DNA of 64,000 nucleotides. Origin: Acidobacteriota bacterium (GTDB lineage Bacteria > Acidobacteriota > Polarisedimenticolia > J045). Below are positions 1 to 64,000 of this stretch, in pieces. A program made the position numbers and the translations under genes. The notes under the pieces are model-generated. The model did not search any database. It was not told where the DNA came from and was given only the letters and a program-made list of their open reading frames with translations. The DNA is taken from positions 62,001 to 126,000 of the forward strand of contig JAUZRX010000015.1 of the NCBI GenBank assembly GCA_030949985.1, in the 5' to 3' direction. Each line of letters opens with the position of its first letter. Within the stretch, counting starts at the first letter, position 1.

Positions 1-1076
1 CCCGGGAGATCTCCCTGCTCACGGACCGCATGGGCGGGCATCTCGACGCCTTCACGTCGAAGGAGAACACCTGTTTCTACGCCCGGGTTCTCGACGAGCA
101 CCTGCCGCTGGCGGTCGACCTGCTCTCGGACATCGTCCGCCGGCCCCTTTTCGATGCCGAAGAACTCGAGCGCGAGCGCCGGGTGATCCTGGAAGAGATC
201 CGGATGGTCAACGATTCGCCGGAAGAGCGGATCTACGACCTTTTCTGCGAGTCTTTCTGGCCTCGGCACCCTCTCGGTCGTCCGATCCAGGGCACCCTGG
301 AGAAGGTGGGCGCGATGAGCCGCCGCACGGTGGCGAACTTTTTCCGGCGGGCCTACGTGCCGGAGAACATGGTCATCGCCGTCGCCGGACGGGTCTCCGC
401 GCGCCATCGCCGGCTGCTCGAACAGGCCTTCTCCGGCCTGCCCGCGGGCAAGCGGGTGGCCCCCGGAGGCGCGCCCCGCTTCCGCCCGGGGTTGTGCCGC
501 GAGTTGCGGAAAGACGTCGACCAGGTGCACCTGCTCTTCGGCCTGCCGGGTCTCGCCTCCGGAGATCCCGACCGCTTCTGTCTGCACCTGCTCAACACCC
601 TCCTCGGCGGCAGCATTTCCTCGCGGTTGTTCCGGCGGGTGCGGGAAGAGCGGGGCCTGGCCTATTCGGTGGCCTCCCAGGTGCATTCCCATGAAGGCGG
701 CGGCCTGTTGACGGTCTACGCGGGCACGTCCCCCCGGTCGGCCCGGGAAGTGCTCGGGCTGTGCCTCGAGGAGATGCGTGACCTGGCCGCCCGCCCGCCG
801 GCGGCCGAGGAACTGGACGTGGCTCGTGACCATCTCAAGGGGAGCATGCTGCTCTCGCTCGAGTCCACCAGCAGCCGCATGAGTCGTGCGGCCCGGGAAG
901 AAATGGTCCTCGGTCGGCACATGACAGCCGGGGAAATCACCGCGGAACTCGACCGGGTGCAGCCCGAAGACCTCAACCGCCTGGCCGCCAGGCTGATGGC
1001 CGGCCGCCAGGTGGCCCTGGCGGCGGTGGGCAACACCCGCGGTCTGCGCATCCGCGAGCGGGACCTGGTGCTGTGA
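1..1076 (+). CDS. M16 family zinc peptidase, 3' part (5' end outside window)
   Basis: The reading frame is already open at base 3, so the gene starts upstream of the window. The visible 357 or so residues match the M16 (pitrilysin/processing-peptidase-like) family: the stretch [16 protein letters not shown] near the left edge, the downstream glutamate region VILEEIRM that supplies the third zinc ligand, and the C-terminal inactive-like domain with [20 protein letters not shown], a substrate-binding hallmark. The HxxEH zinc motif would lie just before the window. The end overlaps the next gene by four bases (GTGA), so it is the first visible member of a co-directional run with dut. The substrate is unknown; bacterial M16B enzymes are usually cytoplasmic or periplasmic peptide-degrading enzymes. 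Confidence 0.9.
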
Positions 1077-1534
1077 GCGGAGCCGTCGATGTGCGGGTCG
1101 AGGTGAAGGTGCTGCCCCACGGGCGGGACCTGCCCCTGCCGGCTTACGCCACCGAGGGTTCGGCCGGCCTCGATCTGCGGGCCGCGGTGAAGGACGAGAT
1201 CGTTCTGGATCCCGGAGAGCGCACCCTGGTGCCCACGGGCCTCGAACTGGCCATTCCCGCCGGTTACGAAGGGCAGGTGCGCGCCCGCAGCGGCGTGGCT
1301 CTCGTCGCCGGTGTGGGTCTGCCCAACGCCCCCGGTACCATCGACAGCGACTACCGGGGCGAGTTGAAGGTGCTCCTGATCAACTGGTCGAACGTGCCTC
1401 ATGTGATCCGCCGGGGGGAGAGAATCGCCCAACTGGTGATCGCGCCGGTGGCGCGGGCCACCCTGGCGGAGGTCGAGGAACTGCCCGGTACCTCCCGCAG
1501 CAGCGGGGGGTTCGGGCACACCGGACGGGAGTGA
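1073..1534 (+). CDS. dut: dUTP diphosphatase (dUTPase)
   Basis: This enzyme hydrolyses dUTP to dUMP and pyrophosphate, keeping uracil out of DNA and feeding dTMP synthesis. The 153-residue product has all five trimeric-dUTPase motifs in order: [14 protein letters not shown] (motif 1), RARSG (2), [13 protein letters not shown] with the catalytic Asp (3), [10 protein letters not shown] (4) and the glycine-rich C-terminal arm [12 protein letters not shown] (5). The length is normal for the family. It starts with GTG inside the stop of the upstream peptidase gene and overlaps the next gene by four bases, indicating translational coupling. Confidence 0.96.
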
Positions 1535-2313
1535 ACGTGGAGGTGGTGGTCCTCGGTTCGGGATCCAGGGGCAACAGTGCCCTGGTGCGGGCCGCCGGCT
1601 CGGCCCTGCTCGTCGATGCGGGGCTCTCCGCCCGGCAGCTCCGGCGTCGCCTCGAAGCGGTGGGCCAGGATCCGGCGCGCATCGAGGCCGTGCTGCTGAC
1701 CCACGAGCACAGCGACCACATCGCGGGACTGCGGGTCTTCCGGCGTCGTTGTCCCCTGCCCGTGGTGGCCAACGCCTCGACTCTCGAGGCCACCGAGCGG
1801 ATCCTCGGCGAGAATCTCGACGACAGCGTCGAGCAGGCCACCGGCGGCAAGCTGCAGATCGGCCCGTTCCAGGTCACCAGCTTTCCCGTGCCCCATGACG
1901 CGGCCGAGACGGTCGGCTACGTGATCGAGGCCGAGGGTGTGCGTCTGGGCTACGCCACCGACCTGGGGCATGTCACGCGCCTGGTGCACGAGCGCCTGTC
2001 GAGCTGCGAGATGGTGGTGGTCGAGGCGAACCACGACCGCCAGATGCTGATGGACGGCCCCTATCCCTGGGCCACCAAGCAGCGGGTCGCCTCCCGCCAC
2101 GGACACTTGAGCAATGATCACGCGGCCGGCCTGCTGCCCGACCTGGCTCGTTCGGGGACCCGGGCGGCGGTCCTGGCCCACCTCTCGGAAACGAACAACG
2201 ATCCGCTGCTGGCCCTGGCCGTGGTGCGGGGAGCCCTGCGCGCCGAGGGTCTGGACGCGATGCGGATCGAACTGGCGCGGCAAGATACTCCCGCCGGGGC
2301 CGTGGCGGTCTGA
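1531..2313 (+). CDS. Metallo-beta-lactamase-fold hydrolase, YycJ/WalJ-like
   Basis: This is a 260-residue MBL-fold protein. The signature [11 protein letters not shown] (about residues 56-66) supplies the HxHxDH metal ligands. HDAAETVGY and the late HLSETNN stretch provide further ligands typical of the YycJ-like branch, thought to be a 5'-to-3' DNA exonuclease or related phosphodiesterase. Start is GTG overlapping the dut stop (GTGA). The nucleotide-metabolism context (dut upstream, purine genes downstream) fits a DNA-housekeeping role, but the substrate cannot be read from the sequence. Other MBL phosphodiesterase branches are possible. Confidence 0.8.
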
Positions 2314-2352
2314 GCCGGGCCGAACGGATCTCCGGCGGAAGGGGAAACCACG

Positions 2353-3657
2353 ATGATCGAACGCTACACCCGTCCCAGGATGGGCCGACTCTTCACCGAC
2401 CAGGCACGGCTGGAAGCCTGGCTCAAGGTGGAACTGGCCGCCACCGAGGTGCTCTGCGAGCGGGGCCAGGTGCCCGCCAAGGCCCTGCGCGCCATCCGTC
2501 GCCGCGCCCGCGTGGATCTGCAGCGTGCGCTGGAAATCGAGAAGACCGTCAATCACGACGTGATCGCCTTCGTCACCTCGGTGGCCGAGAAGGTGGGCGT
2601 CGAGGGTCGCTACCTGCACCTGGGGCTGACCTCTTCCGACGTGGTGGACACGGCCCTGGCCCTGGTGATGGTGGAGGCCTGCGACCTGCTGCTCGAGGAT
2701 CTCGACGCTTTCATCGTCGTGTTGCGGGAGCAGGCCGAGCGCTGGGCCGGACAGCCCATGGTGGGGCGGACTCACGGGGTCAATGCGGAACCGATCACCC
2801 TGGGCCTGAAGATCGCCGGTTGGGCCACCGAGATGGCGCGCAGCCGCGAGCGGGTGGCTCGGGCCCGGGAGACCATCCGTTACGGCAAGCTCTCCGGCGC
2901 CGTCGGCACCTGCGCCCAGCTCTCGCCGGCGGTGGAAAAGGCCGTTATGAAAAAGCTGGGACTGAAGGTCGAGCCGGTGGCGACCCAGGTGATTCCCAGG
3001 GATCGTCACGCCGAGGTGCTGACCACCCTGGCCCTGCTGGCCGCGGGCCTCGAGCGCATCGCCACGGAAATCCGCCATCTCCAGCGTACGGAGGTGCGGG
3101 AGGTGGAAGAGCCCTTCCGCAAGGGGCAGAAGGGCTCGTCTGCCATGCCTCACAAGCGCAATCCCATCGCCTGCGAGAACACCACGGGCCTGGCGCGGGT
3201 CGTGCGCTCCAACGCCCTGGCGGCCCTGCAGGACATCGCCCTGTGGCACGAGCGGGATATCTCCCATTCCTCGGTGGAACGGGTGATCATTCCCGACAGC
3301 TTCATCCTGCTCGATTTCATGCTCGGCCGGATGAACCGGGTGGTGCGGGACATGCACGTCTACCCGGACGCCATGGCGCGGACTCTCGAGCGTTCGAAGG
3401 GGCTGATCTTCTCCCAGACCCTGCTGCTGGCCCTGGTGGAGGCGGGATTGACCCGGGAGGACGCCTACGCCCTGGTGCAGCGCAACTCCATGGCGGTGTG
3501 GGCCGGCGAGCATCCGGGCCTGCTCGAGGCCTGCCTGGGCGACGCGGAGATCGTCGAGCTGCTGGGGACCGCGGGGGTGCGCCGGGCCTTCTCCCTCAAG
3601 CGCCTGCTGCGCTGGGTGCCCAACATCCTGCGCCGCGGGCTGGCCGTACTCGGCTGA
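2353..3657 (+). CDS. purB: Adenylosuccinate lyase
   Basis: PurB removes fumarate from SAICAR and from adenylosuccinate in purine synthesis. The 434-residue protein starts MIERYTRPRMGRLF, typical for the family, and carries LTSSDVVDTA, the TxGVNAEP-type segment GRTHGVNAEP, and the fumarase/lyase signature GSSAMPHKRNPIACENTTG with the mobile catalytic serine loop. HERDISHSSVER follows as expected. The ATG start lies after a GGGGAAACC ribosome-binding region, 39 bases after the preceding gene. It sits directly before purF-purM-purN, forming a purine cluster on one strand. Confidence 0.97.
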   Translation: MIERYTRPRMGRLFTDQARLEAWLKVELAATEVLCERGQVPAKALRAIRRRARVDLQRALEIEKTVNHDVIAFVTSVAEKVGVEGRYLHLGLTSSDVVDTALALVMVEACDLLLEDLDAFIVVLREQAERWAGQPMVGRTHGVNAEPITLGLKIAGWATEMARSRERVARARETIRYGKLSGAVGTCAQLSPAVEKAVMKKLGLKVEPVATQVIPRDRHAEVLTTLALLAAGLERIATEIRHLQRTEVREVEEPFRKGQKGSSAMPHKRNPIACENTTGLARVVRSNALAALQDIALWHERDISHSSVERVIIPDSFILLDFMLGRMNRVVRDMHVYPDAMARTLERSKGLIFSQTLLLALVEAGLTREDAYALVQRNSMAVWAGEHPGLLEACLGDAEIVELLGTAGVRRAFSLKRLLRWVPNILRRGLAVLG

Positions 3658-3756
3658 GGGCCGATTGCCTCCGGCCGTCCGTCGTCAAGTCTTTCCGGGG
3701 CGAGGGGCCTCCGGAGACCCGGGCCCGGCGTGAAAGAGGCCTTGGGAGCGGGCTGC

Positions 3757-3762
3757 TAGAAT
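3757..3762 (+). promoter_or_regulatory. Probable extended -10 element upstream of purF
   Basis: TGCTAGAAT lies 25-33 bases before the purF ATG in the 129-base gap after purB. The TG-n-TAGAAT pattern is an extended -10 of the housekeeping sigma factor; no good -35 hexamer is visible. The same TAGAAT word precedes pheS, carA, the ferritin gene and rnpB in this window. Confidence 0.45.
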
Positions 3763-3786
3763 GGCCCTTTCCCACGGAGCGGTGCG

Positions 3787-5268
3787 ATGACGGATGGCGG
3801 AGGCAGGCTCGGGCCGGACGGCTTTCGCGACGAGTGCGGCGTGGCGGCGGTGTTTCGCCATCCGGAGGCGGCGAACCTGGTCTATCTCGCCCTCTACGCC
3901 TTGCAGCATCGCGGGCAGGAGTCGGCGGGCATCGCCGCCGGTGACGGGGAGCGGATCCGCCGCTCGGTGGGCATGGGCTACGTGGCCGATGTCTTCACTC
4001 CCGAGCGCCTCGAGGAGCTCTCCGGGACCCACGCCATCGGTCACGTGCGTTACGGCACGGCCGGCGGCTCGGTGCTGGAAAACGCCCAGCCCCTGCGCAT
4101 GACCCACCGTCGGGGGCCGGTGGCCCTGGCCCACAACGGGAACCTGGTCAACGCCCTGACCCTGCGCTCGAAGCTGGTGCGGGAAGGATCGATCTTCCGC
4201 ACCACTTCCGATACCGAGGTCATCCTGCACCTGATCGCCCGCTCGAGGGCGACGCGCCTGGAAGACGCCCTGGCCGAGGCCCTGGGACAGGTGGAAGGAG
4301 CCTACTCGCTGGTGGTGGCCGACCAGGCCCGGGTGATCGTCGTCCGGGATCCGCGGGGCTTCCGTCCCCTCTCGCTGGGCCGCCTGCCGGACGGGGCGCC
4401 GGTCGTGGCCTCCGAGAGCTGCGCGTTCGACCTGATCGGCGCGCGTTTCGAGCGGGACATCGCGCCCGGTGAGATGCTGGTGCTCGGGCCCGGCGACGAG
4501 GAAGCCTCGTTTCACCCTTTCCCGGAGGCCCGGCCGGTTCCCTGCATTTTCGAGTACGTCTACTTCTCGCGGCCCGACAGCTACGTCTACGGCCGCAGCG
4601 TGGGCGATGTGCGCCGGGCGATGGGGCGCCGGCTGGCCGCCGAACAGGCAGTGGAAGCCGACCTGGTGGTCCCCGTGCCCGACAGCGGTGTCCCGGCGGC
4701 GATCGGTTTCTCCCAAGCCTCGGGGATCCCCTTCGATTTCGGCCTGGTGCGCAACCACTACGTGGGCCGTACCTTCATCGAGCCGACCCAGTCGATCCGG
4801 CACTTCGGGGTGAAGGTCAAGCTCAATCCCGTGCGGGCCCTGATCGCGGGGCGGAGGGTTGTGCTGGTGGACGACTCCCTGGTGCGGGGCACCACGATGG
4901 CCAAGATCGTCAACATGGTGCGGGCGGCGGGGGCGCGGGAGATCCACGTGCGCATTTCCTGCCCGCCCACGGTGGCGCCCTGCTATTACGGCGTGGACAC
5001 ACCGAGTCGCGAGGAACTGATCGCTTCCCACACCGAGGTGGAGGCGATCCGCGCCTTCATCCATGCCGACTCCCTGGGCTACCTCTCCCTCGAGGGACTG
5101 ACACGGGCGGTGCAGGGCAGTGAAGGTGAGTTCTGCGTGGCTTGCTACACCAACGACTATCCCGTGCCGCTCTCCGACGGCGCCGAGTTGCGCCGGGAGA
5201 TGCGGCTGATCGACGAATCGGTGGAAGAGATCGGCGGCATCGGGAGCCGCCAGGAGAAGAAGCGATGA
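3787..5268 (+). CDS. purF: Amidophosphoribosyltransferase
   Basis: PurF makes phosphoribosylamine from PRPP and glutamine, the first step of purine synthesis. In this 493-residue protein the glutaminase nucleophile is Cys17 (DECGVAAVF), preceded by a short propeptide that is normally cleaved. The PRPP loop reads VLVDDSLVRGTT. Four cysteines placed as in the Bacillus enzyme (PVPCIFEY, ISCPPTVAPC, FCVAC) suggest the 4Fe-4S-containing, oxygen-sensitive type. The end overlaps purM by four bases (ATGA). Confidence 0.97.
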   Translation: MTDGGGRLGPDGFRDECGVAAVFRHPEAANLVYLALYALQHRGQESAGIAAGDGERIRRSVGMGYVADVFTPERLEELSGTHAIGHVRYGTAGGSVLENAQPLRMTHRRGPVALAHNGNLVNALTLRSKLVREGSIFRTTSDTEVILHLIARSRATRLEDALAEALGQVEGAYSLVVADQARVIVVRDPRGFRPLSLGRLPDGAPVVASESCAFDLIGARFERDIAPGEMLVLGPGDEEASFHPFPEARPVPCIFEYVYFSRPDSYVYGRSVGDVRRAMGRRLAAEQAVEADLVVPVPDSGVPAAIGFSQASGIPFDFGLVRNHYVGRTFIEPTQSIRHFGVKVKLNPVRALIAGRRVVLVDDSLVRGTTMAKIVNMVRAAGAREIHVRISCPPTVAPCYYGVDTPSREELIASHTEVEAIRAFIHADSLGYLSLEGLTRAVQGSEGEFCVACYTNDYPVPLSDGAELRREMRLIDESVEEIGGIGSRQEKKR

Positions 5269-6326
5269 ACGATGAGCGGCGGCGGGAGGCGATGACCTAC
5301 CGGGACGCGGGGGTCGACATCGACGCCCAGGACCAGGCCCTGGCCAGGATCCGCAATCATCTGGCCTCGACGAAGACCGCCGGCGTACTCTCGGACCTGG
5401 GCTCCTTTGGGGGGCTCTTCCGTGTGCCGGCCGACGTGGACGATCCGGTGCTGGTGGCCAGCGCCGACGGGGTAGGCACCAAGTTGATGGTGGCCTGGAA
5501 GGTGGGGCGCCACGACACGGTGGGCGAAGACCTGGTCCATCACTGTGTCAACGACATCCTGGTGATGGGGGCCCGGCCCCTGTTCTTCCTGGACTACTTC
5601 GCCGTCGGGCGTCTCGACCCCCTGGTGGCTGAGCAGGTGGTGGCGGGGGTGGCGCGGGGATGCCGCCATGCGGGCTGCGCCCTGCTGGGAGGCGAGACCG
5701 CCGAGATGCCCGACATGTATCGCCCCGGTGAGTACGATTTGGCGGGCACCATCGTGGGCATCGCTTCCCGGGGCGCCCTGCTCGACGGCAGTCGGGTCGG
5801 TCTCGGTGACCGGCTGCTGGCCCTGGGTTCGAGCGGCTTGCATACCAATGGCTACACCCTGGCCCGCAAGATCGTCTTCGACAGGCTGGGCCTCGGTCCC
5901 GACGACGAGTTGCCGGGGACGGGCAGCAGCGTGGCCGAGGCCCTGCTGGCCGTGCACCGCTGCTACCTGCGCCCGGTGGAAGGTTTGCTGGGCTCCGGGC
6001 GCCTCCATGCCCTCAGCCACATCACGGGAGGTGGCTTGACCGACAATCTTCCCCGGGTCCTGCCGGAAGGGCTCTCCGCCCGCATCGACTTGGGAAGTTG
6101 GCGGGTCCCCCCCCTCTTCCGCACGCTCCAGCAGGCCGGCCGGGTGCCCGACGACGACATGCTGCGTACCTTCAACCTGGGGGTCGGCATGGTGCTCGTG
6201 GTGGCCGCGGAGGAAGCCGAGGCGGCCATCGCCCACTGCCGGGAGCAGGGGGAGACCTGCTGGCAGCTGGGCGAAATCGTCGAGGGAGACAGGCAGGTGG
6301 TCTACGCGGGAGGGCTGGGAGCGTGA
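5265..6326 (+). CDS. purM: Phosphoribosylformylglycinamidine cyclo-ligase (AIR synthetase)
   Basis: PurM converts FGAM to AIR with ATP. The 353-residue product has the family start region MTYRDAGVDIDAQDQALARI, the ASADGVGTK nucleotide-binding segment, GGETAEMPDMY, and LHTNGYTLARKI. The ATG at 5265 overlaps the purF stop by four bases; an internal ATG at 5292 is closer to the usual family start, so the first nine residues may be extra. It ends inside the purN start codon (GTGA). Confidence 0.96.
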   Translation: MNDERRREAMTYRDAGVDIDAQDQALARIRNHLASTKTAGVLSDLGSFGGLFRVPADVDDPVLVASADGVGTKLMVAWKVGRHDTVGEDLVHHCVNDILVMGARPLFFLDYFAVGRLDPLVAEQVVAGVARGCRHAGCALLGGETAEMPDMYRPGEYDLAGTIVGIASRGALLDGSRVGLGDRLLALGSSGLHTNGYTLARKIVFDRLGLGPDDELPGTGSSVAEALLAVHRCYLRPVEGLLGSGRLHALSHITGGGLTDNLPRVLPEGLSARIDLGSWRVPPLFRTLQQAGRVPDDDMLRTFNLGVGMVLVVAAEEAEAAIAHCREQGETCWQLGEIVEGDRQVVYAGGLGA

Positions 6327-6979
6327 AGAAGGTCGGCATCCTGATCTCGGGGCGCGGTTCCAACATGGTGGCGCTGCTCGAGGGCATGCGGGCGGGGGAG
6401 ATCCCCGCCCAGGCGGCACTGGTGGTCGCCGATCGGGCCGATGCCCCGGGCCTGGCCAAGGCCGCGTCTTTCGGTGTGCCCACCGCGGTGGTCGATCGCA
6501 AGGATTACCGGGGAAGGCGGGAGGAGCACGATCGGGCGGTCGCTGATGCCCTGGAGGCCGCCGGTGTGGATCTGGTCTGCCTGGCAGGCTACATGCGGAT
6601 TCTCGGCGCGGCTTTCGTCGAGCGCTTCGCGGGCCGGATGATCAACATCCACCCGGCGCTGCTGCCCGCGTTTCCCGGGCTTCACGCCCAGCGCCAGGCC
6701 CTCGAGCAGGGGGCGCGGATCAGCGGCTGCACCGTGCACTTCGTCGATGCCCAGGTGGACCACGGTCCGACCATCGTGCAGGCTGCCGTGCCTGTCCTGC
6801 CGGACGACACGGAACAGAGCTTGTCGACGCGCATCCTCGAGCAAGAGCACCGGGTCTACCCCCTGGCCCTGAAGTGGCTGTGCCAGGGCCGGGTGCGGGT
6901 CGAGCAGGGGCGCGCCGTGCTCGAGGGTGAGGCGGTCGAGCCTCCGGGTTCGCTGATGGTGCCTGGCCCCGACGCTTGA
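6323..6979 (+). CDS. purN: Phosphoribosylglycinamide formyltransferase
   Basis: PurN transfers a formyl group from 10-formyl-THF to GAR. The 218-residue protein opens with VGILISGRGSNMVALLEG and carries the catalytic signature region AGYMRILGAAFVERF followed by INIHPALLPAFPG, with the Asn-His pair and, later, HFVDAQVDHGPTI containing the catalytic Asp. Start is GTG overlapping the purM stop. It completes a purF-purM-purN string whose members all overlap by four bases. Confidence 0.96.
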   Translation: MKKVGILISGRGSNMVALLEGMRAGEIPAQAALVVADRADAPGLAKAASFGVPTAVVDRKDYRGRREEHDRAVADALEAAGVDLVCLAGYMRILGAAFVERFAGRMINIHPALLPAFPGLHAQRQALEQGARISGCTVHFVDAQVDHGPTIVQAAVPVLPDDTEQSLSTRILEQEHRVYPLALKWLCQGRVRVEQGRAVLEGEAVEPPGSLMVPGPDA

Positions 6980-7038
6980 CGGCGGCGCCCGAAGAGGCTT
7001 GACTGGGCAGCAGAAGGGGGCCCGAGGAGAGGCTCCGC

Positions 7039-8049
7039 ATGAAGATTCCCCGTGTGCTGCTCGTGCCGGTCCTGGGAGCCGGTCTTCTTTTTCTCTGCGC
7101 GAGTGTGGCCCCCGGGGCCGAGCGCAAGCCGCAGGTTCACGGCACCTTCGACGGCGATCCGATGTACACGGTGCTGCCTGCCGACGCGATACCCGCGATT
7201 CGCGAGCCGAAGATCGTCAGCGCTGCCGAGGCGGCCGAGCAGATGGCCGCCGACGAGCCGGTGATCGGCGTGGTGATCGGCGGGCAGGCCCGGGCCTACT
7301 CCACCTGGCAGCTCGATGCCCACGAGATCGTCAACGACGAGCTGGGAGGTGCGGCCATCGCCGCGACCTGGTGACCGCTGTGCCATACGGGCGTGGTTCA
7401 CGCCCGAAAGATCGGTAATCAGACCCTGACCTTCATCGTTTCCGGCAAGCTCTGGCGCAACAGCCTGATCATGCAGGACGTGGAAACGGGCTCCCTGTGG
7501 AGCCACGTCACCGGTCAGGCCCTCGAGGGCAAGTTCGCCGGCAAGCACCTGGAGCTGCTGCCCTCGGTGCAGACCACCTGGTCGCGCTGGCTCGCCGCGC
7601 ACCCCCGGACCACTGTCCTGGCCAAGCAGCGGCCGGTCGCCGGTTCGCGCTACGAGAAGTACGCGGCCGACCCCGAGCGGGCCGGGCTCTTCCGCACCCG
7701 AGCCCAGCTCCGGCTCCTGGGCGCCAAGGAAATGGTGCAGGGCGTCGCCTGGGAGGCCGAGGCGGTGGCGGTGACCGATGCCCGGCTCTCGAGAAAAGAG
7801 CCCTTTGCCGTGGCCGAGACGGAAGACGGTGGGCGCTTGCTGATGTTCCGGGAGAGCGACGAGGGCGTGCGCGCCTGGTTGCTGCCGGCCGGGGCCCTGC
7901 CGGAGGACCTGGCCCTGCGGGACGGGCGGCTGGTGGCCGGGGGGCGGCCCTGGGATCCAGCAGCGGCGGGAGGACGGGAGATGGTCGTGCGCCAGGCCTA
8001 CTGGTTTGCCTGGGTCTCGTTCTACCCGGATTCGAAGCTGCTGCGCTGA
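7039..8049 (+). CDS. DUF3179 protein, probable selenoprotein with Sec at codon 112 (in-frame TGA 7372-7374)
   Basis: The ATG at 7039 follows a GAGGAGAGG ribosome-binding region and begins a signal-peptide-like segment (KIPRVLLVPVLGAGLLFLC), so the product is likely exported or periplasmic. The frame runs to a single TGA at 7372-7374 and then continues in the same frame, without another stop, to 8049. Together this gives 336 residues. The protein resembles DUF3179: HEIVNDELGG precedes the family's CPLC motif, which here reads TW-(TGA)-PLCHTGVV. TGA therefore replaces the first Cys of a CxxC pair, the classic Cys-to-Sec pattern. A strong hairpin follows (separate entry). The function of DUF3179 is not established; a UxxC motif suggests redox chemistry or metal binding. 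A disrupted gene is the alternative, but conservation on both sides and the position of TGA argue against it. Confidence 0.8.
7372..7406 (+). promoter_or_regulatory. Candidate bacterial SECIS hairpin directing Sec insertion
   Basis: After the in-frame TGA (7372-7374) comes a perfect 8-bp stem, CGGGCGTG (7388-7395) with CACGCCCG (7399-7406), closed by a three-base loop GTT. The loop starts 22 bases after the TGA and its first base is G. Bacterial SECIS elements are known to place a small loop containing an early G about 16-37 bases downstream of the UGA, so spacing, stem and loop all fit. The codons inside the hairpin still encode the conserved DUF3179 segment. Confidence 0.72.
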
Positions 8050-8088
8050 GGGGGGGCACGCCGGATGGGGCCCGTCTCCAACTGAGGG

Positions 8089-8094
8089 TAGAAT
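8089..8094 (+). promoter_or_regulatory. Probable -10 element upstream of ferritin gene
   Basis: TAGAAT lies 48 bases before the ferritin ATG, in the 92-base gap after the DUF3179 gene. No convincing -35 or Fur-box palindrome was seen, so iron control of this gene is not shown by the sequence. Confidence 0.35.
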
Positions 8095-8141
8095 GAGCCC
8101 CGCCGCCACCCCCCGCAGCCGGTCCAAGGAGCCGAGAACTG

Positions 8142-8645
8142 ATGTTCACCGACAAACTTCAGCAGGGATTCAACGAGCACATCAACGCCGAACTCTACTC
8201 GGCCTACCTTTACCTTGCGATGGCCTCTTTCTTCGACCGCAAGAGCCTGGCCGGTTTCGCCAACTGGCTCAAGATCCAGGCCCAGGAAGAGTTGGCGCAT
8301 GCTGTCAAGGCCTACGACTTCGTCCACGAACGGGGTGGCGAGGTGGCTTTCGGGGCCATCGCCGCCCCCGAGGGCCAATGGGATTCTCCTCTGCAGGTCT
8401 TCGAGGCGGCGCTGGCTCATGAAAAGGAAGTCAGCCGCCGCATTGAAGAGCTCGTCGCCCTGGCCGAGGTGGAGAAGGACCGGGCCTCGCGCATCTTCCT
8501 CGACTGGTTCGTCACCGAGCAGGTGGAGGAAGAGGCCAGCTTCGACGCGCTGATCCAACAGCTTCGCCTGATCGAGAATGCTCCCCAGGCCCTGTTCATG
8601 CTCGACCGGGAACTCGGGCAGCGCACCTTCCAGCGCCCCGCCTGA
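8142..8645 (+). CDS. ftn: Non-haem ferritin
   Basis: This is an iron-storage protein with ferroxidase activity, expected as a 24-mer cage in the cytoplasm. The 167 residues give the full four-helix bundle plus short fifth helix. Ferroxidase ligands are in place: Glu17 in NAELYSAYLYLA, Glu50 and His53 in QAQEELAHAVK, then the later Glu positions in AHEKEVS and TEQVEEEASF. It lacks haem-ligand features of bacterioferritin. It has its own candidate promoter and is followed by non-coding sequence, so it is probably monocistronic. Confidence 0.95.
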   Translation: MFTDKLQQGFNEHINAELYSAYLYLAMASFFDRKSLAGFANWLKIQAQEELAHAVKAYDFVHERGGEVAFGAIAAPEGQWDSPLQVFEAALAHEKEVSRRIEELVALAEVEKDRASRIFLDWFVTEQVEEEASFDALIQQLRLIENAPQALFMLDRELGQRTFQRPA

Positions 8646-8885
8646 TCGGCTCGCCGACCGGCCGGCTCGGTGGGTGGGGACGTCTGTCGACGCCACGGGC
8701 GCGTCTGACGGACTTCTGGTCCGGTGTACCGGGTTTTCACGGGAATGGGCACGCATACGGGATCGTCTGGATGCACCTGCCATTGAGTTTCGAGGACGGC
8801 GTTTTCCTGGCGCGTCCCGGTCGTCCAGGTGGCGGTACCCGGCTCCGCACGGCGACGTGCAGCCTGAAGCGGCCAGGCGTACGGG

Positions 8886-9419
8886 ATGGTCTTTGCCGAG
8901 AATACCGGCCTTCCCAACGTCCGCTTCGGCCGGGTCGACTGCAAGTGCTCGACCGACGGCGACGATGAGGGGGTGCTGCCCTGCAACGGTGGTGACTGCG
9001 ACGACTCGGACCCGGAGGTGGCCCGGGGTCGGACGGAGATCTGCGACGACGGCAAGGACAACGACTGCGACACGCTCGCCGACTGCAACGACCCCGACTG
9101 CGCCGAGTCGGGTTTCCCCCCGGAGGAGATCGCCGGGCTGCGCTTCGAAGCCGATGGACAAACTCTGCTCTGGGACGCGACCCCGCTGACCGACGGCTAC
9201 GACCTGGCCCGCGGGAAGGCGGGCGACCTGCTGGCCATGGGTTCGTTTGCCTGGGGCGAATGCCTGGCTTCCAACATCGCCACCACCACCGGGACCGACG
9301 TCCAGACGCCGCCTTTCGGCAATGCCTACTACTACCGGGTGCGCGGTCGCCGGCCGACCCGCCTGGTGGCGAGCTGGGGAACCCCCCTCAGGGACGACAC
9401 GCTGACCGGTTGCCCCTGA
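8886..9419 (+). CDS. MopE-type Cys/Asp-rich metal-binding protein, probably an N-terminally truncated remnant
   Basis: The 177-residue frame carries the MopE-like motif twice in degenerate form: CNGGDCDDSDPEV followed by EICDDGKDNDCD and CNDPDC, a calcium- or metal-binding pattern found in surface and secreted proteins. The C-terminal part (GLRFEADGQTLLWDATP through YYYRVRG to a terminal CP) resembles the degenerate Fn3-like domain common at the end of acidobacterial secreted proteins. There is no signal peptide, the ribosome-binding site is weak, and stops occur in the frame just upstream. The usual N-terminal domains are missing, so this is either a decayed gene or one started at the wrong place. 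Confidence 0.55.
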   Translation: MVFAENTGLPNVRFGRVDCKCSTDGDDEGVLPCNGGDCDDSDPEVARGRTEICDDGKDNDCDTLADCNDPDCAESGFPPEEIAGLRFEADGQTLLWDATPLTDGYDLARGKAGDLLAMGSFAWGECLASNIATTTGTDVQTPPFGNAYYYRVRGRRPTRLVASWGTPLRDDTLTGCP

Positions 9420-9470
9420 TCCGGCCGTCGTTCCCGCTCCGGCCTGGCGGGCGTGGGGCCTGGCGTCGAC

Positions 9471-10724
9471 TCAGCACTCCCGCCCGGGCGGGCAGAGACT
9501 CCGGGCGGCGCCTGCGCCGGCCACCGCGCCGCTGGACCAGGCCCATTGAAAGTTGAAGCCGCCGAGCCGGCCGTCCACGTCGCAGATCTCGCCGCACAGG
9601 TGCAGGCCGGGGCAGCAGCGCGACTCGAGGGTCTCGAGGCGAAGCTGGGCGAGGGGAATGCCCCCCGCTGTGGTCTCCGCCTTGTGCCAGCCCCGGTGGC
9701 CGGTCACCGGCACGATGCCCCCGGTGACCGCCGCCAGCAGGCGACGCCGGGCGCTGCGATCCAGCCGGTGCAGGGGCAGGCCCGGTTCCACCGCGGCGTC
9801 GGCGGCCAGCACCTGCGCCAGCCGTGTCGGCAGGCGCTCGCGCAAGGTGGCGCTCACCGTGCCGTGGCGCTCGAGCAGTCGCCTTTCCAGCTCGTCGCGC
9901 CCCGCCGGCCACCAGTCGATCTCGAGCCGCGGCGCGCCGCCCGCGGCCTTCAGCGCCAGGTAGTGCCGACTGATGTCCAGCACCGCCGGGCCGGAGACGC
10001 CGAAGTGGGTGCAGAGCACCGCTCCCCGGGCCCGGGGCGGCTTGCCCCTGCCCGCGCCCAGCACCCGCACTCGGGCCTCGGCGGCGGTGCCGGGGATCGT
10101 CCGCAGCCGGCAGCCTTCCTCCAGCCGCAGGGGCACCAGGGCCGGGTGGATCGCCGCCGTGGTCTCGTGGCCCAGGGCGCGGGCCAGCGCGTAGCCCCGG
10201 CCGTCGGAGCCGCTTTTGGGCAAGGCCCGGCCGCCGGTGGCGAGGATCACCCGCCGGGCCGTGAGCATGCCGTGGGGCCCGGCGAGCCGAAAGCCGGGCC
10301 CGTTCCGCTCGAGGCTCTCCACGCGAAACGGATGCCGCAGCTCGACGCCGTGGCTCCGGAGCCCATCGAGCAGGGCCTCGAGCACGGAGCGGGCGCGCCC
10401 GGTGGACGGGTAGAGCCTGCCCGGGGGCTCTTCGCGCCACTCCAGGCCCAGTTCCCGGAAGCGATCCAGCGTGGCGCTGACGGGAAAGCGGCGCAGCACC
10501 CGGCGGATCGCCGGGGGCGTCGAGCCGTGGTAGTCCCGCTCGCTGACCTGCCGGTGCCCCAGGTTGCAGCGACCGCCGCCGGAGACGAGGATCTTCGCCC
10601 CCAGGTGTCGGGCCCCGTCGACAGCCACGATGCGCAGCCCCGCCTCGGTGCGCGCGGCGGCCAGGGCGGCCCACAAACCCGCCGCCGAGGCGCCCACCAC
10701 CGCCAGGTCCACCTCCTGCGGCAC
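9471..10724 (-). CDS. HI0933-family FAD-dependent flavoprotein
   Basis: This is a 417-residue flavoprotein of the HI0933/YhiN (TIGR00275-like) family. It has an N-terminal Rossmann FAD motif VVGASAAGLWAALAA, the family-specific ILVSGGGRCNLGH, a central LATGGRALPKSGSDG loop, and the C-terminal signature GEICDVDGRLGGFNFQWAW that closes over the flavin. Start is GTG, seven bases after the rfaE2 stop, with an upstream GGAGC-type site, so it is the last gene of the LPS operon. The substrate is unknown; involvement in LPS synthesis is suggested only by position. Confidence 0.88.
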   Translation of the reverse strand: MPQEVDLAVVGASAAGLWAALAAARTEAGLRIVAVDGARHLGAKILVSGGGRCNLGHRQVSERDYHGSTPPAIRRVLRRFPVSATLDRFRELGLEWREEPPGRLYPSTGRARSVLEALLDGLRSHGVELRHPFRVESLERNGPGFRLAGPHGMLTARRVILATGGRALPKSGSDGRGYALARALGHETTAAIHPALVPLRLEEGCRLRTIPGTAAEARVRVLGAGRGKPPRARGAVLCTHFGVSGPAVLDISRHYLALKAAGGAPRLEIDWWPAGRDELERRLLERHGTVSATLRERLPTRLAQVLAADAAVEPGLPLHRLDRSARRRLLAAVTGGIVPVTGHRGWHKAETTAGGIPLAQLRLETLESRCCPGLHLCGEICDVDGRLGGFNFQWAWSSGAVAGAGAARSLCPPGREC

Positions 10725-10731
10725 GGGCGTG

Positions 10732-11226
10732 TCAGCTCCCTCGAGCGATGGCCCGGATGATGTCGGTGGTGGCGTGGTCCTTGGGATCCCCGACGATCAC
10801 CACCTCGATCCCCAGCTCCCGGTGCAGGGCCTGCTCTTCGGCGGGCAGGGTTTCGGGACGGTAGTCGGTGCCCTTGGCGTGGAGGTCGGGTCGCAGGCCT
10901 TGCAGGGTGGCCGCCACGGACAGCTCGTCGAACCAGGTCACCAGGTCCACCGCCTCGAGCGCGGCGATGACGGTCATGCGCTCGGCGAGGGGAAGCAGGG
11001 GACGCCCGGGACCCTTGTAGCGGCGGGCCGAGTCGTCGGAGTTGAGGGCCACCACCAGCAGGTCGCCGGCCCGGCGGGCGGCGGCCAGGTAGCGGGCGTG
11101 ACCGACGTGCACCAGGTCGAACAGGCCGTTGGCCAGCACCACCGTCCCGGGGCGGCCCTGCTCGGCCCAGCGGGCGGCGATGGCCTCCCGTGCGAGGATC
11201 TTCGACTGAGGCGATCGTGGGTTCAT
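10732..11226 (-). CDS. rfaE2: D-glycero-beta-D-manno-heptose 1-phosphate adenylyltransferase
   Basis: This enzyme activates heptose-1-phosphate with ATP to ADP-heptose for LPS inner core. The 164-residue protein is a nucleotidyltransferase of the cytidylyltransferase fold with VLANGLFDLVHVGHARYL, containing the HxGH motif, and the later TTDIIRAI segment (ISSTxI equivalent). ATG at 11226 overlaps the rfaE1 stop by four bases. In E. coli this activity is the C-terminal half of HldE; here it is a separate gene, as in many other phyla. Confidence 0.93.
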   Translation of the reverse strand: MNPRSPQSKILAREAIAARWAEQGRPGTVVLANGLFDLVHVGHARYLAAARRAGDLLVVALNSDDSARRYKGPGRPLLPLAERMTVIAALEAVDLVTWFDELSVAATLQGLRPDLHAKGTDYRPETLPAEEQALHRELGIEVVIVGDPKDHATTDIIRAIARGS

Positions 11227-12245
11227 GCTCCCCGGGTCCCCTCGATGGCCTGCACGAGTTCCTCCCGGCTGACGGTGGCCGTCCCGCGCTTCATCACCAC
11301 CAACCCGCCGGCGATGTTGGCCAATTCGGCGGCCTCGGACCAACTGGCTCCGGCGGCCCGGGCAGCGGTGAAGACGGCGATCACCGTGTCGCCCGCCCCG
11401 GTGACGTCGGCGATCTCGTCACTGCCGAAGACGGGTATGGTGTGCGGGGCGCGGCGCGACTCGAGCAGGGTCATGCCCCGGCTGCCCCGGGTGACCAGCA
11501 GCGCCCGCGCCCCGAGGCGACGACGCAGGCGGCGGGCGGCGGCCACGATCCCGGCCTCGTCCTCGTCGGCCAGCACCACTCCCGCGGCTCGCTCGAGTTC
11601 TTCCAGGTTGGGCGTGGCGGCGTCCACGCCTCGATAGGCGGGCAGGGCGAAGCGGCTGTCGAGGGTCACCGGTCCGTCGCCGCCACCGATTTCCGTCACC
11701 AGGGCCGGATCCACCGAGCCGTAGCCGTAGTCGGCCACCAGCAAGGCCGCCCCCCGCCTGCGCCAGGCGCGGGCGCGGCGGATCAGGGCGCGCCGTGTCC
11801 CGGTCGTCAGGGGGCAGTCCGAGCGCCCCCGGTCGAGGCGCACGATCTGCTGCTTGGCGGTGTGGGGCGAGCCGGCGAGGATGCGGCTCTTGGAGGGGGT
11901 GACGTAACGGCGCTCGGCGATCACGCCCTCCACGTCGACATGGAGACTCGCCAGCAGGTCACGCAGCGCCTCGCCGCGTTCGTCGTCGCCCACCCGGGCG
12001 CACAGGCCGACCTGCACCCCCAGCGCCGCCAGGTTGGCCGCGGTGTTGCCGGCGCCTCCGGGCATGGTCTTCGAGTCGCGGTGGTCGAGGATCAGCACCG
12101 GGGCTTCCCGGGAGACCCGGGCGATCTCCCCGAAGACGAACTCGTCGAGCACCGGGTCCCCGAGCACCATCACCCGGGCGTGGGGCAGAGCCTCCACCCG
12201 GGCCAGCAGGCGCGCCGCGCCGGGCCTGGCGTTGCGGGCGCTCAC
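11223..12245 (-). CDS. rfaE1: D-glycero-beta-D-manno-heptose 7-phosphate kinase
   Basis: This PfkB-family sugar kinase makes heptose 1,7-bisphosphate. In the 340-residue protein VMVLGDPVLDEFVFG opens the fold, followed by MPGGAGNTAANLAALG, TPNLEELERAAG, and the anion-hole/catalytic segment DVTGAGDTVIAVF. GTG at 12243-12245 was chosen because it overlaps the gmhB stop (GTGA) and places the first conserved strand at the usual distance. It is coupled to rfaE2 downstream by ATGA. Confidence 0.93.
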   Translation of the reverse strand: MSARNARPGAARLLARVEALPHARVMVLGDPVLDEFVFGEIARVSREAPVLILDHRDSKTMPGGAGNTAANLAALGVQVGLCARVGDDERGEALRDLLASLHVDVEGVIAERRYVTPSKSRILAGSPHTAKQQIVRLDRGRSDCPLTTGTRRALIRRARAWRRRGAALLVADYGYGSVDPALVTEIGGGDGPVTLDSRFALPAYRGVDAATPNLEELERAAGVVLADEDEAGIVAAARRLRRRLGARALLVTRGSRGMTLLESRRAPHTIPVFGSDEIADVTGAGDTVIAVFTAARAAGASWSEAAELANIAGGLVVMKRGTATVSREELVQAIEGTRGA

Positions 12246-12823
12246 GGCCGTCCCTCCCGCTCGAAGATCCATTCCAGGGCCGCGGCCAGGTCGTCGGCCA
12301 CGTGGTCGGGCCAGACGCCGGCGGCCGGCCCCTTCCACAACAGTTCCCCGCGGCCGTATCCGGTGCGCAGCAGCACGGTGCCACGCACGCCGGCGGCCCG
12401 CCCCGCCCCCACGTCCCTGAAGGAGTCGCCCACCATGTAGCTGCGGGAGAGGTCCAGGTCCAGTTCGGCGGCCGCCTGGAGCAGCATTCCCGGCCCCGGC
12501 TTGCGGCAAGTGCAGGCCCGGCGGTAGCCCGGCCCCCCCACGTCGGGGTGATGGACACAGGCGTAGAGCCCGTCGAGCCGCGCCCCCTGCTCGGCGAGCA
12601 TGCCGGCCAGCCGCCGCTGGGTGGCTTCCAGCACGTGGGCCGGGAAGTAGCCGCGGGCCACGCCGGCCTGGTTGGTGGCGACCACCGCCGCCCAGCCCCG
12701 CCGGTTGACCTCGGCGACAAGCTCCGCGCAGCGGGGCTGCAGCTCGAGCCGGTCGGGGTGATTGACGTAACCCACCTCGCGGCAGAGGGTGCCATCGCGG
12801 TCGAAGAAGATTGCCGGCTTCAA
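12242..12823 (-). CDS. gmhB: D-glycero-beta-D-manno-heptose 1,7-bisphosphate 7-phosphatase
   Basis: This HAD-superfamily phosphatase of ADP-heptose synthesis has 193 residues. Motif I is FFDRDGTL, with the nucleophile Asp and acid/base Asp; the Cys-His zinc-binding region appears as CVHHPDVGGPGYRRACTCRKPGPGM (seen in two parts around CVHHPDV and ACTCRKP), and motif IV as MVGDSFRDVGAG. The start codon is TTG at 12823, supported by a strong GGGGGAGGAGG sequence just upstream. Together with rfaE1 and rfaE2 it supplies three consecutive steps to ADP-heptose. Confidence 0.93.
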   Translation of the reverse strand: MKPAIFFDRDGTLCREVGYVNHPDRLELQPRCAELVAEVNRRGWAAVVATNQAGVARGYFPAHVLEATQRRLAGMLAEQGARLDGLYACVHHPDVGGPGYRRACTCRKPGPGMLLQAAAELDLDLSRSYMVGDSFRDVGAGRAAGVRGTVLLRTGYGRGELLWKGPAAGVWPDHVADDLAAALEWIFEREGRP

Positions 12824-12824
12824 G

Positions 12825-13739
12825 CTAGACCTCCTCCCCCGGCCGGGGGCGGCTCTTCCAGCGATCGTGGAGCCACAGCCAGGTGCCGGGGTTGTCCCGG
12901 ATCCACCCCTCGATCATCCGCGATGCGGCCTCCGTCAGAGCGCGGGCGCGCTGCCTGAGATCTCCCGACTCGGCCGCGGGAAGGTCGAGGGGAGGATGGT
13001 AGACGATGCGGTAGCCTCCGTCCGGCCGCGGGATCGAGACCACCGGCACCACCGGGGCCCCCAGGCGCAGGGCGAAATGGCCCAGGGTCTGGGTGGTGGT
13101 GGCGTTGCGGCCGAAGAAGGGGAAGTAGAAGCGTGGCGGGACGCGCACGTTCTGGTCGATCAGGATCGCCAGCGCCCGTCCCGCGCGCAGGCTCTGCATC
13201 GCCCGGCGCAGGGCCCCGTGCTTGCCCAGCACCCGGTTGCCCGGGAGCTCACGCCAGCGGTTGATCGCCGCCTCGAGCCAGGGGTTGTCCAGGGGGCGGG
13301 CGATGAAGTCCATGGGAAAGCCCGCCAGGGCCTGTCGCTGGGCCACCAGCTCCCAGTTGCCCATGTGGGCCGAGAAGACGATCACTCCCTTACCCCGGGC
13401 GTGGGCCGCGGCGAGATGCTCGAGTCCCTCGACTTCGAACAGGCTCTCGGCGTCGGGCCTGAGGTAGGCCGGCAGGGCCAGGCACTCCACGGCCACCCGG
13501 CCGAAGTGCCGAAAGGCCTGGTGCGCCAGCCGGGCGGCCTGGGGCGGATCGACGCCCAGGGCGGCGCGCAGGTTGTCGCGGGCCAGTTTGCGGTGATGGC
13601 TGTCGAGGGCGTGGACCAGGCTGCCCAGGGCATGCCCCACCGCCACCCGTCCCCGTGGCGGCAGGGTCCGCAGCAGCGCCGCCAGGGGCAGCAGGATCGC
13701 CGCCTCCAGGCGTCGCAGCAGGCTCGGCCGGTCGCTCAT
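12825..13739 (-). CDS. Lysophospholipid/lauroyl acyltransferase family protein (LpxL/HtrB-like)
   Basis: This is probably the late acyltransferase that adds a secondary fatty acid to Kdo-lipid IVA. The 304-residue protein has a hydrophobic N-terminus (LEAAILLPLAALLRTLP), the catalytic HxxxxD/E-type motif in VFSAHMGNWEL, and the LIDQNVRVPPRFYFPFFG block typical of the LpxL/LpxM family. It overlaps lpxK by four bases (ATG within its stop) and sits one base before gmhB. The acyl chain used cannot be predicted. Confidence 0.88.
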   Translation of the reverse strand: MSDRPSLLRRLEAAILLPLAALLRTLPPRGRVAVGHALGSLVHALDSHHRKLARDNLRAALGVDPPQAARLAHQAFRHFGRVAVECLALPAYLRPDAESLFEVEGLEHLAAAHARGKGVIVFSAHMGNWELVAQRQALAGFPMDFIARPLDNPWLEAAINRWRELPGNRVLGKHGALRRAMQSLRAGRALAILIDQNVRVPPRFYFPFFGRNATTTQTLGHFALRLGAPVVPVVSIPRPDGGYRIVYHPPLDLPAAESGDLRQRARALTEAASRMIEGWIRDNPGTWLWLHDRWKSRPRPGEEV

Positions 13740-14812
13740 GGTGTCCTTTCCTCCAGGGCCTGCCGGCAGCGTTCGAGCAGCCAGGCGCCCGCGCCGATCT
13801 CGAAATCCACCGTCAGGACGGTGGGGCGGGGAGCGCTTTCGGGCCAGCGTACCGCGTCTTTCTCGGTGGTCACGATCCAGCGGGCCCGGCAGCGGGCGGC
13901 GGCCCGGGTGATGGCTGCAGCCTCCCGGGTACCGAAGCGGTGGTGGTCGGGCCAGGCCAGGTGGTCGAGCACCCGGGCCCGGAGACCCTCGAGGGTGGCG
14001 CGAAAGGTCTCGGGGCGGGCGATGCCGCTGACCGCCAGCACCCGCTCCCCTGCCAGGCGCTGGGGCGGGGCCGGATCCTGGCCGGGGATCAGCAGGCGGC
14101 CCGGTCGGTGGGTCGCCGCCAGCACCGGCGGGACGTGCTCCGCCGGCAGCGCGGCGAGCGTCTCCCGCAGGGCCGCGGGCAGGGCGCCGGCGGCCAGGGG
14201 AACGGTGTGGGCCGCCAGCTCCGACGGGGCGCGGGTGAGGATGAGCACGTCGGCCCGGGCCAGCCCACGCGGGGGCTCTCGCAGCCAGCCGGCCGGCAGG
14301 CCGCGACCGCCGCCGAGAGGATCGGCGGCGTCGAGCAGCACGATGTCCAGCTCCCGGGCCAGGGCGCGGTGCTGAAAACCATCGTCGAGCACCGCCACGT
14401 CGGCTCCCTCATCCCGGGCCAGCGCACAGCCTTCCAGCCGCCGGCGGGCGACGACCACCAGGCCGGCGACCTGCCGGCGCGCGATCATCATCGCCTCGTC
14501 GCCGGCCTCGTCCACCGTGGCCTGGATCCGGGCTCCGCGAGACACCACCAGCGGATCCTTCCGCCGCCGCCCGCCGTAGCCCCGGGAGACGACGGCGGGC
14601 TTCCGGCCTTCGGCGGTGAGCCGGGCGGCCAGCCAGAGGGTCATGGGGGTCTTGCCCGTGCCGCCGGCGGCCAGGTTGCCCAGGGAGATCACCGGCAGCG
14701 GGGCGCGGCCGGGTCGGCGCCGGTCCCATCGCCGGTGATGCCAGCCGGCGGCGGCAAGGTAGAGCCGGCCCACGGGGGACAGCCAGGGGCGGGGATGGCG
14801 CGCGCCGCTCAC
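13736..14812 (-). CDS. lpxK: Tetraacyldisaccharide 4'-kinase
   Basis: LpxK phosphorylates the 4' position of the lipid A precursor at the inner membrane. The 358-residue protein has the P-loop SLGNLAAGGTGKTPMTLWLA, then VSRGYGGRR, DEAMMIARR, and VAVLDDGFQHRALAREL, all family hallmarks. The start is GTG, overlapping the waaA stop (GTGA). It is the second gene of the LPS operon. Confidence 0.96.
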   Translation of the reverse strand: MSGARHPRPWLSPVGRLYLAAAGWHHRRWDRRRPGRAPLPVISLGNLAAGGTGKTPMTLWLAARLTAEGRKPAVVSRGYGGRRRKDPLVVSRGARIQATVDEAGDEAMMIARRQVAGLVVVARRRLEGCALARDEGADVAVLDDGFQHRALARELDIVLLDAADPLGGGRGLPAGWLREPPRGLARADVLILTRAPSELAAHTVPLAAGALPAALRETLAALPAEHVPPVLAATHRPGRLLIPGQDPAPPQRLAGERVLAVSGIARPETFRATLEGLRARVLDHLAWPDHHRFGTREAAAITRAAARCRARWIVTTEKDAVRWPESAPRPTVLTVDFEIGAGAWLLERCRQALEERTP

Positions 14813-16095
14813 CGGAGTCTCTCCCCGATGGCCTGCAGGACGGTGGCCGAAAAACCGCGCTGCTCGGCGACCACGCGCTGCGCGGCGCCCGATGCCTGGC
14901 GGCGGGCGGCATCATCGCGAATCCAGCGTTCGAGGGCCCGGACCACCGCATCGCCGTCGGCGGCGCGCACCAGGGCGCCCGCCTGCTCGAGGGGTTCGGT
15001 CAGCACCCGCTGGTGGGAGTCGTAGGGACCGACCACCTGGGGACAGCCCGCGGCGGCCGCCTCCAGCGGTGAGTGGCCACCGACGGGCACCAGGGTGCCG
15101 CCGACGAAACAGGCCCGGGCCAGGGGGTAGAGCCGCGGCAGGAGCCCCAGGCGGTCGACCAGGACCCAACGGGCTTTTCGGGGTGGCACGCCGGCGGACA
15201 GCCGGGCGAGGCCGCCGGCGGGGGCGATCGCCTCGATTTCCGCGGCCACCGCGTCGAAGCGCCGCGGGTGGCGGGGAGCGACCAGGATGCCCACCGCCGA
15301 TCCGTCCGCCTCCAGCCTGTCGAGACCCCCGGCCAGGGCGGCGCACTCGCCGGGGTGGACGCTGCCGAGCACGATCCAGGGGCGCCCCCCATCGACGCCC
15401 AGCAGGGTGGCTACGGACGCGGCGCCCCCGGGGGGAGGGGGGGCAGGGGCCGCGTCCCACTTGAGCTGGCCGGTGGGGCCCAGGCGCTCGCCGGCCACTC
15501 CCAAGTCGAGCAGGCGCCGGCGGTCTTCCTCGCTGGCGGGAAAAATGCGTTCGAAGCGTCCGAGTACCCGTCGATAGAGCGCGCGCCAGCGCCAATACTG
15601 CTTCCACCTCTCCGGAGAGAGCCGGGCCGCCACCAGCATGGCGGGAATCGAGCGCTGGTGCAGGGCCTCGAGCCGCAGCGGCCAGAGTTCGGTCTCCACC
15701 ACCAGGTGCAGGCGGGGGCGGATCGCGTCGAGAAAGCGCCGCAGGGGGCCGGGTGCATCCCAGGGGCCCAGGCGGGCCCGATGGCCGCCCTGCTCGGCGG
15801 CGGCGCGTCCGCTGCGGGTGGTGCTGGTCAGCAGCAGGGGGCCGTCGTCGGCCAGGGCGTCGGCCAGCCGGCCCATCGAGCGGATTTCGCCGACGCTCGC
15901 TCCGTGCAGCCAGAGGGCTCCGGGCGGGAGCTTTCCCGGCAGATCGAGAGCCAGGCGCTCGTCCAGCGCCCGACAGGCCTCGGCCCGGCCCACCAGGCGC
16001 AGGCCGGACAGGCCGACCCGCGCCCCCGCCGCTGCGCCCGTGGCCAGCAGCCGCCAGGTCGCCAGCAGCGCCTCTCCCGAAAGCGTTTCAGGCAC
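14809..16095 (-). CDS. waaA: 3-deoxy-D-manno-octulosonic acid (Kdo) transferase
   Basis: This GT30 enzyme adds Kdo to lipid IVA. The 428-residue protein contains LWLHGASVGEIRSMGRLADAL (donor/acceptor site with the conserved Glu), LTSTTRSGRAAAE, VVETELWP, and the C-terminal VGGTLVPVGGHSPLEAAAAG that binds CMP-Kdo. GTG at 16093-16095 was chosen because a GGAG-type site (GCAGGAGAAACC) lies eight bases upstream; a longer open frame without such a site continues to 16179. It is the promoter-proximal gene of the LPS/heptose operon and diverges from mdh. Confidence 0.93.
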   Translation of the reverse strand: MPETLSGEALLATWRLLATGAAAGARVGLSGLRLVGRAEACRALDERLALDLPGKLPPGALWLHGASVGEIRSMGRLADALADDGPLLLTSTTRSGRAAAEQGGHRARLGPWDAPGPLRRFLDAIRPRLHLVVETELWPLRLEALHQRSIPAMLVAARLSPERWKQYWRWRALYRRVLGRFERIFPASEEDRRRLLDLGVAGERLGPTGQLKWDAAPAPPPPGGAASVATLLGVDGGRPWIVLGSVHPGECAALAGGLDRLEADGSAVGILVAPRHPRRFDAVAAEIEAIAPAGGLARLSAGVPPRKARWVLVDRLGLLPRLYPLARACFVGGTLVPVGGHSPLEAAAAGCPQVVGPYDSHQRVLTEPLEQAGALVRAADGDAVVRALERWIRDDAARRQASGAAQRVVAEQRGFSATVLQAIGERLR

Positions 16096-16250
16096 CCGGT
16101 TTCTCCTGCATCCCGGGGTGCGGGGTCTTGCAGTTCGGCCCGCGGCCGCGCATGCTGAAGCCCCACCCACGCGGGGCACCGGTTCCCAGGCTGCCCCTGC
16201 ACCGTGCAGACCCCCAGAGACCGGCCCGCCGGGGCCGCGGAGGAGTTCCG

Positions 16251-17207
16251 ATGCTGGACAAGATTGGTGTCATCGGTGGAGGCATGATCGGTGGTGTTCT
16301 CTGCCAGGAGATTCCCAGGCGGCGCCTGGCCCGTACCCTCGCGTTGGTGGACATCATGCCCCCCGACCTGGCCAAGGGAAAGTGCCTCGACATCGCCGAG
16401 GGCAGCCCGGTGATGGGTTTCGACGTGAGTTTCGACGCCGGCAAGGGGTACGAGGTACTGGCCGGTGCCCAGCTGGTGATCAACACCGCCGGCGTGCCTC
16501 GCAAGCCGAAGCCCGACGGCACGCTGCCGACCCGGGAGGAGCTGCTGCAGACCAACCTGAAGATCACCGACGCGGTGGCCCAGGGGATCCGCGAGCACTG
16601 TCCCGGGGCGATCGTGATCTCCATCGCCAACCCCCTCGACGCCATCGTCTACCGCCTTTCCCGCCAACTGGGGCGGGACCGGACGAGCCTGTTCGGTATG
16701 GCCGGTGTGCTGGATTCCGCGCGTTACCGTTACTTCGTCGCCGAGGCCGCGGGAGTGTCGGTGGAAAACGTCGAGGCCCTGGTGCTCGGTGGTCACGGCG
16801 ACACCATGGTGCCGATCCGTTCCGCCTGCCGTATCGCCGGGCTGAGCGTCGAACTCTTCCTCGAAGACGACGTGCTCGAGAGCATCGAGGCTCGGACCCG
16901 GAAGGCCGGCGGCGAGGTGGTCAAGCTGATCGGCACCGGCTCGGCCTTCGTCTCTCCGGCCTGGTCGGCTCTCGAGATGGCCGAGGCGATCATCTTCGAC
17001 AAAAAGAAGGTGATGGCCGTTTCGGCCCGCCTGGAAGGGGAGTACGGCGTGGAAGGCCTCTACGTGGGAGTGCCCGCGATTCTCGGCCGCGGGGGGGTCG
17101 AGAAGGTGCTCGAGGTGCCCCTGACGGACAGCGAGCGCACTCTTTTCGAGAAATCGGTGGAGGCCGTGCGCTCGACGGCGGCGGACGTCGATCGCCTGAC
17201 GGCTTGA
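16251..17207 (+). CDS. mdh: Malate dehydrogenase (LDH-like type)
   Basis: This is an NAD-dependent malate/lactate dehydrogenase, most likely malate dehydrogenase. The 318-residue protein opens with the NAD-binding IGVIGGGMIGGVL and continues with the acidic VDIMPPDLAKGKCLDIAEG, INTAGVPRKP with the substrate-selecting Arg, ANPLDAIVYRLSRQLG, GVLDSARYRYFVAEAAG and the catalytic His in GGHGDTMVP. Between PRKP and the second substrate Arg (TREELL) the active-site loop carries about five extra residues compared with the usual KPGMSRDDL. The start ATG follows GGAGGAG. Single gene, divergent from waaA. Confidence 0.9.
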   Translation: MLDKIGVIGGGMIGGVLCQEIPRRRLARTLALVDIMPPDLAKGKCLDIAEGSPVMGFDVSFDAGKGYEVLAGAQLVINTAGVPRKPKPDGTLPTREELLQTNLKITDAVAQGIREHCPGAIVISIANPLDAIVYRLSRQLGRDRTSLFGMAGVLDSARYRYFVAEAAGVSVENVEALVLGGHGDTMVPIRSACRIAGLSVELFLEDDVLESIEARTRKAGGEVVKLIGTGSAFVSPAWSALEMAEAIIFDKKKVMAVSARLEGEYGVEGLYVGVPAILGRGGVEKVLEVPLTDSERTLFEKSVEAVRSTAADVDRLTA

Positions 17208-17339
17208 AGTCCCGGCCCCCGGCGGGATCGCCGCCGGCCGATTCGGCACCCGGCACGGAATCCGGGATAATGGTCTTGCACCGCGACGGCGGGACGGTGA
17301 CGCCCTCCGCAGAGCGCCGGGGGCAGAGGAGCGAGAGGC

Positions 17340-18662
17340 ATGAGTGTTCTCCAATCGCAGGGGTGGGTGTGGAAGGCTGCCGTGGCAGCGCTCCTGGCGG
17401 CGTTGGCGCTGCCGCCGGCATCCGGGCTGGGGCTCAGCGAATCCAAGCCCGGCATCTGGGGTACGGTCACCGATACCGACGGGCAGCCCCTGCGGGGGAT
17501 CGTGATCACCGTGGCCGCGGCCACTGCGGCGGATGATCCGATGCGGCTCAAGACCAGCAAGAAGGGCAAGTTCGCCATTCCCCGAGTGGAGTTCATCAAG
17601 GAAGGCTACATCGTCGGCATCGACTCCGACGTCTACTTCATCCGCCATTTCCATTTCAAGACCCGGCGGGCGAACGGCGACATCTGGCAGGACGACGAGG
17701 CGGACCTGGTACCCCGCAACCAGGACAAGCTGCCGATTCTCCGCTACCGGGGCGGCCATGCCCGGGTCGATTTCGTCCTCGAGAAGCTCGAGGACTTCAA
17801 TGCCGAGGAGGCCCGCCAGGCGGCGGCCGATGCGGCCCGGGCAGCGCAGGCGGCCAAGGCCGCCAAGGTCCGGGAGCGGGCGAAGCTGACGCCCCTGGAC
17901 CTGGCCGAGGAAGCGTTGAGCCTGGGCGACTACGCTACCGCGGCGAAAAAGTTCGAGGAGGCCATCGAGGCGGATCCCGAGAACGCGGAGCTGCGTTTCC
18001 GGCTGGCCCGAACCCTGGCCCGCGACGGCGATGCGGCGGGCGCCTTGCGGATGGCCAACAAGGCCCTGGCCCTTGACCCCGATCTGCCGGGGGTGCGGCT
18101 GCGCATGGCCGCCTGGATGGACGAGATGGGCCAGCTCGGTGCGGCGACCGGTCTGCTGGAGAAAGAACTGGAGCTGAACCCGGGTGACCCGAACGTGCTC
18201 TCCACCCTGGTCGCCGCCTACGAAGCGGCCGGCGACCGGGAGAAGGCGGACGCCACCCTGGCGCGTTGGGTGGAGGCGGCTCCCGAAGACCCCCGGGCGC
18301 TGATGGCTCTGGCGGCCGCCAAGATCCGGCGGAACGACTTTGCCGCGGCCTCGGAACTCTACGAGCGGGTGGCGGCCCTCGACCCTGAGAATGCGCACAA
18401 GATGTTCTACAACGCCGGGGTCTCGGCGGTGCGCAAGCAGGGATCGATCAGCAGGGAGGACCGGGAACGCGCGGTGGCGGCTTTCTCCAAGGCCATCGAG
18501 ATCAAGCCCGACTACGCCAAGGCGCACCTGATGCTCGGTGACGCTCTCGTCGGCCTGGGCAAGCTCGCCGAGGCCAGAAAACACTACGAGAGGTTCCTCG
18601 AGCTGGCCCCCGACGATGCTCAGGCTGCCAAGGTCAAGGCGATCCTCTCCGCCTTCCCCTGA
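17340..18662 (+). CDS. Secreted TPR protein with carboxypeptidase-like regulatory domain
   Basis: This is a 440-residue protein with an N-terminal signal peptide (about residues 10-30, AAVAALLAALALPPASG). A CarboxypepD_reg-like beta-sandwich follows (WGTVTDTDGQPLRGIVITV), then an Ala-rich, probably helical linker (about 155-180). Residues 185-440 form a chain of tetratricopeptide repeats with recognisable helices such as LGDYATAAKKFEEAIEADPE and DYAKAHLMLGDALVGLGK. It probably acts as a periplasmic or surface-associated scaffold. A GATAAT -10-like word is found at 17266-17271. The gene ends 24 bases from the convergent DUF2058 gene. No catalytic residues were seen. Confidence 0.85.
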   Translation: MSVLQSQGWVWKAAVAALLAALALPPASGLGLSESKPGIWGTVTDTDGQPLRGIVITVAAATAADDPMRLKTSKKGKFAIPRVEFIKEGYIVGIDSDVYFIRHFHFKTRRANGDIWQDDEADLVPRNQDKLPILRYRGGHARVDFVLEKLEDFNAEEARQAAADAARAAQAAKAAKVRERAKLTPLDLAEEALSLGDYATAAKKFEEAIEADPENAELRFRLARTLARDGDAAGALRMANKALALDPDLPGVRLRMAAWMDEMGQLGAATGLLEKELELNPGDPNVLSTLVAAYEAAGDREKADATLARWVEAAPEDPRALMALAAAKIRRNDFAAASELYERVAALDPENAHKMFYNAGVSAVRKQGSISREDRERAVAAFSKAIEIKPDYAKAHLMLGDALVGLGKLAEARKHYERFLELAPDDAQAAKVKAILSAFP

Positions 18663-18686
18663 AGACGGCCTGGAGACCGGTCAGAC

Positions 18687-19202
18687 TCACGGCTCTTGCG
18701 GTTCGATTCGGGAGGGCTCGAAGAAGCGGACCCAGGTGGGGTCGATCTCCCGGATCTTCTCCGCGGTGCGGGCCGGCACCAGGCGGAAGCTCTCGGGGCG
18801 GCTGCCGGGGATTTCGCAAATCGCGGCCCGGCCCTCGGTGAGCTGTGTGGCCGCGCTGTCGTTGAGGTCGAGGTAGAGGATCGTCTTCCGGCGAGTGACG
18901 AAGTGGAATTTGCGCGGGCCGCGGATACCGTCGCTCAGGGCGTGGTCCTCGATCAGTTGCACGATACGAGCTTGCAGTGCCGCGTGGGCCTGCTGGTCGA
19001 GGCGCTCGAGTTCGCGTCGCCGGTCCGCCTCCCGCCGGGCCTGCTGCTCGCGGGCGCGGGCCTGCTCGTAAGCGAGCTTTTCGTCGGTGGCGGCGCGCTT
19101 GCCGATCTTCTTCTTGCGGGCGCGTTCCCGGTTGGCCAGCTCCCGGGCCCGCTTTTCCGATACCAGCCCCTTCTTCAGCAATTCGTCGCGCAGGTTACCC
19201 AC
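18687..19202 (-). CDS. DUF2058-like nucleoid/unknown protein
   Basis: The product has 171 residues. The N-terminal region starts VGNLRDELLKKGLVSEKRARE and continues as a highly charged Arg/Lys/Glu helix (about residues 15-80) rich in REQQARREADRRRE-type repeats. The C-terminal domain contains IRGPRKFHFVTRRKTILYL. This arrangement matches DUF2058 (YaiL-like) proteins, whose function is not known. GTG at 19200-19202 was chosen for the GAGGAAAG site seven bases upstream; an open frame continues a further 14 codons. Confidence 0.75.
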   Translation of the reverse strand: MGNLRDELLKKGLVSEKRARELANRERARKKKIGKRAATDEKLAYEQARAREQQARREADRRRELERLDQQAHAALQARIVQLIEDHALSDGIRGPRKFHFVTRRKTILYLDLNDSAATQLTEGRAAICEIPGSRPESFRLVPARTAEKIREIDPTWVRFFEPSRIEPQEP

Positions 19203-19349
19203 GGCTCTTTCCTCGCCTCCGCTCCTGCGGGGAGCATTCCGCACCCGCGACCGATTCCGCGGTGGCCTCCGGGCGCCGATCAGCGTACATCAAAAGCAGT
19301 GCAAGGGCCGGAGAGGAGGGGCCTTCCGGTCTGCCAGGAGGAGACTCGC

Positions 19350-19838
19350 GTGACTTTTCCCGCGGACAGGAAACTGCTCGAAGGCCGGGAGGATTCCCTG
19401 CGTGCCGCGGCGCTGCGCGTGGCGGGGGAGGCGCCCTGCCAGCTGCCCTGGGACCGTCACACCCTGCTCTGGCTGCACGGGACGACGATGATCGAGGCCC
19501 GCTGCACCGCGGCGGGTGAAATCGCCCTGCGGGCTTTTCTGGTCATCGGCCCGGTGTTGCAGCGGGGGCTCGAAGCCGAACTGGCACGTCTTTCCAGCGG
19601 GCTCGATGTGGGCCGCCTCGAGTGTGACGAGGACGGCGACGTGGCCCTGACCCACACCCTCGGCCCGGCTCTCGACGAGAACGGGCTGCACGACGAGCTG
19701 CAGGCCTTCTGCTGCGTGGCCGACGGCCTCGACGATCTGCTCTGCCGTCGTTTCGGCGGCTACCGGAGCGTGGATCACTTCGAGCGCACGGTGGCCTCGA
19801 TTCTCGGTGCCTCGTTCCCTGACGATCCGCCGAACTGA
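19350..19838 (+). CDS. Unknown protein, possibly YbjN/chaperone-like fold
   Basis: This is a 162-residue protein that I do not firmly recognise. GTG at 19350 follows a strong AGGAGGAGA site. The product has an N-terminal extension with CQLPWDRHTLLWLHGTT, a central FLVIGPVLQRGLEAELARLS, and the acidic LECDEDGDVALTHTLGPALDENGL followed by a Cys-rich helix AFCCVADGLDDLLCRRFGG. The beta-rich middle followed by a late helix is reminiscent of YbjN or type III secretion chaperone-like proteins, but no motif proves this. It is flanked by divergent and convergent neighbours, so it is probably transcribed alone. Confidence 0.6.
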   Translation: MTFPADRKLLEGREDSLRAAALRVAGEAPCQLPWDRHTLLWLHGTTMIEARCTAAGEIALRAFLVIGPVLQRGLEAELARLSSGLDVGRLECDEDGDVALTHTLGPALDENGLHDELQAFCCVADGLDDLLCRRFGGYRSVDHFERTVASILGASFPDDPPN

Positions 19839-19887
19839 GTGCCCGGGGAGGCCCTCCGGGCGGCTGCCCGGGGCCCTCGGGGCGTCG

Positions 19888-20613
19888 TCAGCCGCGGGGG
19901 ACGAAACCCGTCATCAGCAACAAGGTGGACGGATCGAGCACCACGTTGAGGTCCTGGTCGAGCATGCGCTGGTCGTCCTTGAGCACGCGCAGCCGGACCT
20001 TGGCGTCGTGGGGATCGAGGCTGAAGGCCAGATCCACCAGGTTTTCGAAGGCGTCGGCCGGTGCCGGCAGGTGACCCGGCCGGGGTTCCGGTCCGTCCCG
20101 GTGGGTTCGGCAGGCCATCCACAACTCCGCCTGTCCGGCCTCCGCGGCGGCGCGCAGTGCAGCCACGTCCGTGGGTTCCACGGAGGCGAGATCGACACGG
20201 TCGACGATGATCACGTCCGGGCGGAAGTCCATGGTCTCGCCCAGCAACTCGACGGTCTGGTGCACCTTTTCGGGGGTGAAGCTGGCGCCCATGAAGGTCT
20301 GGATATGGCGGTAACGCTCCATGCGGAGCTGGATCGCGGCCCAGTGCTCGAGCTTCTTTTCCTGGCGCAGCATCTCCATCAGCAGATCGTCATACCAGCC
20401 CCGCACCTTCTCGACCGTGCGGTCCAGGCTGACATGCAGCACCTTCTGCCCGGAGAGGAGGGCGTCGACGCCGATACCCACGAGAAAGGCGGTCTTGCCG
20501 ACTCCCGCGCGGGCCATGACCAGGGCCAGCCTGCCGGCGCCGGGACCGGGATGGCCGTCGCGTTCGAGCAGGGTGCGTGGAGAACGGCGCAGTCGAAACA
20601 TCAGCTCGGTCAT
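19888..20613 (-). CDS. RecA/DnaB-fold P-loop ATPase of unknown role
   Basis: This is a 241-residue single-domain ATPase. Walker A is [11 protein letters not shown] (about residues 34-44); Walker B is in [12 protein letters not shown]; a [22 protein letters not shown] segment resembles DnaB/KaiC-like helicase cores, but there is no N-terminal DnaB domain. ATG at 20613 overlaps the stop of the upstream EF-G gene by four bases, so it is translationally coupled to a translation factor. Function is unknown; a DNA-repair or ribosome-associated role would be guesswork. Confidence 0.7.
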
Positions 20614-22697
20614 GGGGTGTCCTCCTCGGCGCCCTGGCCCTTGTACTTCTTCAGCAGCTCCTCCGAGACCTCCTTCGGAACCGGAGCGTAGCGCGCGAAT
20701 TCCATCGTGTACTCCGCCTTGCCCTGGGTGGCCGAGCGCAGGTCGGTGGAGTAGCCGAACATCTCCGACAGGGGCACGTCCGCCTCGATGCGGGCGAAGC
20801 CCTGGTCCTCGGTGGATCCGATGATCGTACCCCGTCGCTGCATCAGCGAGCGGTAGATCGTACCCTGGAACTCCCCGGGACCTTCCACCACCACGCGCAT
20901 CAGCGGCTCGAGGATTCGCGGGCCGGCCTTGCGATAGGCCTCGCGGAAGGCGGCCCGCGCAGCGGCCTGGAAGGCCATGTCGGAGGAATCGACGCTGTGG
21001 GAGTTACCGTCGACGAGCACGACCCGGATGCCGACCACGGGGAAGCCGATCAGACTGCCCTTGGCCAGGGAAGAGCGGAAACCCTTGTCACAGGCCGGGA
21101 TGTACTCGGTGGGGATCGCGCCTCCGCGGATCTGGTCGACGAACTCGTAATCTTCTTCCTCGATCGGTTCGAGGTAACCGACGACCTTGGCGTACTGCCC
21201 GGATCCACCGGTCTGCTTCTTGTGCAGGTAGTCGAAGTCGGCCCGGCGGGAGATCGCCTCGCGATAGGCCACCTGGGGGGCGCCCGTCTCGACTTCGGCG
21301 GCATACTCGCGGCGCATGCGCTCGACGTAGACCTCGAGGTGCAGTTCGCCCATTCCCGAGATGATGGTCTGGCCCGACTCCTCGTCGAGGCGCACCCGGA
21401 AGGTGGGATCCTCCTTGGCGAAACGGGAGAGGGCCTTGCTCATGTTGGCCTGGGCCTTGGAGTCCACCGGCTGGATGCTCAGCGAGATCACCGGGTCGGG
21501 AACGTGCATCGAGGTCATCGCCAGCCGCGGGCCGTCACCGACGAAGGTGTCTCCCGTGTGGCAGTCGATGCCGAACAGGCCGACGATGTCGCCCGCCGCC
21601 GCGGCGTCGATGTCTTCCATCTTGTCCGCGTGCATCCGCACCAGGCGGCCGACCTTGATCTTGCGGCCCGTGCGGGTCTGGATCAGCGTCGATCCCTTCT
21701 GGAGCGTGCCCTGGTAGACGCGGAGGTAGGTCAACTGGCCGAAGCGGCCATCATCGAGCTTGAAGGCATAGGCCACCGTCTGGGCCTCGGGGTCGGCCTC
21801 GAGCACCACCGGTTCGTCGTTGTCCAGGTCCACCGCCTCGATCGGCACGTCCGAGGGGCAGGGCAGGTAGAGGTTCACCGCGTCCATCAGGGGTTGGACG
21901 CCCTTGTTCTTGTAGGCCGAGCCGATCAGCACCGGGGTCAGTTCGAGGGAAAGCACCCCGCGACGGATCGCGTCGTGAATCAACTCGGGGGTGGCCTGAT
22001 CCTCGAGAGCGGCCTCCATCAGTTCATCGGAGAAGAGGCTGGCGGTGTCGAGAAGTTCGGACCGCCGCTCGTCGGCCAGGGGTCTGAGTGCCGCGGGAAT
22101 CTCCGCCGCCTCGACCGTTTCGCCGGCATCCCCTCGAAAGTAGATCGCCTTCATCTCCACCAGGTCGATCACGCCTTCGAAGTCGGCCTCCAGGCCGATG
22201 GGGAGCTGCAGCAGCAGGGCCTGGTGGCCCAGCTTGTCCCGCAGGGCCTGCACCACCCGGTCCGGGTTGGCGCCGGACCGGTCGCACTTGTTGACGAAGG
22301 CGACCCGGGGCACCTTGTAGCGCCGCATCTGCCGGTCGACGGTGATCGACTGGGACTGCACGCCGGCTACCGCGCAGAGCACCAGCACGGCGCCATCGAG
22401 CACCCGGAGGGCCCGTTCGACCTCGATGGTGAAGTCCACGTGTCCGGGGGTGTCGATGATGTTGATGTGGTGGTCTTTCCAGTTCACATAGGTCGAGGCG
22501 GAGGTGATGGTGATACCACGCTCACGCTCGAGTTCCATGTGATCCATGGTGGCCCCGACGCCGTCCTTGCCCTTGACGTCGTGGATCGCGTGGATGCGCT
22601 GGGCGTAGAAGAGGATCCGCTCGGAGAGGGTCGTCTTGCCCGAGTCGATGTGGGCGGAGATTCCGATATTTCGGATCCGCTCGAGCTGGTTGATCAT
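20610..22697 (-). CDS. fusA: Elongation factor G, divergent spd/mitochondrial EFG1-like type
   Basis: This GTPase catalyses ribosomal translocation. The 695-residue protein has G1 [15 protein letters not shown], switch [19 protein letters not shown]3 [22 protein letters not shown]4 [10 protein letters not shown], and all later EF-G domains through [18 protein letters not shown] and [17 protein letters not shown]. The Ser in IDSGKTT (Ala in canonical bacterial EF-G), [17 protein letters not shown] and CAVAGVQSQ match the spdEFG1/mitochondrial EFG1 branch known from spirochaetes, planctomycetes and deltaproteobacteria. ATG at 22697 matches the family start. It is not in a str operon; it has its own consensus-like promoter. 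Confidence 0.93.
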
Positions 22698-22858
22698 CGT
22701 GCTCTCATCCCTCGCGTCCCCTGGGGGACGCATGGTCTCGCCGGCTTTTCCGGGAGTGATCGTCGACGGCGGACTTCCCGCCTGTTTCCCCTCGTGGTGG
22801 CGCGCGGCGACTGGACAGGACGACAGCCGGTGGGGCCGACCGGGGAATGACCGGCGGG

Positions 22859-22887
22859 AATATAGGCCGAGCGTCCCGGCCTGTCCA
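22859..22887 (-). promoter_or_regulatory. Sigma-70-type promoter of the EF-G gene
   Basis: On the minus strand TGGACA (22887-22882) and TATATT (22864-22859) are separated by exactly 17 bases. The expected start point is near 22852, giving a leader of about 155 bases before the EF-G ATG. The leader shows no known riboswitch or protein-binding motif to my eye. Confidence 0.65.
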
Positions 22888-22943
22888 GAAAAAAAGTCAT
22901 GGGTTCCGGCAATGACCGGTAAGTCTCGGCGGCGGTGGCGGCC

Positions 22944-23639
22944 TCAGGATTCGGCGAAGCGCTCGCTGAAGCGCCTGAGCGCCTTGGGGGATCCGATCAG
23001 GAACAGCCGGTCGGTGGCGGTCAATTCCCGGTCGGGATCGGGTGGAACCTCCGTACGGAAGGCCACGCCCTGGCCGGTGGGTCCCGCTTCGTGGCGGATC
23101 GCCACCACGTGGAGCCCGAAGGTGTCCCGCAGGTGCAGGTCCTTGAGAGTCTGGCCCACGAACGAGGCCGGCACCCGGTGTTCGCCCATGTCCACGTCGG
23201 GCCCCAGGTCGACGAACTGGGTCAATCCGGGGCGGGCCAGGGTCGCGACCAGGTTCTTGGCCGTGTCGCGTTCGGGGAAGACCGTCTGGTCGGCGCCCAA
23301 GACCCGCAGGGCCTCCTCTTCGTCGCGGCTGTCGACCTGCACCACCAGCCGCGGGACCTTCAGGCGCTGCTTGAGGTGATGGGTCAGCAGCACGGTGGTG
23401 TCGAAGCGCTTGCGCATGGCCAGCACCGCGGCCCACCAGCCCTGGGCTCCCTCCTCTTCGAGAACGCCGGCCTCCCGGATGTCCGCGATCACGGCCCGGG
23501 CCACGTGGGGCGAGATACGGTCGATCAACTCCTGGTCCCGGTCGAAGACGATCACGTCGATCTCCGGCATTTCGGCCAGACCGAGGGCCGTGCGGTAGCC
23601 GAAGACGCTCAGCCCGAGGATCGCGATGGTTCTCTTCAT
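22944..23639 (-). CDS. trkA: TrkA/KtrA-type potassium channel regulatory subunit
   Basis: This cytoplasmic RCK protein gates the TrkH/KtrB potassium transporter. The 231 residues form one RCK_N domain (IAILGLSVFGYRTALGLAEM, with a Rossmann-type glycine pattern, then VIVFDRDQELID) and an RCK_C domain with FVGQTLKDLHLRDTFGLHVVAI. The length equals KtrA rather than the duplicated TrkA of E. coli. It lies 43 bases downstream of the transporter gene on the same strand. Confidence 0.92.
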   Translation of the reverse strand: MKRTIAILGLSVFGYRTALGLAEMPEIDVIVFDRDQELIDRISPHVARAVIADIREAGVLEEEGAQGWWAAVLAMRKRFDTTVLLTHHLKQRLKVPRLVVQVDSRDEEEALRVLGADQTVFPERDTAKNLVATLARPGLTQFVDLGPDVDMGEHRVPASFVGQTLKDLHLRDTFGLHVVAIRHEAGPTGQGVAFRTEVPPDPDRELTATDRLFLIGSPKALRRFSERFAES

Positions 23640-23682
23640 GGGTACCGGTGCCTCCGTTGAAAAGACTTCGTCGACCGGGTGC

Positions 23683-25047
23683 CTAGCCGATCAGGATACG
23701 CTCTGCGGGGTACTCCCGGGGGGGCGGGTGCCGCTGGCCGATGAGGGAGGCGCCGACCACCAGGGGCCCCAGGCGACCGACGAACATCAGCACCACCAGG
23801 ATCAGCTTGCCCGCGGTGGAAAGGGTGGCCGTCACGCCCGTGCTCAGTCCGACGGTGCCCAGGGCGGAGACGATTTCGAAAAGATGGTCGAGGTAGTGGT
23901 CGGTGGCGGCCCGGTGGGCGACCAGCCCCACTTCCGCGATTTGGAGGCCCAGGCCGCCGAGGAAGACCAGGGCCGCGAAGGCGCTCAAGGTGGCCAGGGC
24001 CTTGGCCACCTGGTCGGCCGGAATGCGTCGTCCGAAGACCTCCGGAGAGCGTCGGCCGCCCATCCGGCTCCAGGCGTAAAGGGCCAGGGTGGCCGCCGTG
24101 GTGGTCTTGATACCGCCTCCGGTGGAGCCGGGAGAGGCGCCGATGGTCATCAGCAGCAAGGCCATCACCAGGGTTGCGGCGGTCACCGACCCGGTCGTCA
24201 CCGTGTCGAAGCCGGCGGTGCGGCAGGTCACCGAGAAGAACAGGGGTGCGAGGAGCTTCTCCGCGGGGGAGGCGTGGGCCAGGGTGTTGCCCGCCTCGAA
24301 GATGGCGAAAAAGGTCGCCCCGATGACGATCAGCAGGATGCTGGTGACCAGGACCAGGCGGGTGTGGAGCGACAGGCGCCACCACTGGCGCTGGGCGCGG
24401 GGTGCCGCGGCGAAGTGGAGGATCTCGCTGAGTACCAGGAATCCCAGGCCCCCGGCCACGATCAGAGTCATCACCACCAGGTTGACGATCGGATCGCCCC
24501 GGTAGGCCTCCAGGCTGCTCGAGCGCAGGGCGAAGCCCGCGTTGCAGAAGGCGGAGACGGCGTGGAAGACCGCGTCCCAGGCTGCGGACAGGCCCCAGCC
24601 CCGGGGATCCGAGTAGCCGAAGCGGAGAAAGAGCAGGGCTGCGCCGGCCGCCTCGAAGGCCACGGTCAGGCCGACGACCCGGCGCAGCAGCGAGAGCGGG
24701 CCCAGCAGGCGGGAGCTGCCATGGGTCTGGCGGACGAAGAGCCGCGCTTCGAGATCGGCTCCGCCCCGGACCGAGAGCATGACCAGGGTGCCCAGTGTGA
24801 GGATCCCCAGCCCCCCCAGCTGGATCAGCAGCAGGACGACCCCCTGGCCGAAAACGCTGAGGGTCGTGGGGGTGTCCACCACGACGAGACCGGTCACACA
24901 GACCGCGGAGGTGGCCGTGAACAGGGCCTGGGTCAGGTTCAGCCGGCCCTCTCCCGCCGTGCAGACCGGCAGCGAGAGCAGGATCGTACCGACGAGGATC
25001 AGGGCCAGGAACGAGGCGACCGTGGCCTTGGAGATACGCGGGATCAT
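23683..25047 (-). CDS. trkH: TrkH/KtrB-type potassium transporter
   Basis: This is an inner-membrane potassium uptake subunit of 454 residues. Hydrophobic segments throughout include VASFLALILVGTILLSLPV and VVLLLIQLGGLGILTLGTLVML. Pore-loop glycines appear in TSAVCVTGLVVVD, AFCNAGFAL, CRTAGFDTV and SPGSTGGGIKTTT, as expected for the four selectivity-filter repeats. The neighbouring trkA gene encodes its regulator. Length is in the KtrB range. The ion, potassium with possible sodium coupling, is inferred from the family. Confidence 0.93.
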   Translation of the reverse strand: MIPRISKATVASFLALILVGTILLSLPVCTAGEGRLNLTQALFTATSAVCVTGLVVVDTPTTLSVFGQGVVLLLIQLGGLGILTLGTLVMLSVRGGADLEARLFVRQTHGSSRLLGPLSLLRRVVGLTVAFEAAGAALLFLRFGYSDPRGWGLSAAWDAVFHAVSAFCNAGFALRSSSLEAYRGDPIVNLVVMTLIVAGGLGFLVLSEILHFAAAPRAQRQWWRLSLHTRLVLVTSILLIVIGATFFAIFEAGNTLAHASPAEKLLAPLFFSVTCRTAGFDTVTTGSVTAATLVMALLLMTIGASPGSTGGGIKTTTAATLALYAWSRMGGRRSPEVFGRRIPADQVAKALATLSAFAALVFLGGLGLQIAEVGLVAHRAATDHYLDHLFEIVSALGTVGLSTGVTATLSTAGKLILVVLMFVGRLGPLVVGASLIGQRHPPPREYPAERILIG

Positions 25048-25065
25048 GAGCCCGGAGGGGGGGGC

Positions 25066-25524
25066 TCAGCCCTGGGGACGTGGATCTGTCGGCCGGGTCG
25101 GAAGGGTGATCTTCCTTCGCACGACGATGGTGTCGCCGCTCTCTGCGGCCCGGGCTTCGGGGGGCAGCAGGTAGCTCATCTGCAGGCCGAGGGTCCCCGG
25201 ACAGCGCACCAGCAGGCGATCGCCGTCGCTGCCGCTGATCTTGAGGGGGCCGATGCGGAAACGGCCGTGGAGATCGGCGCTGACCTCGATGACGTCGCCG
25301 TCCTGGTTCTCGAGGCGGACCGTGGCGGGCAGGCCCGGGCCGGTCCAGCCCGCGGGGTCGGCATCGAGGGGATCGACGCGGAAGGTGTCTCCCGCCACCA
25401 CCACGCCCTCCACGATCACCGGGTTGGGGGTGGTCACGCGGGCCAGGCGGCAGCCGCCGAGCCAGGCGGGGCCGGCCGTCAGGAAGGCGAGGGCGAACAG
25501 GACTCCACGACTCGGACGTTTCAT
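25066..25524 (-). CDS. Small predicted lipoprotein
   Basis: The product is 152 residues. Residues 1-24 form a type II signal peptide ending in a lipobox-like LGGC, so the mature protein should be lipid-anchored. The rest is a beta-rich domain with VTTPNPVIVEGVVVAGDTF and DVIEVSADLHGRFRIGPLK that looks like a carboxypeptidase-regulatory or transthyretin-like fold; no catalytic motif is seen. ATG at 25524 was chosen for the AGGAGA site upstream. TACAAT at 25558-25553 could be its -10. It lies 18 bases before trkH on the same strand. Confidence 0.7.
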   Translation of the reverse strand: MKRPSRGVLFALAFLTAGPAWLGGCRLARVTTPNPVIVEGVVVAGDTFRVDPLDADPAGWTGPGLPATVRLENQDGDVIEVSADLHGRFRIGPLKISGSDGDRLLVRCPGTLGLQMSYLLPPEARAAESGDTIVVRRKITLPTRPTDPRPQG

Positions 25525-25818
25525 TCTGGGCGATCTCCTGCGAGGCGGGAGCATTGTATACCCGATAGCCTCCTCGGGGGTATGCCGGAGGGCCGCGTCG
25601 ACGGGGGCTGCCGCCCCGGGTCCGGGCCTGGAACGCCCGCTCGTGGGGGCGGCGTGTCCGGCGGCGTGAGAACGCTTTCGATCTTCTTCGCAGCCGGTCG
25701 TTCTTCAAAACGCGACATTTGAGAACGGGCTTCCGGGCATGCGTCCGGGAAGTGGGAGCGGGTGCCGATTCCGACGCACCGGGAGGCTTCGCGGTGGCAT
25801 GGTGCGAGGGCCGGCGGC

Positions 25819-26505
25819 TCAGGAGAGCGGACGGTGGATCACGTCGCCCGAGCCGTGCACCCGGCGCTCGATGCGCGGGGGATCGCCGTGGTAGATCACG
25901 TCGCCGCTGCCGGCGATGGAGACTTCCAGGGCTTCGATGGCCTCCACCTCGGCGTCGCCGCTGCCGGCGATGGAGACGGAAACCAGGCGGGCCGGAAGGG
26001 CGAAGGCCTGCGCGTCCCCGGAGCCCTGGATGTCGACTTCGAGTCGGTCCACAGCGCCGGAGGCCACGACATCGCCCGAGCCCCGGATGATGACGGAAAA
26101 ACGGGAGCCGGTCAGACCTTCGAGGCGGGCGTCGCCGCTGCCGGCGATCTTCACTTCTTCGAGGGCGGGACTGGTCACGCGCACCGTGATACCCAGCCGG
26201 CTCGAGCAGGAGCCCCGGGTGGAGAGCAGCAGGGTCCCGCTTCGGACCTGGGTGACGACCAGGTCGAGGAGGTTCTCGTCGGTGACGATCTCGAGGGTCG
26301 GCTGGTCGCCGGCGCTCCACTCCAGGTTGAGGGACCCGCGCAGGTCGATGCGGTCGAACGTATCGACCTGGCGGGCCCGGGTTGCCTTGACGCCCGATCC
26401 ACGCACGACGGGGCCTGCGGCCAGGCGGACGCAGCCGGTCGAAGGCAGCGCCAGCAGCGCGATTCCGAGGAGGATCAGCCGGGTCATGGGAGGGATTCGG
26501 GGCAC
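25819..26505 (-). CDS. Head GIN-domain (DUF2807) lipoprotein-like adhesin/auto-transporter-type protein
   Basis: The protein has 228 residues. An N-terminal lipoprotein-like signal (LILLGIALLALPSTGC) is followed by GSGVKATRARQVDTFDRIDLRG, typical of DUF2807 (head GIN domain). The C-terminal half is a right-handed beta-helix built from GSGD turns: IAGSGDA, IRGSGDV, IQGSGDA, IAGSGDA, IAGSGDV and VHGSGDV, spaced about 15-24 residues. Start is GTG at 26505 with a GAGGTGAG site; an internal ATG lies at 26487. The role is not known; such proteins are thought to be surface or periplasmic. Confidence 0.85.
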   Translation of the reverse strand: MPRIPPMTRLILLGIALLALPSTGCVRLAAGPVVRGSGVKATRARQVDTFDRIDLRGSLNLEWSAGDQPTLEIVTDENLLDLVVTQVRSGTLLLSTRGSCSSRLGITVRVTSPALEEVKIAGSGDARLEGLTGSRFSVIIRGSGDVVASGAVDRLEVDIQGSGDAQAFALPARLVSVSIAGSGDAEVEAIEALEVSIAGSGDVIYHGDPPRIERRVHGSGDVIHRPLS

Positions 26506-26673
26506 CGCTCACCTCGCGCAGGAAGGGTCTCGGACTTGCAGCCGGGGCCGGTGGGAGAGCTTTCGCCGGGCCCTTTCGCCGGATTCCTGGCCACCGGGGC
26601 GAGCATAGTCCATGTCCGGGCTTTGCCGTCGGGGCGGCGGTGGCCTTCCGTTCCGGTGGTCGGCGGGAGGCGT

Positions 26674-29406
26674 TCAGCGGCTCTCCCCGGGGTCTACGGG
26701 GTGGCGCGGCAGGCGCAGGCGCCCGGAACGGTTGACCACCAGCACCTCCGCGGGCCATCCGTCGACCCCGGAACGCAACTCGGCGGGCAAGGCCTGCTCC
26801 CAGCCCGGGAGAGCCTCGGTGTCTTCGCCGGCCGCGCGCATCTCCTCGAGCTTCCGCTCGTACTCTTCGCGGAATTCGCGAATCGCTTCCCGCCTCAGCG
26901 CGGCTTCGTCCGCCGCCATGGGCAGGGCATCGTAGAAGGCCAGCCGTTCCTCGCGACTCCAGGCCAACTCGATGGTGCCGTTCTTCTTGCCCCAGGCCCA
27001 GCGGAGCCGACGGCCACCCCGGAGCAGGGAAAGGCGGTCCGGGGCGAGGGAGAGGATGCGCGCCGCATCCTCCGGGGGGATCAGCAAGGCACCGTTTTCG
27101 TCGATGGGATAGACCTGCAAGGGATAGGGCAGGGTCAGGCGCCGGTTCTCGCGGGCCGAACAGGCCCGGCGGGGTTCCCGGTTTCTGGGGAAGGTCTCGA
27201 GGATCACCTTGCCGCAGGGAGCGCCGCGCCGGGAGCGCAGCCCCGTGGCGGCATCCACCAGGGTGCGGCGGACCCCGGGGGGGCGGAGAAACTCCTCGAT
27301 GGGCTCGCCGGCCAGGCCGCGGTCGAGAAAACGGGTCCAGATGGGCAGCGCGGCCCGCGCGCCGGTCTCCCGCTTGCCGAGGCTTTCCCGCTGTTCGAGC
27401 CCGACCCACACTCCCACGGCGATCGATGGAGTAAAGCCCACGAACCAGGCGTCGGTGTACTCGTCGGTGGTGCCCGTCTTGCCTCCCACGGGCCGGCCGA
27501 GTGTCTGGGCGCGCCTGCCCGTGCCGTGGAGCACCACACCTTCCAGCAGCGAGACCATCATCGCCGAGACCTCCGGCGAGAGCACCTCCTCGGCTTCGGT
27601 TTCGGCGCGGAAGAGCGTGCGCTGATCGGAGTGGCGTACCTCGCGCACCAGCCGTGGCGTCACCAGCACGCCACCGTTGACGAAGGCGGCGTAGGCGGCG
27701 ACCAGGTCGACCAGTTTGACCTCGAAAGCGCCCAGGGCGAGGGACGGGTAGGGCTTGAGGTCGGTGGCGATGCCGAGGCGACGCGCCATCTCCACCGCCG
27801 GCTGATAGCCGATGGCGTCGAGCAGACGGATCGTCGGAATGTTGCGGGAATGCTCGAGGGCGTGGCGCAGAGTCACGTAGCCCTCGTAGTCGCGTTCGTA
27901 GTTCTCCGGCTGGTAGGGCTCCGGAGAGCCCGGATCGACCACCGCGGTCGGCGTGTCGTAGATCTGCTGGTTCGGCAGCATGCCCATTTCCAGGGCGGAG
28001 GCGAAAATGAAGGGCTTGAAAGCCGACCCCGCCTGGCGCCGGGCCTGCATCGCCAGGTCGAATTCGCTGCGGGAGAAGTCCTTGCCGCCCACCAGGGCGA
28101 GGATGTCGCCGGTGGCCGCATCGATGGCGATCAGTGCCGCCTGGGCCCGGGTGTCGGAAGCCACGTCGACACGAGCGGGAAGGCCTTCCCCGTCGACGGC
28201 CAGCACGCGCACGGGCACCAGGGTGCCCGGTTCGAGCAGACCCTCGAAGCTCTTCCTGCCCGTCCAGCGAATGGCCCGGAGCCCCAGCTCGAGGCTGCGC
28301 CGGGCGATGCGGACCCGGGCGCTGTCGGCCGAGACCTCCTCGACCAGGGCCAGCACCCGGCGGCCTTCCTCCATTTTCTGGTACCACGAGGGGTCGCGGT
28401 ACTCCTCCGGGGTGGTTCCTTCGGGCAGGGGGCGGGGCTCGGGCAATTCCCGGTGTCGCCGGCCGTACTGATCGAGACCCCATGTCACGGCGTTTTCAGC
28501 CGCTTGCTGCAGCCGGGGTTCGAGGGTTGTCCGGGCCACCAGGCCCTCCCGGTAGACCGCCTCCTCGCCGTACTGGCGCATCAGCCAGCGCCGCACCTCC
28601 TCGATGAAATAGGGAGCCCGCGGCGGAGTGGGAGTGCGTTCCCGCAGTCCCAGGGGGGCCTTTTGAGCCTTTTCCGCCAGGGCCGGCTCGATGACGCCCT
28701 CGACGGCCATCCGCTTGAGCACGTGGTTGCGCCGGTTGAGCGCCCGCTGGGGATGACGAAACGGGGTCAGCCGCTCGGGGGCCTGGATCAGTCCGGCCAG
28801 CAGGGCCGCCCGCGGCAGGTCCAACTCGGCGGCGCTGATCCCGAAGTAGAGCCGGGAAGCGGCTTCGACGCCGTAGCGGCCATGGCCCAGGTAGACCCGG
28901 TTGCAGTAGTGGGTGAGGATGTCCTCCTTGCTGTAGTGCAGCTCGATCTGGGTCGCGTAGACCGCTTCGAGGGCCTTGCGGTAGAGGGTTTTGCGTCGGT
29001 TGAGAAACTCGTCGCGCGCGAGCTGCATGGTGATCGTACTGGCTCCCTCCGCTCCCCAGTGGGAAGTCAGGTTGCGGATGGCCGCCCGGGCGACGGCCTT
29101 GAGGTCGACGCCGAAGTGCCGCATGAAACGTGGATCTTCGGTGGCGACGACGGCCTTGATCAGCCAGGGACTGACACGGTCGAGAGTGACGGGAATGCGT
29201 CGCTGTTCGCCCAGGCTGTGCAGTTGGGCCCCGTGGCGGTCGAGAAGGATCGTCACCCGGGACAGACGCGCGATGTCCATGCGGTCGATGCCCGGCAGAT
29301 CCCGCAAGAGGACCAGTCCCAGGGCCACACCGCCGGCGGCGGCGGCGATGTGCAGCGAGACGATGATGATCCAGCCACGGCGGCCGAGTCCGAGGACTTT
29401 CTTCAT
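26674..29406 (-). CDS. mrcA: Class A penicillin-binding protein (PBP1-type)
   Basis: This is a bifunctional peptidoglycan glycosyltransferase/transpeptidase of 910 residues. An N-terminal membrane anchor (about residues 12-34) precedes the GT51 domain with VATEDPRFMRHFGVD and GASTITMQLARDEFLNRRKTL. The transpeptidase domain carries the SxxK motif in GSAFKPFIFA, HSRN-type HSRNIPTIRLLD, and the KTG box in GGKTGTTDEYTDAWFVGF. A charged C-terminal tail of about 150 residues contains a helical REAIREFREEYERKLEEMR segment. The protein sits in the inner membrane with domains in the periplasm. Transcribed alone or with ybjQ upstream, 47 bases away. Confidence 0.95.
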   Translation of the reverse strand: MKKVLGLGRRGWIIIVSLHIAAAAGGVALGLVLLRDLPGIDRMDIARLSRVTILLDRHGAQLHSLGEQRRIPVTLDRVSPWLIKAVVATEDPRFMRHFGVDLKAVARAAIRNLTSHWGAEGASTITMQLARDEFLNRRKTLYRKALEAVYATQIELHYSKEDILTHYCNRVYLGHGRYGVEAASRLYFGISAAELDLPRAALLAGLIQAPERLTPFRHPQRALNRRNHVLKRMAVEGVIEPALAEKAQKAPLGLRERTPTPPRAPYFIEEVRRWLMRQYGEEAVYREGLVARTTLEPRLQQAAENAVTWGLDQYGRRHRELPEPRPLPEGTTPEEYRDPSWYQKMEEGRRVLALVEEVSADSARVRIARRSLELGLRAIRWTGRKSFEGLLEPGTLVPVRVLAVDGEGLPARVDVASDTRAQAALIAIDAATGDILALVGGKDFSRSEFDLAMQARRQAGSAFKPFIFASALEMGMLPNQQIYDTPTAVVDPGSPEPYQPENYERDYEGYVTLRHALEHSRNIPTIRLLDAIGYQPAVEMARRLGIATDLKPYPSLALGAFEVKLVDLVAAYAAFVNGGVLVTPRLVREVRHSDQRTLFRAETEAEEVLSPEVSAMMVSLLEGVVLHGTGRRAQTLGRPVGGKTGTTDEYTDAWFVGFTPSIAVGVWVGLEQRESLGKRETGARAALPIWTRFLDRGLAGEPIEEFLRPPGVRRTLVDAATGLRSRRGAPCGKVILETFPRNREPRRACSARENRRLTLPYPLQVYPIDENGALLIPPEDAARILSLAPDRLSLLRGGRRLRWAWGKKNGTIELAWSREERLAFYDALPMAADEAALRREAIREFREEYERKLEEMRAAGEDTEALPGWEQALPAELRSGVDGWPAEVLVVNRSGRLRLPRHPVDPGESR

Positions 29407-29453
29407 GCGGGCATTCTACTCCGCGGGTGCACCCGGGGCGCACCGGGCGCAGG

Positions 29454-29771
29454 TCAGCGCTCCAGCTTGACGGCGGTGCCGTAGACCAGCAATTCGGCGG
29501 CGCCGGCCATGGTCTGAGCGGTGATGAAACGCGCGGCCACGATCGCGTCGGCGTCCAGGGCCCGAGCCTCCCCGATCATGCGGTCGAGGGCTTGCTCGCG
29601 GGTTTCGGCCAGCATCTTCGTGTATTCGGGAATCTCGCCGCCGACCAGCCCTCTGAGCAGGGCCATGATGTCCCGAAACACGGGCCGGGCACGGACGGCG
29701 TTGCCCTTGACCAGGCCGAGGGTGGCGGCGATGCGCCGGCCCGGAATGAGATCGGAACTGACGACGATCAT
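29454..29771 (-). CDS. ybjQ: YbjQ family protein
   Basis: This is a small homopentameric YbjQ-fold protein of 105 residues with the family core LIPGRRIAATLGLVKGNAVRA, ARALDADAIVAARF and a C-terminal LLVYGTAVKLER. The family is annotated as heavy-metal binding, but the biochemical role is not settled. ATG at 29771 overlaps the stop of the anti-sigma-like gene (ATGA) and follows GAGGTG, so the three genes sigma, anti-sigma and ybjQ form one coupled unit. Confidence 0.88.
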   Translation of the reverse strand: MIVVSSDLIPGRRIAATLGLVKGNAVRARPVFRDIMALLRGLVGGEIPEYTKMLAETREQALDRMIGEARALDADAIVAARFITAQTMAGAAELLVYGTAVKLER

Positions 29772-30205
29772 CGTTGCACCTCGTCGTAGCGCTCGACACG
29801 CCGGGCACGCAGGCGGTCGGCGATTGCAGAGATCAGCAGGAAAGTCGTGCCGGCCGCCAGGCCCCCCACCGCCAGCCGAAGCCACAGCGGCACCTCGGGG
29901 TCGGTGAAGAGCATCGCCAGGCAGCCGGCGACGAGGGCCAGCACGGAGGGCGTCAGCAGCAGCCAGCCCAGGCGCTGCCCATGGCGGGAGACGGCGCCGA
30001 GGGCCAGGTCGTTCCATTCCGTCTCGGAAACCGGTGGTGGCGCGATCGCTTCCCGCAATTCCCGCCGCAGACCGAGCAGCCGCCGGTAGGTCTCGGCCAG
30101 TTCCGGGTCCAGTTCCAGTCGGCGGCGGAGCGCCTGTTCCTCCTCGGGGCCGAGCAGGCCGTCGATCAGGCGTGAGAGAAGGAGGGTGTCGTCTTCACGG
30201 GTCAC
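29768..30205 (-). CDS. Probable membrane anti-sigma factor
   Basis: The product is 145 residues. The N-terminal part (DTLLLSRLIDGLLGPEEEQALRRRL) has the helical shape of anti-sigma domains, without the HxxxCxxC zinc motif. Two hydrophobic segments follow (about residues 80-98, LLLTPSVLALVAGCLAML, and 106-126, WLRLAVGGLAAGTTFLLIS), so it is an inner-membrane protein. GTG at 30205 starts 11 bases inside the upstream sigma gene; that overlap is the main reason for the anti-sigma call. The inducing signal is unknown. Confidence 0.7.
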   Translation of the reverse strand: MTREDDTLLLSRLIDGLLGPEEEQALRRRLELDPELAETYRRLLGLRRELREAIAPPPVSETEWNDLALGAVSRHGQRLGWLLLTPSVLALVAGCLAMLFTDPEVPLWLRLAVGGLAAGTTFLLISAIADRLRARRVERYDEVQR

Positions 30206-30842
30206 GCTTGCCCTCCTTGTCTTTTCCCGGTGATGGACCGGCCACGTAGGCGTCGACTTGCCGGCGCAGGCGCCGGCGGGCGCGGTGGATCATCGAGGCC
30301 AGGGTGCCATGGGACAGGCCCAGGAAAGCCTCGATCCTGGCGTAGGGCCAGTCCAGCACGTCGCGGAGAATGATCACCTCCCGCTCCTCTTCCCGGAGGG
30401 TGGCCAGGGCTGCGCGGAGTCGGGTGCGCAGCTCGCCCCGCAGGAGGTTTTCTTCAGGGCCCGGGCGGCCGGAGGCGGGTTCGAGGCCGTATGCCTCGCG
30501 GGCGTGGTCGAGCGATGCGTGACGCCGGAACTTCAGGCGCCGCAGGCGGTCGAGGCAACAGTTGCGCAGGATCCGGTTGAGCCAGGCGGACAGGGGCTGC
30601 CGGGGATTGTACCGGTGGGCGTGGGCCAGGGCCTTGGCCAGGGCTTCCTGGCAGGCGTCGAGGGCTTCCTCGCGGTCACCCAGGTAGCCCCAGGCGATAC
30701 CGAACAGGCCATCCCGGTGGCGGGCGAGCAGCTCCTGTACGGCTTCGACCTCGCCCCGGCTCGCCCGGTGCAGAAGTGCGGATTCGTCGTCCTCGGTAGC
30801 CGGTCGCGCAGGTGTCGGGATCACGTGTTCGGATGCGTACAT
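30195..30842 (-). CDS. ECF-type RNA polymerase sigma factor
   Basis: This is a 215-residue sigma-70-family protein of the extracytoplasmic-function class. Region 2 is recognisable in HRDGLFGIAWGYLGDREEALDAC with the conserved LSAWLNRILRNCCLDRLRR; region 4 in LREEEREVIILRDVLDWPYA followed by the helix-turn-helix GLSHGTLASMIHRARRRLR. ATG at 30842 follows GAGAGGAACCC. The next gene overlaps it and encodes the likely anti-sigma factor. No autoregulatory promoter could be picked out. Confidence 0.9.
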   Translation of the reverse strand: MYASEHVIPTPARPATEDDESALLHRASRGEVEAVQELLARHRDGLFGIAWGYLGDREEALDACQEALAKALAHAHRYNPRQPLSAWLNRILRNCCLDRLRRLKFRRHASLDHAREAYGLEPASGRPGPEENLLRGELRTRLRAALATLREEEREVIILRDVLDWPYARIEAFLGLSHGTLASMIHRARRRLRRQVDAYVAGPSPGKDKEGKRDP

Positions 30843-30901
30843 GGGTTCCTCTCGGCCCCCCCCTACGCCCCGGACGGGCGGTTGTTTCCCGGGCTTCCCG
30901 C

Positions 30902-32233
30902 TCACGGAGGTTCCTCCCCGGAAATTCGGGTGGGGAGCAGCGCTTCCTCCTGCTCGGCCTGCCGCTTGCCGGCTTCCTCGTCGATTCTCCACAGCAGCAA
31001 GCCCCCGGCGACGAAGAAGAGCAGCACCGAGGCGACTCCTATCCGCTGGCTGCCGGCAAGGGTTGTCAGCCGACCGAGCAGGAAGGGACCGGCGAAGGAT
31101 GTCAGCTTGCCGGAGAAGGCGTACAGACCGAAGAATTCCGCCGAGCGGGGCGGGGGCACGAAGCGGGCCATCAGGCTGCGGGAGGCCGATTGGTTGGGAC
31201 CGACCAGCAGGCCGATGGCCACCCCTCCCACCCAGAGCCAGGTCCTCGTCGGGGCCATGGCGGCGATCAGCGTCGCGCCGATCAGGCCGACAAGGGAGAG
31301 GGCGATGACGGTCTTGCCGCCCACCCGGTCGTCGATCATGCCGAAAAAGAGGGCTCCTGCGCCCGCGGCCAGGTTCAGGGTGATGCCGAAGCCGATGATC
31401 TCGCTCATCGACATGTCGAAGGTGCCGGCCGCGTAGATGCCGCCGAAGGCGAAGATCGTCACCAGGCCGTCGTTGTAGACCAGCCGGGCGACCAGCAGGC
31501 GCATGGCCTGGCGGTAGCCGGCCAGGCGCCGGAGGGTGGCGCCGAGCTGGCGGAAAGAGGCCGCCGCCCGGGGGTCGGGAGGAGCCGGCTCCGGTAGCAG
31601 CAACAGGGCGGGCAGGCTGAACAGCAGGAACCACGCCGCCACCACCAGGTTGGCGGCCCGGATGTTGAAGCCGTCGGTGTCCGGCAGCCAGGCGGCCATC
31701 GGGCCGACCCGCCACACACAAAGCAGCAGGCCGAACACCAGGCTCAGCAGTCCGCCGGCGTAACCCAGGCCCCAGGCGATGCCGGAGACCAGGCCGAGCC
31801 GCCGGCGGTCCACCAGGCCCGGGAGAAAGGCATTGTAGAGCGCCTGCCCCAGTTCGTAGGCCACGTTGGCCGCCACGAACAGGCCCAGGGCCAGCAGCCA
31901 GCGGGGCGGCGCCACCAGGCCGAGCAGGGCGGTCGCCGTGATGCAGGTCAGGGTCAGGCCCACCAGCCAGCGCTTCCGGCTCGCACGACGATCCGCCCGG
32001 GCTCCGATCACCGGAGCGGCGAAGGCGATGATCAGCGCGGAGAGGGTCACGGCCCAGGACCAGCGCCCGGTTCCCGTCACCTCGTCGGGTGCCATCGCCT
32101 TGGTGAACCAGGTGGCGTAGACGAAGGTGACGACAAGGGTCGTGAACGAGGAGTTCGCGAAATCGTACAGGCACCACGCCGCCACCTGGCTCCGGGTGGC
32201 CGGACGGGTCCGGCTGTCGGGGCCTGGGCTCAC
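30902..32233 (-). CDS. MFS transporter, UMF1/Atg22-like family
   Basis: This is a 443-residue inner-membrane transporter with about twelve hydrophobic segments. The start region VAAWCLYDFANSSFTTLVVT is the hallmark of the UMF1 (Atg22-like) branch of MFS; GARADRRASRKRW is the loop 2-3 motif; GLLVGPNQSASRSLMARFVP is another family signature. GTG at 32233 overlaps the nadK stop by four bases. The substrate is unknown; Atg22 in yeast effluxes amino acids, but that cannot be assumed here. Confidence 0.88.
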   Translation of the reverse strand: MSPGPDSRTRPATRSQVAAWCLYDFANSSFTTLVVTFVYATWFTKAMAPDEVTGTGRWSWAVTLSALIIAFAAPVIGARADRRASRKRWLVGLTLTCITATALLGLVAPPRWLLALGLFVAANVAYELGQALYNAFLPGLVDRRRLGLVSGIAWGLGYAGGLLSLVFGLLLCVWRVGPMAAWLPDTDGFNIRAANLVVAAWFLLFSLPALLLLPEPAPPDPRAAASFRQLGATLRRLAGYRQAMRLLVARLVYNDGLVTIFAFGGIYAAGTFDMSMSEIIGFGITLNLAAGAGALFFGMIDDRVGGKTVIALSLVGLIGATLIAAMAPTRTWLWVGGVAIGLLVGPNQSASRSLMARFVPPPRSAEFFGLYAFSGKLTSFAGPFLLGRLTTLAGSQRIGVASVLLFFVAGGLLLWRIDEEAGKRQAEQEEALLPTRISGEEPP

Positions 32234-33102
32234 GGATGTCCCCACCCCAGCTTGCCTCTCAGGACCGAGAAGAAGGAACGGCCGGGAGGTCGGAGCAGGC
32301 GGATCGGTCGGGAAGCTCCGACGATCGAGACCTTTTCCCCGGCCTCGATGGGGAAGCCCACCTGGCCGTCGAGGGTCACCTGTACGCTGCCGTTGTCCTG
32401 CCGGTCGGCCAGGCAGATGGAGATCTTGGCCGAACCCGGCAGGATCAGCGGGCGCTGGGAAAGGCTGTGGGGGCAGATCGGGTTGACGATCAGGGCCTCG
32501 ACCCCGGGGAGCAGCAGGGGACCGCCGGCGGCCAGGTTGTAGGCCGTCGAGCCGGTGGGCGTGGCGATGATCAGGCCATCGGCCCGGTAGTCGGCCACCC
32601 ACTCGTCGTCGACGAAGAGGGAGAGACTGAACAGCCGGGCCAGGTGCTTCTTCGAGAGCACCACGTCGTTGAGGGCCAGCGGAACGCTCTCGGCGGGGAG
32701 GTCGTCCTTGACCACCTGCAGAGCCCGGCGCGAGTCGATGGGAGCGCGACCGTCGAGGGCGGCGTCGAGAACCGCCTCGGCCTCCTCGCAGCGGGTTTCG
32801 GTGAGAAAGCCCAGGGAGCCGAGGTTGATGCCCAGGATCGGAGTCAGGGCCTCCCCGACGGCACGGGCCGAGGCGAGCAGGGTGCCGTCGCCGCCCACGG
32901 AAACCACCAGCCGCGCCTGGGCCGCGGCCCTTTCCCGGGATACCGACCGGCTGAGGCCCAGGGACTCCGCGGTGGTTTCATCGGCCAGCACTTCGAAGCC
33001 CCGCTCGTCCAGGCGTCGGGCGAGGCGGGCGAGCACCTCGGGAGCGTCGGGGTGGGGTTTGGAGAAGAGTGCCACCTGGGTGGACGTTTCAGTCTGGGGC
33101 AC
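32230..33102 (-). CDS. nadK: NAD kinase
   Basis: NadK phosphorylates NAD to NADP. The 290-residue protein contains VSVGGDGTLLASARA (GGDG motif), INLGSLGFLTE, RALNDVVL-like LALNDVVLSKK, and the DGLIIATPTGSTAYNLAAGGPL nucleotide site (two halves around TPTGSTAY). Start is GTG, lying 14 bases inside the upstream tlyA gene. The order xse-ispA-tlyA-nadK is commonly conserved in bacteria, supporting the calls. Confidence 0.95.
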   Translation of the reverse strand: MPQTETSTQVALFSKPHPDAPEVLARLARRLDERGFEVLADETTAESLGLSRSVSRERAAAQARLVVSVGGDGTLLASARAVGEALTPILGINLGSLGFLTETRCEEAEAVLDAALDGRAPIDSRRALQVVKDDLPAESVPLALNDVVLSKKHLARLFSLSLFVDDEWVADYRADGLIIATPTGSTAYNLAAGGPLLLPGVEALIVNPICPHSLSQRPLILPGSAKISICLADRQDNGSVQVTLDGQVGFPIEAGEKVSIVGASRPIRLLRPPGRSFFSVLRGKLGWGHP

Positions 33103-33892
33103 GACGGACCTCCTCCTGGATCTTTCCGGCCAGGGCCTCGGGGGGCAGGCCCGGGCCGGCGGCTGTGAGTACGAAGACCTCCCGGTTGCCCTTGGGGCCG
33201 GTCACCGGTGAGGCGCGCAGGCCTAGGATCCCCCAATCCCGGGCGGCGAGACAGCGGATCACCTTCTCGACGGCGGCGGCCCGGGTCGCGGGGTCGCGTA
33301 CCACCCCCTTGGGGCCCACCCGTTCCCGCCCCACCTCGAACTGGGGCTTGACCATGGCCAGCAGCCGCCCTTCAGGGGCCAGGGGCAGCAGGGCGTCGAG
33401 TACGAGGGTCAGGGAGATGAACGACAGGTCGGCGGTGACCAGGTCGTAGGGGGCTTCCACCATCGCGGGCGTCAGGTAGCGGGCGTTGACCCCTTCGACC
33501 ACCCGCACGCGGGGGTCTTCCCTCAGGCGCTGGTCGATCAGGCCCTTGCCCACGTCCACGGCGGTGACGTGGACGGCTCCCCGCTGGAGCAGGACGTCGG
33601 TAAATCCCCCCGTGGAGGCGCCCACGTCCAGGCAGCGCAGGCCCCGGGGCTCGACGGCCAGTGGATCGAGGACTCCCGCCAGCTTGGCTCCAGCGCGGGA
33701 AGCGTAGAGGCGACCGGGTTTGAGGGTCAGGGTGGCGCCGGCGGGGATTTTCTGGCCCGCCTTGGTGCCGGGCCGGCCGTCGACCAGTACGCGCCCGGCG
33801 AGGATCAGGGCCTGGGCTTTCTCGCGGCTGGGAGCCAGACCGGCGCTCACCAGGGCCAGGTCCAGGCGGGAAGGCGGATCGGCGGCGCTCAT
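33089..33892 (-). CDS. tlyA: TlyA-type rRNA 2'-O-methyltransferase (hemolysin-like)
   Basis: The product is 267 residues. An N-terminal S4 RNA-binding domain (RLDLALVSAGLAPSREKAQ, residues 9-70) precedes a Rossmann methyltransferase with the SAM motif CLDVGASTGGFTDVLL, then AVDVGKGLID and LVTADLSFISL. Homologues 2'-O-methylate rRNA cytidines; the old name hemolysin is historical. It overlaps ispA (stop within ATG) and nadK. Confidence 0.93.
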   Translation of the reverse strand: MSAADPPSRLDLALVSAGLAPSREKAQALILAGRVLVDGRPGTKAGQKIPAGATLTLKPGRLYASRAGAKLAGVLDPLAVEPRGLRCLDVGASTGGFTDVLLQRGAVHVTAVDVGKGLIDQRLREDPRVRVVEGVNARYLTPAMVEAPYDLVTADLSFISLTLVLDALLPLAPEGRLLAMVKPQFEVGRERVGPKGVVRDPATRAAAVEKVIRCLAARDWGILGLRASPVTGPKGNREVFVLTAAGPGLPPEALAGKIQEEVRRAPD

Positions 33893-34779
33893 TTCGATCG
33901 ATCGATGGCCAGGCGGGCGAGAAGGGTGAGGGGAGCGGTGGCCCCGGGCAGGGCGTCGATGCGGGCCAGGGCCTGGTGCATCAGTTCCCGGGCCCGGCGG
34001 CGGGCTTCCTCGAGCCCCACGGCGGCGGTCCAGGTCGCCTTGCCCACCGCCGCATCCTTGCCGGCGGTCTTGCCAAGCTCCTCGGTGCTCGCCGTCACGT
34101 CGAGCACGTCGTCCTGAATCTGGAAGGCCAGGCCGATCACCGCGCCGATGGCCTCCATCTCGGTGGCCAGGTCGGCCGTGGCGCCCGCCGCCTCGGCGCC
34201 CAGGCGGTGGGACGCGGCCAGCAGGGCCCCGGTCTTGAGCCGGTGGATGGCGGCCACCTGCTCTTCGCCGACCGCGGTGGAGCCCTCGGCCTCCAGGTCG
34301 AGGGCCTGGCCCCCCGCCATGCCGGCACCCCCCGCGGCGCGGGCGAGGGTGAGCACGAGGCGGGCGATGCGTTCGGGGGGCAGGTCCGCCGCCGAGAGCG
34401 TCTCGAAGGCGAGGGTGTGCAGGGCATCCCCGGCCAGCACCGCCATCGCCTCGCCGTAGACCACGTGGGTGGTGGGCTTGCCCCGCCGCAGGCTGTCGTC
34501 GTCCATCGCGGGCAGGTCGTCGTGGACCAGGCTGTAGGTGTGGATCATCTCCACCGCCAGGGCCGGGGCCAGGGCCTGGGCGTCGGTGCCCCCGCAGGCT
34601 CGGCAGGCGGCCAGCACGAGCAGCGGCCGCAGGCGCTTGCCGCCGGCGACCAGGGGGTGGGTCATCGCCTCGCGCAGGGGCGCGGGAATATCGGTGCGAT
34701 CGGCGACACAGGGTCCGAGAAGTCGGTCGATCTGCTCGCGCCAGGCGGCGACGAGGCGCTGGGGCTCGCTGTCGCTCAT
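33889..34779 (-). CDS. ispA: Polyprenyl (farnesyl/geranyl) diphosphate synthase
   Basis: This short-chain trans-prenyl diphosphate synthase has 296 residues. First Asp-rich motif: VHDDLPAMDDDSLRRGKPT (DDxxxxD type); second: FQIQDDVLDVTAS. GGKRLRPLL and LKTGALLAAS are in the expected places. The six-residue DDLPAMD spacing is the bacterial FPP-synthase type. It is coupled to xseB upstream by ATGA. It would use IPP/DMAPP from the MEP pathway, whose ispG and dxr genes are in this window. Confidence 0.95.
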   Translation of the reverse strand: MSDSEPQRLVAAWREQIDRLLGPCVADRTDIPAPLREAMTHPLVAGGKRLRPLLVLAACRACGGTDAQALAPALAVEMIHTYSLVHDDLPAMDDDSLRRGKPTTHVVYGEAMAVLAGDALHTLAFETLSAADLPPERIARLVLTLARAAGGAGMAGGQALDLEAEGSTAVGEEQVAAIHRLKTGALLAASHRLGAEAAGATADLATEMEAIGAVIGLAFQIQDDVLDVTASTEELGKTAGKDAAVGKATWTAAVGLEEARRRARELMHQALARIDALPGATAPLTLLARLAIDRSK

Positions 34780-35045
34780 GGGGCGTCGTCCTCTGGAGGG
34801 TCGAAGGGAACGCTGTGGGTGCCCTGGGTCGATTCGAGCAGCATCTCGACCTTCATCTCGGCGTCCCCCAGTCGCTGGTCGAGCTGACTGGCCAGCCGGA
34901 CTCCCTGTTCGAAGAGTTCGAGGCTCTTTTCGAGGGACAGATCGCCGGTTTCCAGTTGGGCGACGATGCCTTCCAGCTTTTCGAGGGCCTTGTCGAAGGC
35001 CTTGGGGGCTTCCTGTCGGCCTGCTTTTTTGTTGGATGTCGTCAC
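34776..35045 (-). CDS. xseB: Exodeoxyribonuclease VII small subunit
   Basis: The 89-residue product has the XseB core FDKALEKLEGIVAQLETGDL followed by SLEKSLELFEQGVRL. GTG at 35043-35045 lies in the xseA stop (GTGA) and is preceded by a strong AGGAGGAAA site. It pairs with XseA to form the exonuclease that degrades single-stranded DNA from both ends. Confidence 0.95.
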   Translation of the reverse strand: MTTSNKKAGRQEAPKAFDKALEKLEGIVAQLETGDLSLEKSLELFEQGVRLASQLDQRLGDAEMKVEMLLESTQGTHSVPFDPPEDDAP

Positions 35046-36445
35046 GACGGTTTCCTCCTGGGGGGAGGGGAGGGCAGGATTTCCTCGACCCGGGCGCGGG
35101 CCGCGCCCCGGGCGAATCGCAGGTGAAGGCTCTGGCCGGCGCGCAGATCGGCCGCGTCCCGTACCAGGCGCCGGTCGTCGGCGGTGACCAGGGCGTAGCC
35201 CCGGGAGAGCACGGCGAAGGGCGAGAGGGTTTCGGCCCGGGAGGTCAGCGTCAGCAGCCGCCGCCTTCGCTCGGCCAGAACGCCCCGCTCGGCCTGGGCC
35301 AGCGCCTGCAGCGCCTCGGCCAGCTGGTGCCGCCGTGCGGCCAGGTCTCTGGCCATGCGGCGGGGAGAGAGCCGCTCGGCGGTCTCGGCCAGGGCCCGGC
35401 GGGAGTCGCTCACCCGCCGCCGGACCGCCCGCTCGAGGCGATGCTGCACTTCGCCCAGGTGCATGTGGAGCCGTTCGAGGCGGAGCGGCACGCCGTGCAG
35501 GCCCCGAGAGCCCGAGCAGTGCTGGAGTCGCAGCCGGCGACGATGGATGTGGTGGCGCTGGGCGCGGGCCAGGGCCTTGAGCCACTCGGCGACTCGTGCC
35601 CGCAGTTCGGCGCGCTCCCGCACGACGACCTCCGCCGCCGCCGAGGGGGTGGCGGCCCGCAAGTCCGCCGCCAGGTCGGCCAGGGTCGTGTCGATCTCGT
35701 GGCCGATGCCGGAGACCAGGGGAACCGGACAGGCGGCCACGGCCCGGACGACACTCTCGTCGTCGAAGGCGGCCAGGTCTTCCCGGGATCCGCCGCCCCG
35801 GACCAGGAGCACCACGTCCGGCTCGAGGGCGGCGGCGCGCTGGAGGGCCCGGACGATGTCCCGCGGGGCGGCATCGCCCTGCACCGCGCAGGGGCAGACC
35901 GTCACCCGCACGCCGGCGAAACGTCGACGCAGCACCCGCAGCACGTCGCGCACGGCCGCGCCTTCCGGCGAGGTGACCAGGGCGATGTGGGTGGGCAGCC
36001 CGGGCAGCGGCTTCTTGCGATCCGGGTCGAAGAGTCCTTCGGCCGCCAGTTTCTTCTTCAACTGGGCCAGGGCCAGGGCGGCCGCGCCGGCACCCCTCGG
36101 CTCGATGGCTTCCACCACGAGCTGGTAACGTCCGGCGGCGGCGTAGACTCCCGCCGTGGCGAGTACCAGGACCTGCTGCCCGTCCGCGGGCCGGAACTTC
36201 ACCCGCTGGTTGCGGCCACGGAACATGGCACAGGAAACCGCGGCCCGGGAGTCCTTGAGGGTGAAGTACCAGTGGCCCGAGCGATGGGCGAGAAAACGGG
36301 TGATCTCCCCTTCCACCCACAGGGCGCCGAAGGCATCGGCGAGCAGGGCGTCGGCCCCTTCGTTGAGCTCCCAAACGCTCAGCGGGCGCAGCCGCGAGCC
36401 GGGCGACTCGTCGTTGCCTGTCGATGACGGGCCTGCTCGTCTCAC
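35042..36445 (-). CDS. xseA: Exodeoxyribonuclease VII large subunit
   Basis: This catalytic subunit of exonuclease VII has 467 residues. An N-terminal OB-fold (VEGEITRFLAHRSGHWYFTLKD, then AVSCAMFRG) is followed by the active domain with LPTHIALVTSPEGAAVRDVL, LLVRGGGSREDLAAFDDE and SGIGHEIDTTLADLAADLRAATPSAAAE (in consecutive pieces). Two Arg-rich coiled regions precede the C-terminal LSRGYALVT. Start is GTG, three bases after the ymdB stop. Coupled to xseB. Confidence 0.95.
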   Translation of the reverse strand: MRRAGPSSTGNDESPGSRLRPLSVWELNEGADALLADAFGALWVEGEITRFLAHRSGHWYFTLKDSRAAVSCAMFRGRNQRVKFRPADGQQVLVLATAGVYAAAGRYQLVVEAIEPRGAGAAALALAQLKKKLAAEGLFDPDRKKPLPGLPTHIALVTSPEGAAVRDVLRVLRRRFAGVRVTVCPCAVQGDAAPRDIVRALQRAAALEPDVVLLVRGGGSREDLAAFDDESVVRAVAACPVPLVSGIGHEIDTTLADLAADLRAATPSAAAEVVVRERAELRARVAEWLKALARAQRHHIHRRRLRLQHCSGSRGLHGVPLRLERLHMHLGEVQHRLERAVRRRVSDSRRALAETAERLSPRRMARDLAARRHQLAEALQALAQAERGVLAERRRRLLTLTSRAETLSPFAVLSRGYALVTADDRRLVRDAADLRAGQSLHLRFARGAARARVEEILPSPPPRRKPS

Positions 36446-36448
36446 CGT

Positions 36449-37237
36449 CTAGTGGCCTCCGCCGCCACGCTGGATGCGTTCGACTCCCAGGCAGCGGCCG
36501 CTTTCGGGGTCGATTTCAAAGAGGGCGCCCCGCAGGCCAGGATCTTCCTGGGCGGGGGCGGCGCGCATGGGCCGACCGGTGCGGAAACGGGCCAGCGCGG
36601 CGGCCGTGTCCATCCCGATCACCGATTCGTAGGGGCCGGTCATGCCCAGGTCGGTGATGAAACCCGTGCCTCCGCCAAGCACCCGGGCGTCTGCGGTCTG
36701 AACATGGGTGTGCGTGCCGAACACGGCCGCCACCCGTGAATCGAGATGCCGGCCCATGGCCAGCTTTTCGGAGGTGGCCTCCGCGTGGAAGTCGACGATC
36801 CGCACATCGGCCAGGCCGGCCACTTCATCGAGGATCTCGTCGGCGGCGCGGAAGGGATCGTCGACCGGGGGCATGAAGATCCGGCCCTGGAGATTGATCA
36901 CGGCCACCTTCCAGCCGGCTGCCGAAGGGAAGATTTCGACGCCCCTTCCCGGGCAGGGGTCGGGGTAGTTGGCCGGACGCAGCAGGCGGCGCTCGTCTTC
37001 GAGCAACTTGGCGTGGGAACGGTGGCCCCAGATGTGGTTTCCCGACGTCAGGCAGTCGGCGCCCGCGAGCAGCACGTCCCGCACGCTTGCCGGATCGGCG
37101 CCTCTCCCGGCATGGATGTTTTCCACGTTGACCACGACGAAATCCGCGCCGCTCTCCTCCCGCAGGCCCGGAAGCCAGCGCATCACGGCCTTGCGGCCCG
37201 GGTTGCCGAACACGTCACCGATGGCCAAGAGCTTCAA
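36449..37237 (-). CDS. ymdB: YmdB-type metallophosphoesterase
   Basis: This is a calcineurin-like phosphoesterase of the TIGR00282/YmdB family, known to hydrolyse 2',3'- or 3',5'-cyclic nucleotides. The 262-residue protein has LLAIGDVFGNPGRKAV, VVNVENIHAGRG (Asn-x-Glu-Asn motif), CLTSGNHIWGHR, and FGTHTHVQTADARVL with the metal-binding histidines. The start is TTG at 37237, preceded by CCGGAGAATTCCC. In Bacillus the ymdB gene follows rny, as here, and YmdB influences RNase Y function; this pairing is conserved even though the RNase Y here looks inactive. Confidence 0.93.
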   Translation of the reverse strand: MKLLAIGDVFGNPGRKAVMRWLPGLREESGADFVVVNVENIHAGRGADPASVRDVLLAGADCLTSGNHIWGHRSHAKLLEDERRLLRPANYPDPCPGRGVEIFPSAAGWKVAVINLQGRIFMPPVDDPFRAADEILDEVAGLADVRIVDFHAEATSEKLAMGRHLDSRVAAVFGTHTHVQTADARVLGGGTGFITDLGMTGPYESVIGMDTAAALARFRTGRPMRAAPAQEDPGLRGALFEIDPESGRCLGVERIQRGGGGH

Positions 37238-37304
37238 GGGAATTCTCCGGAGGAAACGTGATGCGAAGCATCAGGGGGTCTCGCCGGGGGGGAGGCGGTC
37301 ACGG

Positions 37305-38864
37305 CTATACGGCGTAGCTGACCGCCCGGGTTTCGCGGATCACCAGCACGCGGATCTGTCCGGGGTAGTCCACCTGGCGTTCGATGCGCTTGGCCAGTTC
37401 CCGGGCCAGGCGCAGGGCGTCGTCATCGCGCATGCGCTCCCCCGAGACGTGGACGCGCATCTCGCGCCCCGCCCGGACGGCCACGGCGCGCTCGATGCCT
37501 TCCTCGGCCAGGGCGATCTTCTCCACTTCGGCCAGGCGGTCCATGAAGCGCTGGAGATTTTCGTCGCGGGCTCCCGGCCGGGAGTCCACCAGGCGCCTGG
37601 CGGTCACCAGCAGGACGCCTTCCGGTGTGCGGGGAGCGTCCGGCGGCTGGGCCAGGGCGCGGATGGGGGCGGAGACCTCCGGGGCTTCGCCGAAGCGGGT
37701 CGCCAGGTCGGCGCTGGCCACGGCGGGGTGGGTCAGCAGGGGGGTGCTCTCGGCGCGAGCCACCGCGTGCAGCAGGGCGGCCCGCCGCAGGGTGTCGCCG
37801 CTTTCCATGATTTCGTCGGCCAGCATGCCGGCGAGCTGGGCCATTTCCATCGAGCGCCGCAGCAGATCCTGGCCGTGCACCCGCAGGAAAGAGAGGCGGC
37901 CGAGCAGGAGTACCAGTCGCTCGTGGAGTCCGGTGACGCCCAGTTCATAGGCCGCGGCCTCGCCCCGCTCGCGGGCCTCCTCGTCGGCGTCGGCCCGGGT
38001 CTTCTCCACCACCTCTTCGATGCGGGCCGGGTGGATGCGTCCATCCTCCACCAGCAGCCGCAGGGCGCGGGCGGCGATGGCCCGCCGGAGGGGGTCCCAG
38101 CAGGAGAGCAGGATCGCCTGGGGGGTGTCGTCCACCAGCACGTCGACCCCGGTGACCTGTTCGAAGGCGCGGATATTCCGCCCTTCGCGCCCGATCACCC
38201 GGCCCTTCATCTCGTCGCTGGGCAGCTTGACGACGGTGATCGTGCCCTCGCCGGCGACCCGGCCCTTGACCGAGCCCATGGCGATCAGCGCCGCCTCCCG
38301 GGCGGTGCGTTCGGCGGCCGCCCGCGCCTGGCGGTCGGCCTTCTGGATGACCCGCGCCACCTCGCCCTGGATTTCCTCGGCGACACGCTCGAGCAGGCGC
38401 TGCCGGGCTTCCTCGCGGTCCATGCCGGCAACCTTCTCGAGTTTCTGCTCCCAGCGTGCTTCGGCTTGCTCGAGGTCTTTTTCCCGTCGGCTGACCGCGG
38501 CGGCGCGCTGATCGAGCTTGCCGGCGAGTTCGGCCAGTTCCTCGGCCCGGCTGTCGACGGCGGCCGCCCGCTCTTCGAGCTTGACCCGCCGTTCGGAGAG
38601 ATCTTCCTTGCGCTGCTTGAGTTCGCGTTCACGGCCGTCGAGTTCGCTTTGCCGGCGTTTGTACTCCCGGCGCAGACGTTTTTCTTCGCGCCGGGAACGG
38701 CGGCGCACCTCGTCGCGGATCTTCTCTTCCTGTTCGGATTCCAGCTGGCCGACCCGGGCGAGCAGTTCGTCGTACCGGCGGCCGCGGCGCAGAAAAGCGA
38801 CGCCCAGCGCGATGGCGCCGAGGGCCAGGAGGATACAGAGGATCAAAAGGAAAGAACCCGTCAT
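37305..38864 (-). CDS. rny: RNase Y homologue with degenerate HD active site
   Basis: The 519-residue protein has the RNase Y layout: a membrane anchor (residues 4-25), a long charged coiled coil (about 30-190), a KH domain (GRVIGREGRNIRAFEQ, about 222-237) and a C-terminal region ending IRVLVIRETRAVSYAV. The HD domain, however, has lost its metal ligands. Arg337 stands where the KHSxEVA histidine should be (RRSMEMA). The HD pair reads His366-Ala367 (ALLHAVARAE instead of LLHDIGKA). The later AHHGD-type segment is ALAQPPD, and the last Asp is Arg423 (TARRLVDSRPG). ATG at 38864 matches the usual family start. It is probably catalytically inactive and may act as an RNA-binding membrane scaffold. 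Confidence 0.9.
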   Translation of the reverse strand: MTGSFLLILCILLALGAIALGVAFLRRGRRYDELLARVGQLESEQEEKIRDEVRRRSRREEKRLRREYKRRQSELDGRERELKQRKEDLSERRVKLEERAAAVDSRAEELAELAGKLDQRAAAVSRREKDLEQAEARWEQKLEKVAGMDREEARQRLLERVAEEIQGEVARVIQKADRQARAAAERTAREAALIAMGSVKGRVAGEGTITVVKLPSDEMKGRVIGREGRNIRAFEQVTGVDVLVDDTPQAILLSCWDPLRRAIAARALRLLVEDGRIHPARIEEVVEKTRADADEEARERGEAAAYELGVTGLHERLVLLLGRLSFLRVHGQDLLRRSMEMAQLAGMLADEIMESGDTLRRAALLHAVARAESTPLLTHPAVASADLATRFGEAPEVSAPIRALAQPPDAPRTPEGVLLVTARRLVDSRPGARDENLQRFMDRLAEVEKIALAEEGIERAVAVRAGREMRVHVSGERMRDDDALRLARELAKRIERQVDYPGQIRVLVIRETRAVSYAV

Positions 38865-38899
38865 CGGGATCGTTACCCCTAAAGTTGAGGAAAGAGCAT

Positions 38900-39120
38900 G
38901 AAAACCGATCGGCAGATCCCCCTGTCGGGGAGTGGCTGCCCCGGAGGCCGTTGAAGCCGGTACGGCCAGGTGGGTGCCCTCCCGCCGGTTTAGGCTTCCT
39001 CCCGGCGGCCGGAGCCTCGGGGAGGCCTGCGCACCGCCGGCGGAGTCCGGGCTCCCGGGAACAAGCTGTTGGCTCAATCGCTCCAGGGGGCGGGCCACCC
39101 GGGGGACTGCCGATCGGCCC
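38900..39120 (-). ncRNA. ssrS: 6S RNA
   Basis: The 283-base gap between zapA and rny folds, on the minus strand, into a 6S RNA-like rod. The ends pair perfectly: CCGATCGGCAG (39117-39107) with CTGCCGATCGG (38915-38905). The 5' strand then has GGCAGTCCCCCGGG, like the conserved CAGUCCCC of the open bubble, and the 3' side has GGAAGCCTAAACC, like the E. coli GAAGCCUUAAA. 6S RNA binds the housekeeping RNA polymerase holoenzyme as a promoter mimic. A location next to zapA is the known arrangement in many bacteria. The ends given are approximate; a T-rich GGTTTTC follows the closing stem. Confidence 0.85.
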
Positions 39121-39147
39121 TAGTATGTTCGTCAGCGGGTCCGGGGG

Positions 39148-39492
39148 TCAAACGGCGCTCGAAGGGTTTTCTTCCGCGGGCGGGGAGGCGGCTTCCCACT
39201 CGGCAGCCAGATTCTCGAGGTGTCTTTCGAGTCGGCGGGACCGACGTTGCAGCTCACCGAGGCGGGTGCGCAGGGAATCCCGCTCGTCTTCCGCCTGGGC
39301 CGCCAGGTTGAGAGCCGTCAGGACGGCCGCCTTGTAGCCGGCGGCTCCGGGATCGGGACCGGCGATCGAGCGCAGGGTGGCGTCGACCCGCGCCGCCAGC
39401 CTCGCCAGGCGGACGGGGTCGTCGCCCCGCAGGCGGTACATCCGTCCTCCGATCTGGACCTCGACGGGGCGGTTGGGTGGACCCTCGCTCAT
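39148..39492 (-). CDS. zapA: Cell division protein ZapA
   Basis: ZapA is a small FtsZ-ring-stabilising protein. The 114-residue product has an N-terminal domain VEVQIGGRMYRLRGDDPVRLARLAARVD and a C-terminal coiled coil (about residues 45-100) with ERDSLRTRLGELQRRSRRLE. A GGAGGGCACC site precedes the ATG. It is the first gene of the long minus-strand run zapA-ssrS-rny-ymdB-xseA-xseB-ispA. Confidence 0.9.
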   Translation of the reverse strand: MSEGPPNRPVEVQIGGRMYRLRGDDPVRLARLAARVDATLRSIAGPDPGAAGYKAAVLTALNLAAQAEDERDSLRTRLGELQRRSRRLERHLENLAAEWEAASPPAEENPSSAV

Positions 39493-39524
39493 GGTGCCCT
39501 CCTCGCTATCGCGGTGACGGCGGG

Positions 39525-39530
39525 ATTATA
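39525..39530 (-). promoter_or_regulatory. -10 element of the zapA/6S RNA operon
   Basis: A perfect TATAAT is read on the minus strand at 39530-39525, 33 bases before the zapA ATG. No good TTGACA is found 16-18 bases upstream. It overlaps the face-to-face promoter of pheS, so the two transcription units start within about 35 bases of each other. Confidence 0.55.
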
Positions 39531-39539
39531 CCTGGATGC

Positions 39540-39545
39540 TAGAAT
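39540..39545 (+). promoter_or_regulatory. Extended -10 element of pheST
   Basis: TGCTAGAAT on the plus strand (39537-39545) has the extended -10 form and lies 53 bases before the pheS ATG. No clear -35 was seen. Confidence 0.45.
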
Positions 39546-39598
39546 CGCGGACCATCGGAGTGGGGCGCCCCGCGGGGCCGCCGAGGGAGAAGCCGGGG

Positions 39599-41134
39599 AT
39601 GAACGACGCGTTGCGTGAACTCGACGTCAAGCTGCTGCAGTGCCTGCAGGAGGAGGGCGATCGGCCGACGGTCACGGAGGTAGCCCGGCGGTTGGGGTGT
39701 GATCAGAGCCCTGTGGCGGCCACGGTCACCGGGCTCGCCGAGCGTGGCCTGGTCGAGGTGGAAGAGAGCGCCGTGGTGGAGTTGCGTACCGGGGCGCGGG
39801 CCGGGCAGTGGGAGCAGGGTCGTTGCCCCGAACGTCGTGTCGCGTCGGCTCTCGCGGCGGCCGGCGGTCGGGCGGGCATCCGCGACCTGCCCGGGATCAG
39901 CGGCCTCGAAGCGCGGGAGATCGGCCAGTCGCTGAAATACCTCGCCCAGCGGAACTGGGCTTCCAAGCAAGGTGCGGAGCTGACGCTTGGCGAGGACTGG
40001 AAGGGGGATGATGGCCCGCCGCCCCAGCCCGACGAGATCCTCGTCGCCTACTTGCTGGAACGGGGACCGGCGACGAAGGCGGTCATCGCCGAGGCGGGCA
40101 TCGATGTGGAGGCCGCACTCGCCCTGCTCGCCCGGCGGCCCGGTGTCGTCGAGCAGAAAGAGCGGCGGCAGCGTCGCGTGGGCCTGACGGCGGCCGGTCG
40201 CGAGCGGGTCGCCGCCGGCCTCGAAGCGCGGGAGGAGGTCAGTGAACTGACCACCGAACTGCTGGTCTCCGGGCGGTGGAAGGAGGTCAGTTTCCGGGCC
40301 TACGACGTGAGCCTGCCCGGTCGGACGCCGATGCGAGGCAAGGAACATCCCTTCCGCAGGATCCTCGAGGAGACTCGTACGGCCTTTTTGCACATGGGCT
40401 TCGAGGAAACCGCCAGTCCCTGGGTCGAATCGGCCTTCTGGGATTTCGACGCGCTCTTTCAACCCCAGGACCATCCCGCCCGGGACATGCAGGACACCTT
40501 CTACGTCGGTCGCCCGGCGACCTGCGGGCTGCCGGCGGAAGAATGGGTCGAGCGGGTGCGCGCAACCCACGAGACGGGTGGAAGCAGCGGTTCGATGGGC
40601 TGGCGCTATCCCTGGAACCGGGATCTGGCCCGCCGCTGCGTGCTGCGCACGCACACCACGGCGGCGACGGTGCGGGAGTTGGCCCGCCGCCCCGATCCGC
40701 CGCGCAAGGTCTTTTGCGTGGGGCCGGTCTTCCGGCGCGAGACCATCGACTACAAGCACCTGCCGGTCTTCCACCAGGTCGACGGCATCGTGATCGACGC
40801 CCAGGCCTCTTTTTCCGCGCTGCTGACCCTGCTGACGACGTTCTACCGCAAGATGGGTTTCGAGAAGATCCAGTTCCGCCCCGCCTTCTTTCCCTACACC
40901 GAGCCCTCGGTGGAGGTCTTCGTCTGGATGGAAAGCCGCAAGGACTGGGTGGAGATGGGGGGATCGGGGATCTTCCGCCCCGAGGTGACCGAGCCGCTGG
41001 GATGCAAGGTGCCCGTGTTGGCATGGGGCCTGGGTCTCGAACGCCTGGCCATGTTTCGCTACGGTCTGTCCGATATCCGGGAGCTCTACCTCTCCCACCT
41101 GGACTGGCTCAAGGAGGTGCCCCAATGCCGGTGA
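39599..41134 (+). CDS. pheS: Phenylalanyl-tRNA synthetase alpha subunit, archaeal/eukaryotic type
   Basis: PheS charges tRNA-Phe with PheT. At 511 residues it is far longer than the usual bacterial alpha subunit (about 340) because of an N-terminal region of about 220 residues made of winged-helix domains (for example VTEVARRLGCDQSPVAATVT). The catalytic core is archaeal-like: EHPFRRILEETRTAFLHMGF, WDFDALFQPQDHPARDMQDT, RTHTTAATVRELA, and IDYKHLPVFHQVDGIV. Motif 3 is LAWGLGLERLAMFRYGL. ATG at 39599 follows GAGGGAGAAGCC. It overlaps pheT by ten bases. Confidence 0.95.
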   Translation: MNDALRELDVKLLQCLQEEGDRPTVTEVARRLGCDQSPVAATVTGLAERGLVEVEESAVVELRTGARAGQWEQGRCPERRVASALAAAGGRAGIRDLPGISGLEAREIGQSLKYLAQRNWASKQGAELTLGEDWKGDDGPPPQPDEILVAYLLERGPATKAVIAEAGIDVEAALALLARRPGVVEQKERRQRRVGLTAAGRERVAAGLEAREEVSELTTELLVSGRWKEVSFRAYDVSLPGRTPMRGKEHPFRRILEETRTAFLHMGFEETASPWVESAFWDFDALFQPQDHPARDMQDTFYVGRPATCGLPAEEWVERVRATHETGGSSGSMGWRYPWNRDLARRCVLRTHTTAATVRELARRPDPPRKVFCVGPVFRRETIDYKHLPVFHQVDGIVIDAQASFSALLTLLTTFYRKMGFEKIQFRPAFFPYTEPSVEVFVWMESRKDWVEMGGSGIFRPEVTEPLGCKVPVLAWGLGLERLAMFRYGLSDIRELYLSHLDWLKEVPQCR

Positions 41135-42957
41135 TCGGCATTCCTCTCGACGAGTTCTTCGCCTTCTACGGCGAGACCCTCGACGTGGAAGAGCTCGAGC
41201 ATCAGCTCCACCGCTTCGGCTGTTCGGTGGAAGGCTGGGCCACCCTCAAGCGCTACCGCTGCGCCTGCTGTGGCGCCATTTCAGAGAGTCCCGAACAGGA
41301 CCTGCGTCCGGCGGTCTGCGAGGGCTGCGGCTGTGATCTGCGCTCCACCGCCGATGCGGCCACCTTCGAAGGCGAAGTGCGGGTGCTGAAGATGGAATTG
41401 CTCGCCGTGCGTCCCGACCTTTTTCACCCGGCGGGTCTGGCGCGGGCCATGCGGGGCTTTCTCGGCCGGGAGAGCGGTGCGCCCGACTACCGGCTCGAGC
41501 GGGGAGAGTGGGAGCTGAGCGTGGATCCGGCCCTCGATGGCCCCGACGTGCGCCGCCCGCGCATCGCCGCCGCCATCGTGCGTGGCTTGAGCTTCGACGA
41601 CGCCTCCCTGCGCTCGCTGATGAAACTGCAGGAGAATCTTCACTGGGCGCTGGGGCGGGACCGGAAGCTGGCGTCCATCGGCGTCTACGACCTGGATCGA
41701 CTCGAGGGCCCGAGCTTGAGTTACCGCGCGGTGGATCCCGGCGCCCTGCGCTTCGTGCCTCTCGGCTTCGATCCGGCGGATCCCGCCGCGGCGCTGACGC
41801 CGGCGGAGGTGCTCGAGCGCCATCCCAAGGGGCGGGCTTTCTCCCGGCTGCTCGCCGGGGCCCGCAAGGTGCCCGTACTGCTCGATGCGGCGCAGGCCGT
41901 GCTCTCCATGCCCCCGATCATCAACAGTGAAGCCACCCGCGTCACCCTCGACACGCGGCAGGCCCTGATCGACGTGACGGGCATGGAAGACCGGCACGTG
42001 GAGCGCGCCCTGAACATCGTCCTGACCAGCCTGCTCGAGAGCTGTCCGGGGGCCTGGGGCGAGAGCCTCGAGGTGATCTATCACGGGGAGCGGCGCCGCA
42101 CCCCTCGACTCGAGCCCCAGGTCGTGGAGTTGGACCCCACCGCCGCATCGGCGTTGATCGGGCAGCCCTGGTCGGCGGACGAGGTGGTGGAGTTGCTGGG
42201 GCGGATGCGTCACGACGCACGGGTCCAGGATGGCCGGGTGCGCGTGGAGGTGCCGGCCTGGCGGGCCGACATCCTGCACCCGCGCGACCTGGTCGAGGAT
42301 GTGGCCATTGCCCATGGCTATGACAACCTGCCGAGGGTCGAACTCGGCGGCGCCACCTTCGCCCAGCCCCATCCCCGGGAGGTGGCCTCCGAGCGGGCCC
42401 GCCGGGTGCTGCTCGGCCTGGGGGCGATGGAGGTGATGACGCTCGCGTTGAGTTGCGAAGAGACGACCTACGACCGGACGGGTCTCGCCGACCGGGATGA
42501 GCAGGTCAAGCTGGAGCATCCGATCTCCGTCGAGCAGACCATGCTGCGGATTTCCCTGGTTCCCGGCTTGATGGAGACTCTCGCCGTCAACCTGGGTCAT
42601 GCCTATCCTCAGCGCCTGTTCGAGGTGGGGTCCGTGAGCCTGGTGGATGCGGACGCCGAGACCGGGGCCCGTGAGGAACTGCGTGCGGCCCTGGCGCTGG
42701 CCGGAGACGGCATCGGCTACGCGGACATTCGAGCGATGGCCGATCTCTTCGTGACCGAGTGGGGCCGGCCTCTCGAGGATGTGCGCCCGGTGGAAGAGAA
42801 GCTCTTCCTCCCCGGTCGCGGGGCCGGCATCTGGTCTTCCGGCCGTTGCGTCGCCCGCTTCGGCGAGGTGCACCCGGCGGTGCTGGAGTGCTATCGCGTG
42901 ATTCACCCCGTGGTGGTTGCGGAATTCGACCTGGAGTTCCTTTCCCGCACGCCCTGA
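41125..42957 (+). CDS. pheT: Phenylalanyl-tRNA synthetase beta subunit, archaeal/eukaryotic type with zinc-ribbon-like insert
   Basis: The product is 610 residues, like archaeal PheT and shorter than the roughly 800 of typical bacterial beta subunits; the N-terminal tRNA-binding and C-terminal anticodon-like domains of the bacterial form are not seen. Core blocks such as SMPPIINSEATRVTLDT, VEVPAWRADILHPRDLVEDVAIAHGY and HPISVEQTMLRISLVPGL match the family. Near residues 44-75 there is an unusual cysteine cluster, YRCACCGAISES and VCEGCGCDL, spaced like a zinc ribbon. ATG at 41125 lies inside the end of pheS after AAGGAGG. Confidence 0.94.
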   Translation: MPVIGIPLDEFFAFYGETLDVEELEHQLHRFGCSVEGWATLKRYRCACCGAISESPEQDLRPAVCEGCGCDLRSTADAATFEGEVRVLKMELLAVRPDLFHPAGLARAMRGFLGRESGAPDYRLERGEWELSVDPALDGPDVRRPRIAAAIVRGLSFDDASLRSLMKLQENLHWALGRDRKLASIGVYDLDRLEGPSLSYRAVDPGALRFVPLGFDPADPAAALTPAEVLERHPKGRAFSRLLAGARKVPVLLDAAQAVLSMPPIINSEATRVTLDTRQALIDVTGMEDRHVERALNIVLTSLLESCPGAWGESLEVIYHGERRRTPRLEPQVVELDPTAASALIGQPWSADEVVELLGRMRHDARVQDGRVRVEVPAWRADILHPRDLVEDVAIAHGYDNLPRVELGGATFAQPHPREVASERARRVLLGLGAMEVMTLALSCEETTYDRTGLADRDEQVKLEHPISVEQTMLRISLVPGLMETLAVNLGHAYPQRLFEVGSVSLVDADAETGAREELRAALALAGDGIGYADIRAMADLFVTEWGRPLEDVRPVEEKLFLPGRGAGIWSSGRCVARFGEVHPAVLECYRVIHPVVVAEFDLEFLSRTP

Positions 42958-42984
42958 TCACCACCCGGCCGTGGAGGGGGGCGA

Positions 42985-44790
42985 GTGTTCTATCTCGAGG
43001 CGCGCATCAGTGGCCAGGTGGTCCGCTGGCCGTTGAGTGAGGGCGAAAGCCTGCTGGGTCGCGGCGACGAGTGCGATCTTCCCGTCGACGAGGGCTCGGT
43101 GTCTCCACGGCACCTGCGTCTGCGGCTGGCAGCGGGGCGGTTGAGCATCGAGGACCTGGGCAGCGCCAATGGACTGTGGGTCGGTGGTGAGCGCGTGGCC
43201 CGGGCGGAGCTGGGGACCGACGAATGGTTCGCCGCCGGCACCGTGCTGCTCGCCTTGCGGGAAGGGCTGAGCCTGGGTGTGGGGGAGCGCGGTGAAGTGT
43301 TCCGCAGCTCCCTTCTGACGCGGCGGGGAGGCCCGCCCATCGATGTGGATGCCCTTCCCGCCGGTCTGCCCGCCCGCGGGGAGAGCGGGAGTCTCGAAGC
43401 CATGCTCGGGCAACTCGACCGCCTTCTTTCGGGAGAGGATCCCGAGGACCGCTGCCGGTCCCTGTTGCGATGGTTGGCCGAACAGGTGGGTGGGAAGACG
43501 GTGCTCCTCTTCCGTCGTGGGGAGGCGGGTGGAGCGTGGGCTCTGCGCGGAGAGTGGGGTGCCGGGGTGGGCGAGGCGCTCGGCGAGCGCGCCCTGTCCG
43601 AAGCGCTCGGTCCCGGCGGGTCGAAACGGGTGGGCGAGGCGCTGGTGCTCGCCGGCGGGCCGCGTGGTGGTGACTGGCGGCTGGTGATCGATCCGGCGCC
43701 CGACGGCCCGGTGTGGCTGCCCGTGGCGCGTCTCGTGCTTCACCTGCTGGCCCCCGACGCGGCCGCGGGTGAGCCGGCCGAGGCCCGGAGCGCCGGCTCG
43801 GCCCGCGGCGGGGGGCACGCGGCTCCCGACGCCGACGAGCCCTTCCTCGCGCTCTCCGAGTTGACCCTGCGCGTCTTGCGGGACGTGGATCGCCTTGCGG
43901 CCACGGACCTGCCCGTGATGCTCCACGGCGAATCCGGTACGGGCAAGGAGCTGCTGGCCAGGCGCCTGCATCGCCATTCCCCCCGGCCCGGGGGACCTTT
44001 CGTCGCCATCAACTGCGCGGCGTTGCCGGCCGACCTGCTGGAGGCCGAACTCTTCGGCATCGAGCAAGGGGTGGCCACCGGCGTCAGTGCGCGTCGGGGA
44101 CGCTTCCAACTGGCTTCCGGCGGCACCCTCTTCCTCGACGAAGTGGCGGACCTGCCGCCGGCCCTGCAGCCCAAGCTCCTGAGGGCTCTCGAAAGCCTGG
44201 AGATCACGCCCCTCGGCGCCCCGTCTCCGGTATCCGTCCACGTGCGCCTGGTCGCGGCCAGCCACCAGGACCTCGAGCAGCGGGTAAGGGAGGGGACTTT
44301 TCGCCGGGACCTGCTCTACCGCCTGGCGGGGGCGGTGGTGGAGGTACCGCCCCTGCGGGAGCGGCCGGAGGAGATTCTTCCGCTGGCACGGCGCTTCGCC
44401 AGTCAGGCCGCGGGAGTCCGGGGTGGCTCCTTCGAGGGCATCGACGTGCGCGCGGCCCGGCAACTGTTGAACTACGACTGGCCGGGAAACGTACGTGAAC
44501 TGCGCCACGTGGTCTTCCGCGCCCTGGCCCTGGCCGACGGGCCGATTCTTCACGAGGACCTGCTGCCCGCCGAGGTCCGCGGCGCGGCGGACGAGGGCAA
44601 GGGAGAGATCTTCCTCGGACTCGGCGGAACCTACCGCGGCGCCCGGGAACGTTTCGAGCGACTCTATTTCACGAGCCTGCTGGAGAGTTGCGGCGGCAAT
44701 CACGCCGAGGCGGCCCGTCGGGCCGGTCTCTCCCGCTCCTCGCTCTACCGCAAGCTCGCGGAACTCGGCTTGCGGGAAGGGCCGGGATGA
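42985..44790 (+). CDS. FHA-domain AAA+ transcriptional regulator, NtrC-like with altered GAFTGA loop
   Basis: The product is 601 residues. An N-terminal FHA phosphothreonine-binding domain (LLGRGDECDLPVD, SPRHLRLRL, LGSANGLWVGG, about residues 10-80) precedes a GAF-like region of about 200 residues. The AAA+ domain has Walker A GESGTGKELLARRLH (from Gly315), Walker B GTLFLDEVADL, and Arg fingers in FRRDLLYRLAG. A C-terminal Fis-type helix-turn-helix follows (NHAEAARRAGLSRSSLYRKL). The sigma-54-contact loop GAFTGA reads GVATGV (Gly362-Val367), so the Phe is lost. It may still be a sigma-54 activator of a variant class or may have left that role. Start is GTG after GGAGGGGGCGA. Confidence 0.88.
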   Translation: MFYLEARISGQVVRWPLSEGESLLGRGDECDLPVDEGSVSPRHLRLRLAAGRLSIEDLGSANGLWVGGERVARAELGTDEWFAAGTVLLALREGLSLGVGERGEVFRSSLLTRRGGPPIDVDALPAGLPARGESGSLEAMLGQLDRLLSGEDPEDRCRSLLRWLAEQVGGKTVLLFRRGEAGGAWALRGEWGAGVGEALGERALSEALGPGGSKRVGEALVLAGGPRGGDWRLVIDPAPDGPVWLPVARLVLHLLAPDAAAGEPAEARSAGSARGGGHAAPDADEPFLALSELTLRVLRDVDRLAATDLPVMLHGESGTGKELLARRLHRHSPRPGGPFVAINCAALPADLLEAELFGIEQGVATGVSARRGRFQLASGGTLFLDEVADLPPALQPKLLRALESLEITPLGAPSPVSVHVRLVAASHQDLEQRVREGTFRRDLLYRLAGAVVEVPPLRERPEEILPLARRFASQAAGVRGGSFEGIDVRAARQLLNYDWPGNVRELRHVVFRALALADGPILHEDLLPAEVRGAADEGKGEIFLGLGGTYRGARERFERLYFTSLLESCGGNHAEAARRAGLSRSSLYRKLAELGLREGPG

Positions 44791-45893
44791 ATGCTGTAGA
44801 GCAGCCAGCGGGTATCCACCCCGCCGATGCGCACGGGAAAGCGGCGATCGGCTCGAAGTCCGAGATGGCGGGTGAGGGCGGGGTCGCCACTGAGCACCGC
44901 CAGCCGCCAGCCCGGAAGCCGCCTGGCGAGGGTGCCCAGCGCGCGCCAGAGCGTCGAGGGGTCGCCGCCCAGGCGCCGTCCCCAAGGAGGGTTGGTGACG
45001 ATCCAGCCCGGGCCGGTCGGCAGGGCCCGGACATCGAGGCGATCCACCGCGCACGCCCGGATCCGTGCCACCTCGTCGAGGCCGTAGTGGGTCAGGATGC
45101 GTCGCGCCTGGGCGATCACCCCGGCCTCGGCGTCGAAGCCCCAGCCCAGTGTGCCGGCCGGGGTCTGCGGACCCGCGGGAACGAGGGCTTCCAGGTCGAG
45201 GCTAGAGAAACGCGGCAGGCGTGAGAGGGCCAACTCGCGGGGTCGGCGTCCCGCGGGCATCCCCAGGGCCACCGCCAAGGTCTCGGCGAGCAGGGTTCCC
45301 GACCCGCAAAAGGGGTCGATGATCGGGCGATCGGCTCCGATGCCGGCCAGGTGGGCCAGGCCCGCCGCCACATCCTCCCGCAGGGGAGCGGGGGCGCGCC
45401 GGCCGGTGCCCCGGGCATGGAGGGAGCGGGCCGCCAGGTCCAGGCCGACTTCGGCGCCCCCGGAGCCGAGGTGCAGGTCGACCAGGATGTCCGGGCGCTC
45501 GAGATCGACCGGGGGAGGCTCGAGGCGCCGACGGACGAAACGGTCACGGATGCCGTCGGCGACCACCTGGGCGGCGAAACCGGTATGGGTCAGGGCCTGG
45601 CTGCGTCCGCCGGCCCGGACCCGCCAACTCCGTTGCCGGGGCAGGAGGCTCTCCCAGGGCAGGGCGGCGACGGCGGCCGTCAACCCATCCCGGGTCGTGG
45701 CCAGTTGCGTCCCCACCTCCCAGATCACTCGCGAAACCGTGCGCAGGGACAGGGTGAGTCGGGCTGCTGTCGCGGTGTCCACCTCGAGCCGCACGAAGCC
45801 CCGACCGACCCGGGTGCACACCAAACCCTCCCGCTCGACCTCGCGAGCCACGGCCTGCTCGAGGCCGCCGGCAGCGCAGAGGCGGAGCTGCAT
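44745..45893 (-). CDS. THUMP-domain RNA (guanine-N2) methyltransferase, RlmL-N/Trm14-like
   Basis: The product is 382 residues. The N-terminal NFLD/THUMP region starts MQLRLCAAGGLEQAVAREVE, and SWRVRAGGRSQALTHTGFAA lies in the THUMP-to-catalytic link. The methyltransferase domain has motif I IIDPFCGSGTLLAETL and motif IV VTNPPWGRRLGG, typical of N2-guanine modification of rRNA or tRNA. ATG at 45893 gives the usual family start; no strong ribosome-binding site is seen because the upstream bases are a G/C run. Its last 46 bases overlap the 3' end of the convergent regulator gene. Confidence 0.87.
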   Translation of the reverse strand: MQLRLCAAGGLEQAVAREVEREGLVCTRVGRGFVRLEVDTATAARLTLSLRTVSRVIWEVGTQLATTRDGLTAAVAALPWESLLPRQRSWRVRAGGRSQALTHTGFAAQVVADGIRDRFVRRRLEPPPVDLERPDILVDLHLGSGGAEVGLDLAARSLHARGTGRRAPAPLREDVAAGLAHLAGIGADRPIIDPFCGSGTLLAETLAVALGMPAGRRPRELALSRLPRFSSLDLEALVPAGPQTPAGTLGWGFDAEAGVIAQARRILTHYGLDEVARIRACAVDRLDVRALPTGPGWIVTNPPWGRRLGGDPSTLWRALGTLARRLPGWRLAVLSGDPALTRHLGLRADRRFPVRIGGVDTRWLLYSIHPGPSRKPSSASLR

Positions 45894-45927
45894 CACCGCC
45901 GGGGGGGGGAAGGGGGAGGGGGGGCGA

Positions 45928-46284
45928 TCAGCCGAGGGCTGTGCGCGCCCGCTCCGCGAGGGAGGCGAAGGCCTCGGGCTGGGAGACGGCCAGTTCCGCG
46001 AGGATCTTGCGGTCGATCGCCACACCCGCCTTGTTCAGGCCGTCGATCATCCTGCTGTAGCTGAGCCCATGGATCCGGGCTGCGGCGCCGATGCGGGTGA
46101 TCCAGAGACGGCGGAACTGGCGCTTCTTCTGCCGCCGGTCGCGATAGGCGAAATCGAGGGAACGATCCACCTGTTCGCGGGCGATCCGGTAGCAGTTGCT
46201 CTTGCTCAGGTAATAGCCCTTGGCGCGATCGAGGATCTTCTTGCGCCGCTGGCGACGGTTCTTGCCCCGTTTGACTCTCGGCAT
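45928..46284 (-). CDS. rplT: 50S ribosomal protein L20
   Basis: The 118-residue product begins [20 protein letters not shown] and contains [39 protein letters not shown] and a standard end. The start is supported by AAGGAGATG. L20 binds 23S rRNA early in 50S assembly and, in other bacteria, represses its own operon by binding an mRNA mimic; I could not identify such a mimic here. Confidence 0.98.
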
Positions 46285-46385
46285 CTTTCATCTCCTTCGA
46301 CGGGCGGCGAAGTGGCCGCCTGTCGTTCCCGGGCCGGACGGGCAATCGAGGGTCCCGGCCGCGGGTCAGGGGGTCGTGCCGCTAC

Positions 46386-46595
46386 CTACCTGTAGCGCCG
46401 ACCGTAGGGAAGCATGTGGCTGACCGCCTCCTGGTCCGCATCGGAGACCATGGTCTCCATGTCCAGGTGGCGCTTACGCTTGGGGTCCTTCTTGGTCAGG
46501 ATGTGGCTCTTGTAGGCCTTCGAGCGCTTGAATCGTCCGCTCGCCGTGGCTTTGAAACGCTTGGCCGCACCCCGGTGGGTCTTGAGCTTGGGCAT
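46386..46595 (-). CDS. rpmI: 50S ribosomal protein L35
   Basis: The 69-residue product [20 protein letters not shown]... with [15 protein letters not shown] is diagnostic of L35. The start follows TGAGGAGAGAAC. It lies only nine bases after thrS; the infC gene that normally separates them is absent. Confidence 0.98.
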
Positions 46596-46604
46596 GTTCT
46601 CTCC

Positions 46605-48563
46605 TCAGGCTTCCAGGCTGCGCTCACCGACCACCCGCCGGGCGCGCTGGATGAACGACTCGAGTGGCATGGCCCCTTCGTCGCCCTTGTGATGGATGCG
46701 CAGGGAGACGGAGGCCGCCTCGGCCTCTTTCGGGCCGACGATGAGCATGTAGGGAATCTTCTGCATTTCGGCATCCCGGATCTTCGCCCCGATCTTGTCC
46801 GAGCGCCGGTCGAGTTCGGCCCGCAACCCGGCCCGGGCCAGGGTGTCGAGCACGGACTCGGCGTAGTCGATGACCTTTTCCGACACCGGCAGCACGCGAG
46901 CCTGCACCGGGGCGAGCCAGGGCGGGAAGGCTCCGGCGAAGTGCTCGATCAGGATGCCGAAAAAGCGCTCGAGGGAGCCGTAGATCGCGCGGTGCACCAT
47001 GTAGGGCGGCTTGTGCTGCCCGTCCTGGTCGACGTAGGTGATGCCGAAACGGCGGGGCAGGTTGAAGTCGAACTGGATCGTCGACAACTGCCAGGGCCGG
47101 CCGATGGCATCGACCACCTTGACGTCGATCTTGGGGCCATAGAACACGGCTTCGCCTTCGAAACGCTTGTGATCGAGGCCGCGCTGCGCGAGGGCCTCGA
47201 CCAGGGCGGCCTCAGCGGCCTCCCATTCCTCGTTGGTACCGATGTATTTGCCCGGGTTCTGCGGATCTCGAACCGAGAGCTCGTAGTGCACCTGCTCGAA
47301 ACCGTAGGTGCGGAAGATGGTTTCCACCAACTCGAGGCAGTCGTCGATTTCGTGCAGCAGTTGGTCCGGCCGGCAGAAGATGTGAGCGTCGTCCTGGGTG
47401 AAACCGCGGACACGGAACAGGCCGTGCAGGGTGCCGGAACGCTCGTAACGGTAGACGGTGCCGAATTCCGCCATGCGCACCGGCAGGTCGCGATAGGACT
47501 TGAGCCCCGTGGCGTAGATCATCGTGTGCCCCGGGCAGTTCATCGGCTTGATGACGAACTCTTCGTCGTCCGCCGTCCGGAGCGTGTACATGTTCTCTTT
47601 GTAGTAGTCGTAGTGCCCCGAGGTGCGGAAGAGGGTGTCCTTGGCGATGTGGGGGGTGACGACGAAGACGTAGTCGTGGCGCTGGAGCTGCTGGCGGAGA
47701 AAGCCCTCGATCTGTTCGCGTACCACGGCACCCTTGGGATGCCAGAAGGCCAGGCCGCCGCCGGCGACCTCTTGCACCGAGAACAGGTCGAGTTCTTTGC
47801 CCAGGCGGCGGTGATCGCGGCGTTTGGCCTCCTCGAGCCGGTGCAGGTGCGCCTCGAGCTGCTCGGCGGTGGGGAAGGCCGTGCCGTAGATCCGCCACAG
47901 CATTTCGTTTTCTTCACTGCCCAGCCAGTAGGCTCCGGCGACCGAGAGCAGCTTGAAGGCGCCGGCCTTCCTGGTGCTCGGCAAATGGGGGCCGAGGCAG
48001 AAGTCGCGGAAGCCGCCCTGCTCGTAGTAGGAGGCCGTCTCTCCGGCCTTGGTCCGCACGAAATGGAGCTTGTAGGGCTCGTCTTCAGCGGTGAAGACCT
48101 CGATGGCCTCTTCCTTGGGCACCTCGTGGCGGACGATACGAAAGTTGCGCTTGATGATCTTTTTCATCCGCGCTTCGATGCGCGGCAGGTCCTCGTCGGT
48201 GAAGGGCTCGCTGCGGTGGAAGTCGTAGTAGAAGCCGTCTTCGATGGCGGGCCCCTGGGCGATCTTGACTTCGGGCCACAGTTCCTTGACCGCCTGGGCC
48301 ATGATGTGGGCGGTGGAGTGCCGGTAGATCTCCAGGGCGTCGGGATCTTCGGGGAAGATCAGCGAGAGGTGGACCGGAGCGCGCAGCGGAGCGTGCAAGT
48401 CCACCGGTACGCCGTCGGCCCGGGCCGCGATGGCGCGGTCGAGGCCGTCGAGCCCGGCGAGCCGGGCGACGTCGAAGGGTGACGAGCCTGCGGGAGCGGT
48501 GACCACGGTGCCGTCGGGGAGGGTGATCTCCAACTCCTCCGCGGCACTCTCTGGGTGGTTCAT
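46605..48563 (-). CDS. thrS: Threonyl-tRNA synthetase
   Basis: The 652-residue class II synthetase has an N-terminal TGS domain (ITLPDGTVVTAP), the editing domain with HSTAHIMAQAV and YYDFHR, catalytic motif 2 around RYERSGTLHGLFRVRGFTQDD, the zinc Cys in KPMNCPGH, and motif 3 HRAIYGSLERFF, then an anticodon-binding domain. ATG at 48563 was preferred over GTG at 48569 because AGGAGGTGATC, a near-perfect match to the 16S rRNA tail, ends immediately before it. It follows tRNA-Val in the same transcript. Confidence 0.97.
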   Translation of the reverse strand: MNHPESAAEELEITLPDGTVVTAPAGSSPFDVARLAGLDGLDRAIAARADGVPVDLHAPLRAPVHLSLIFPEDPDALEIYRHSTAHIMAQAVKELWPEVKIAQGPAIEDGFYYDFHRSEPFTDEDLPRIEARMKKIIKRNFRIVRHEVPKEEAIEVFTAEDEPYKLHFVRTKAGETASYYEQGGFRDFCLGPHLPSTRKAGAFKLLSVAGAYWLGSEENEMLWRIYGTAFPTAEQLEAHLHRLEEAKRRDHRRLGKELDLFSVQEVAGGGLAFWHPKGAVVREQIEGFLRQQLQRHDYVFVVTPHIAKDTLFRTSGHYDYYKENMYTLRTADDEEFVIKPMNCPGHTMIYATGLKSYRDLPVRMAEFGTVYRYERSGTLHGLFRVRGFTQDDAHIFCRPDQLLHEIDDCLELVETIFRTYGFEQVHYELSVRDPQNPGKYIGTNEEWEAAEAALVEALAQRGLDHKRFEGEAVFYGPKIDVKVVDAIGRPWQLSTIQFDFNLPRRFGITYVDQDGQHKPPYMVHRAIYGSLERFFGILIEHFAGAFPPWLAPVQARVLPVSEKVIDYAESVLDTLARAGLRAELDRRSDKIGAKIRDAEMQKIPYMLIVGPKEAEAASVSLRIHHKGDEGAMPLESFIQRARRVVGERSLEA

Positions 48564-48596
48564 GATCACCTCCTCCTCGCCTCGGGCAACACAAAG

Positions 48597-48652
48597 ACCC
48601 CGGCCGGACGCGACACCCCGCCCGTCGGGGGGTGTCCACCGGTTGCCGGGGT
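48597..48652 (-). promoter_or_regulatory. Nested hairpin leader between tRNA-Val and thrS
   Basis: Two stems nest in the 88-base gap: outer ACCCCGGC (48652-48645) with GCCGGGGT (48604-48597), and inner GACACCCC (48636-48629) with GGGGTGTC (48619-48612). The outer stem is followed by CTTTGTGTT, a weak T-rich tract. It may slow or end transcription after the tRNA or assist processing. No T-box sequence is present. Confidence 0.4.
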
Positions 48653-48726
48653 GGTAGGCGCGGGCGGTTTCGAACCGCCGACCTCCACGATGTCAACGTG
48701 GCGCTCTCCCGCTGAGCTACGCGCCT
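48652..48726 (-). tRNA. tRNA-Val (anticodon GAC)
   Basis: This 75-base cloverleaf has an acceptor stem AGGCGCG/CGCGCCT, D arm beginning TAGCTCAG, anticodon arm CCACG-TTGACAT-CGTGG with anticodon GAC (positions 34-36), and T arm GGCGG-TTCGAAA-CCGCC, discriminator A and encoded CCA (48654-48652). It decodes GUC and GUU. Confidence 0.95.
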
Positions 48727-48789
48727 GCCTTTCTGGCGTCCTCTCTGGTAACGTCCCCGGCTGCCGCGCTGGGGAGCCGAGGACGGCGA

Positions 48790-48818
48790 ATCCTAGCAGC
48801 GGGCCCGGGGGCTGTCAA
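48790..48818 (-). promoter_or_regulatory. Consensus-like sigma-70 promoter for tRNA-Val-thrS-rpmI-rplT
   Basis: Minus-strand TTGACA (48818-48813) and TAGGAT (48795-48790) are separated by 17 bases, with TGC before the -10 (extended form). The start point is expected near 48783, about 57 bases before the mature tRNA end. This is the best promoter match in the window. Confidence 0.75.
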
Positions 48819-48938
48819 CAAAGGCGTAAACCCGGAAACGCAGGGGTTTCGGGCCTGTCCCCGGAAGGGGGCGCTGGCTTGGGATCGGGGCCGGCGGGGC
48901 CGGCGGGGAGCGAAAGTAAGGGGAATTTACGGAGGGAG

Positions 48939-48968
48939 TTGCGGGGCTTCGAGACCTTCCGCTAGAAT
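48939..48968 (+). promoter_or_regulatory. Promoter of carA
   Basis: TTGCGG (48939-48944), an 18-base spacer and TAGAAT (48963-48968). The expected start near 48975 gives a 5' leader of about 139 bases. The rest of the 387-base gap from 48727 to 49113 contains the divergent tRNA-Val promoter, the carA leader (next entry) and a small hairpin AAACCC/GGGTTT near 48840. Confidence 0.5.
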
Positions 48969-48976
48969 CCCGGCTG

Positions 48977-49087
48977 CCGAGTGGGGCGCAGCGCGGGTGT
49001 GGTGTGCGCCGCCGGACGGTGTTGGGTCCAGACTTTCAGCCTCTCGGCGGGACGGCCGCCGGGCGGGCTGGGGTCTCTGCCACTCGG
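48977..49087 (+). promoter_or_regulatory. Long-range stem in the carA leader
   Basis: CCGAGTGG (48977-48984), right at the predicted transcript start, is exactly complementary to CCACTCGG (49080-49087), which lies just before the carA ribosome-binding site (GAGAGGAG, from about 49099). It would bring the ends of a 100-base leader together. A pyrimidine- or arginine-responsive function is possible but not shown. Confidence 0.35.
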
Positions 49088-49113
49088 GGCTCGCGCCCGA
49101 GAGGAGCCTCCCT

Positions 49114-50262
49114 ATGGAAGCGATCCTTGCCCTGGAAGACGGACGGGTCTTCCGGGGGCGAAGTCTGGGCATGGTGGGATTGACCACGGGTGAGGTCGTT
49201 TTCAACACGGGAATGACCGGCTACCAGGAGATCATCACCGACCCTTCCTATCGCGGCCAGATTGTCACCCTCACCGTTCCCCACGTGGGCAACACGGGGA
49301 TCAACGACGCCGATCCCGAGTCGTCGCGTCCTCAGGCCGCCGGACTGGTCGTTCGGGACGGTTCACGCTATTCCTCGTCCTGGCGGAGCCTGGTGGATCT
49401 CGATCATTTTCTTCGGACCCACCAGATCGTGGGAATCGAGGAACTCGATACCCGGGCGCTGACCCGCCACCTGCGCAGTGCCGGTGTGCTGCGGGGTTGC
49501 CTGGCGTCGAACGGGACTTCCGTCGAACAGGCGCTGACCGCCGCGCGCGCCGCCCCGCGGCTGGAGGAGCAGGACCTGGTGGGTCAGGTCACCTGCGCGA
49601 AAGTGCACCGCTGGACGGAAGGGCGGGGTGTGCTCTCCGGGCGCGGCGCCGAGCCCCGTGGTCGGGGGCGCCGCATCGCCGTGCTGGACTGCGGCATCAA
49701 GCGCAACATCCTGCGCCTGCTCGTGGACCGCGGTTTCGATGTCCTGGTCTTTCCGGCCCAGGCCACCGCCGGCGAGATCCTCGCCGCGGAGCCGGAGGGG
49801 GTGTTTCTCTCCAATGGTCCGGGCGACCCGGCGGTCTGCGACGACCTGGTGGCGACCATCGGGCGGTTGATCGGCGCGGTCCCGGTCTTCGGCATCTGCC
49901 TGGGCCATCAGCTGGCCTGTCGGGCCCTGGGAGCCCGCACTTTCAAGCTGAAGTTCGGTCATCGGGGAACCAACCACCCCGTTCGGGACGAGCGCAGCGG
50001 GCGGGTGGCCATCACTTCGCAGAATCACGGCTACGCGGTGGACCCGGAAACCCTGCCGGCCGAGTTGGAAATCACTCATCGCTCGCTCTATGACGGAACG
50101 GTGGAAGGGGTGGCCCACAGGGAGCTGCCGCTGATGACGGTGCAGTTCCATCCGGAAGCGGCTCCCGGGCCCCATGACGCGTGGGACCTCTTCGAAGATT
50201 TCGTGGACCTGGTCGAGCACAGGCGGCCGCTGGGAGAGCTTTCCCGGCGTCGCACGGCCTAG
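49114..50262 (+). CDS. carA: Carbamoyl-phosphate synthase small subunit
   Basis: CarA supplies ammonia from glutamine to CarB for carbamoyl phosphate. The 382-residue protein has the N-terminal family block FNTGMTGYQEIITDPSYRGQIV and a class I glutaminase domain with FLSNGPGDP, the nucleophile Cys in FGICLGHQLACRALG, and the His-Glu pair in VQFHPEAAPGP. ATG at 49114 follows GAGAGGAGCC. No carB is adjacent: the next gene is unrelated, so the large subunit must be elsewhere. Confidence 0.96.
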   Translation: MEAILALEDGRVFRGRSLGMVGLTTGEVVFNTGMTGYQEIITDPSYRGQIVTLTVPHVGNTGINDADPESSRPQAAGLVVRDGSRYSSSWRSLVDLDHFLRTHQIVGIEELDTRALTRHLRSAGVLRGCLASNGTSVEQALTAARAAPRLEEQDLVGQVTCAKVHRWTEGRGVLSGRGAEPRGRGRRIAVLDCGIKRNILRLLVDRGFDVLVFPAQATAGEILAAEPEGVFLSNGPGDPAVCDDLVATIGRLIGAVPVFGICLGHQLACRALGARTFKLKFGHRGTNHPVRDERSGRVAITSQNHGYAVDPETLPAELEITHRSLYDGTVEGVAHRELPLMTVQFHPEAAPGPHDAWDLFEDFVDLVEHRRPLGELSRRRTA

Positions 50263-50294
50263 GCCGGCGTCTGGCGTCGGTTCGGAGGATTGGG

Positions 50295-51443
50295 ATGGCG
50301 GACTGGAAGTCACCGATGCGGGCGGACCCCAGCGAGTGGCTGGTGCTCAACGCTTCGGCGCCGATTCGTTATCGGCTCCTGACCGAGTTGCATTCTCTCA
50401 CGACGGCGGATCCGAATGTCGGTGAGCTGCAGAAAGAAGTGCTGAGCTGGAAGGCCGGCAAGCAGGAACTGCGTTACCAGCGCCAGGACGGCTCGTGGGG
50501 CGGGATGATCCACGGTGGCGATCCCAAAAAGGCCGAGCGGAGTACCGAGAAGATCCTCTGGGGCCTGTACGAGTTGGGCTGGGACCGGGAATTCAAGGAG
50601 ATTCGCAAGGCGGCCAAGCTGCTCAAGAGCTTTCTGACCCAGAAGAGAGATCTCAACCTCTACGAATTCAACGCCCAGGTCAAGCAGGATCCGGTGCGTG
50701 AGCGCCACTTGCGCTGGTTCCTGAGGATCTGCGCCCTGGGCCTGCTTCTGCGGGGGGGATGGCACAAGGAGAAGAAAATCTCCGACGCGGTGGCGGACCT
50801 GCTCGACCGGGTGACGGCGTTCGTCTCGGACCCGGTTTCCCGTCATCCCGTCGAACACGTCGGCGTGGGTCTGCCGCAAATCCGGCGGGAGGCGATGCGG
50901 GACGGCTACTGCTTCATTCCCGACCTCTACATGCTGCGGGTTTTCGCCCACTACCCGGGCATCCTCGATTCGGCGGTTCTGCGAAGCCGCCTGAAGAAGA
51001 TCTTCGACTACGTGCTCAGCGTCGACTACCAGGAACTGACCCCCGACATCGGGGCCATTCGCACGGTACGCGGGCCGACGCCCCGGGGATGGGGCATCGA
51101 ACTGCATCCCCTCGAGACCTACCTCGAGAAGGGATATCTGGACGAATTGCTCTATCTCCTCGAGCAGTTCGCCCGGCTGGGGCTGATCAACCGCTATCCG
51201 CGGCTGATGGGGTACATGGACTGGCTGTTGGCCCAGCAGGAGAAGGACGGCCGTTGGGACCTGTCGGCGAAGTATTTCGGCGGCAAGCCCCTCTACGGTT
51301 CCTGGCTGCGCCTCGAGCGGGACTGGAAGAGCCCGACCCGGCGCATTTCCGACGTGACTTTCCGCATCATGTTGATTCTCAAGTACCAGTGGGATCGCCA
51401 GGTGCAGATGCTCAACCGCGGGGCCGATGTCTACGGCTTCTGA
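50295..51443 (+). CDS. Squalene-cyclase/prenyltransferase-like alpha/alpha-toroid protein of unknown function
   Basis: The product is 382 residues with no signal peptide. Repeats of the terpenoid-cyclase/protein-prenyltransferase toroid type are suggested by DGSWGG (near residue 70), KILWGLYELGWD, EKGYLDELLYLLEQFARLGL and a late EKDGRWDLSAKY, which resemble QW-type motifs. The DxDD cyclase motif was not found. ATG at 50295 is preceded by GGAGGATTGGG. The gene lies between carA and ispG and overlaps the latter by 17 bases; a link to isoprenoids is suggested only by position. Confidence 0.6.
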   Translation: MADWKSPMRADPSEWLVLNASAPIRYRLLTELHSLTTADPNVGELQKEVLSWKAGKQELRYQRQDGSWGGMIHGGDPKKAERSTEKILWGLYELGWDREFKEIRKAAKLLKSFLTQKRDLNLYEFNAQVKQDPVRERHLRWFLRICALGLLLRGGWHKEKKISDAVADLLDRVTAFVSDPVSRHPVEHVGVGLPQIRREAMRDGYCFIPDLYMLRVFAHYPGILDSAVLRSRLKKIFDYVLSVDYQELTPDIGAIRTVRGPTPRGWGIELHPLETYLEKGYLDELLYLLEQFARLGLINRYPRLMGYMDWLLAQQEKDGRWDLSAKYFGGKPLYGSWLRLERDWKSPTRRISDVTFRIMLILKYQWDRQVQMLNRGADVYGF

Positions 51444-53484
51444 TTCCGCGGCGCGAGGTTCCCGGGTGGGGAGCGATGCCGCGCTGCGCCTGTTTCCGGC
51501 GCGTTGTCCGGCCCGGGAGGTGGCTATCGGCGATCTGACGATCGGCGGCGGCCACCCGATCGCGGTCCAGTCCATGACGACCACCCCCACGTCCGACGCG
51601 GCGGCGACGGCGGCCCAGGTCTGCGCCCTGGCGCGGGCCGGTTGCGAGATCGTTCGGGTGACCGTGCCCTCCGGATCCGATGCGCGGGCGTTGCCGGAAA
51701 TCCGCCGGCGGATGCGCGCCGAGGGAGTGGCGGTGCCGCTGGTCGCCGATATCCACTTCACACCGCGCCTGTCTCTCGACGTGATCGAGCATGTGGAGAA
51801 GGTGCGGATCAACCCCGGGAATTTCGCCGATCGTCGGAGCCTGAAGGGGGAGGTTTACGACGAGAGCCGTTGGGAACGGGACGTGGAGCGGGCCCGCTCC
51901 CTCTTCGCGCCCCTGGCCCGCCGGGCCCGCGAACTGGGCGTGGCCTTGCGCATCGGCGTCAATCACGGGTCGCTCTCCGACCGGCTGGTCCAGCGCTTCG
52001 GAGACAGTCCCGAGGGCATGGTGGAATCGGCCCTGGAGTTCATCACCTTCGCCGAGGAGGAAGGCCTGCGGGACCTGGTGATCTCGATGAAGGCCTCGAT
52101 TCCCCAGGTCATGGTGCGGGCCTATCGCCTGCTGGCCCGACGCCTGCTCCAGCGCGGCGAACTCTACCCGCTGCACCTGGGCGTCACCGAGGCCGGGGGC
52201 GGCGACGACGGCCGCATCAAGTCCACCGCCGGTATCGCGACCCTGCTCGGCGAGGGCCTGGGGGACACGGTGCGGGTCAGTCTGACCGAAGACCCCCTCG
52301 AAGAAATCCCCGTGGCGCGCGAACTGGTCGCCCGCTTCGGCCGTCCCGTCGCCGGAGAGGTCGACGAGGTCGCCGTCGACATCGAAGAGTGCCGCGACGG
52401 TCTCGACCCCTCACGCCGGGAGACGGCCGAACTGGCCCTGGGGCCCGCGCTGGCGATCGGCGGGGCGAACGTGCCGGCGGTGGAACTGACGTTGCCGGCG
52501 ACGAGCGCGGCCGGTCAGCTGGACGTCCTCGAGAGTCTCGAGCCCGGCGTCGAAGTGGTGGACCTGCGGGCGGAGTCCGTCGACGACCTCGTCACGGCCC
52601 TCGACGTGATTCCCGCCGGCGCGGAGGCTCGCTGGACCTGGGGTGTCACGCTGGAGACGGGAGTCGCGGAATCGATGCTGGCCGACCCGGCCCTGCGCGG
52701 GCGGGTCGCCTCGACGGTGGGGCGGGTGGCGGTGGTGGCGGGATTGCCGGCCGTCGATCTTCCCCCGCTGCTCGAAAGGCTCGCCGCCGAACTGCCCCGC
52801 GTGCCCCTGTTGGCGCTGGCACGGGTCGAAGGGGCGTTCGACGCCCGGGCCGCCGAGCGGCTCGGGGCCCTGGCCGGGGAATGGGCGGGGCGCGTACCGG
52901 TGCTTGCGGCCGGAGTGGTGGCGGCGCGGGCGGAAGACCGCCTGCCGGCCCATCGCCTGCTGGCTGCGGCCCTGGACCGGGCCGGCGCCCGCCTGCCCCT
53001 GGTGCTGACGGACAGGGTGGAGGCGGACGAAGATCTGCGGCTGGGTCCGGCGGGCCGGCTGGCTCCCCTGCTGCTCGATGGCCAGGGCGACAGCCTGCGG
53101 CTGGAGTGGGGTCCGGGGCATCGGGCCGCCGCCCTGGTGGATATCGCCCACCGCATCCTCCAGGCTTGCCGTCGCCGGCTCGAGCGGGCCGAATTCATCG
53201 CCTGCCCCTCTTGCGGCCGCACCCTCTTCGACCTGGAGGCGACCACCGCCCGGGTGCGGGAACTGACCGGCCACCTCAAGCTGAAAATCGCCGTGATGGG
53301 TTGCGTGGTCAACGGTCCGGGCGAGATGGCCGACGCGGACTACGGCTACGTGGGCTGGGGCGAGGGCAAGGTGGCCCTGTTCGTGGGCCGCGAGATGGTG
53401 GAAAAGGACATTCCCGCCGCCGAGGCGCCCGCCCGCCTGGTGGCGTTGATCCGCAGTCGGGGGGACTGGCAGGACCCAGCCTGA
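51427..53484 (+). CDS. ispG: 4-hydroxy-3-methylbut-2-en-1-yl diphosphate synthase (IspG), long form
   Basis: This Fe-S enzyme of the MEP pathway has 685 residues, nearly twice the E. coli length. The N-terminal TIM barrel has PIAVQSMTTTPTSDAAATAAQV, VPLVADIHFTPRL and VRINPGN. The C-terminal Fe-S domain has FIACPSCGRTLFDLE and MGCVVNGPGEMADADYGY with the three cluster cysteines. Between them, about residues 290-590, is a large insert rich in Ala/Leu, resembling the extra domain of plant, Chlamydia and Bacteroidetes IspG. ATG at 51427 lies in the end of the upstream gene; the exact start is uncertain because no strong ribosome-binding site is visible. Confidence 0.93.
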   Translation: MSTASDSAARGSRVGSDAALRLFPARCPAREVAIGDLTIGGGHPIAVQSMTTTPTSDAAATAAQVCALARAGCEIVRVTVPSGSDARALPEIRRRMRAEGVAVPLVADIHFTPRLSLDVIEHVEKVRINPGNFADRRSLKGEVYDESRWERDVERARSLFAPLARRARELGVALRIGVNHGSLSDRLVQRFGDSPEGMVESALEFITFAEEEGLRDLVISMKASIPQVMVRAYRLLARRLLQRGELYPLHLGVTEAGGGDDGRIKSTAGIATLLGEGLGDTVRVSLTEDPLEEIPVARELVARFGRPVAGEVDEVAVDIEECRDGLDPSRRETAELALGPALAIGGANVPAVELTLPATSAAGQLDVLESLEPGVEVVDLRAESVDDLVTALDVIPAGAEARWTWGVTLETGVAESMLADPALRGRVASTVGRVAVVAGLPAVDLPPLLERLAAELPRVPLLALARVEGAFDARAAERLGALAGEWAGRVPVLAAGVVAARAEDRLPAHRLLAAALDRAGARLPLVLTDRVEADEDLRLGPAGRLAPLLLDGQGDSLRLEWGPGHRAAALVDIAHRILQACRRRLERAEFIACPSCGRTLFDLEATTARVRELTGHLKLKIAVMGCVVNGPGEMADADYGYVGWGEGKVALFVGREMVEKDIPAAEAPARLVALIRSRGDWQDPA

Positions 53485-53637
53485 GCGGGTCGGCAGTTGT
53501 GGCCGAAAGCGGTCGGACGCAGTGTCCGAGCTTCGGTCGAAAGTTCCCGGTGGCCCCTGCCGCAGCGCTCGTCGCCGATCCCGTGGTTTTCATGTAAGTA
53601 GCTGTTCCCACGGTTCTTGCGCTTGATTTCCAGGTCC

Positions 53638-53653
53638 TGGCACGGAGGTTGAA
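53638..53653 (+). promoter_or_regulatory. Sigma-54-type promoter, small RNA 1
   Basis: TGGCACGGAGGTTGAA matches the -24/-12 consensus TGGCACG-N4-TTGCW at all positions except one (TTGA for TTGC). The spacing between the GG and the -12 dinucleotide is exact. Expected start is near 53664. It lies 154 bases after ispG in a region without genes. Confidence 0.6.
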
Positions 53654-53663
53654 AAAGGAGGGG

Positions 53664-53803
53664 CTGCTTGGACAGGTCGCCCGCCCCCCGGTATGCGGGA
53701 GCCGTTCGAAAGTAGCGGCAGGGCGGCCGGAAAGCACTCCTCTCCTCTCAGGACCTCCGCACCCCTCCAGGACCCCGGCCCCCCACCGGGGTCCACCCTT
53801 TTT
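53664..53803 (+). ncRNA. Candidate sigma-54-dependent small RNA 1
   Basis: This is a predicted transcript of about 140 bases from the -24/-12 promoter to the terminator at 53770-53803. It contains the core CTCTCCTCTCAGGACCTC (start of the 24-base element at 53740-53763) shared with small RNA 2. The core is C/T-rich and could pair with GGAGG-type ribosome-binding sites of mRNAs. Frames within it are not conserved with those of the second copy, so it is unlikely to encode a protein. No known family was recognised with certainty. Confidence 0.6.
53770..53803 (+). terminator. Intrinsic terminator of small RNA 1
   Basis: A perfect 9-bp stem GGACCCCGG/CCGGGGTCC with a seven-base loop is followed by ACCC and five Ts (53799-53803). 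Confidence 0.8.
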
Positions 53804-54006
53804 GTCTTCCGCCCACTCTCCGTTCGCTCGAGCCCGGTCCCCGGGAAGGCTCCCGCGGGTGGACCCGGAGCCTGCCGGGATTCGGCCACTTCGTCCGTGC
53901 CATCGGCCAGGCCGACCGGCCGCCGGGGTGTCGCCGGATTCGGGGAGAGCTCGGAGATATCGCTCAAGTCATTGAAATAAAACGCTTTGACTTTTTCCCG
54001 GGAGGC
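53804..54006 (+). other. Spacer between the two small-RNA cassettes
   Basis: I see no gene in these 203 bases. The right half contains an AT-rich stretch (about 53970-53996, including GAAATAAAACG and CTTTGACTTTTTC), unusual in this GC-rich window. Its CGCTTTGACTTT resembles GCGCTTGATTT upstream of the first promoter (about 53620-53630). It could be an activator or IHF-type binding region for the second promoter. Confidence 0.35.
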
Positions 54007-54022
54007 TGGCACGGGTCTTGGA
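54007..54022 (+). promoter_or_regulatory. Sigma-54-type promoter, small RNA 2
   Basis: TGGCACGGGTCTTGGA matches TGGCACG-N4-TTGCW except for one base (TTGG for TTGC). The expected start point is near 54033. The flanks differ from those of the first promoter, so the match is not just a recent duplication. Confidence 0.62.
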
Positions 54023-54032
54023 ATAGAGGATG

Positions 54033-54160
54033 GCGCCAAGCCACTCCGGCCCCGCGCTGGGACGGGACAGAAAGGAAAGCCGGAGTCGGCTCCGTCAACC
54101 TCTCCTCTCGGGACCTCCGCACCTGGGACCTCGGCCACCCACCGGGGTCCCTACTCTTTT
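54033..54160 (+). ncRNA. Candidate sigma-54-dependent small RNA 2
   Basis: This is a predicted transcript of about 128 bases ending at the terminator 54125-54160. It has the 24-base core at 54100-54123, identical to that of small RNA 1 except A to G at position 11. Upstream is a local hairpin CCGGAG-TCGG-CTCCG (about 54080-54094). The remainder of the two RNAs differs, so the shared C-rich core and terminator are the conserved functional parts. It lies convergent to dnaB, whose stop is 37 bases further on. Confidence 0.62.
54125..54160 (+). terminator. Intrinsic terminator of small RNA 2
   Basis: A 10-bp stem GGGACCTCGG/CCGGGGTCCC (one T-G pair) with a seven-base loop is followed by TACTC and four Ts (54157-54160). 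Confidence 0.75.
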
Positions 54161-54196
54161 GGGGCCGGATATCAAGTCACGGGCCGGGGGAGCGCG

Positions 54197-55603
54197 TCAG
54201 TTCGACGACCACTCCTCCTCGCGATTCTGGAACAGGGTGTAGTCCTTGACGAAGTAGAGCGGGACGGTGCCCGTGGGCCCGTTCCGCTGTTTGGCCACGA
54301 TCAATTCGGCCTGTCCTTCGAGGCCTTTTTCGATGACCTTCTCGGGATCCTTTTCGTAGACTTCCGGGCGGTAGATGAACATCACCACGTCGGCGTCCTG
54401 CTCGATGGCGCCCGACTCGCGGAGGTCGGAGAGTTGGGGGCGGTGATCGTTCTGACGCTGATCCGGCGCCCGGGAGAGCTGGCTGAGGGCGACGACGGGA
54501 ATTTTCAACTCCTTGGCGATGCCCTTGAGCGAACGGCTGATCTCTGAGATCTCCTGCTGCCGGCTTTCCACCCGGCCGCCGAGACGCATCAGCTGCAGGT
54601 AGTCGATCACCAGCAGGCCCAGGTCTTCCTGTTTCTTCAACCGGCGGGCCTTGGCGCGGATCTCCATCGGGGTCAGCCCGGGGGTATCGTCGATGAACAT
54701 CCGGCAATGGGCCAGTCGCTCGTAGCCCTGGGTCAAGCGCTCCCACTCCTCGGCGCTGAGCCGACCGGTGCGGACTTTCTGGGAGGGCACCATGCCTTCG
54801 GCGGAGAGCAGGCGGAAGAAAAGCTGCTCGGCGGACATTTCCAGGGAAAAGACGCCGACCGCCAGTTCTTCCCGGGTCGCCGCGTACTGGGCGATGTTCA
54901 GGGCCAGCGCGGTCTTGCCCATCGAGGGGCGGGCGGCGACGATGATCAGGTCTCCCGGCTGGAAGCCGGAGGTCATCCAGTCGAGCTTCTTGAAGCCCGT
55001 GGAGACCCCGGTGACCATCTCTCGTCTTTCGGAAAGCTCTTCGAGGGTTTCGAGCCCCCGCTGGGCCACCTGGGGCAGCGGCTGGAAGCCGCCCCGCCGG
55101 CCCACGTCGGAGAGCTGGAACAAGCGGCTCTCGGCCTCGTCGATCATCTCGGCGCCGGAGAGTACGCCCTTGGCGGCCTCGGCCCGCAGGTTCTCCGTCA
55201 CGGCCAGCAGTTGCCGCAGCAGGGAGCGGTCGAGGACGATGTCCGCGTAGCTCGAGACGTTGGTCGTCAGGGGCAGGGAATCGACCAGCGAGGAGATGTA
55301 GGCGGCGCCGCCGGCCTGTTCGAGCAGGTTCAGCCGCTCGAGTTCCCTGCGCAGGGTGACCAGGTCGATGCCCGTCGCCGGCAGGGCCGAGCCGAGGGAG
55401 ATCATCGCCGCGAAAATGGCCCGATGGGCCGGCCGGTGAAAATCGTCCGGCCGGAGCTTTTCCGCCGCGGCGTCGAGGGCGCTGGGATCGAGGAGAATGG
55501 CGCCGAGCACGGCCCGTTCGGCCTGTTCGTCCCAGGGCTGGGAGATCTGCTCGTCGGGGGGGGGTGGGGTGGCTGGCGGCCGGTGGCGGGGTTGGGTGCT
55601 CAC
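54197..55603 (-). CDS. dnaB: Replicative DNA helicase DnaB
   Basis: This is a hexameric helicase of 468 residues. The N-terminal domain has EQAERAVLGAILLDPSALD and GGAAYISSLVD; the C-terminal RecA-like domain has Walker A ARPSMGKTALALN, VGVFSLEMSAEQL, Walker B LLVIDYLQLM and DLRESGAIEQDADVVMF. GTG at 55601-55603 was chosen as giving the normal family N-terminus; the frame is open for another 120 codons through the rnpB region, which is not protein-coding. Divergent from rnpB. Confidence 0.95.
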   Translation of the reverse strand: MSTQPRHRPPATPPPPDEQISQPWDEQAERAVLGAILLDPSALDAAAEKLRPDDFHRPAHRAIFAAMISLGSALPATGIDLVTLRRELERLNLLEQAGGAAYISSLVDSLPLTTNVSSYADIVLDRSLLRQLLAVTENLRAEAAKGVLSGAEMIDEAESRLFQLSDVGRRGGFQPLPQVAQRGLETLEELSERREMVTGVSTGFKKLDWMTSGFQPGDLIIVAARPSMGKTALALNIAQYAATREELAVGVFSLEMSAEQLFFRLLSAEGMVPSQKVRTGRLSAEEWERLTQGYERLAHCRMFIDDTPGLTPMEIRAKARRLKKQEDLGLLVIDYLQLMRLGGRVESRQQEISEISRSLKGIAKELKIPVVALSQLSRAPDQRQNDHRPQLSDLRESGAIEQDADVVMFIYRPEVYEKDPEKVIEKGLEGQAELIVAKQRNGPTGTVPLYFVKDYTLFQNREEEWSSN

Positions 55604-55687
55604 GGTGGAGGCAAACCTCAGGCAGGGATCAGGCAAGAAAACGGGACGGCAATTTACCATGGACGGCGCGTCGGGCCGGGGTGCGGG

Positions 55688-55693
55688 TAGAAT
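55688..55693 (+). promoter_or_regulatory. -10 element of rnpB
   Basis: TAGAAT lies 8 bases before the first base of the predicted RNase P RNA, the correct distance for a start point at about 55700. No clear -35 is visible. Confidence 0.5.
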
Positions 55694-55700
55694 AAACCCT

Positions 55701-56089
55701 TGCCGGGCGGAGTGCCGGAGAGGATCGCGGCGCGTTTTTAGAGCGTGTCGAGGAAAGTCCGGACTCCACAGGGCAGCGCGCTGGGTAACGCCCAGGCGGG
55801 GCGACCCGACGGAAAGTGCAGCAGAGAGCAGACCGCCAGCGGCCGGCTCCCCGGAGTCGGTGCGGGCAAGGGTGAAACGGTGGGGTAAGAGCCCACCAGT
55901 GCCCCGGGCGACCGGGGTAGCTTGGTAAACCCCGCGTGGAGCAAGGCCAAATAGGGGGACCATGGCGTGGCCCGCGTCGTCCCCGGGTAGGCCGCTCGAG
56001 GCGGAGGGTGACCTCCGGCCCAGATGAATGATCCTCCCCCCCCGTGGGGAACAGAATCCGGCTTACGAGGTGCTCCGCCCGGCCCTTTT
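55701..56089 (+). ncRNA. rnpB: RNase P RNA (bacterial type A)
   Basis: This is the catalytic RNA that matures tRNA 5' ends. Conserved region I reads GAGGAAAGTCCGGACTCCAC (about 55750-55770). GGGTGAAACGGTGGGGTAAG and GAGCCCACCAG follow, and region V is seen as AGATGAATGATC with ACAGAATCCGGCTTA. P1 is formed by GCCGGGCGGAGTGCC (55702-55716) and GGTGCTCCGCCCGGC (56069-56083). A short T run (56086-56089) follows the closing stem and likely ends transcription. Confidence 0.95.
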
Positions 56090-56140
56090 CCACCGGTGCC
56101 TGCAGAAGGATTCGAGAGGATCGGGGGTAGAGTCGACCAC

Positions 56141-57385
56141 ATGGATCCCAGCCGATCGACATCTTGCGACGCGCTGCTCTCGGAGGTGCTCGAGCAACTC
56201 GAGCGTCGCGGCGAGAGCCTGCGCCGGCTGGCCGCCGAGATTCATCGGGACCCGGAACTCGGTTGCCGGGAGTATCACTCGGCCGCGCGCCTGGCCGGAG
56301 AACTCGAGGAAGAAGGATTCCAGGTGGTCACGGGCCTGGCGGGCATGGACACGGCCTTCCGGGCCGAGCGGGGACGCGGAGCCCCCGCGGTCGCCTTCCT
56401 CGTGGAATACGATGCCGTCCCCGAGATGGGGCATGCCTGCGGGCACAACCTGATCGCGGCGGTTTCCCTGGGCGCCGCCGTGGCCCTCGGCCAGGTCGTC
56501 GATCGGCTGGGGGGGCGGGTCGTCGTGATCGGTGCTCCCGCCGAGGAAACCGTGGGGGGCAAGGTGGTGCTGGCCGTGCGTGGTGCGCTGGACGATCTGG
56601 ACGCGGCGCTGCTGGCTCACCCGGGCAGCGAAAACTGCGCCCAGGTGCGTACGGTGGCTTCCTGGTCGATGGAAGTCGTCTTCGAAGGGCGTGCTTCCCA
56701 TGCCGTGGCCGCCCCCGAACGGGGCGTCGACGCCCTGGCCTGCATGGTTCGCCTGCTCGGGGCCCGGGACGCGCTGCTCGCAGAACTGGGCGAAGACTTC
56801 TTCGCACCGGGTGTGATCCTCGAGGGTGGCGTCCGGCCCAACCTGGTGCCGGCGCTGGCTCGCGCCCGTTTTTCCTTGCGGGCCCCCAGCCGCGAAGCCC
56901 TGGTCGATCGGCTGCTGCCTCGTTTCCGCGCCTTGGTGGAGAGCATCGCGGCCTCCGCCGGAGCCCGGGGCCGCCTCCGCGCGATCGACAACCTCTACGA
57001 CGAGCTGATTTCGTCGCCGCTGCTCTCCCGTCTCTACCGCGCCCAGGCCCGGCAGGAAGGCCTCGAGGTGGTGGAGCGCTCGGAAACCCTGATCGGTTCG
57101 CTGGACACGGGCACGGTCTCGCAGCGGGTTCCCGTTCTGCACCCGATCTTCTCCATCGTCGACGAGCCCGTGCCGACCCATACCGAGGCCTTCACGCGGG
57201 CGGCCGCCGGGCCCCGCGCCCTGGCGGCGGCGGCCCGGGTGACCCGGATCCTGGCGCGCGTGGGCTTCGCCCTGCTCGCCGAGCCCGGGCTGCTCGCAAC
57301 GGCGCGCAGGGAGCACGCCGACCAGTTGCGGGGCCGGCCCCCCCGGCAGGACGTTCCCCTGATCACCGAGCAGGACGAGCCATGA
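56141..57385 (+). CDS. M20 family amidohydrolase/peptidase
   Basis: This is a 414-residue zinc hydrolase of the M20D type (AbgA/PM20D2-like). The metal-binding and catalytic blocks are VAFLVEYDAVPEMGHACGHN, APAEETVGGKVVLAV and the dimerisation-domain start MEVVFEGRASHAVAAPERGVDA (seen as two pieces). Candidate substrates are N-acyl or beta-alanyl/ornithyl dipeptides, but the sequence does not define them. ATG at 56141 gives a normal N-terminus; the frame extends further upstream only into rnpB. It overlaps the next gene by ATGA. Confidence 0.88.
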   Translation: MDPSRSTSCDALLSEVLEQLERRGESLRRLAAEIHRDPELGCREYHSAARLAGELEEEGFQVVTGLAGMDTAFRAERGRGAPAVAFLVEYDAVPEMGHACGHNLIAAVSLGAAVALGQVVDRLGGRVVVIGAPAEETVGGKVVLAVRGALDDLDAALLAHPGSENCAQVRTVASWSMEVVFEGRASHAVAAPERGVDALACMVRLLGARDALLAELGEDFFAPGVILEGGVRPNLVPALARARFSLRAPSREALVDRLLPRFRALVESIAASAGARGRLRAIDNLYDELISSPLLSRLYRAQARQEGLEVVERSETLIGSLDTGTVSQRVPVLHPIFSIVDEPVPTHTEAFTRAAAGPRALAAAARVTRILARVGFALLAEPGLLATARREHADQLRGRPPRQDVPLITEQDEP

Positions 57386-58311
57386 CCCGGGCGAGGACGA
57401 TGCGGGTGCCCGGCCCCCTTCCCGTCGGCAGCAGCCTGGCGGTGGTGGCACCCGGTTCGGCGGTGGACCGGCAGCGGGTGGAGGCGGGCTTCGAGCGGCT
57501 GGCGGCCTGGGGCTATCGGCCCCTGGCCGGCAGGCACCTCTTCCGCCGCAAGGGGGACCTGGCGGGAACCCGGCAGCAGCGACTGGAAGACCTGCACTGG
57601 GCGCTGACCGATCCGGCCGTGGACGCGGTCTGGTTCGCCCGGGGCGGCTGGGGCAGCGCCACGCTGCTCGACGGCATCGAGTGGCGCCGCTGGCTGCGCC
57701 GTTCCCGCTGGCTGATCGGTTTCTCGGACCTGACGTCCCTGCAGGCGGCCCTGCTCGAGCGCGGTCTGTGCTCCTGGCACGCTCCCATGGTGGCCGACCT
57801 GGCGACGCCGGAACGCTTCGTCGCCCGGGACCTGCGCGCCATGCTGCTCGACCCCCTTCGGGTCCGCCGGATCCGTCCCGGTCCACGCCGCCGCCTGGTG
57901 GGAGGGCGCGCCCGGGGGCTGCTGGCCGGGGGCAACCTGACGGTGCTCGCCAGCCTGGCGGGCACCCGCTGGCAACCCGACTGGCGCGGCCGGATCGTCC
58001 TGCTCGAAGAGGTCGGGGAAGCGCCTTACCGGATCGACCGGTTGCTCTGGCAGTTGTCGGCCAGTGGCATGTTGCGCGGCGTGCGGGGTGTCCTGCTGGG
58101 GCAGTTCACCGCGGCCCGCCCGGCGGGAGGACGCCCTTCGAGGGTCCTGAGGGACATCTTCCTCTCACGGCTCGCGCCGCTGTCGGTTCCGGTGCTCGCC
58201 GGCATTCCCGCCGGCCACGGGCGTCGGGCCCGGGCATGGCCCCTGGGCTTCGATTGCAGCCTCGACGCGGACAGGGGGGAGGTCCGCCTCGCGCCGCCGG
58301 ATGCCCGATGA
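57382..58311 (+). CDS. ldcA: LD-carboxypeptidase (S66, muramoyltetrapeptide carboxypeptidase)
   Basis: This serine peptidase removes the terminal D-Ala from murein tetrapeptides during cell-wall recycling. The 309-residue protein contains VWFARGGWGSATLLDGI, the nucleophile Ser in IGFSDLTSLQAALL, the Glu in VLLEEVGEAPYRIDR and the His in GIPAGHGRRA, matching the S66 Ser-Glu-His triad. ATG at 57382 overlaps the upstream stop, and its own stop overlaps truA, both as ATGA. Confidence 0.92.
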   Translation: MTRARTMRVPGPLPVGSSLAVVAPGSAVDRQRVEAGFERLAAWGYRPLAGRHLFRRKGDLAGTRQQRLEDLHWALTDPAVDAVWFARGGWGSATLLDGIEWRRWLRRSRWLIGFSDLTSLQAALLERGLCSWHAPMVADLATPERFVARDLRAMLLDPLRVRRIRPGPRRRLVGGRARGLLAGGNLTVLASLAGTRWQPDWRGRIVLLEEVGEAPYRIDRLLWQLSASGMLRGVRGVLLGQFTAARPAGGRPSRVLRDIFLSRLAPLSVPVLAGIPAGHGRRARAWPLGFDCSLDADRGEVRLAPPDAR

Positions 58312-59111
58312 CGGGGCAGCCGGATCGGAGCGGAAGCCGGAGTGGAGCCCGTCCGATCGTCCTGCAAGTGGCCTACGATGGCAGTGGTTACGAGGGCTGG
58401 CAGCTGCAGCCCGGTCGACCCACCGTCCAGGGGGAACTCGAGCGGGCGCTGGGGGTGATCCACGGCACCGCCGAGCGGATTCCCGTGGTGGGCTCTTCGC
58501 GCACCGACGCCGGCGTTCACGCTCTCGGGCAAGTGGCCTCCTACCGGCCCCCCTCGCCGCGCTCCATCCGTGCCCTGGCCGCGGGCCTGGCCAAGCTCTT
58601 GCCCCCCGCCATCCGTGTCCTCGCCGTCGCCGAGGCTCCCGAGGGCTTTCATCCCTGTCGCTCGGCGGTGGGCAAGACCTACCGTTACCGCATCGTCAAC
58701 CGCCCCCTGATGCTCCCTTTTGAGCGACACTGGGCCTGGCACCTGCGCGCGCCGCTGGATACGGGGGCGATGGAGCGGGCCGCCGCCGCCCTGGTGGGCC
58801 GCCATGATTTCACTTCCTTCGCCACGGCGGGAGGCCCCGAGCGGGACAACACACGGCATCTGCGCCGGCTGAACCTGCGCCTGAGTCCCGACCGGGTGCT
58901 CGAGATCGAGGCCCAGGCCGACGGTTTCCTCTACCGCATGGTGCGCAATCTGGCGGGGTTCCTGGTGGAGGTGGGGCGCGGCCGCATCGAGGCGGACAGG
59001 AGCGGGGAGATCCTCCGGGCCCGAAGTCGTGCCCTGGTGGGCCATACGGCTCCCGCCAGGGGGCTGTGCCTCGTGCAGGTGGATTTTCCGCCGCAGCAGG
59101 CTCCCTGGTGA
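58308..59111 (+). CDS. truA: tRNA pseudouridine(38-40) synthase
   Basis: TruA modifies positions 38-40 of the tRNA anticodon arm. The 267-residue protein has VAYDGSGYEGWQLQPG, the catalytic Asp in SSRTDAGVHALGQVAS, KTYRYRIVN and FLYRMVRNLAGFLVEVG. Start ATG lies within the ldcA stop. Confidence 0.96.
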   Translation: MTGQPDRSGSRSGARPIVLQVAYDGSGYEGWQLQPGRPTVQGELERALGVIHGTAERIPVVGSSRTDAGVHALGQVASYRPPSPRSIRALAAGLAKLLPPAIRVLAVAEAPEGFHPCRSAVGKTYRYRIVNRPLMLPFERHWAWHLRAPLDTGAMERAAAALVGRHDFTSFATAGGPERDNTRHLRRLNLRLSPDRVLEIEAQADGFLYRMVRNLAGFLVEVGRGRIEADRSGEILRARSRALVGHTAPARGLCLVQVDFPPQQAPW

Positions 59112-59201
59112 GGGGGCAGGGGCCCGCCGTGCCTGTTGGAATGGCAGGGGGCCGGGTGGTACATTGCCTGCGGGCGGGTCCAGGAAGGAGATTCCGATCC
59201 G

Positions 59202-60035
59202 ATGCAGGGTGATGCGCAGCCGCGGGGTCCCGGTGTGCCGGGGGCTAAGCCGGCCCCCGATGCCCTTGCACGGATCGACTTCCTCCGCTTGCCGCGACAC
59301 GTGGCGGTGATCATGGACGGCAACGGGCGCTGGGCGCGGCGCCGTGGGTTGCCCCGGGTGGCCGGACACCGGGCGGGTATCGCCGCGGTGCGAGAGGTGC
59401 TCGAGAGTTCCGCACGCCTGGGTCTCGAGGTTCTGACCCTCTACGCCTTCAGCCGGGAGAACTGGAAGCGTCCTCCCGCCGAGGTCAACACCCTCATGCG
59501 GCTGCTGCGGGAGTACATCGAGGGCGAACTGAGGACGCTCAGGGAAAAGAATATCCGCTTCCGGCCCATCGGCCGCCTGCAGGACCTGCCGCCCAGGGTG
59601 CGCGAGGCCCTCGAGCGGGCCCGGCGGGAGACGGAAGAGAACACCGGGCTGGTCTTCCAGGTGGCCCTGTCCTATTCCGGTCGCAGCGAGATGGTCGACG
59701 CGGTGCGGACTCTCGCCCGGGAGATCGAGGCCGGCCGCCTCCGGCCCGACGAGATCGACGAAGCCCGGATCGAGGGCGCGCTCTACACCGCCGGCCTGCC
59801 GGATCCCGACTTGATGATCCGCACATCCGGCGAATTGCGCATCAGCAACTACCTGCTCTGGCAACTGGCCTACGCGGAGTTGTGGGTCACGCCCGTGCTC
59901 TGGCCGGACTTCCGCAAGAGTGATCTCTTCGAAGCCGTGGCCGATTTCCAGTCCCGTGAGCGGCGGTTCGGGGCTGTCGAGCCGCCTCCCCGGGGCGGTA
60001 GCCTGGCCTCTCTCCGGCGGTTGATCGGCTCGTGA
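59202..60035 (+). CDS. uppS: Undecaprenyl diphosphate synthase (cis-prenyltransferase)
   Basis: UppS makes the C55 lipid carrier for peptidoglycan and O-antigen. The 277-residue protein shows HVAVIMDGNGRWARRRGLPR, GHRAGIAAVREV, TLYAFSRENWKRP, and the C-terminal DLMIRTSGELRISNYLLWQLAY. ATG at 59202 follows AAGGAGATTCC. The N-terminal 30 residues are longer than usual and Pro/Gly-rich. It is coupled to cdsA by GTGA. Confidence 0.96.
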   Translation: MQGDAQPRGPGVPGAKPAPDALARIDFLRLPRHVAVIMDGNGRWARRRGLPRVAGHRAGIAAVREVLESSARLGLEVLTLYAFSRENWKRPPAEVNTLMRLLREYIEGELRTLREKNIRFRPIGRLQDLPPRVREALERARRETEENTGLVFQVALSYSGRSEMVDAVRTLAREIEAGRLRPDEIDEARIEGALYTAGLPDPDLMIRTSGELRISNYLLWQLAYAELWVTPVLWPDFRKSDLFEAVADFQSRERRFGAVEPPPRGGSLASLRRLIGS

Positions 60036-60838
60036 AGAGGCTTCTCACCGCCGGCGTCCTGATCGTGCTGGTCCTGGCGGGTGTCCGCTGGGCTCCCTTG
60101 TGGATCTTCTGGCTCGGCCTTTCGGCCATGGGCATTGTGGCCGCGCAGGAAATGGGCGCCATGCTGGGGGCCGGCGGACGCCGCCCGTGGCCGTTTTTGG
60201 CCGGGGCCGGCACCGTGGCCCTGATCGCCTGTTTCCTGCTGCCCGACCCCCCCCTGGCGCCGACCATGACGGGCCTGCTCTTCGTTCTGCTCTTGCGCTT
60301 CCTCTTCTCCCCGCGGGAGCCGGCCGTCGCCCTGGAACGGCTGCTGAGCAGCCTGTTGACGGTGGTCTACCTGGGGCTGACCCTGGGCCACGTGGGTGGC
60401 CTGTTGACCGCCGAACTGCCCGAGGGCCGGGAGACCGGCGAGGACCTGCTGATCTTCGCCCTGGTGGTGGTCTACGTGGGGGATTCCCTGGCCTATTACG
60501 GTGGCCGGGCCTGGGGCCGGCACAAGCTGGCGCCAAAGATCTCCCCGGCGAAAACCTGGGAGGGGGCGGCCTGTTCCCTGGTCGGTTCGCTGCTGGCGTC
60601 CTTGCTGGCGCCGCTGTGGTTCTTTCAAGCCCTGCCGATTTCCCATGCGCTGGGATTGGGGGCGCTGTTGTCGGTGACGGGAATCCTGGGCGATCTCTGC
60701 GAGTCGCTTCTCAAGCGGGCCGCGGCGGTCAAGGACTCGGGTTCACTGCTGCCGGGGCATGGCGGTCTGCTCGATCGCGTCGACAGCCTGTTGCTGGCGG
60801 CGCCGGTCCTCTACTGGTATCACCGGCTGGTACTCTAG
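60032..60838 (+). CDS. cdsA: Phosphatidate cytidylyltransferase
   Basis: CdsA makes CDP-diacylglycerol for phospholipids. The 268-residue protein has about seven membrane segments, VVVYVGDSLAYYGGRAWG, KISPAKTWEGAACSLVGS and the signature region ILGDLCESLLKRAAAVKDSG followed by LPGHGGLLDRVDSLL. Start is GTG overlapping the uppS stop. The uppS-cdsA-dxr-rseP order is widely conserved in bacteria. Confidence 0.95.
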   Translation: MKRLLTAGVLIVLVLAGVRWAPLWIFWLGLSAMGIVAAQEMGAMLGAGGRRPWPFLAGAGTVALIACFLLPDPPLAPTMTGLLFVLLLRFLFSPREPAVALERLLSSLLTVVYLGLTLGHVGGLLTAELPEGRETGEDLLIFALVVVYVGDSLAYYGGRAWGRHKLAPKISPAKTWEGAACSLVGSLLASLLAPLWFFQALPISHALGLGALLSVTGILGDLCESLLKRAAAVKDSGSLLPGHGGLLDRVDSLLLAAPVLYWYHRLVL

Positions 60839-60972
60839 GCGTTCGTTGATAAAGTCTTTTCGACGCGGGGGGCGGGATGGCAAGCCCCGTGCACCCGCGG
60901 GAACCCGATGCCCAGGGTGGGGAAGAGGCTTTTTCGGCAGGCCGAGGGAATGACGAACTGACGAGGAATGAC

Positions 60973-62142
60973 GTGGTGCCGCGACCCATCGCGATCTTGG
61001 GCTCGACCGGGTCCATCGGACGAAACACTCTCGAGGTGGTGGAGGCTCATCCCGGCCGATTCGAGGTGGTGGCGCTGGTGGCGGGGCGACGCATGGAGCG
61101 CCTGGCCGAGCAGATCCGGCGACACCGCCCCCGGGCGGTGGCCGTCTCCACGGAAGAAGCCGCGCGGGAGCTCCGCTCCCGGCTCGGTGGTCAGGCGCCG
61201 GAGATGCGCATCGGGCCCGAGGGCGCCGCCGAGGTGACGGTGGGAACGGGCGCCGAAGTGGTGATCGCGGGCATCGTCGGCGCGGCGGGACTGGTGCCGA
61301 CCCTGGCGGCGGTCTCGGCGGGCCTGGTGGTGGGACTGGCCAACAAGGAGGCCCTGGTCATCGCCGGTGAGCTGATGGTACGGGCGGCCAGGGATTCGGG
61401 GGCGCGGCTGCTGCCCGTCGACAGCGAGCACAATGCGATTCACCAGTGCCTGCGGGCCGGCGAGCGCGGCGAGGTGCGGCGGATCGTGCTCACGGCCTCG
61501 GGAGGGCCCTTTCGCGGGCAGGAGCGCGGGCAACTCGAGTCGGTCAGTCTGCGGGAGGCCCTCGATCACCCGACATGGAAGATGGGACCGAAGATCACCA
61601 TCGATTCGGCGACCTTGATGAACAAGGGCCTGGAAGTGATCGAGGCGCACTGGCTGTTCGCGCTGCCGCCCCAGGCCATCGACGTGGTGGTCCATCCCCA
61701 GAGCGTCGTTCACTCGATGGTGGAATTTCGCGACGGTTCCGTCGTGGCCCAGTTGGGTTGTCCCGACATGAAGCATCCCATTCAATACGCCCTGACCTGG
61801 CCCGAGCGCTGGGAGTCGGCGGGAGAGCGACTGGATCTGCTGGCCCTGCCGCCCCTGGCGTTCGAAGCCCCCGACGTGAAGGTCTTCCGTTGCCTCGATC
61901 TGGCCTACCGGGTCCTGGCCGAGGGCGGAGATGCCCCGGCGCGCCTGAATGCGGCCAATGAAGTGGCCGTCGAGGCGTTCCTTGACGGAAGAATCGGCTT
62001 CCTCCAGATTCCGGATGTCATCGAGGGCGTGCTGGGGACGCTGTCGGCGGGTAGCGTGGGGGAACTCGAAGACGTGCTCGAGGCCGACCGTCGCGCCCGC
62101 GAGGAGGCGCAGAGAATCATCGCTGAGGAGATGGCGGGCTGA
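60973..62142 (+). CDS. dxr: 1-deoxy-D-xylulose 5-phosphate reductoisomerase
   Basis: Dxr catalyses the committed MEP-pathway step, making MEP with NADPH. The 389-residue protein starts PIAILGSTGSIGRNTLEVVE, with LANKEALVIAGELM, LPVDSEHNAIHQCL (metal-binding), LTASGGPFRG, TWKMGPKITIDSATLMNKGLEVIEA (in pieces) and VHPQSVVHSMVEF. GTG at 60973 was chosen because GACGAGGAATGAC lies just upstream and it matches the usual start; an in-frame ATG at 60877 would add 32 residues. Its stop shares a base with the rseP ATG (TGATG). Confidence 0.94.
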   Translation: MVPRPIAILGSTGSIGRNTLEVVEAHPGRFEVVALVAGRRMERLAEQIRRHRPRAVAVSTEEAARELRSRLGGQAPEMRIGPEGAAEVTVGTGAEVVIAGIVGAAGLVPTLAAVSAGLVVGLANKEALVIAGELMVRAARDSGARLLPVDSEHNAIHQCLRAGERGEVRRIVLTASGGPFRGQERGQLESVSLREALDHPTWKMGPKITIDSATLMNKGLEVIEAHWLFALPPQAIDVVVHPQSVVHSMVEFRDGSVVAQLGCPDMKHPIQYALTWPERWESAGERLDLLALPPLAFEAPDVKVFRCLDLAYRVLAEGGDAPARLNAANEVAVEAFLDGRIGFLQIPDVIEGVLGTLSAGSVGELEDVLEADRRAREEAQRIIAEEMAG

Positions 62143-63491
62143 TGCTGCTGCTGGAACGCGCGTTCTATCTGATCCTGGTGCTGGGAACGCTGGTGTTCGT
62201 CCACGAGTTCGGGCACTTCCTGGCGGCGAAGTTCTTCGGTGTTCGGGTGGAGATCTTCTCCCTGGGGTTCGGTCCGCGACTGGCCGGATTCAGGCGGGGC
62301 GGGACGGACTACCGGGTGGCGGCGATCCCCCTCGGCGGCTACGTGAAGATGGCCGGCGAGTACGATGAAGAAGCCAGGCCCGACGATCCCGGGCTGTTCC
62401 AGGCCAAGCCCCGCTGGCAGCGACTGGTGGTGTTCTTCGCCGGGCCCGCGATGAACGTGTTGCTGGCCATCGTCCTGTGGTGGGGCATCCTCGTCTACGG
62501 CGACGTGGAGCTCGATATCCCCCAGGGCCCGCCGGTCGTGGAGGAGGTCCGGCCGGATTCACCGGCGGCGGCGGCGGGAATTCAGCCCGGCGACCGCATC
62601 CTCGCCCTCGGCGACACACGCCTGGAGTCCTACGCGCAGTACGGCAAGGAAGTGCTTTTCCGTCCGGGGCAGGAGGTGGAGTACCTGATCGAGCGGGAAG
62701 GCCGGCAGATGCGTCGGTCCGTGCGCATCGCCATGGACCCGCTCCACGGCGTGGGCTACGACGGCATCGGTGTGGCGACCTCGATCATCGTGCGTGCCGT
62801 GCTCGAGGGTTCCCCCGCCGCGGTCGGGGGACTCGAGGTGGGAGACCGGATCGCCGGGATCGACGGTCATGCCCCGGCCAGCATGGAGTCGCTGATCGAA
62901 TACATTCAGCAGCGGGCCGGTCAGGAGCTGCTCTTCGAGATCGTGCGCGGCGATCGGCGACTGGAGATTCCCGTCGTCCCGGAGCGGGTGGAAGAAGGTC
63001 GCGGGCAGATCGGGGTCAGCCTGGGCTATCCCGGCAGAATCGTACGCTATCCGCCCGGAGCGGCCCTGATGCGCGCTCTCGGGCGGGCCGGTGAGAACGT
63101 CCGGCTGCTACTGCGCACGGTCTCCTCCCTGGTGCGGATGGAGGTGGGAGTGGGAGTGCTCTCGGGGCCACTCGAGATCGCGCGTATCACCCAGGACCAG
63201 GCCCAGCACGGCTGGCGCCCGCTCTTCGGACTGCTGGCCTTCATCAGCATCAACCTGGGCATCTTCAATCTGCTGCCGATTCCGGTGCTCGACGGTGGCA
63301 ACATCCTGATCCTGCTGGTGGAATCGTCGATTCGGCGCGATCTCGCTCCGCAGGTCAAGGAACGGGTCTTGCAGCTGGGCTTCGTCGTGCTGCTGACCTT
63401 CGCCGTGACGGTCATCGCCCTCGATCTGCGCAAGGCGTTCGTCACCCGTCCTCAGCAGGCCCCTGTTTCGGCGCCCGAATCAGCCGAGTAG
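62142..63491 (+). CDS. rseP: RseP-type M50 intramembrane site-2 protease
   Basis: This is a membrane zinc protease that cleaves anti-sigma factors or signal-peptide remnants. The 449-residue protein has the zinc motif VHEFGHFLAAKFFGVRVE (HExxH) in the first membrane segment, two PDZ domains (around PDSPAAAAGIQPGDRILAL and EGSPAAVGGLEVGDRIAGI) and the C-terminal NLLPIPVLDGGNIL motif that supplies the third zinc ligand. It could act on the membrane anti-sigma candidate at 29768-30205; that is speculation. Confidence 0.95.
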   Translation: MLLLERAFYLILVLGTLVFVHEFGHFLAAKFFGVRVEIFSLGFGPRLAGFRRGGTDYRVAAIPLGGYVKMAGEYDEEARPDDPGLFQAKPRWQRLVVFFAGPAMNVLLAIVLWWGILVYGDVELDIPQGPPVVEEVRPDSPAAAAGIQPGDRILALGDTRLESYAQYGKEVLFRPGQEVEYLIEREGRQMRRSVRIAMDPLHGVGYDGIGVATSIIVRAVLEGSPAAVGGLEVGDRIAGIDGHAPASMESLIEYIQQRAGQELLFEIVRGDRRLEIPVVPERVEEGRGQIGVSLGYPGRIVRYPPGAALMRALGRAGENVRLLLRTVSSLVRMEVGVGVLSGPLEIARITQDQAQHGWRPLFGLLAFISINLGIFNLLPIPVLDGGNILILLVESSIRRDLAPQVKERVLQLGFVVLLTFAVTVIALDLRKAFVTRPQQAPVSAPESAE

Positions 63492-63498
63492 GACGGCC

Positions 63499-64000
63499 GT
63501 GACTCCACGGCTGACACCCCTGGCCCGCCGCGTCGTGGAGATCGTCGCCGCCAGGGGCGGGCGCGCGATCGTGGTCGGCGGTGCGGTGCGTGACGCCCTG
63601 CTGGGGCTGGATTCGAAAGACCTGGACCTGGAGATCTACGGGATGGAGGCCGCTGCCCTCGAGCAGGAGCTGCTGGCCGCCGGGATCAAGGTCAACGCGG
63701 TGGGACGGAGTTTCGGTGTCTTCAAGGTGGGGGATGCCGACGAGGGGACGGTGGATCTGAGCCTTCCCCGGAGGGACTCGCGGCGTGGCCGGGGCCACCG
63801 GGGCTTCGTGGTGACGCCCGATCCCCGGATGAGTTTTGCCGAGGCGGCTTCGCGGCGGGATTTCACCATCAACGCCATGGGCTACGACCCGCTGCGCGGG
63901 GTGTGGCTCGACCCCTGGGGCGGCCGGGAGGACCTGCGCGCCGGTCGCCTGCGTCACGTGGGGCCGGCCTTCGTGGAAGACCCGTTACGGGTGTTGCGGG
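63499..64000 (+). CDS. cca: CCA tRNA nucleotidyltransferase / poly(A) polymerase family, 5' part (runs off the window)
   Basis: About 167 residues are visible before the window ends. VVGGAVRDALLGLDSKDLDLEIYG is the nucleotidyltransferase head with the DxD metal site, and RRDFTINAMGYDP plus DLRAGRLRHVGPAFVEDPLRVLR are the following head-domain motifs. It adds or repairs CCA at tRNA ends or polyadenylates RNA; the C-terminal part needed to tell these apart lies outside. Start is GTG, seven bases after rseP. Confidence 0.9.
   Translation, partial: MTPRLTPLARRVVEIVAARGGRAIVVGGAVRDALLGLDSKDLDLEIYGMEAAALEQELLAAGIKVNAVGRSFGVFKVGDADEGTVDLSLPRRDSRRGRGHRGFVVTPDPRMSFAEAASRRDFTINAMGYDPLRGVWLDPWGGREDLRAGRLRHVGPAFVEDPLRVLR

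Follow-up and report, generated by a model that had tools for sequence, protein, structure and literature searches.

The gap downstream of ispG in the window (the whole analysed stretch of 64,000 nucleotides) raises the question of what two similar units, lying between two protein genes, encode and how their products act. As read from the sequence, this gene-free gap covers positions 53485-54196 (712 nt) and is flanked by ispG (GcpE, PF04551; stop at 53484) and by dnaB, which is on the minus strand (54197-55963) and convergent to ispG and to both units, themselves in the + direction. In each unit, a -24/-12 (sigma-54) promoter is followed in turn by divergent 5' RNA of about 70-80 nt, a 24-nt core and an intrinsic terminator. 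The preliminary description had seen in them two same-direction sigma-54-type small RNA (sRNA) cassettes with a C-rich core; our direct reading reproduced its promoters, cores, terminators and 712-base gap to the base, and the joint retention of promoter, core and terminator in 8 genomes supports its interpretation. The features are as follows.

53511..53531, strand. : weak candidate activator-binding palindrome, GGTCGGACgcagtGTCCGAGC, about 125 nt upstream of promoter A
53638..53653, + strand: sigma-54 (-24/-12) promoter of unit A, TGGCACGGAGGTTGAA; predicted start 53664
53664..53803, + strand: small RNA A, predicted, about 140 nt, with a divergent 5' stem-loop region, core and terminator, from anatomy and folding
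53740..53763, + strand: core of unit A, 24 nt, CTCTCCTCTCAGGACCTCCGCACC
53770..53803, + strand: intrinsic terminator of unit A, whose stem covaries across 11 units
54007..54022, + strand: sigma-54 (-24/-12) promoter of unit B, TGGCACGGGTCTTGGA; predicted start 54033; kept in G001_B
54033..54160, + strand: small RNA B, predicted, about 128 nt, with a 5' stem (GCCACUCCGG/CCGGAGUCGGC), core and terminator
54100..54123, + strand: core of unit B, 24 nt, CTCTCCTCTCGGGACCTCCGCACC, identical to the family consensus
54125..54160, + strand: intrinsic terminator of unit B, ending 37 nt short of the convergent dnaB stop

Within the window, the core reads CTCTCCTCTC(A/G)GGACCTCCGCACC, the two copies differing once (A53750 versus G54110). 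Since it is found twice at up to 3 mismatches, both times as an exact match, versus 0.01 occurrences expected in shuffled sequences, the repeated core is not due to chance. The promoter pattern TGGCACGNNNNTTG, at up to 1 mismatch, has 3 matches in the window versus 3.8 expected, which is not significant by count alone; we take the promoter as real because its position is conserved in relatives.

The relatives were found by a DNA search of 60 related genomes followed by inspection, which identified the layout in G001 (same genus, two tandem units), G002, G005 (two loci) and G010; a covariance model search added G004, and reading downstream of ispG added G007 and G011. Promoter, core and terminator are thus present as an ordered set in 11 units from 8 of the 12 genomes of the same GTDB family, which answers affirmatively whether core and promoter recur together in relatives. 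In seven genomes (G000, G001, G002, G004, G005, G007 and G011), no more than about 300 nt separate the ispG stop from the core of a downstream unit; in G010 the unit lies about 1.9 kb away from ispG and on the other strand, and the second unit of G005 (L030) is located between histidine-kinase-like and kinase/TPR-like genes. Among the remaining four genomes, no unit is present in G009, where only a short gap separates ispG from dnaB; in G006 and G008 the contig stops shortly past ispG, and for G003 the query used gave no ispG match. Tandem pairs were seen only in the genus of the window, with orthologs of both small RNA A and small RNA B in G001 (L026); between these two species the A units resemble each other, as do the B units, which places the duplication before their split.

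Some observations concern the neighbouring genes and RNAs. The IspG protein has 685 aa (51427-53484, +), and the GcpE Pfam model matches it as two separate stretches, as would be expected if an insert separated the catalytic parts, the arrangement of the long IspG form. An RNase P RNA gene (RF00010; 55708-56081, +) is found just past dnaB and on the other strand, where it overlaps the long upstream portion of the open frame of dnaB; because RNase P RNA is also near dnaB in G001, G002 and G010, the order ispG - sRNA - dnaB - rnpB appears largely conserved. The window also holds a 6S RNA (RF00013) match at 38951-39077 (-), which at 50 versus 46.4 bits is barely above the gathering score.

Outside the GTDB family, nothing convincing was found with the core at up to 2 mismatches in 41 genomes of the class, or with the model and a relaxed pattern in 396 genomes of the phylum. 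The covariance model (R1), which comprises core and terminator, gave many weak matches over those 396 genomes; the 24 that we inspected outside the family were without core or promoter and corresponded to terminators, coding sequence or C-rich chance matches. One match with 2 mismatches (G018:C23) falls within a coding-like stretch, and weak additional matches in G000, G001 and G010 lack both promoter and core. In about 85,000 species genomes, the near-exact core was found in acidobacterial MAGs and once in Nocardioides; the latter, an exact but lone match in an unrelated phylum judged on the core alone, was taken as chance. The regions downstream of ispG in 16 other genomes of the class contained no sigma-54 site on the ispG strand. 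Because the class, phylum and 85,000-genome searches convince only within the family, these sRNAs look lineage-specific, and a strongly diverged homologue may exist elsewhere.

The conservation footprint indicates which parts of the units matter. Among 8 representative units, mean pairwise identity was 0.77 for the promoter (shuffled, 0.29), 0.83 for the core (shuffled, 0.35) and 0.52 for the post-core/terminator region (shuffled, 0.30), whereas in the middle region it was 0.26, the level of shuffled sequences (0.27), in agreement with the preliminary description, according to which the rest of the transcripts differ. The intrinsic terminator, a GC hairpin followed by a U run, is maintained in relatives; over the 11 units, 93.6% of the cells of its stem are paired, versus at most 63% in slid controls, and compensating changes on both sides occur in 7 cells. 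Judged by this comparison, promoter, core and terminator are under purifying selection, and a conserved start signal, RNA segment and stop signal around a free middle is the pattern of a small RNA gene. Folding of the full RNAs gave z values of -1.2 and -1.1 relative to shuffled sequences, neither clearly better. The units are non-coding, since in most of them no in-frame start codon leads into the core, which itself carries insertions of 1 nt (a T, in G004) and 2 nt (in G007 and G011); the units share no conserved reading frame, and gene decay, a possibility that the preliminary description had raised, does not account for the region.

The units are apparently switched on through a promoter of the sigma-54 type. 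A -24/-12 promoter is at a fixed place before the RNA in all 11 units and, in relatives with the common core type, this promoter lies 88-114 nt before the core. The sigma-54 consensus is TGGCACnnTTnTTGC, with C at -12 (PMC8743547); this C is present in 4 of the units and missing in 7, the window units having A and G, and the G007 and G011 units have consensus -24/-12 sites (TGGCCCGGCGCTTGC and TGGCCCGGTCCTTGC). No sigma-70-type promoter was found in the ispG-dnaB gap, and the window's own genome encodes RpoN (E 1e-62). A motif search found no common activator site upstream of the units: untrimmed, it was dominated by the ispG coding tail, and after trimming it returned suggestive GGAC...GTCC palindromes, similar to the candidate at 53511-53531, upstream of the units of some relatives, not all.

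Other sigma-54-type sites came to light on the way. G010 carries a good one, TTGGCAACGCGCTTGCA (L028:9224, +), which faces away from the sRNA promoter towards an uncharacterised reading frame; the palindrome GCCGGACAG-N9-CTGTCCGGC between the two promoters (L028, about 8996-9022) is a possible shared activator site. Downstream of this second site there is a core-like CCCCTCCTCTCGCGGAACC (L028:10027-10045, +), followed by a terminator-like hairpin before dnaB. In two genomes of the class (L066 and L077, near position 1501), sigma-54-type sites lie directly upstream of prepilin-like genes with a type IV pilin/pseudopilin signature, suggesting control of pili by sigma-54 in the class.

The core is located immediately before the terminator and is near-invariant in 9 of the 11 units. 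The other two, in G007 (L090) and G011 (L088), both downstream of ispG and belonging to genus g7, have a diverged core, CTCCTCTCTCGGGGTTCCCGCACC, at the matching position, in which GGGGUUCCC stands in for the GGACCUCC half; promoter, position, CUCCUCUC, GGG and CCGCACC are retained, and ACCUCC is gone. Since the CUCCUCUC half is kept in g7 and the GGACCUCC half is replaced, the seed, if it is one shared part, should be CUCCUCUC, pointing to this stretch as the common functional part of the core. Its mean unpaired probability is 0.74, versus 0.44 for the 5' region.

We compared the units with known RNAs. Covariance models of the 4227 families of Rfam 15, at the gathering score, had no match to the units in the window or in relatives; elsewhere, the sequences matched RNase P, tRNA and 6S models only. 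Acido-1 and Acido-Lenti-1 are non-coding RNA motifs described in Acidobacteria (PMC2864571), a group credited with 4 sRNA families in one count (PMC9029176). The earlier suggestion that our units could be one of these motifs did not hold: neither RF01686 nor RF01687 matches at the gathering score, or at E values up to 5 on the region, and the relatives have no match at the gathering score either.

The closest likeness in the RNA itself is to NfeR1/alpha-r14 of Sinorhizobium meliloti and relatives, which has ultraconserved CCUCCUCCC anti-SD motifs, divergent stems and silences mRNAs at the translation start (PMC10746234). Both are about 120-140 nt long, with an ultraconserved unpaired C-rich anti-SD motif, diverging stems and a proposed block of mRNA translation. 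They differ in phylum, in promoter (sigma-70 in NfeR1, sigma-54 here) and in architecture: instead of three hairpins, each with an unpaired CCUCCUCCC, every RNA studied here has one different core, CUCUCCUCUC-RGGACCUCCGCACC, before the terminator.

With regard to wiring, the Qrr RNAs of Vibrio are several paralogous sigma-54-activated sRNAs per genome with a conserved core, and CrcZ and NrsZ are also under sigma-54 control. The Qrr RNAs act additively or redundantly (PMC7602753); they share with our units the paralogous sigma-54-type sRNA genes with a common core, and differ in the core itself; our units have no Rfam match to them. Control linked to two-component systems and sigma-54 is described for the genes of GlmY/GlmZ, CrcZ and NrsZ (PMC7602753, PMC8743547), RNAs that differ from ours in targets and mode and, again, give no Rfam match to our units. 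The Pxr sRNA of Myxococcus and relatives (PMC5568312) is also a short RNA with an apparent sigma-54 promoter, confined to one suborder, at a fixed intergenic position, with tandem paralogs in one lineage that each have their own sigma-54 promoter (PMC5568312). Pxr, however, has conserved stem-loops (SL1/SL2) and adjoins the sigma-54 response regulator gene nla19, whereas here the stems are unconserved and the neighbours are ispG and dnaB; the scan of about 85,000 species genomes found no near-exact core in myxobacteria. This is a previously unlisted sRNA family of a known kind, a member of no family tested, and the best reading is that it would work like alpha-r14/NfeR1 and be wired like Qrr or Pxr.

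We therefore favour, with a probability of about 0.62, standalone trans-acting sRNA genes, duplicated in tandem and activated by sigma-54, whose core pairs with Shine-Dalgarno (SD) regions and blocks translation. Tandem duplication would have produced two standalone genes for trans-acting RNAs of about 130-140 nt, both turned on upon a signal by an enhancer-binding activator of sigma-54 RNA polymerase. Each RNA would consist of a lineage-specific 5' stem-loop, a mostly single-stranded C/U-rich core and a terminator hairpin. The core, above all its CUCCUCUC half, would pair with purine-rich SD regions of several mRNAs, possibly assisted by Hfq, whose gene is present (2e-18), and translation of these mRNAs would be blocked, probably by covering their ribosome-binding sites. 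That the units are transcribed, depend on an activator, bind Hfq and act on mRNA targets by antisense pairing at ribosome-binding sites is inferred from sequence data. The duplex of the core with GAGAGGAG has a predicted energy of -11 to -15 kcal/mol in all units. With the AAGGAGGU site it has -10.5, weakening to -7.8 in genus g7, which has lost the anti-SD-like half, ACCUCC. Across the 12 genomes, extended complements of the core did not outnumber the matches of a reversed control pattern; the search thus supports no target, and pairing would be short if mRNAs are targets. Besides the sRNA genes, the own genome has a single such complement, at window 55707-55723, which was taken as chance and overlaps the RNase P RNA gene at its 5' end.

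The same near-invariance over about 24 nt would also suit a protein. It is unlikely that, rather than pairing with mRNAs, the sRNAs serve as decoys whose core titrates an RNA-binding protein, CsrA-like or other, as CsrB/RsmZ or CrcZ do; decoy RNAs under two-component control exist, for example CrcZ (PMC7602753). All insertions fall in the loop of a mini-hairpin that the core might form, UCCU-(CU..C)-RGGA, which would suit a protein-binding site, and a CsrA gene is present in the genome. Against this, there is a single core per RNA, and titration of CsrA is not family-wide, since GGA motifs exceed single-base shuffles yet are near the expectation of dinucleotide shuffles and number 0 in G007 and G011, unlike the many GGA motifs beyond chance that all members of a CsrB/RsmZ-type family would have.

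A core that mimics the anti-SD of the 16S rRNA might instead compete generally for SD sequences and broadly damp translation, with no specific targets, when sigma-54 is active. Two stretches of the common core type, CUCCU and ACCUCC, resemble an anti-SD, and the duplex of this core type with a consensus SD is strong; this reading is nevertheless improbable, because ACCUCC is lost in g7, conservation reaches past the anti-SD parts (CGCACC) and a very high cellular abundance of the sRNAs would be required.

We consider a local cis function, in which transcription or the RNA of the units affects expression of ispG or dnaB, very improbable: most units are directly downstream of ispG, and dnaB is convergent in the window and head-on beyond the unit in G002, but strong terminators separate the units from dnaB, and the second G005 copy and the G010 copy are placed away from ispG as described above. 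Least probable of all is that there is no functional RNA and that a chance promoter-like match, a repeat or a coding remnant explains the units, for which only the promoter count in the window speaks, against a promoter, core and terminator jointly kept in 8 genomes with nothing conserved between them and no conserved frame.

Beyond the antisense reading that we favour, a more far-reaching proposal, which we regard as doubtful, is that this lineage-specific sigma-54 sRNA family is the main post-transcriptional output of a sigma-54 signalling pathway, its core being an SD-region competitor or a dedicated site for an RNA-binding protein. If that were true, the diverged, position-matched core of genus g7 would illustrate how an sRNA seed has been re-targeted in nature along with its targets or its protein partner. 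The swap of GGGACCUCCG for GGGGUUCCCG in one genus, with the rest kept, offers a natural experiment on how a core and its partners change together. The Acidobacteriota are a widespread, little-studied phylum with very few listed sRNA families, and this one is clearly delimited; predictions exist for its promoter type, its transcript ends and its functional core, which makes it directly testable.
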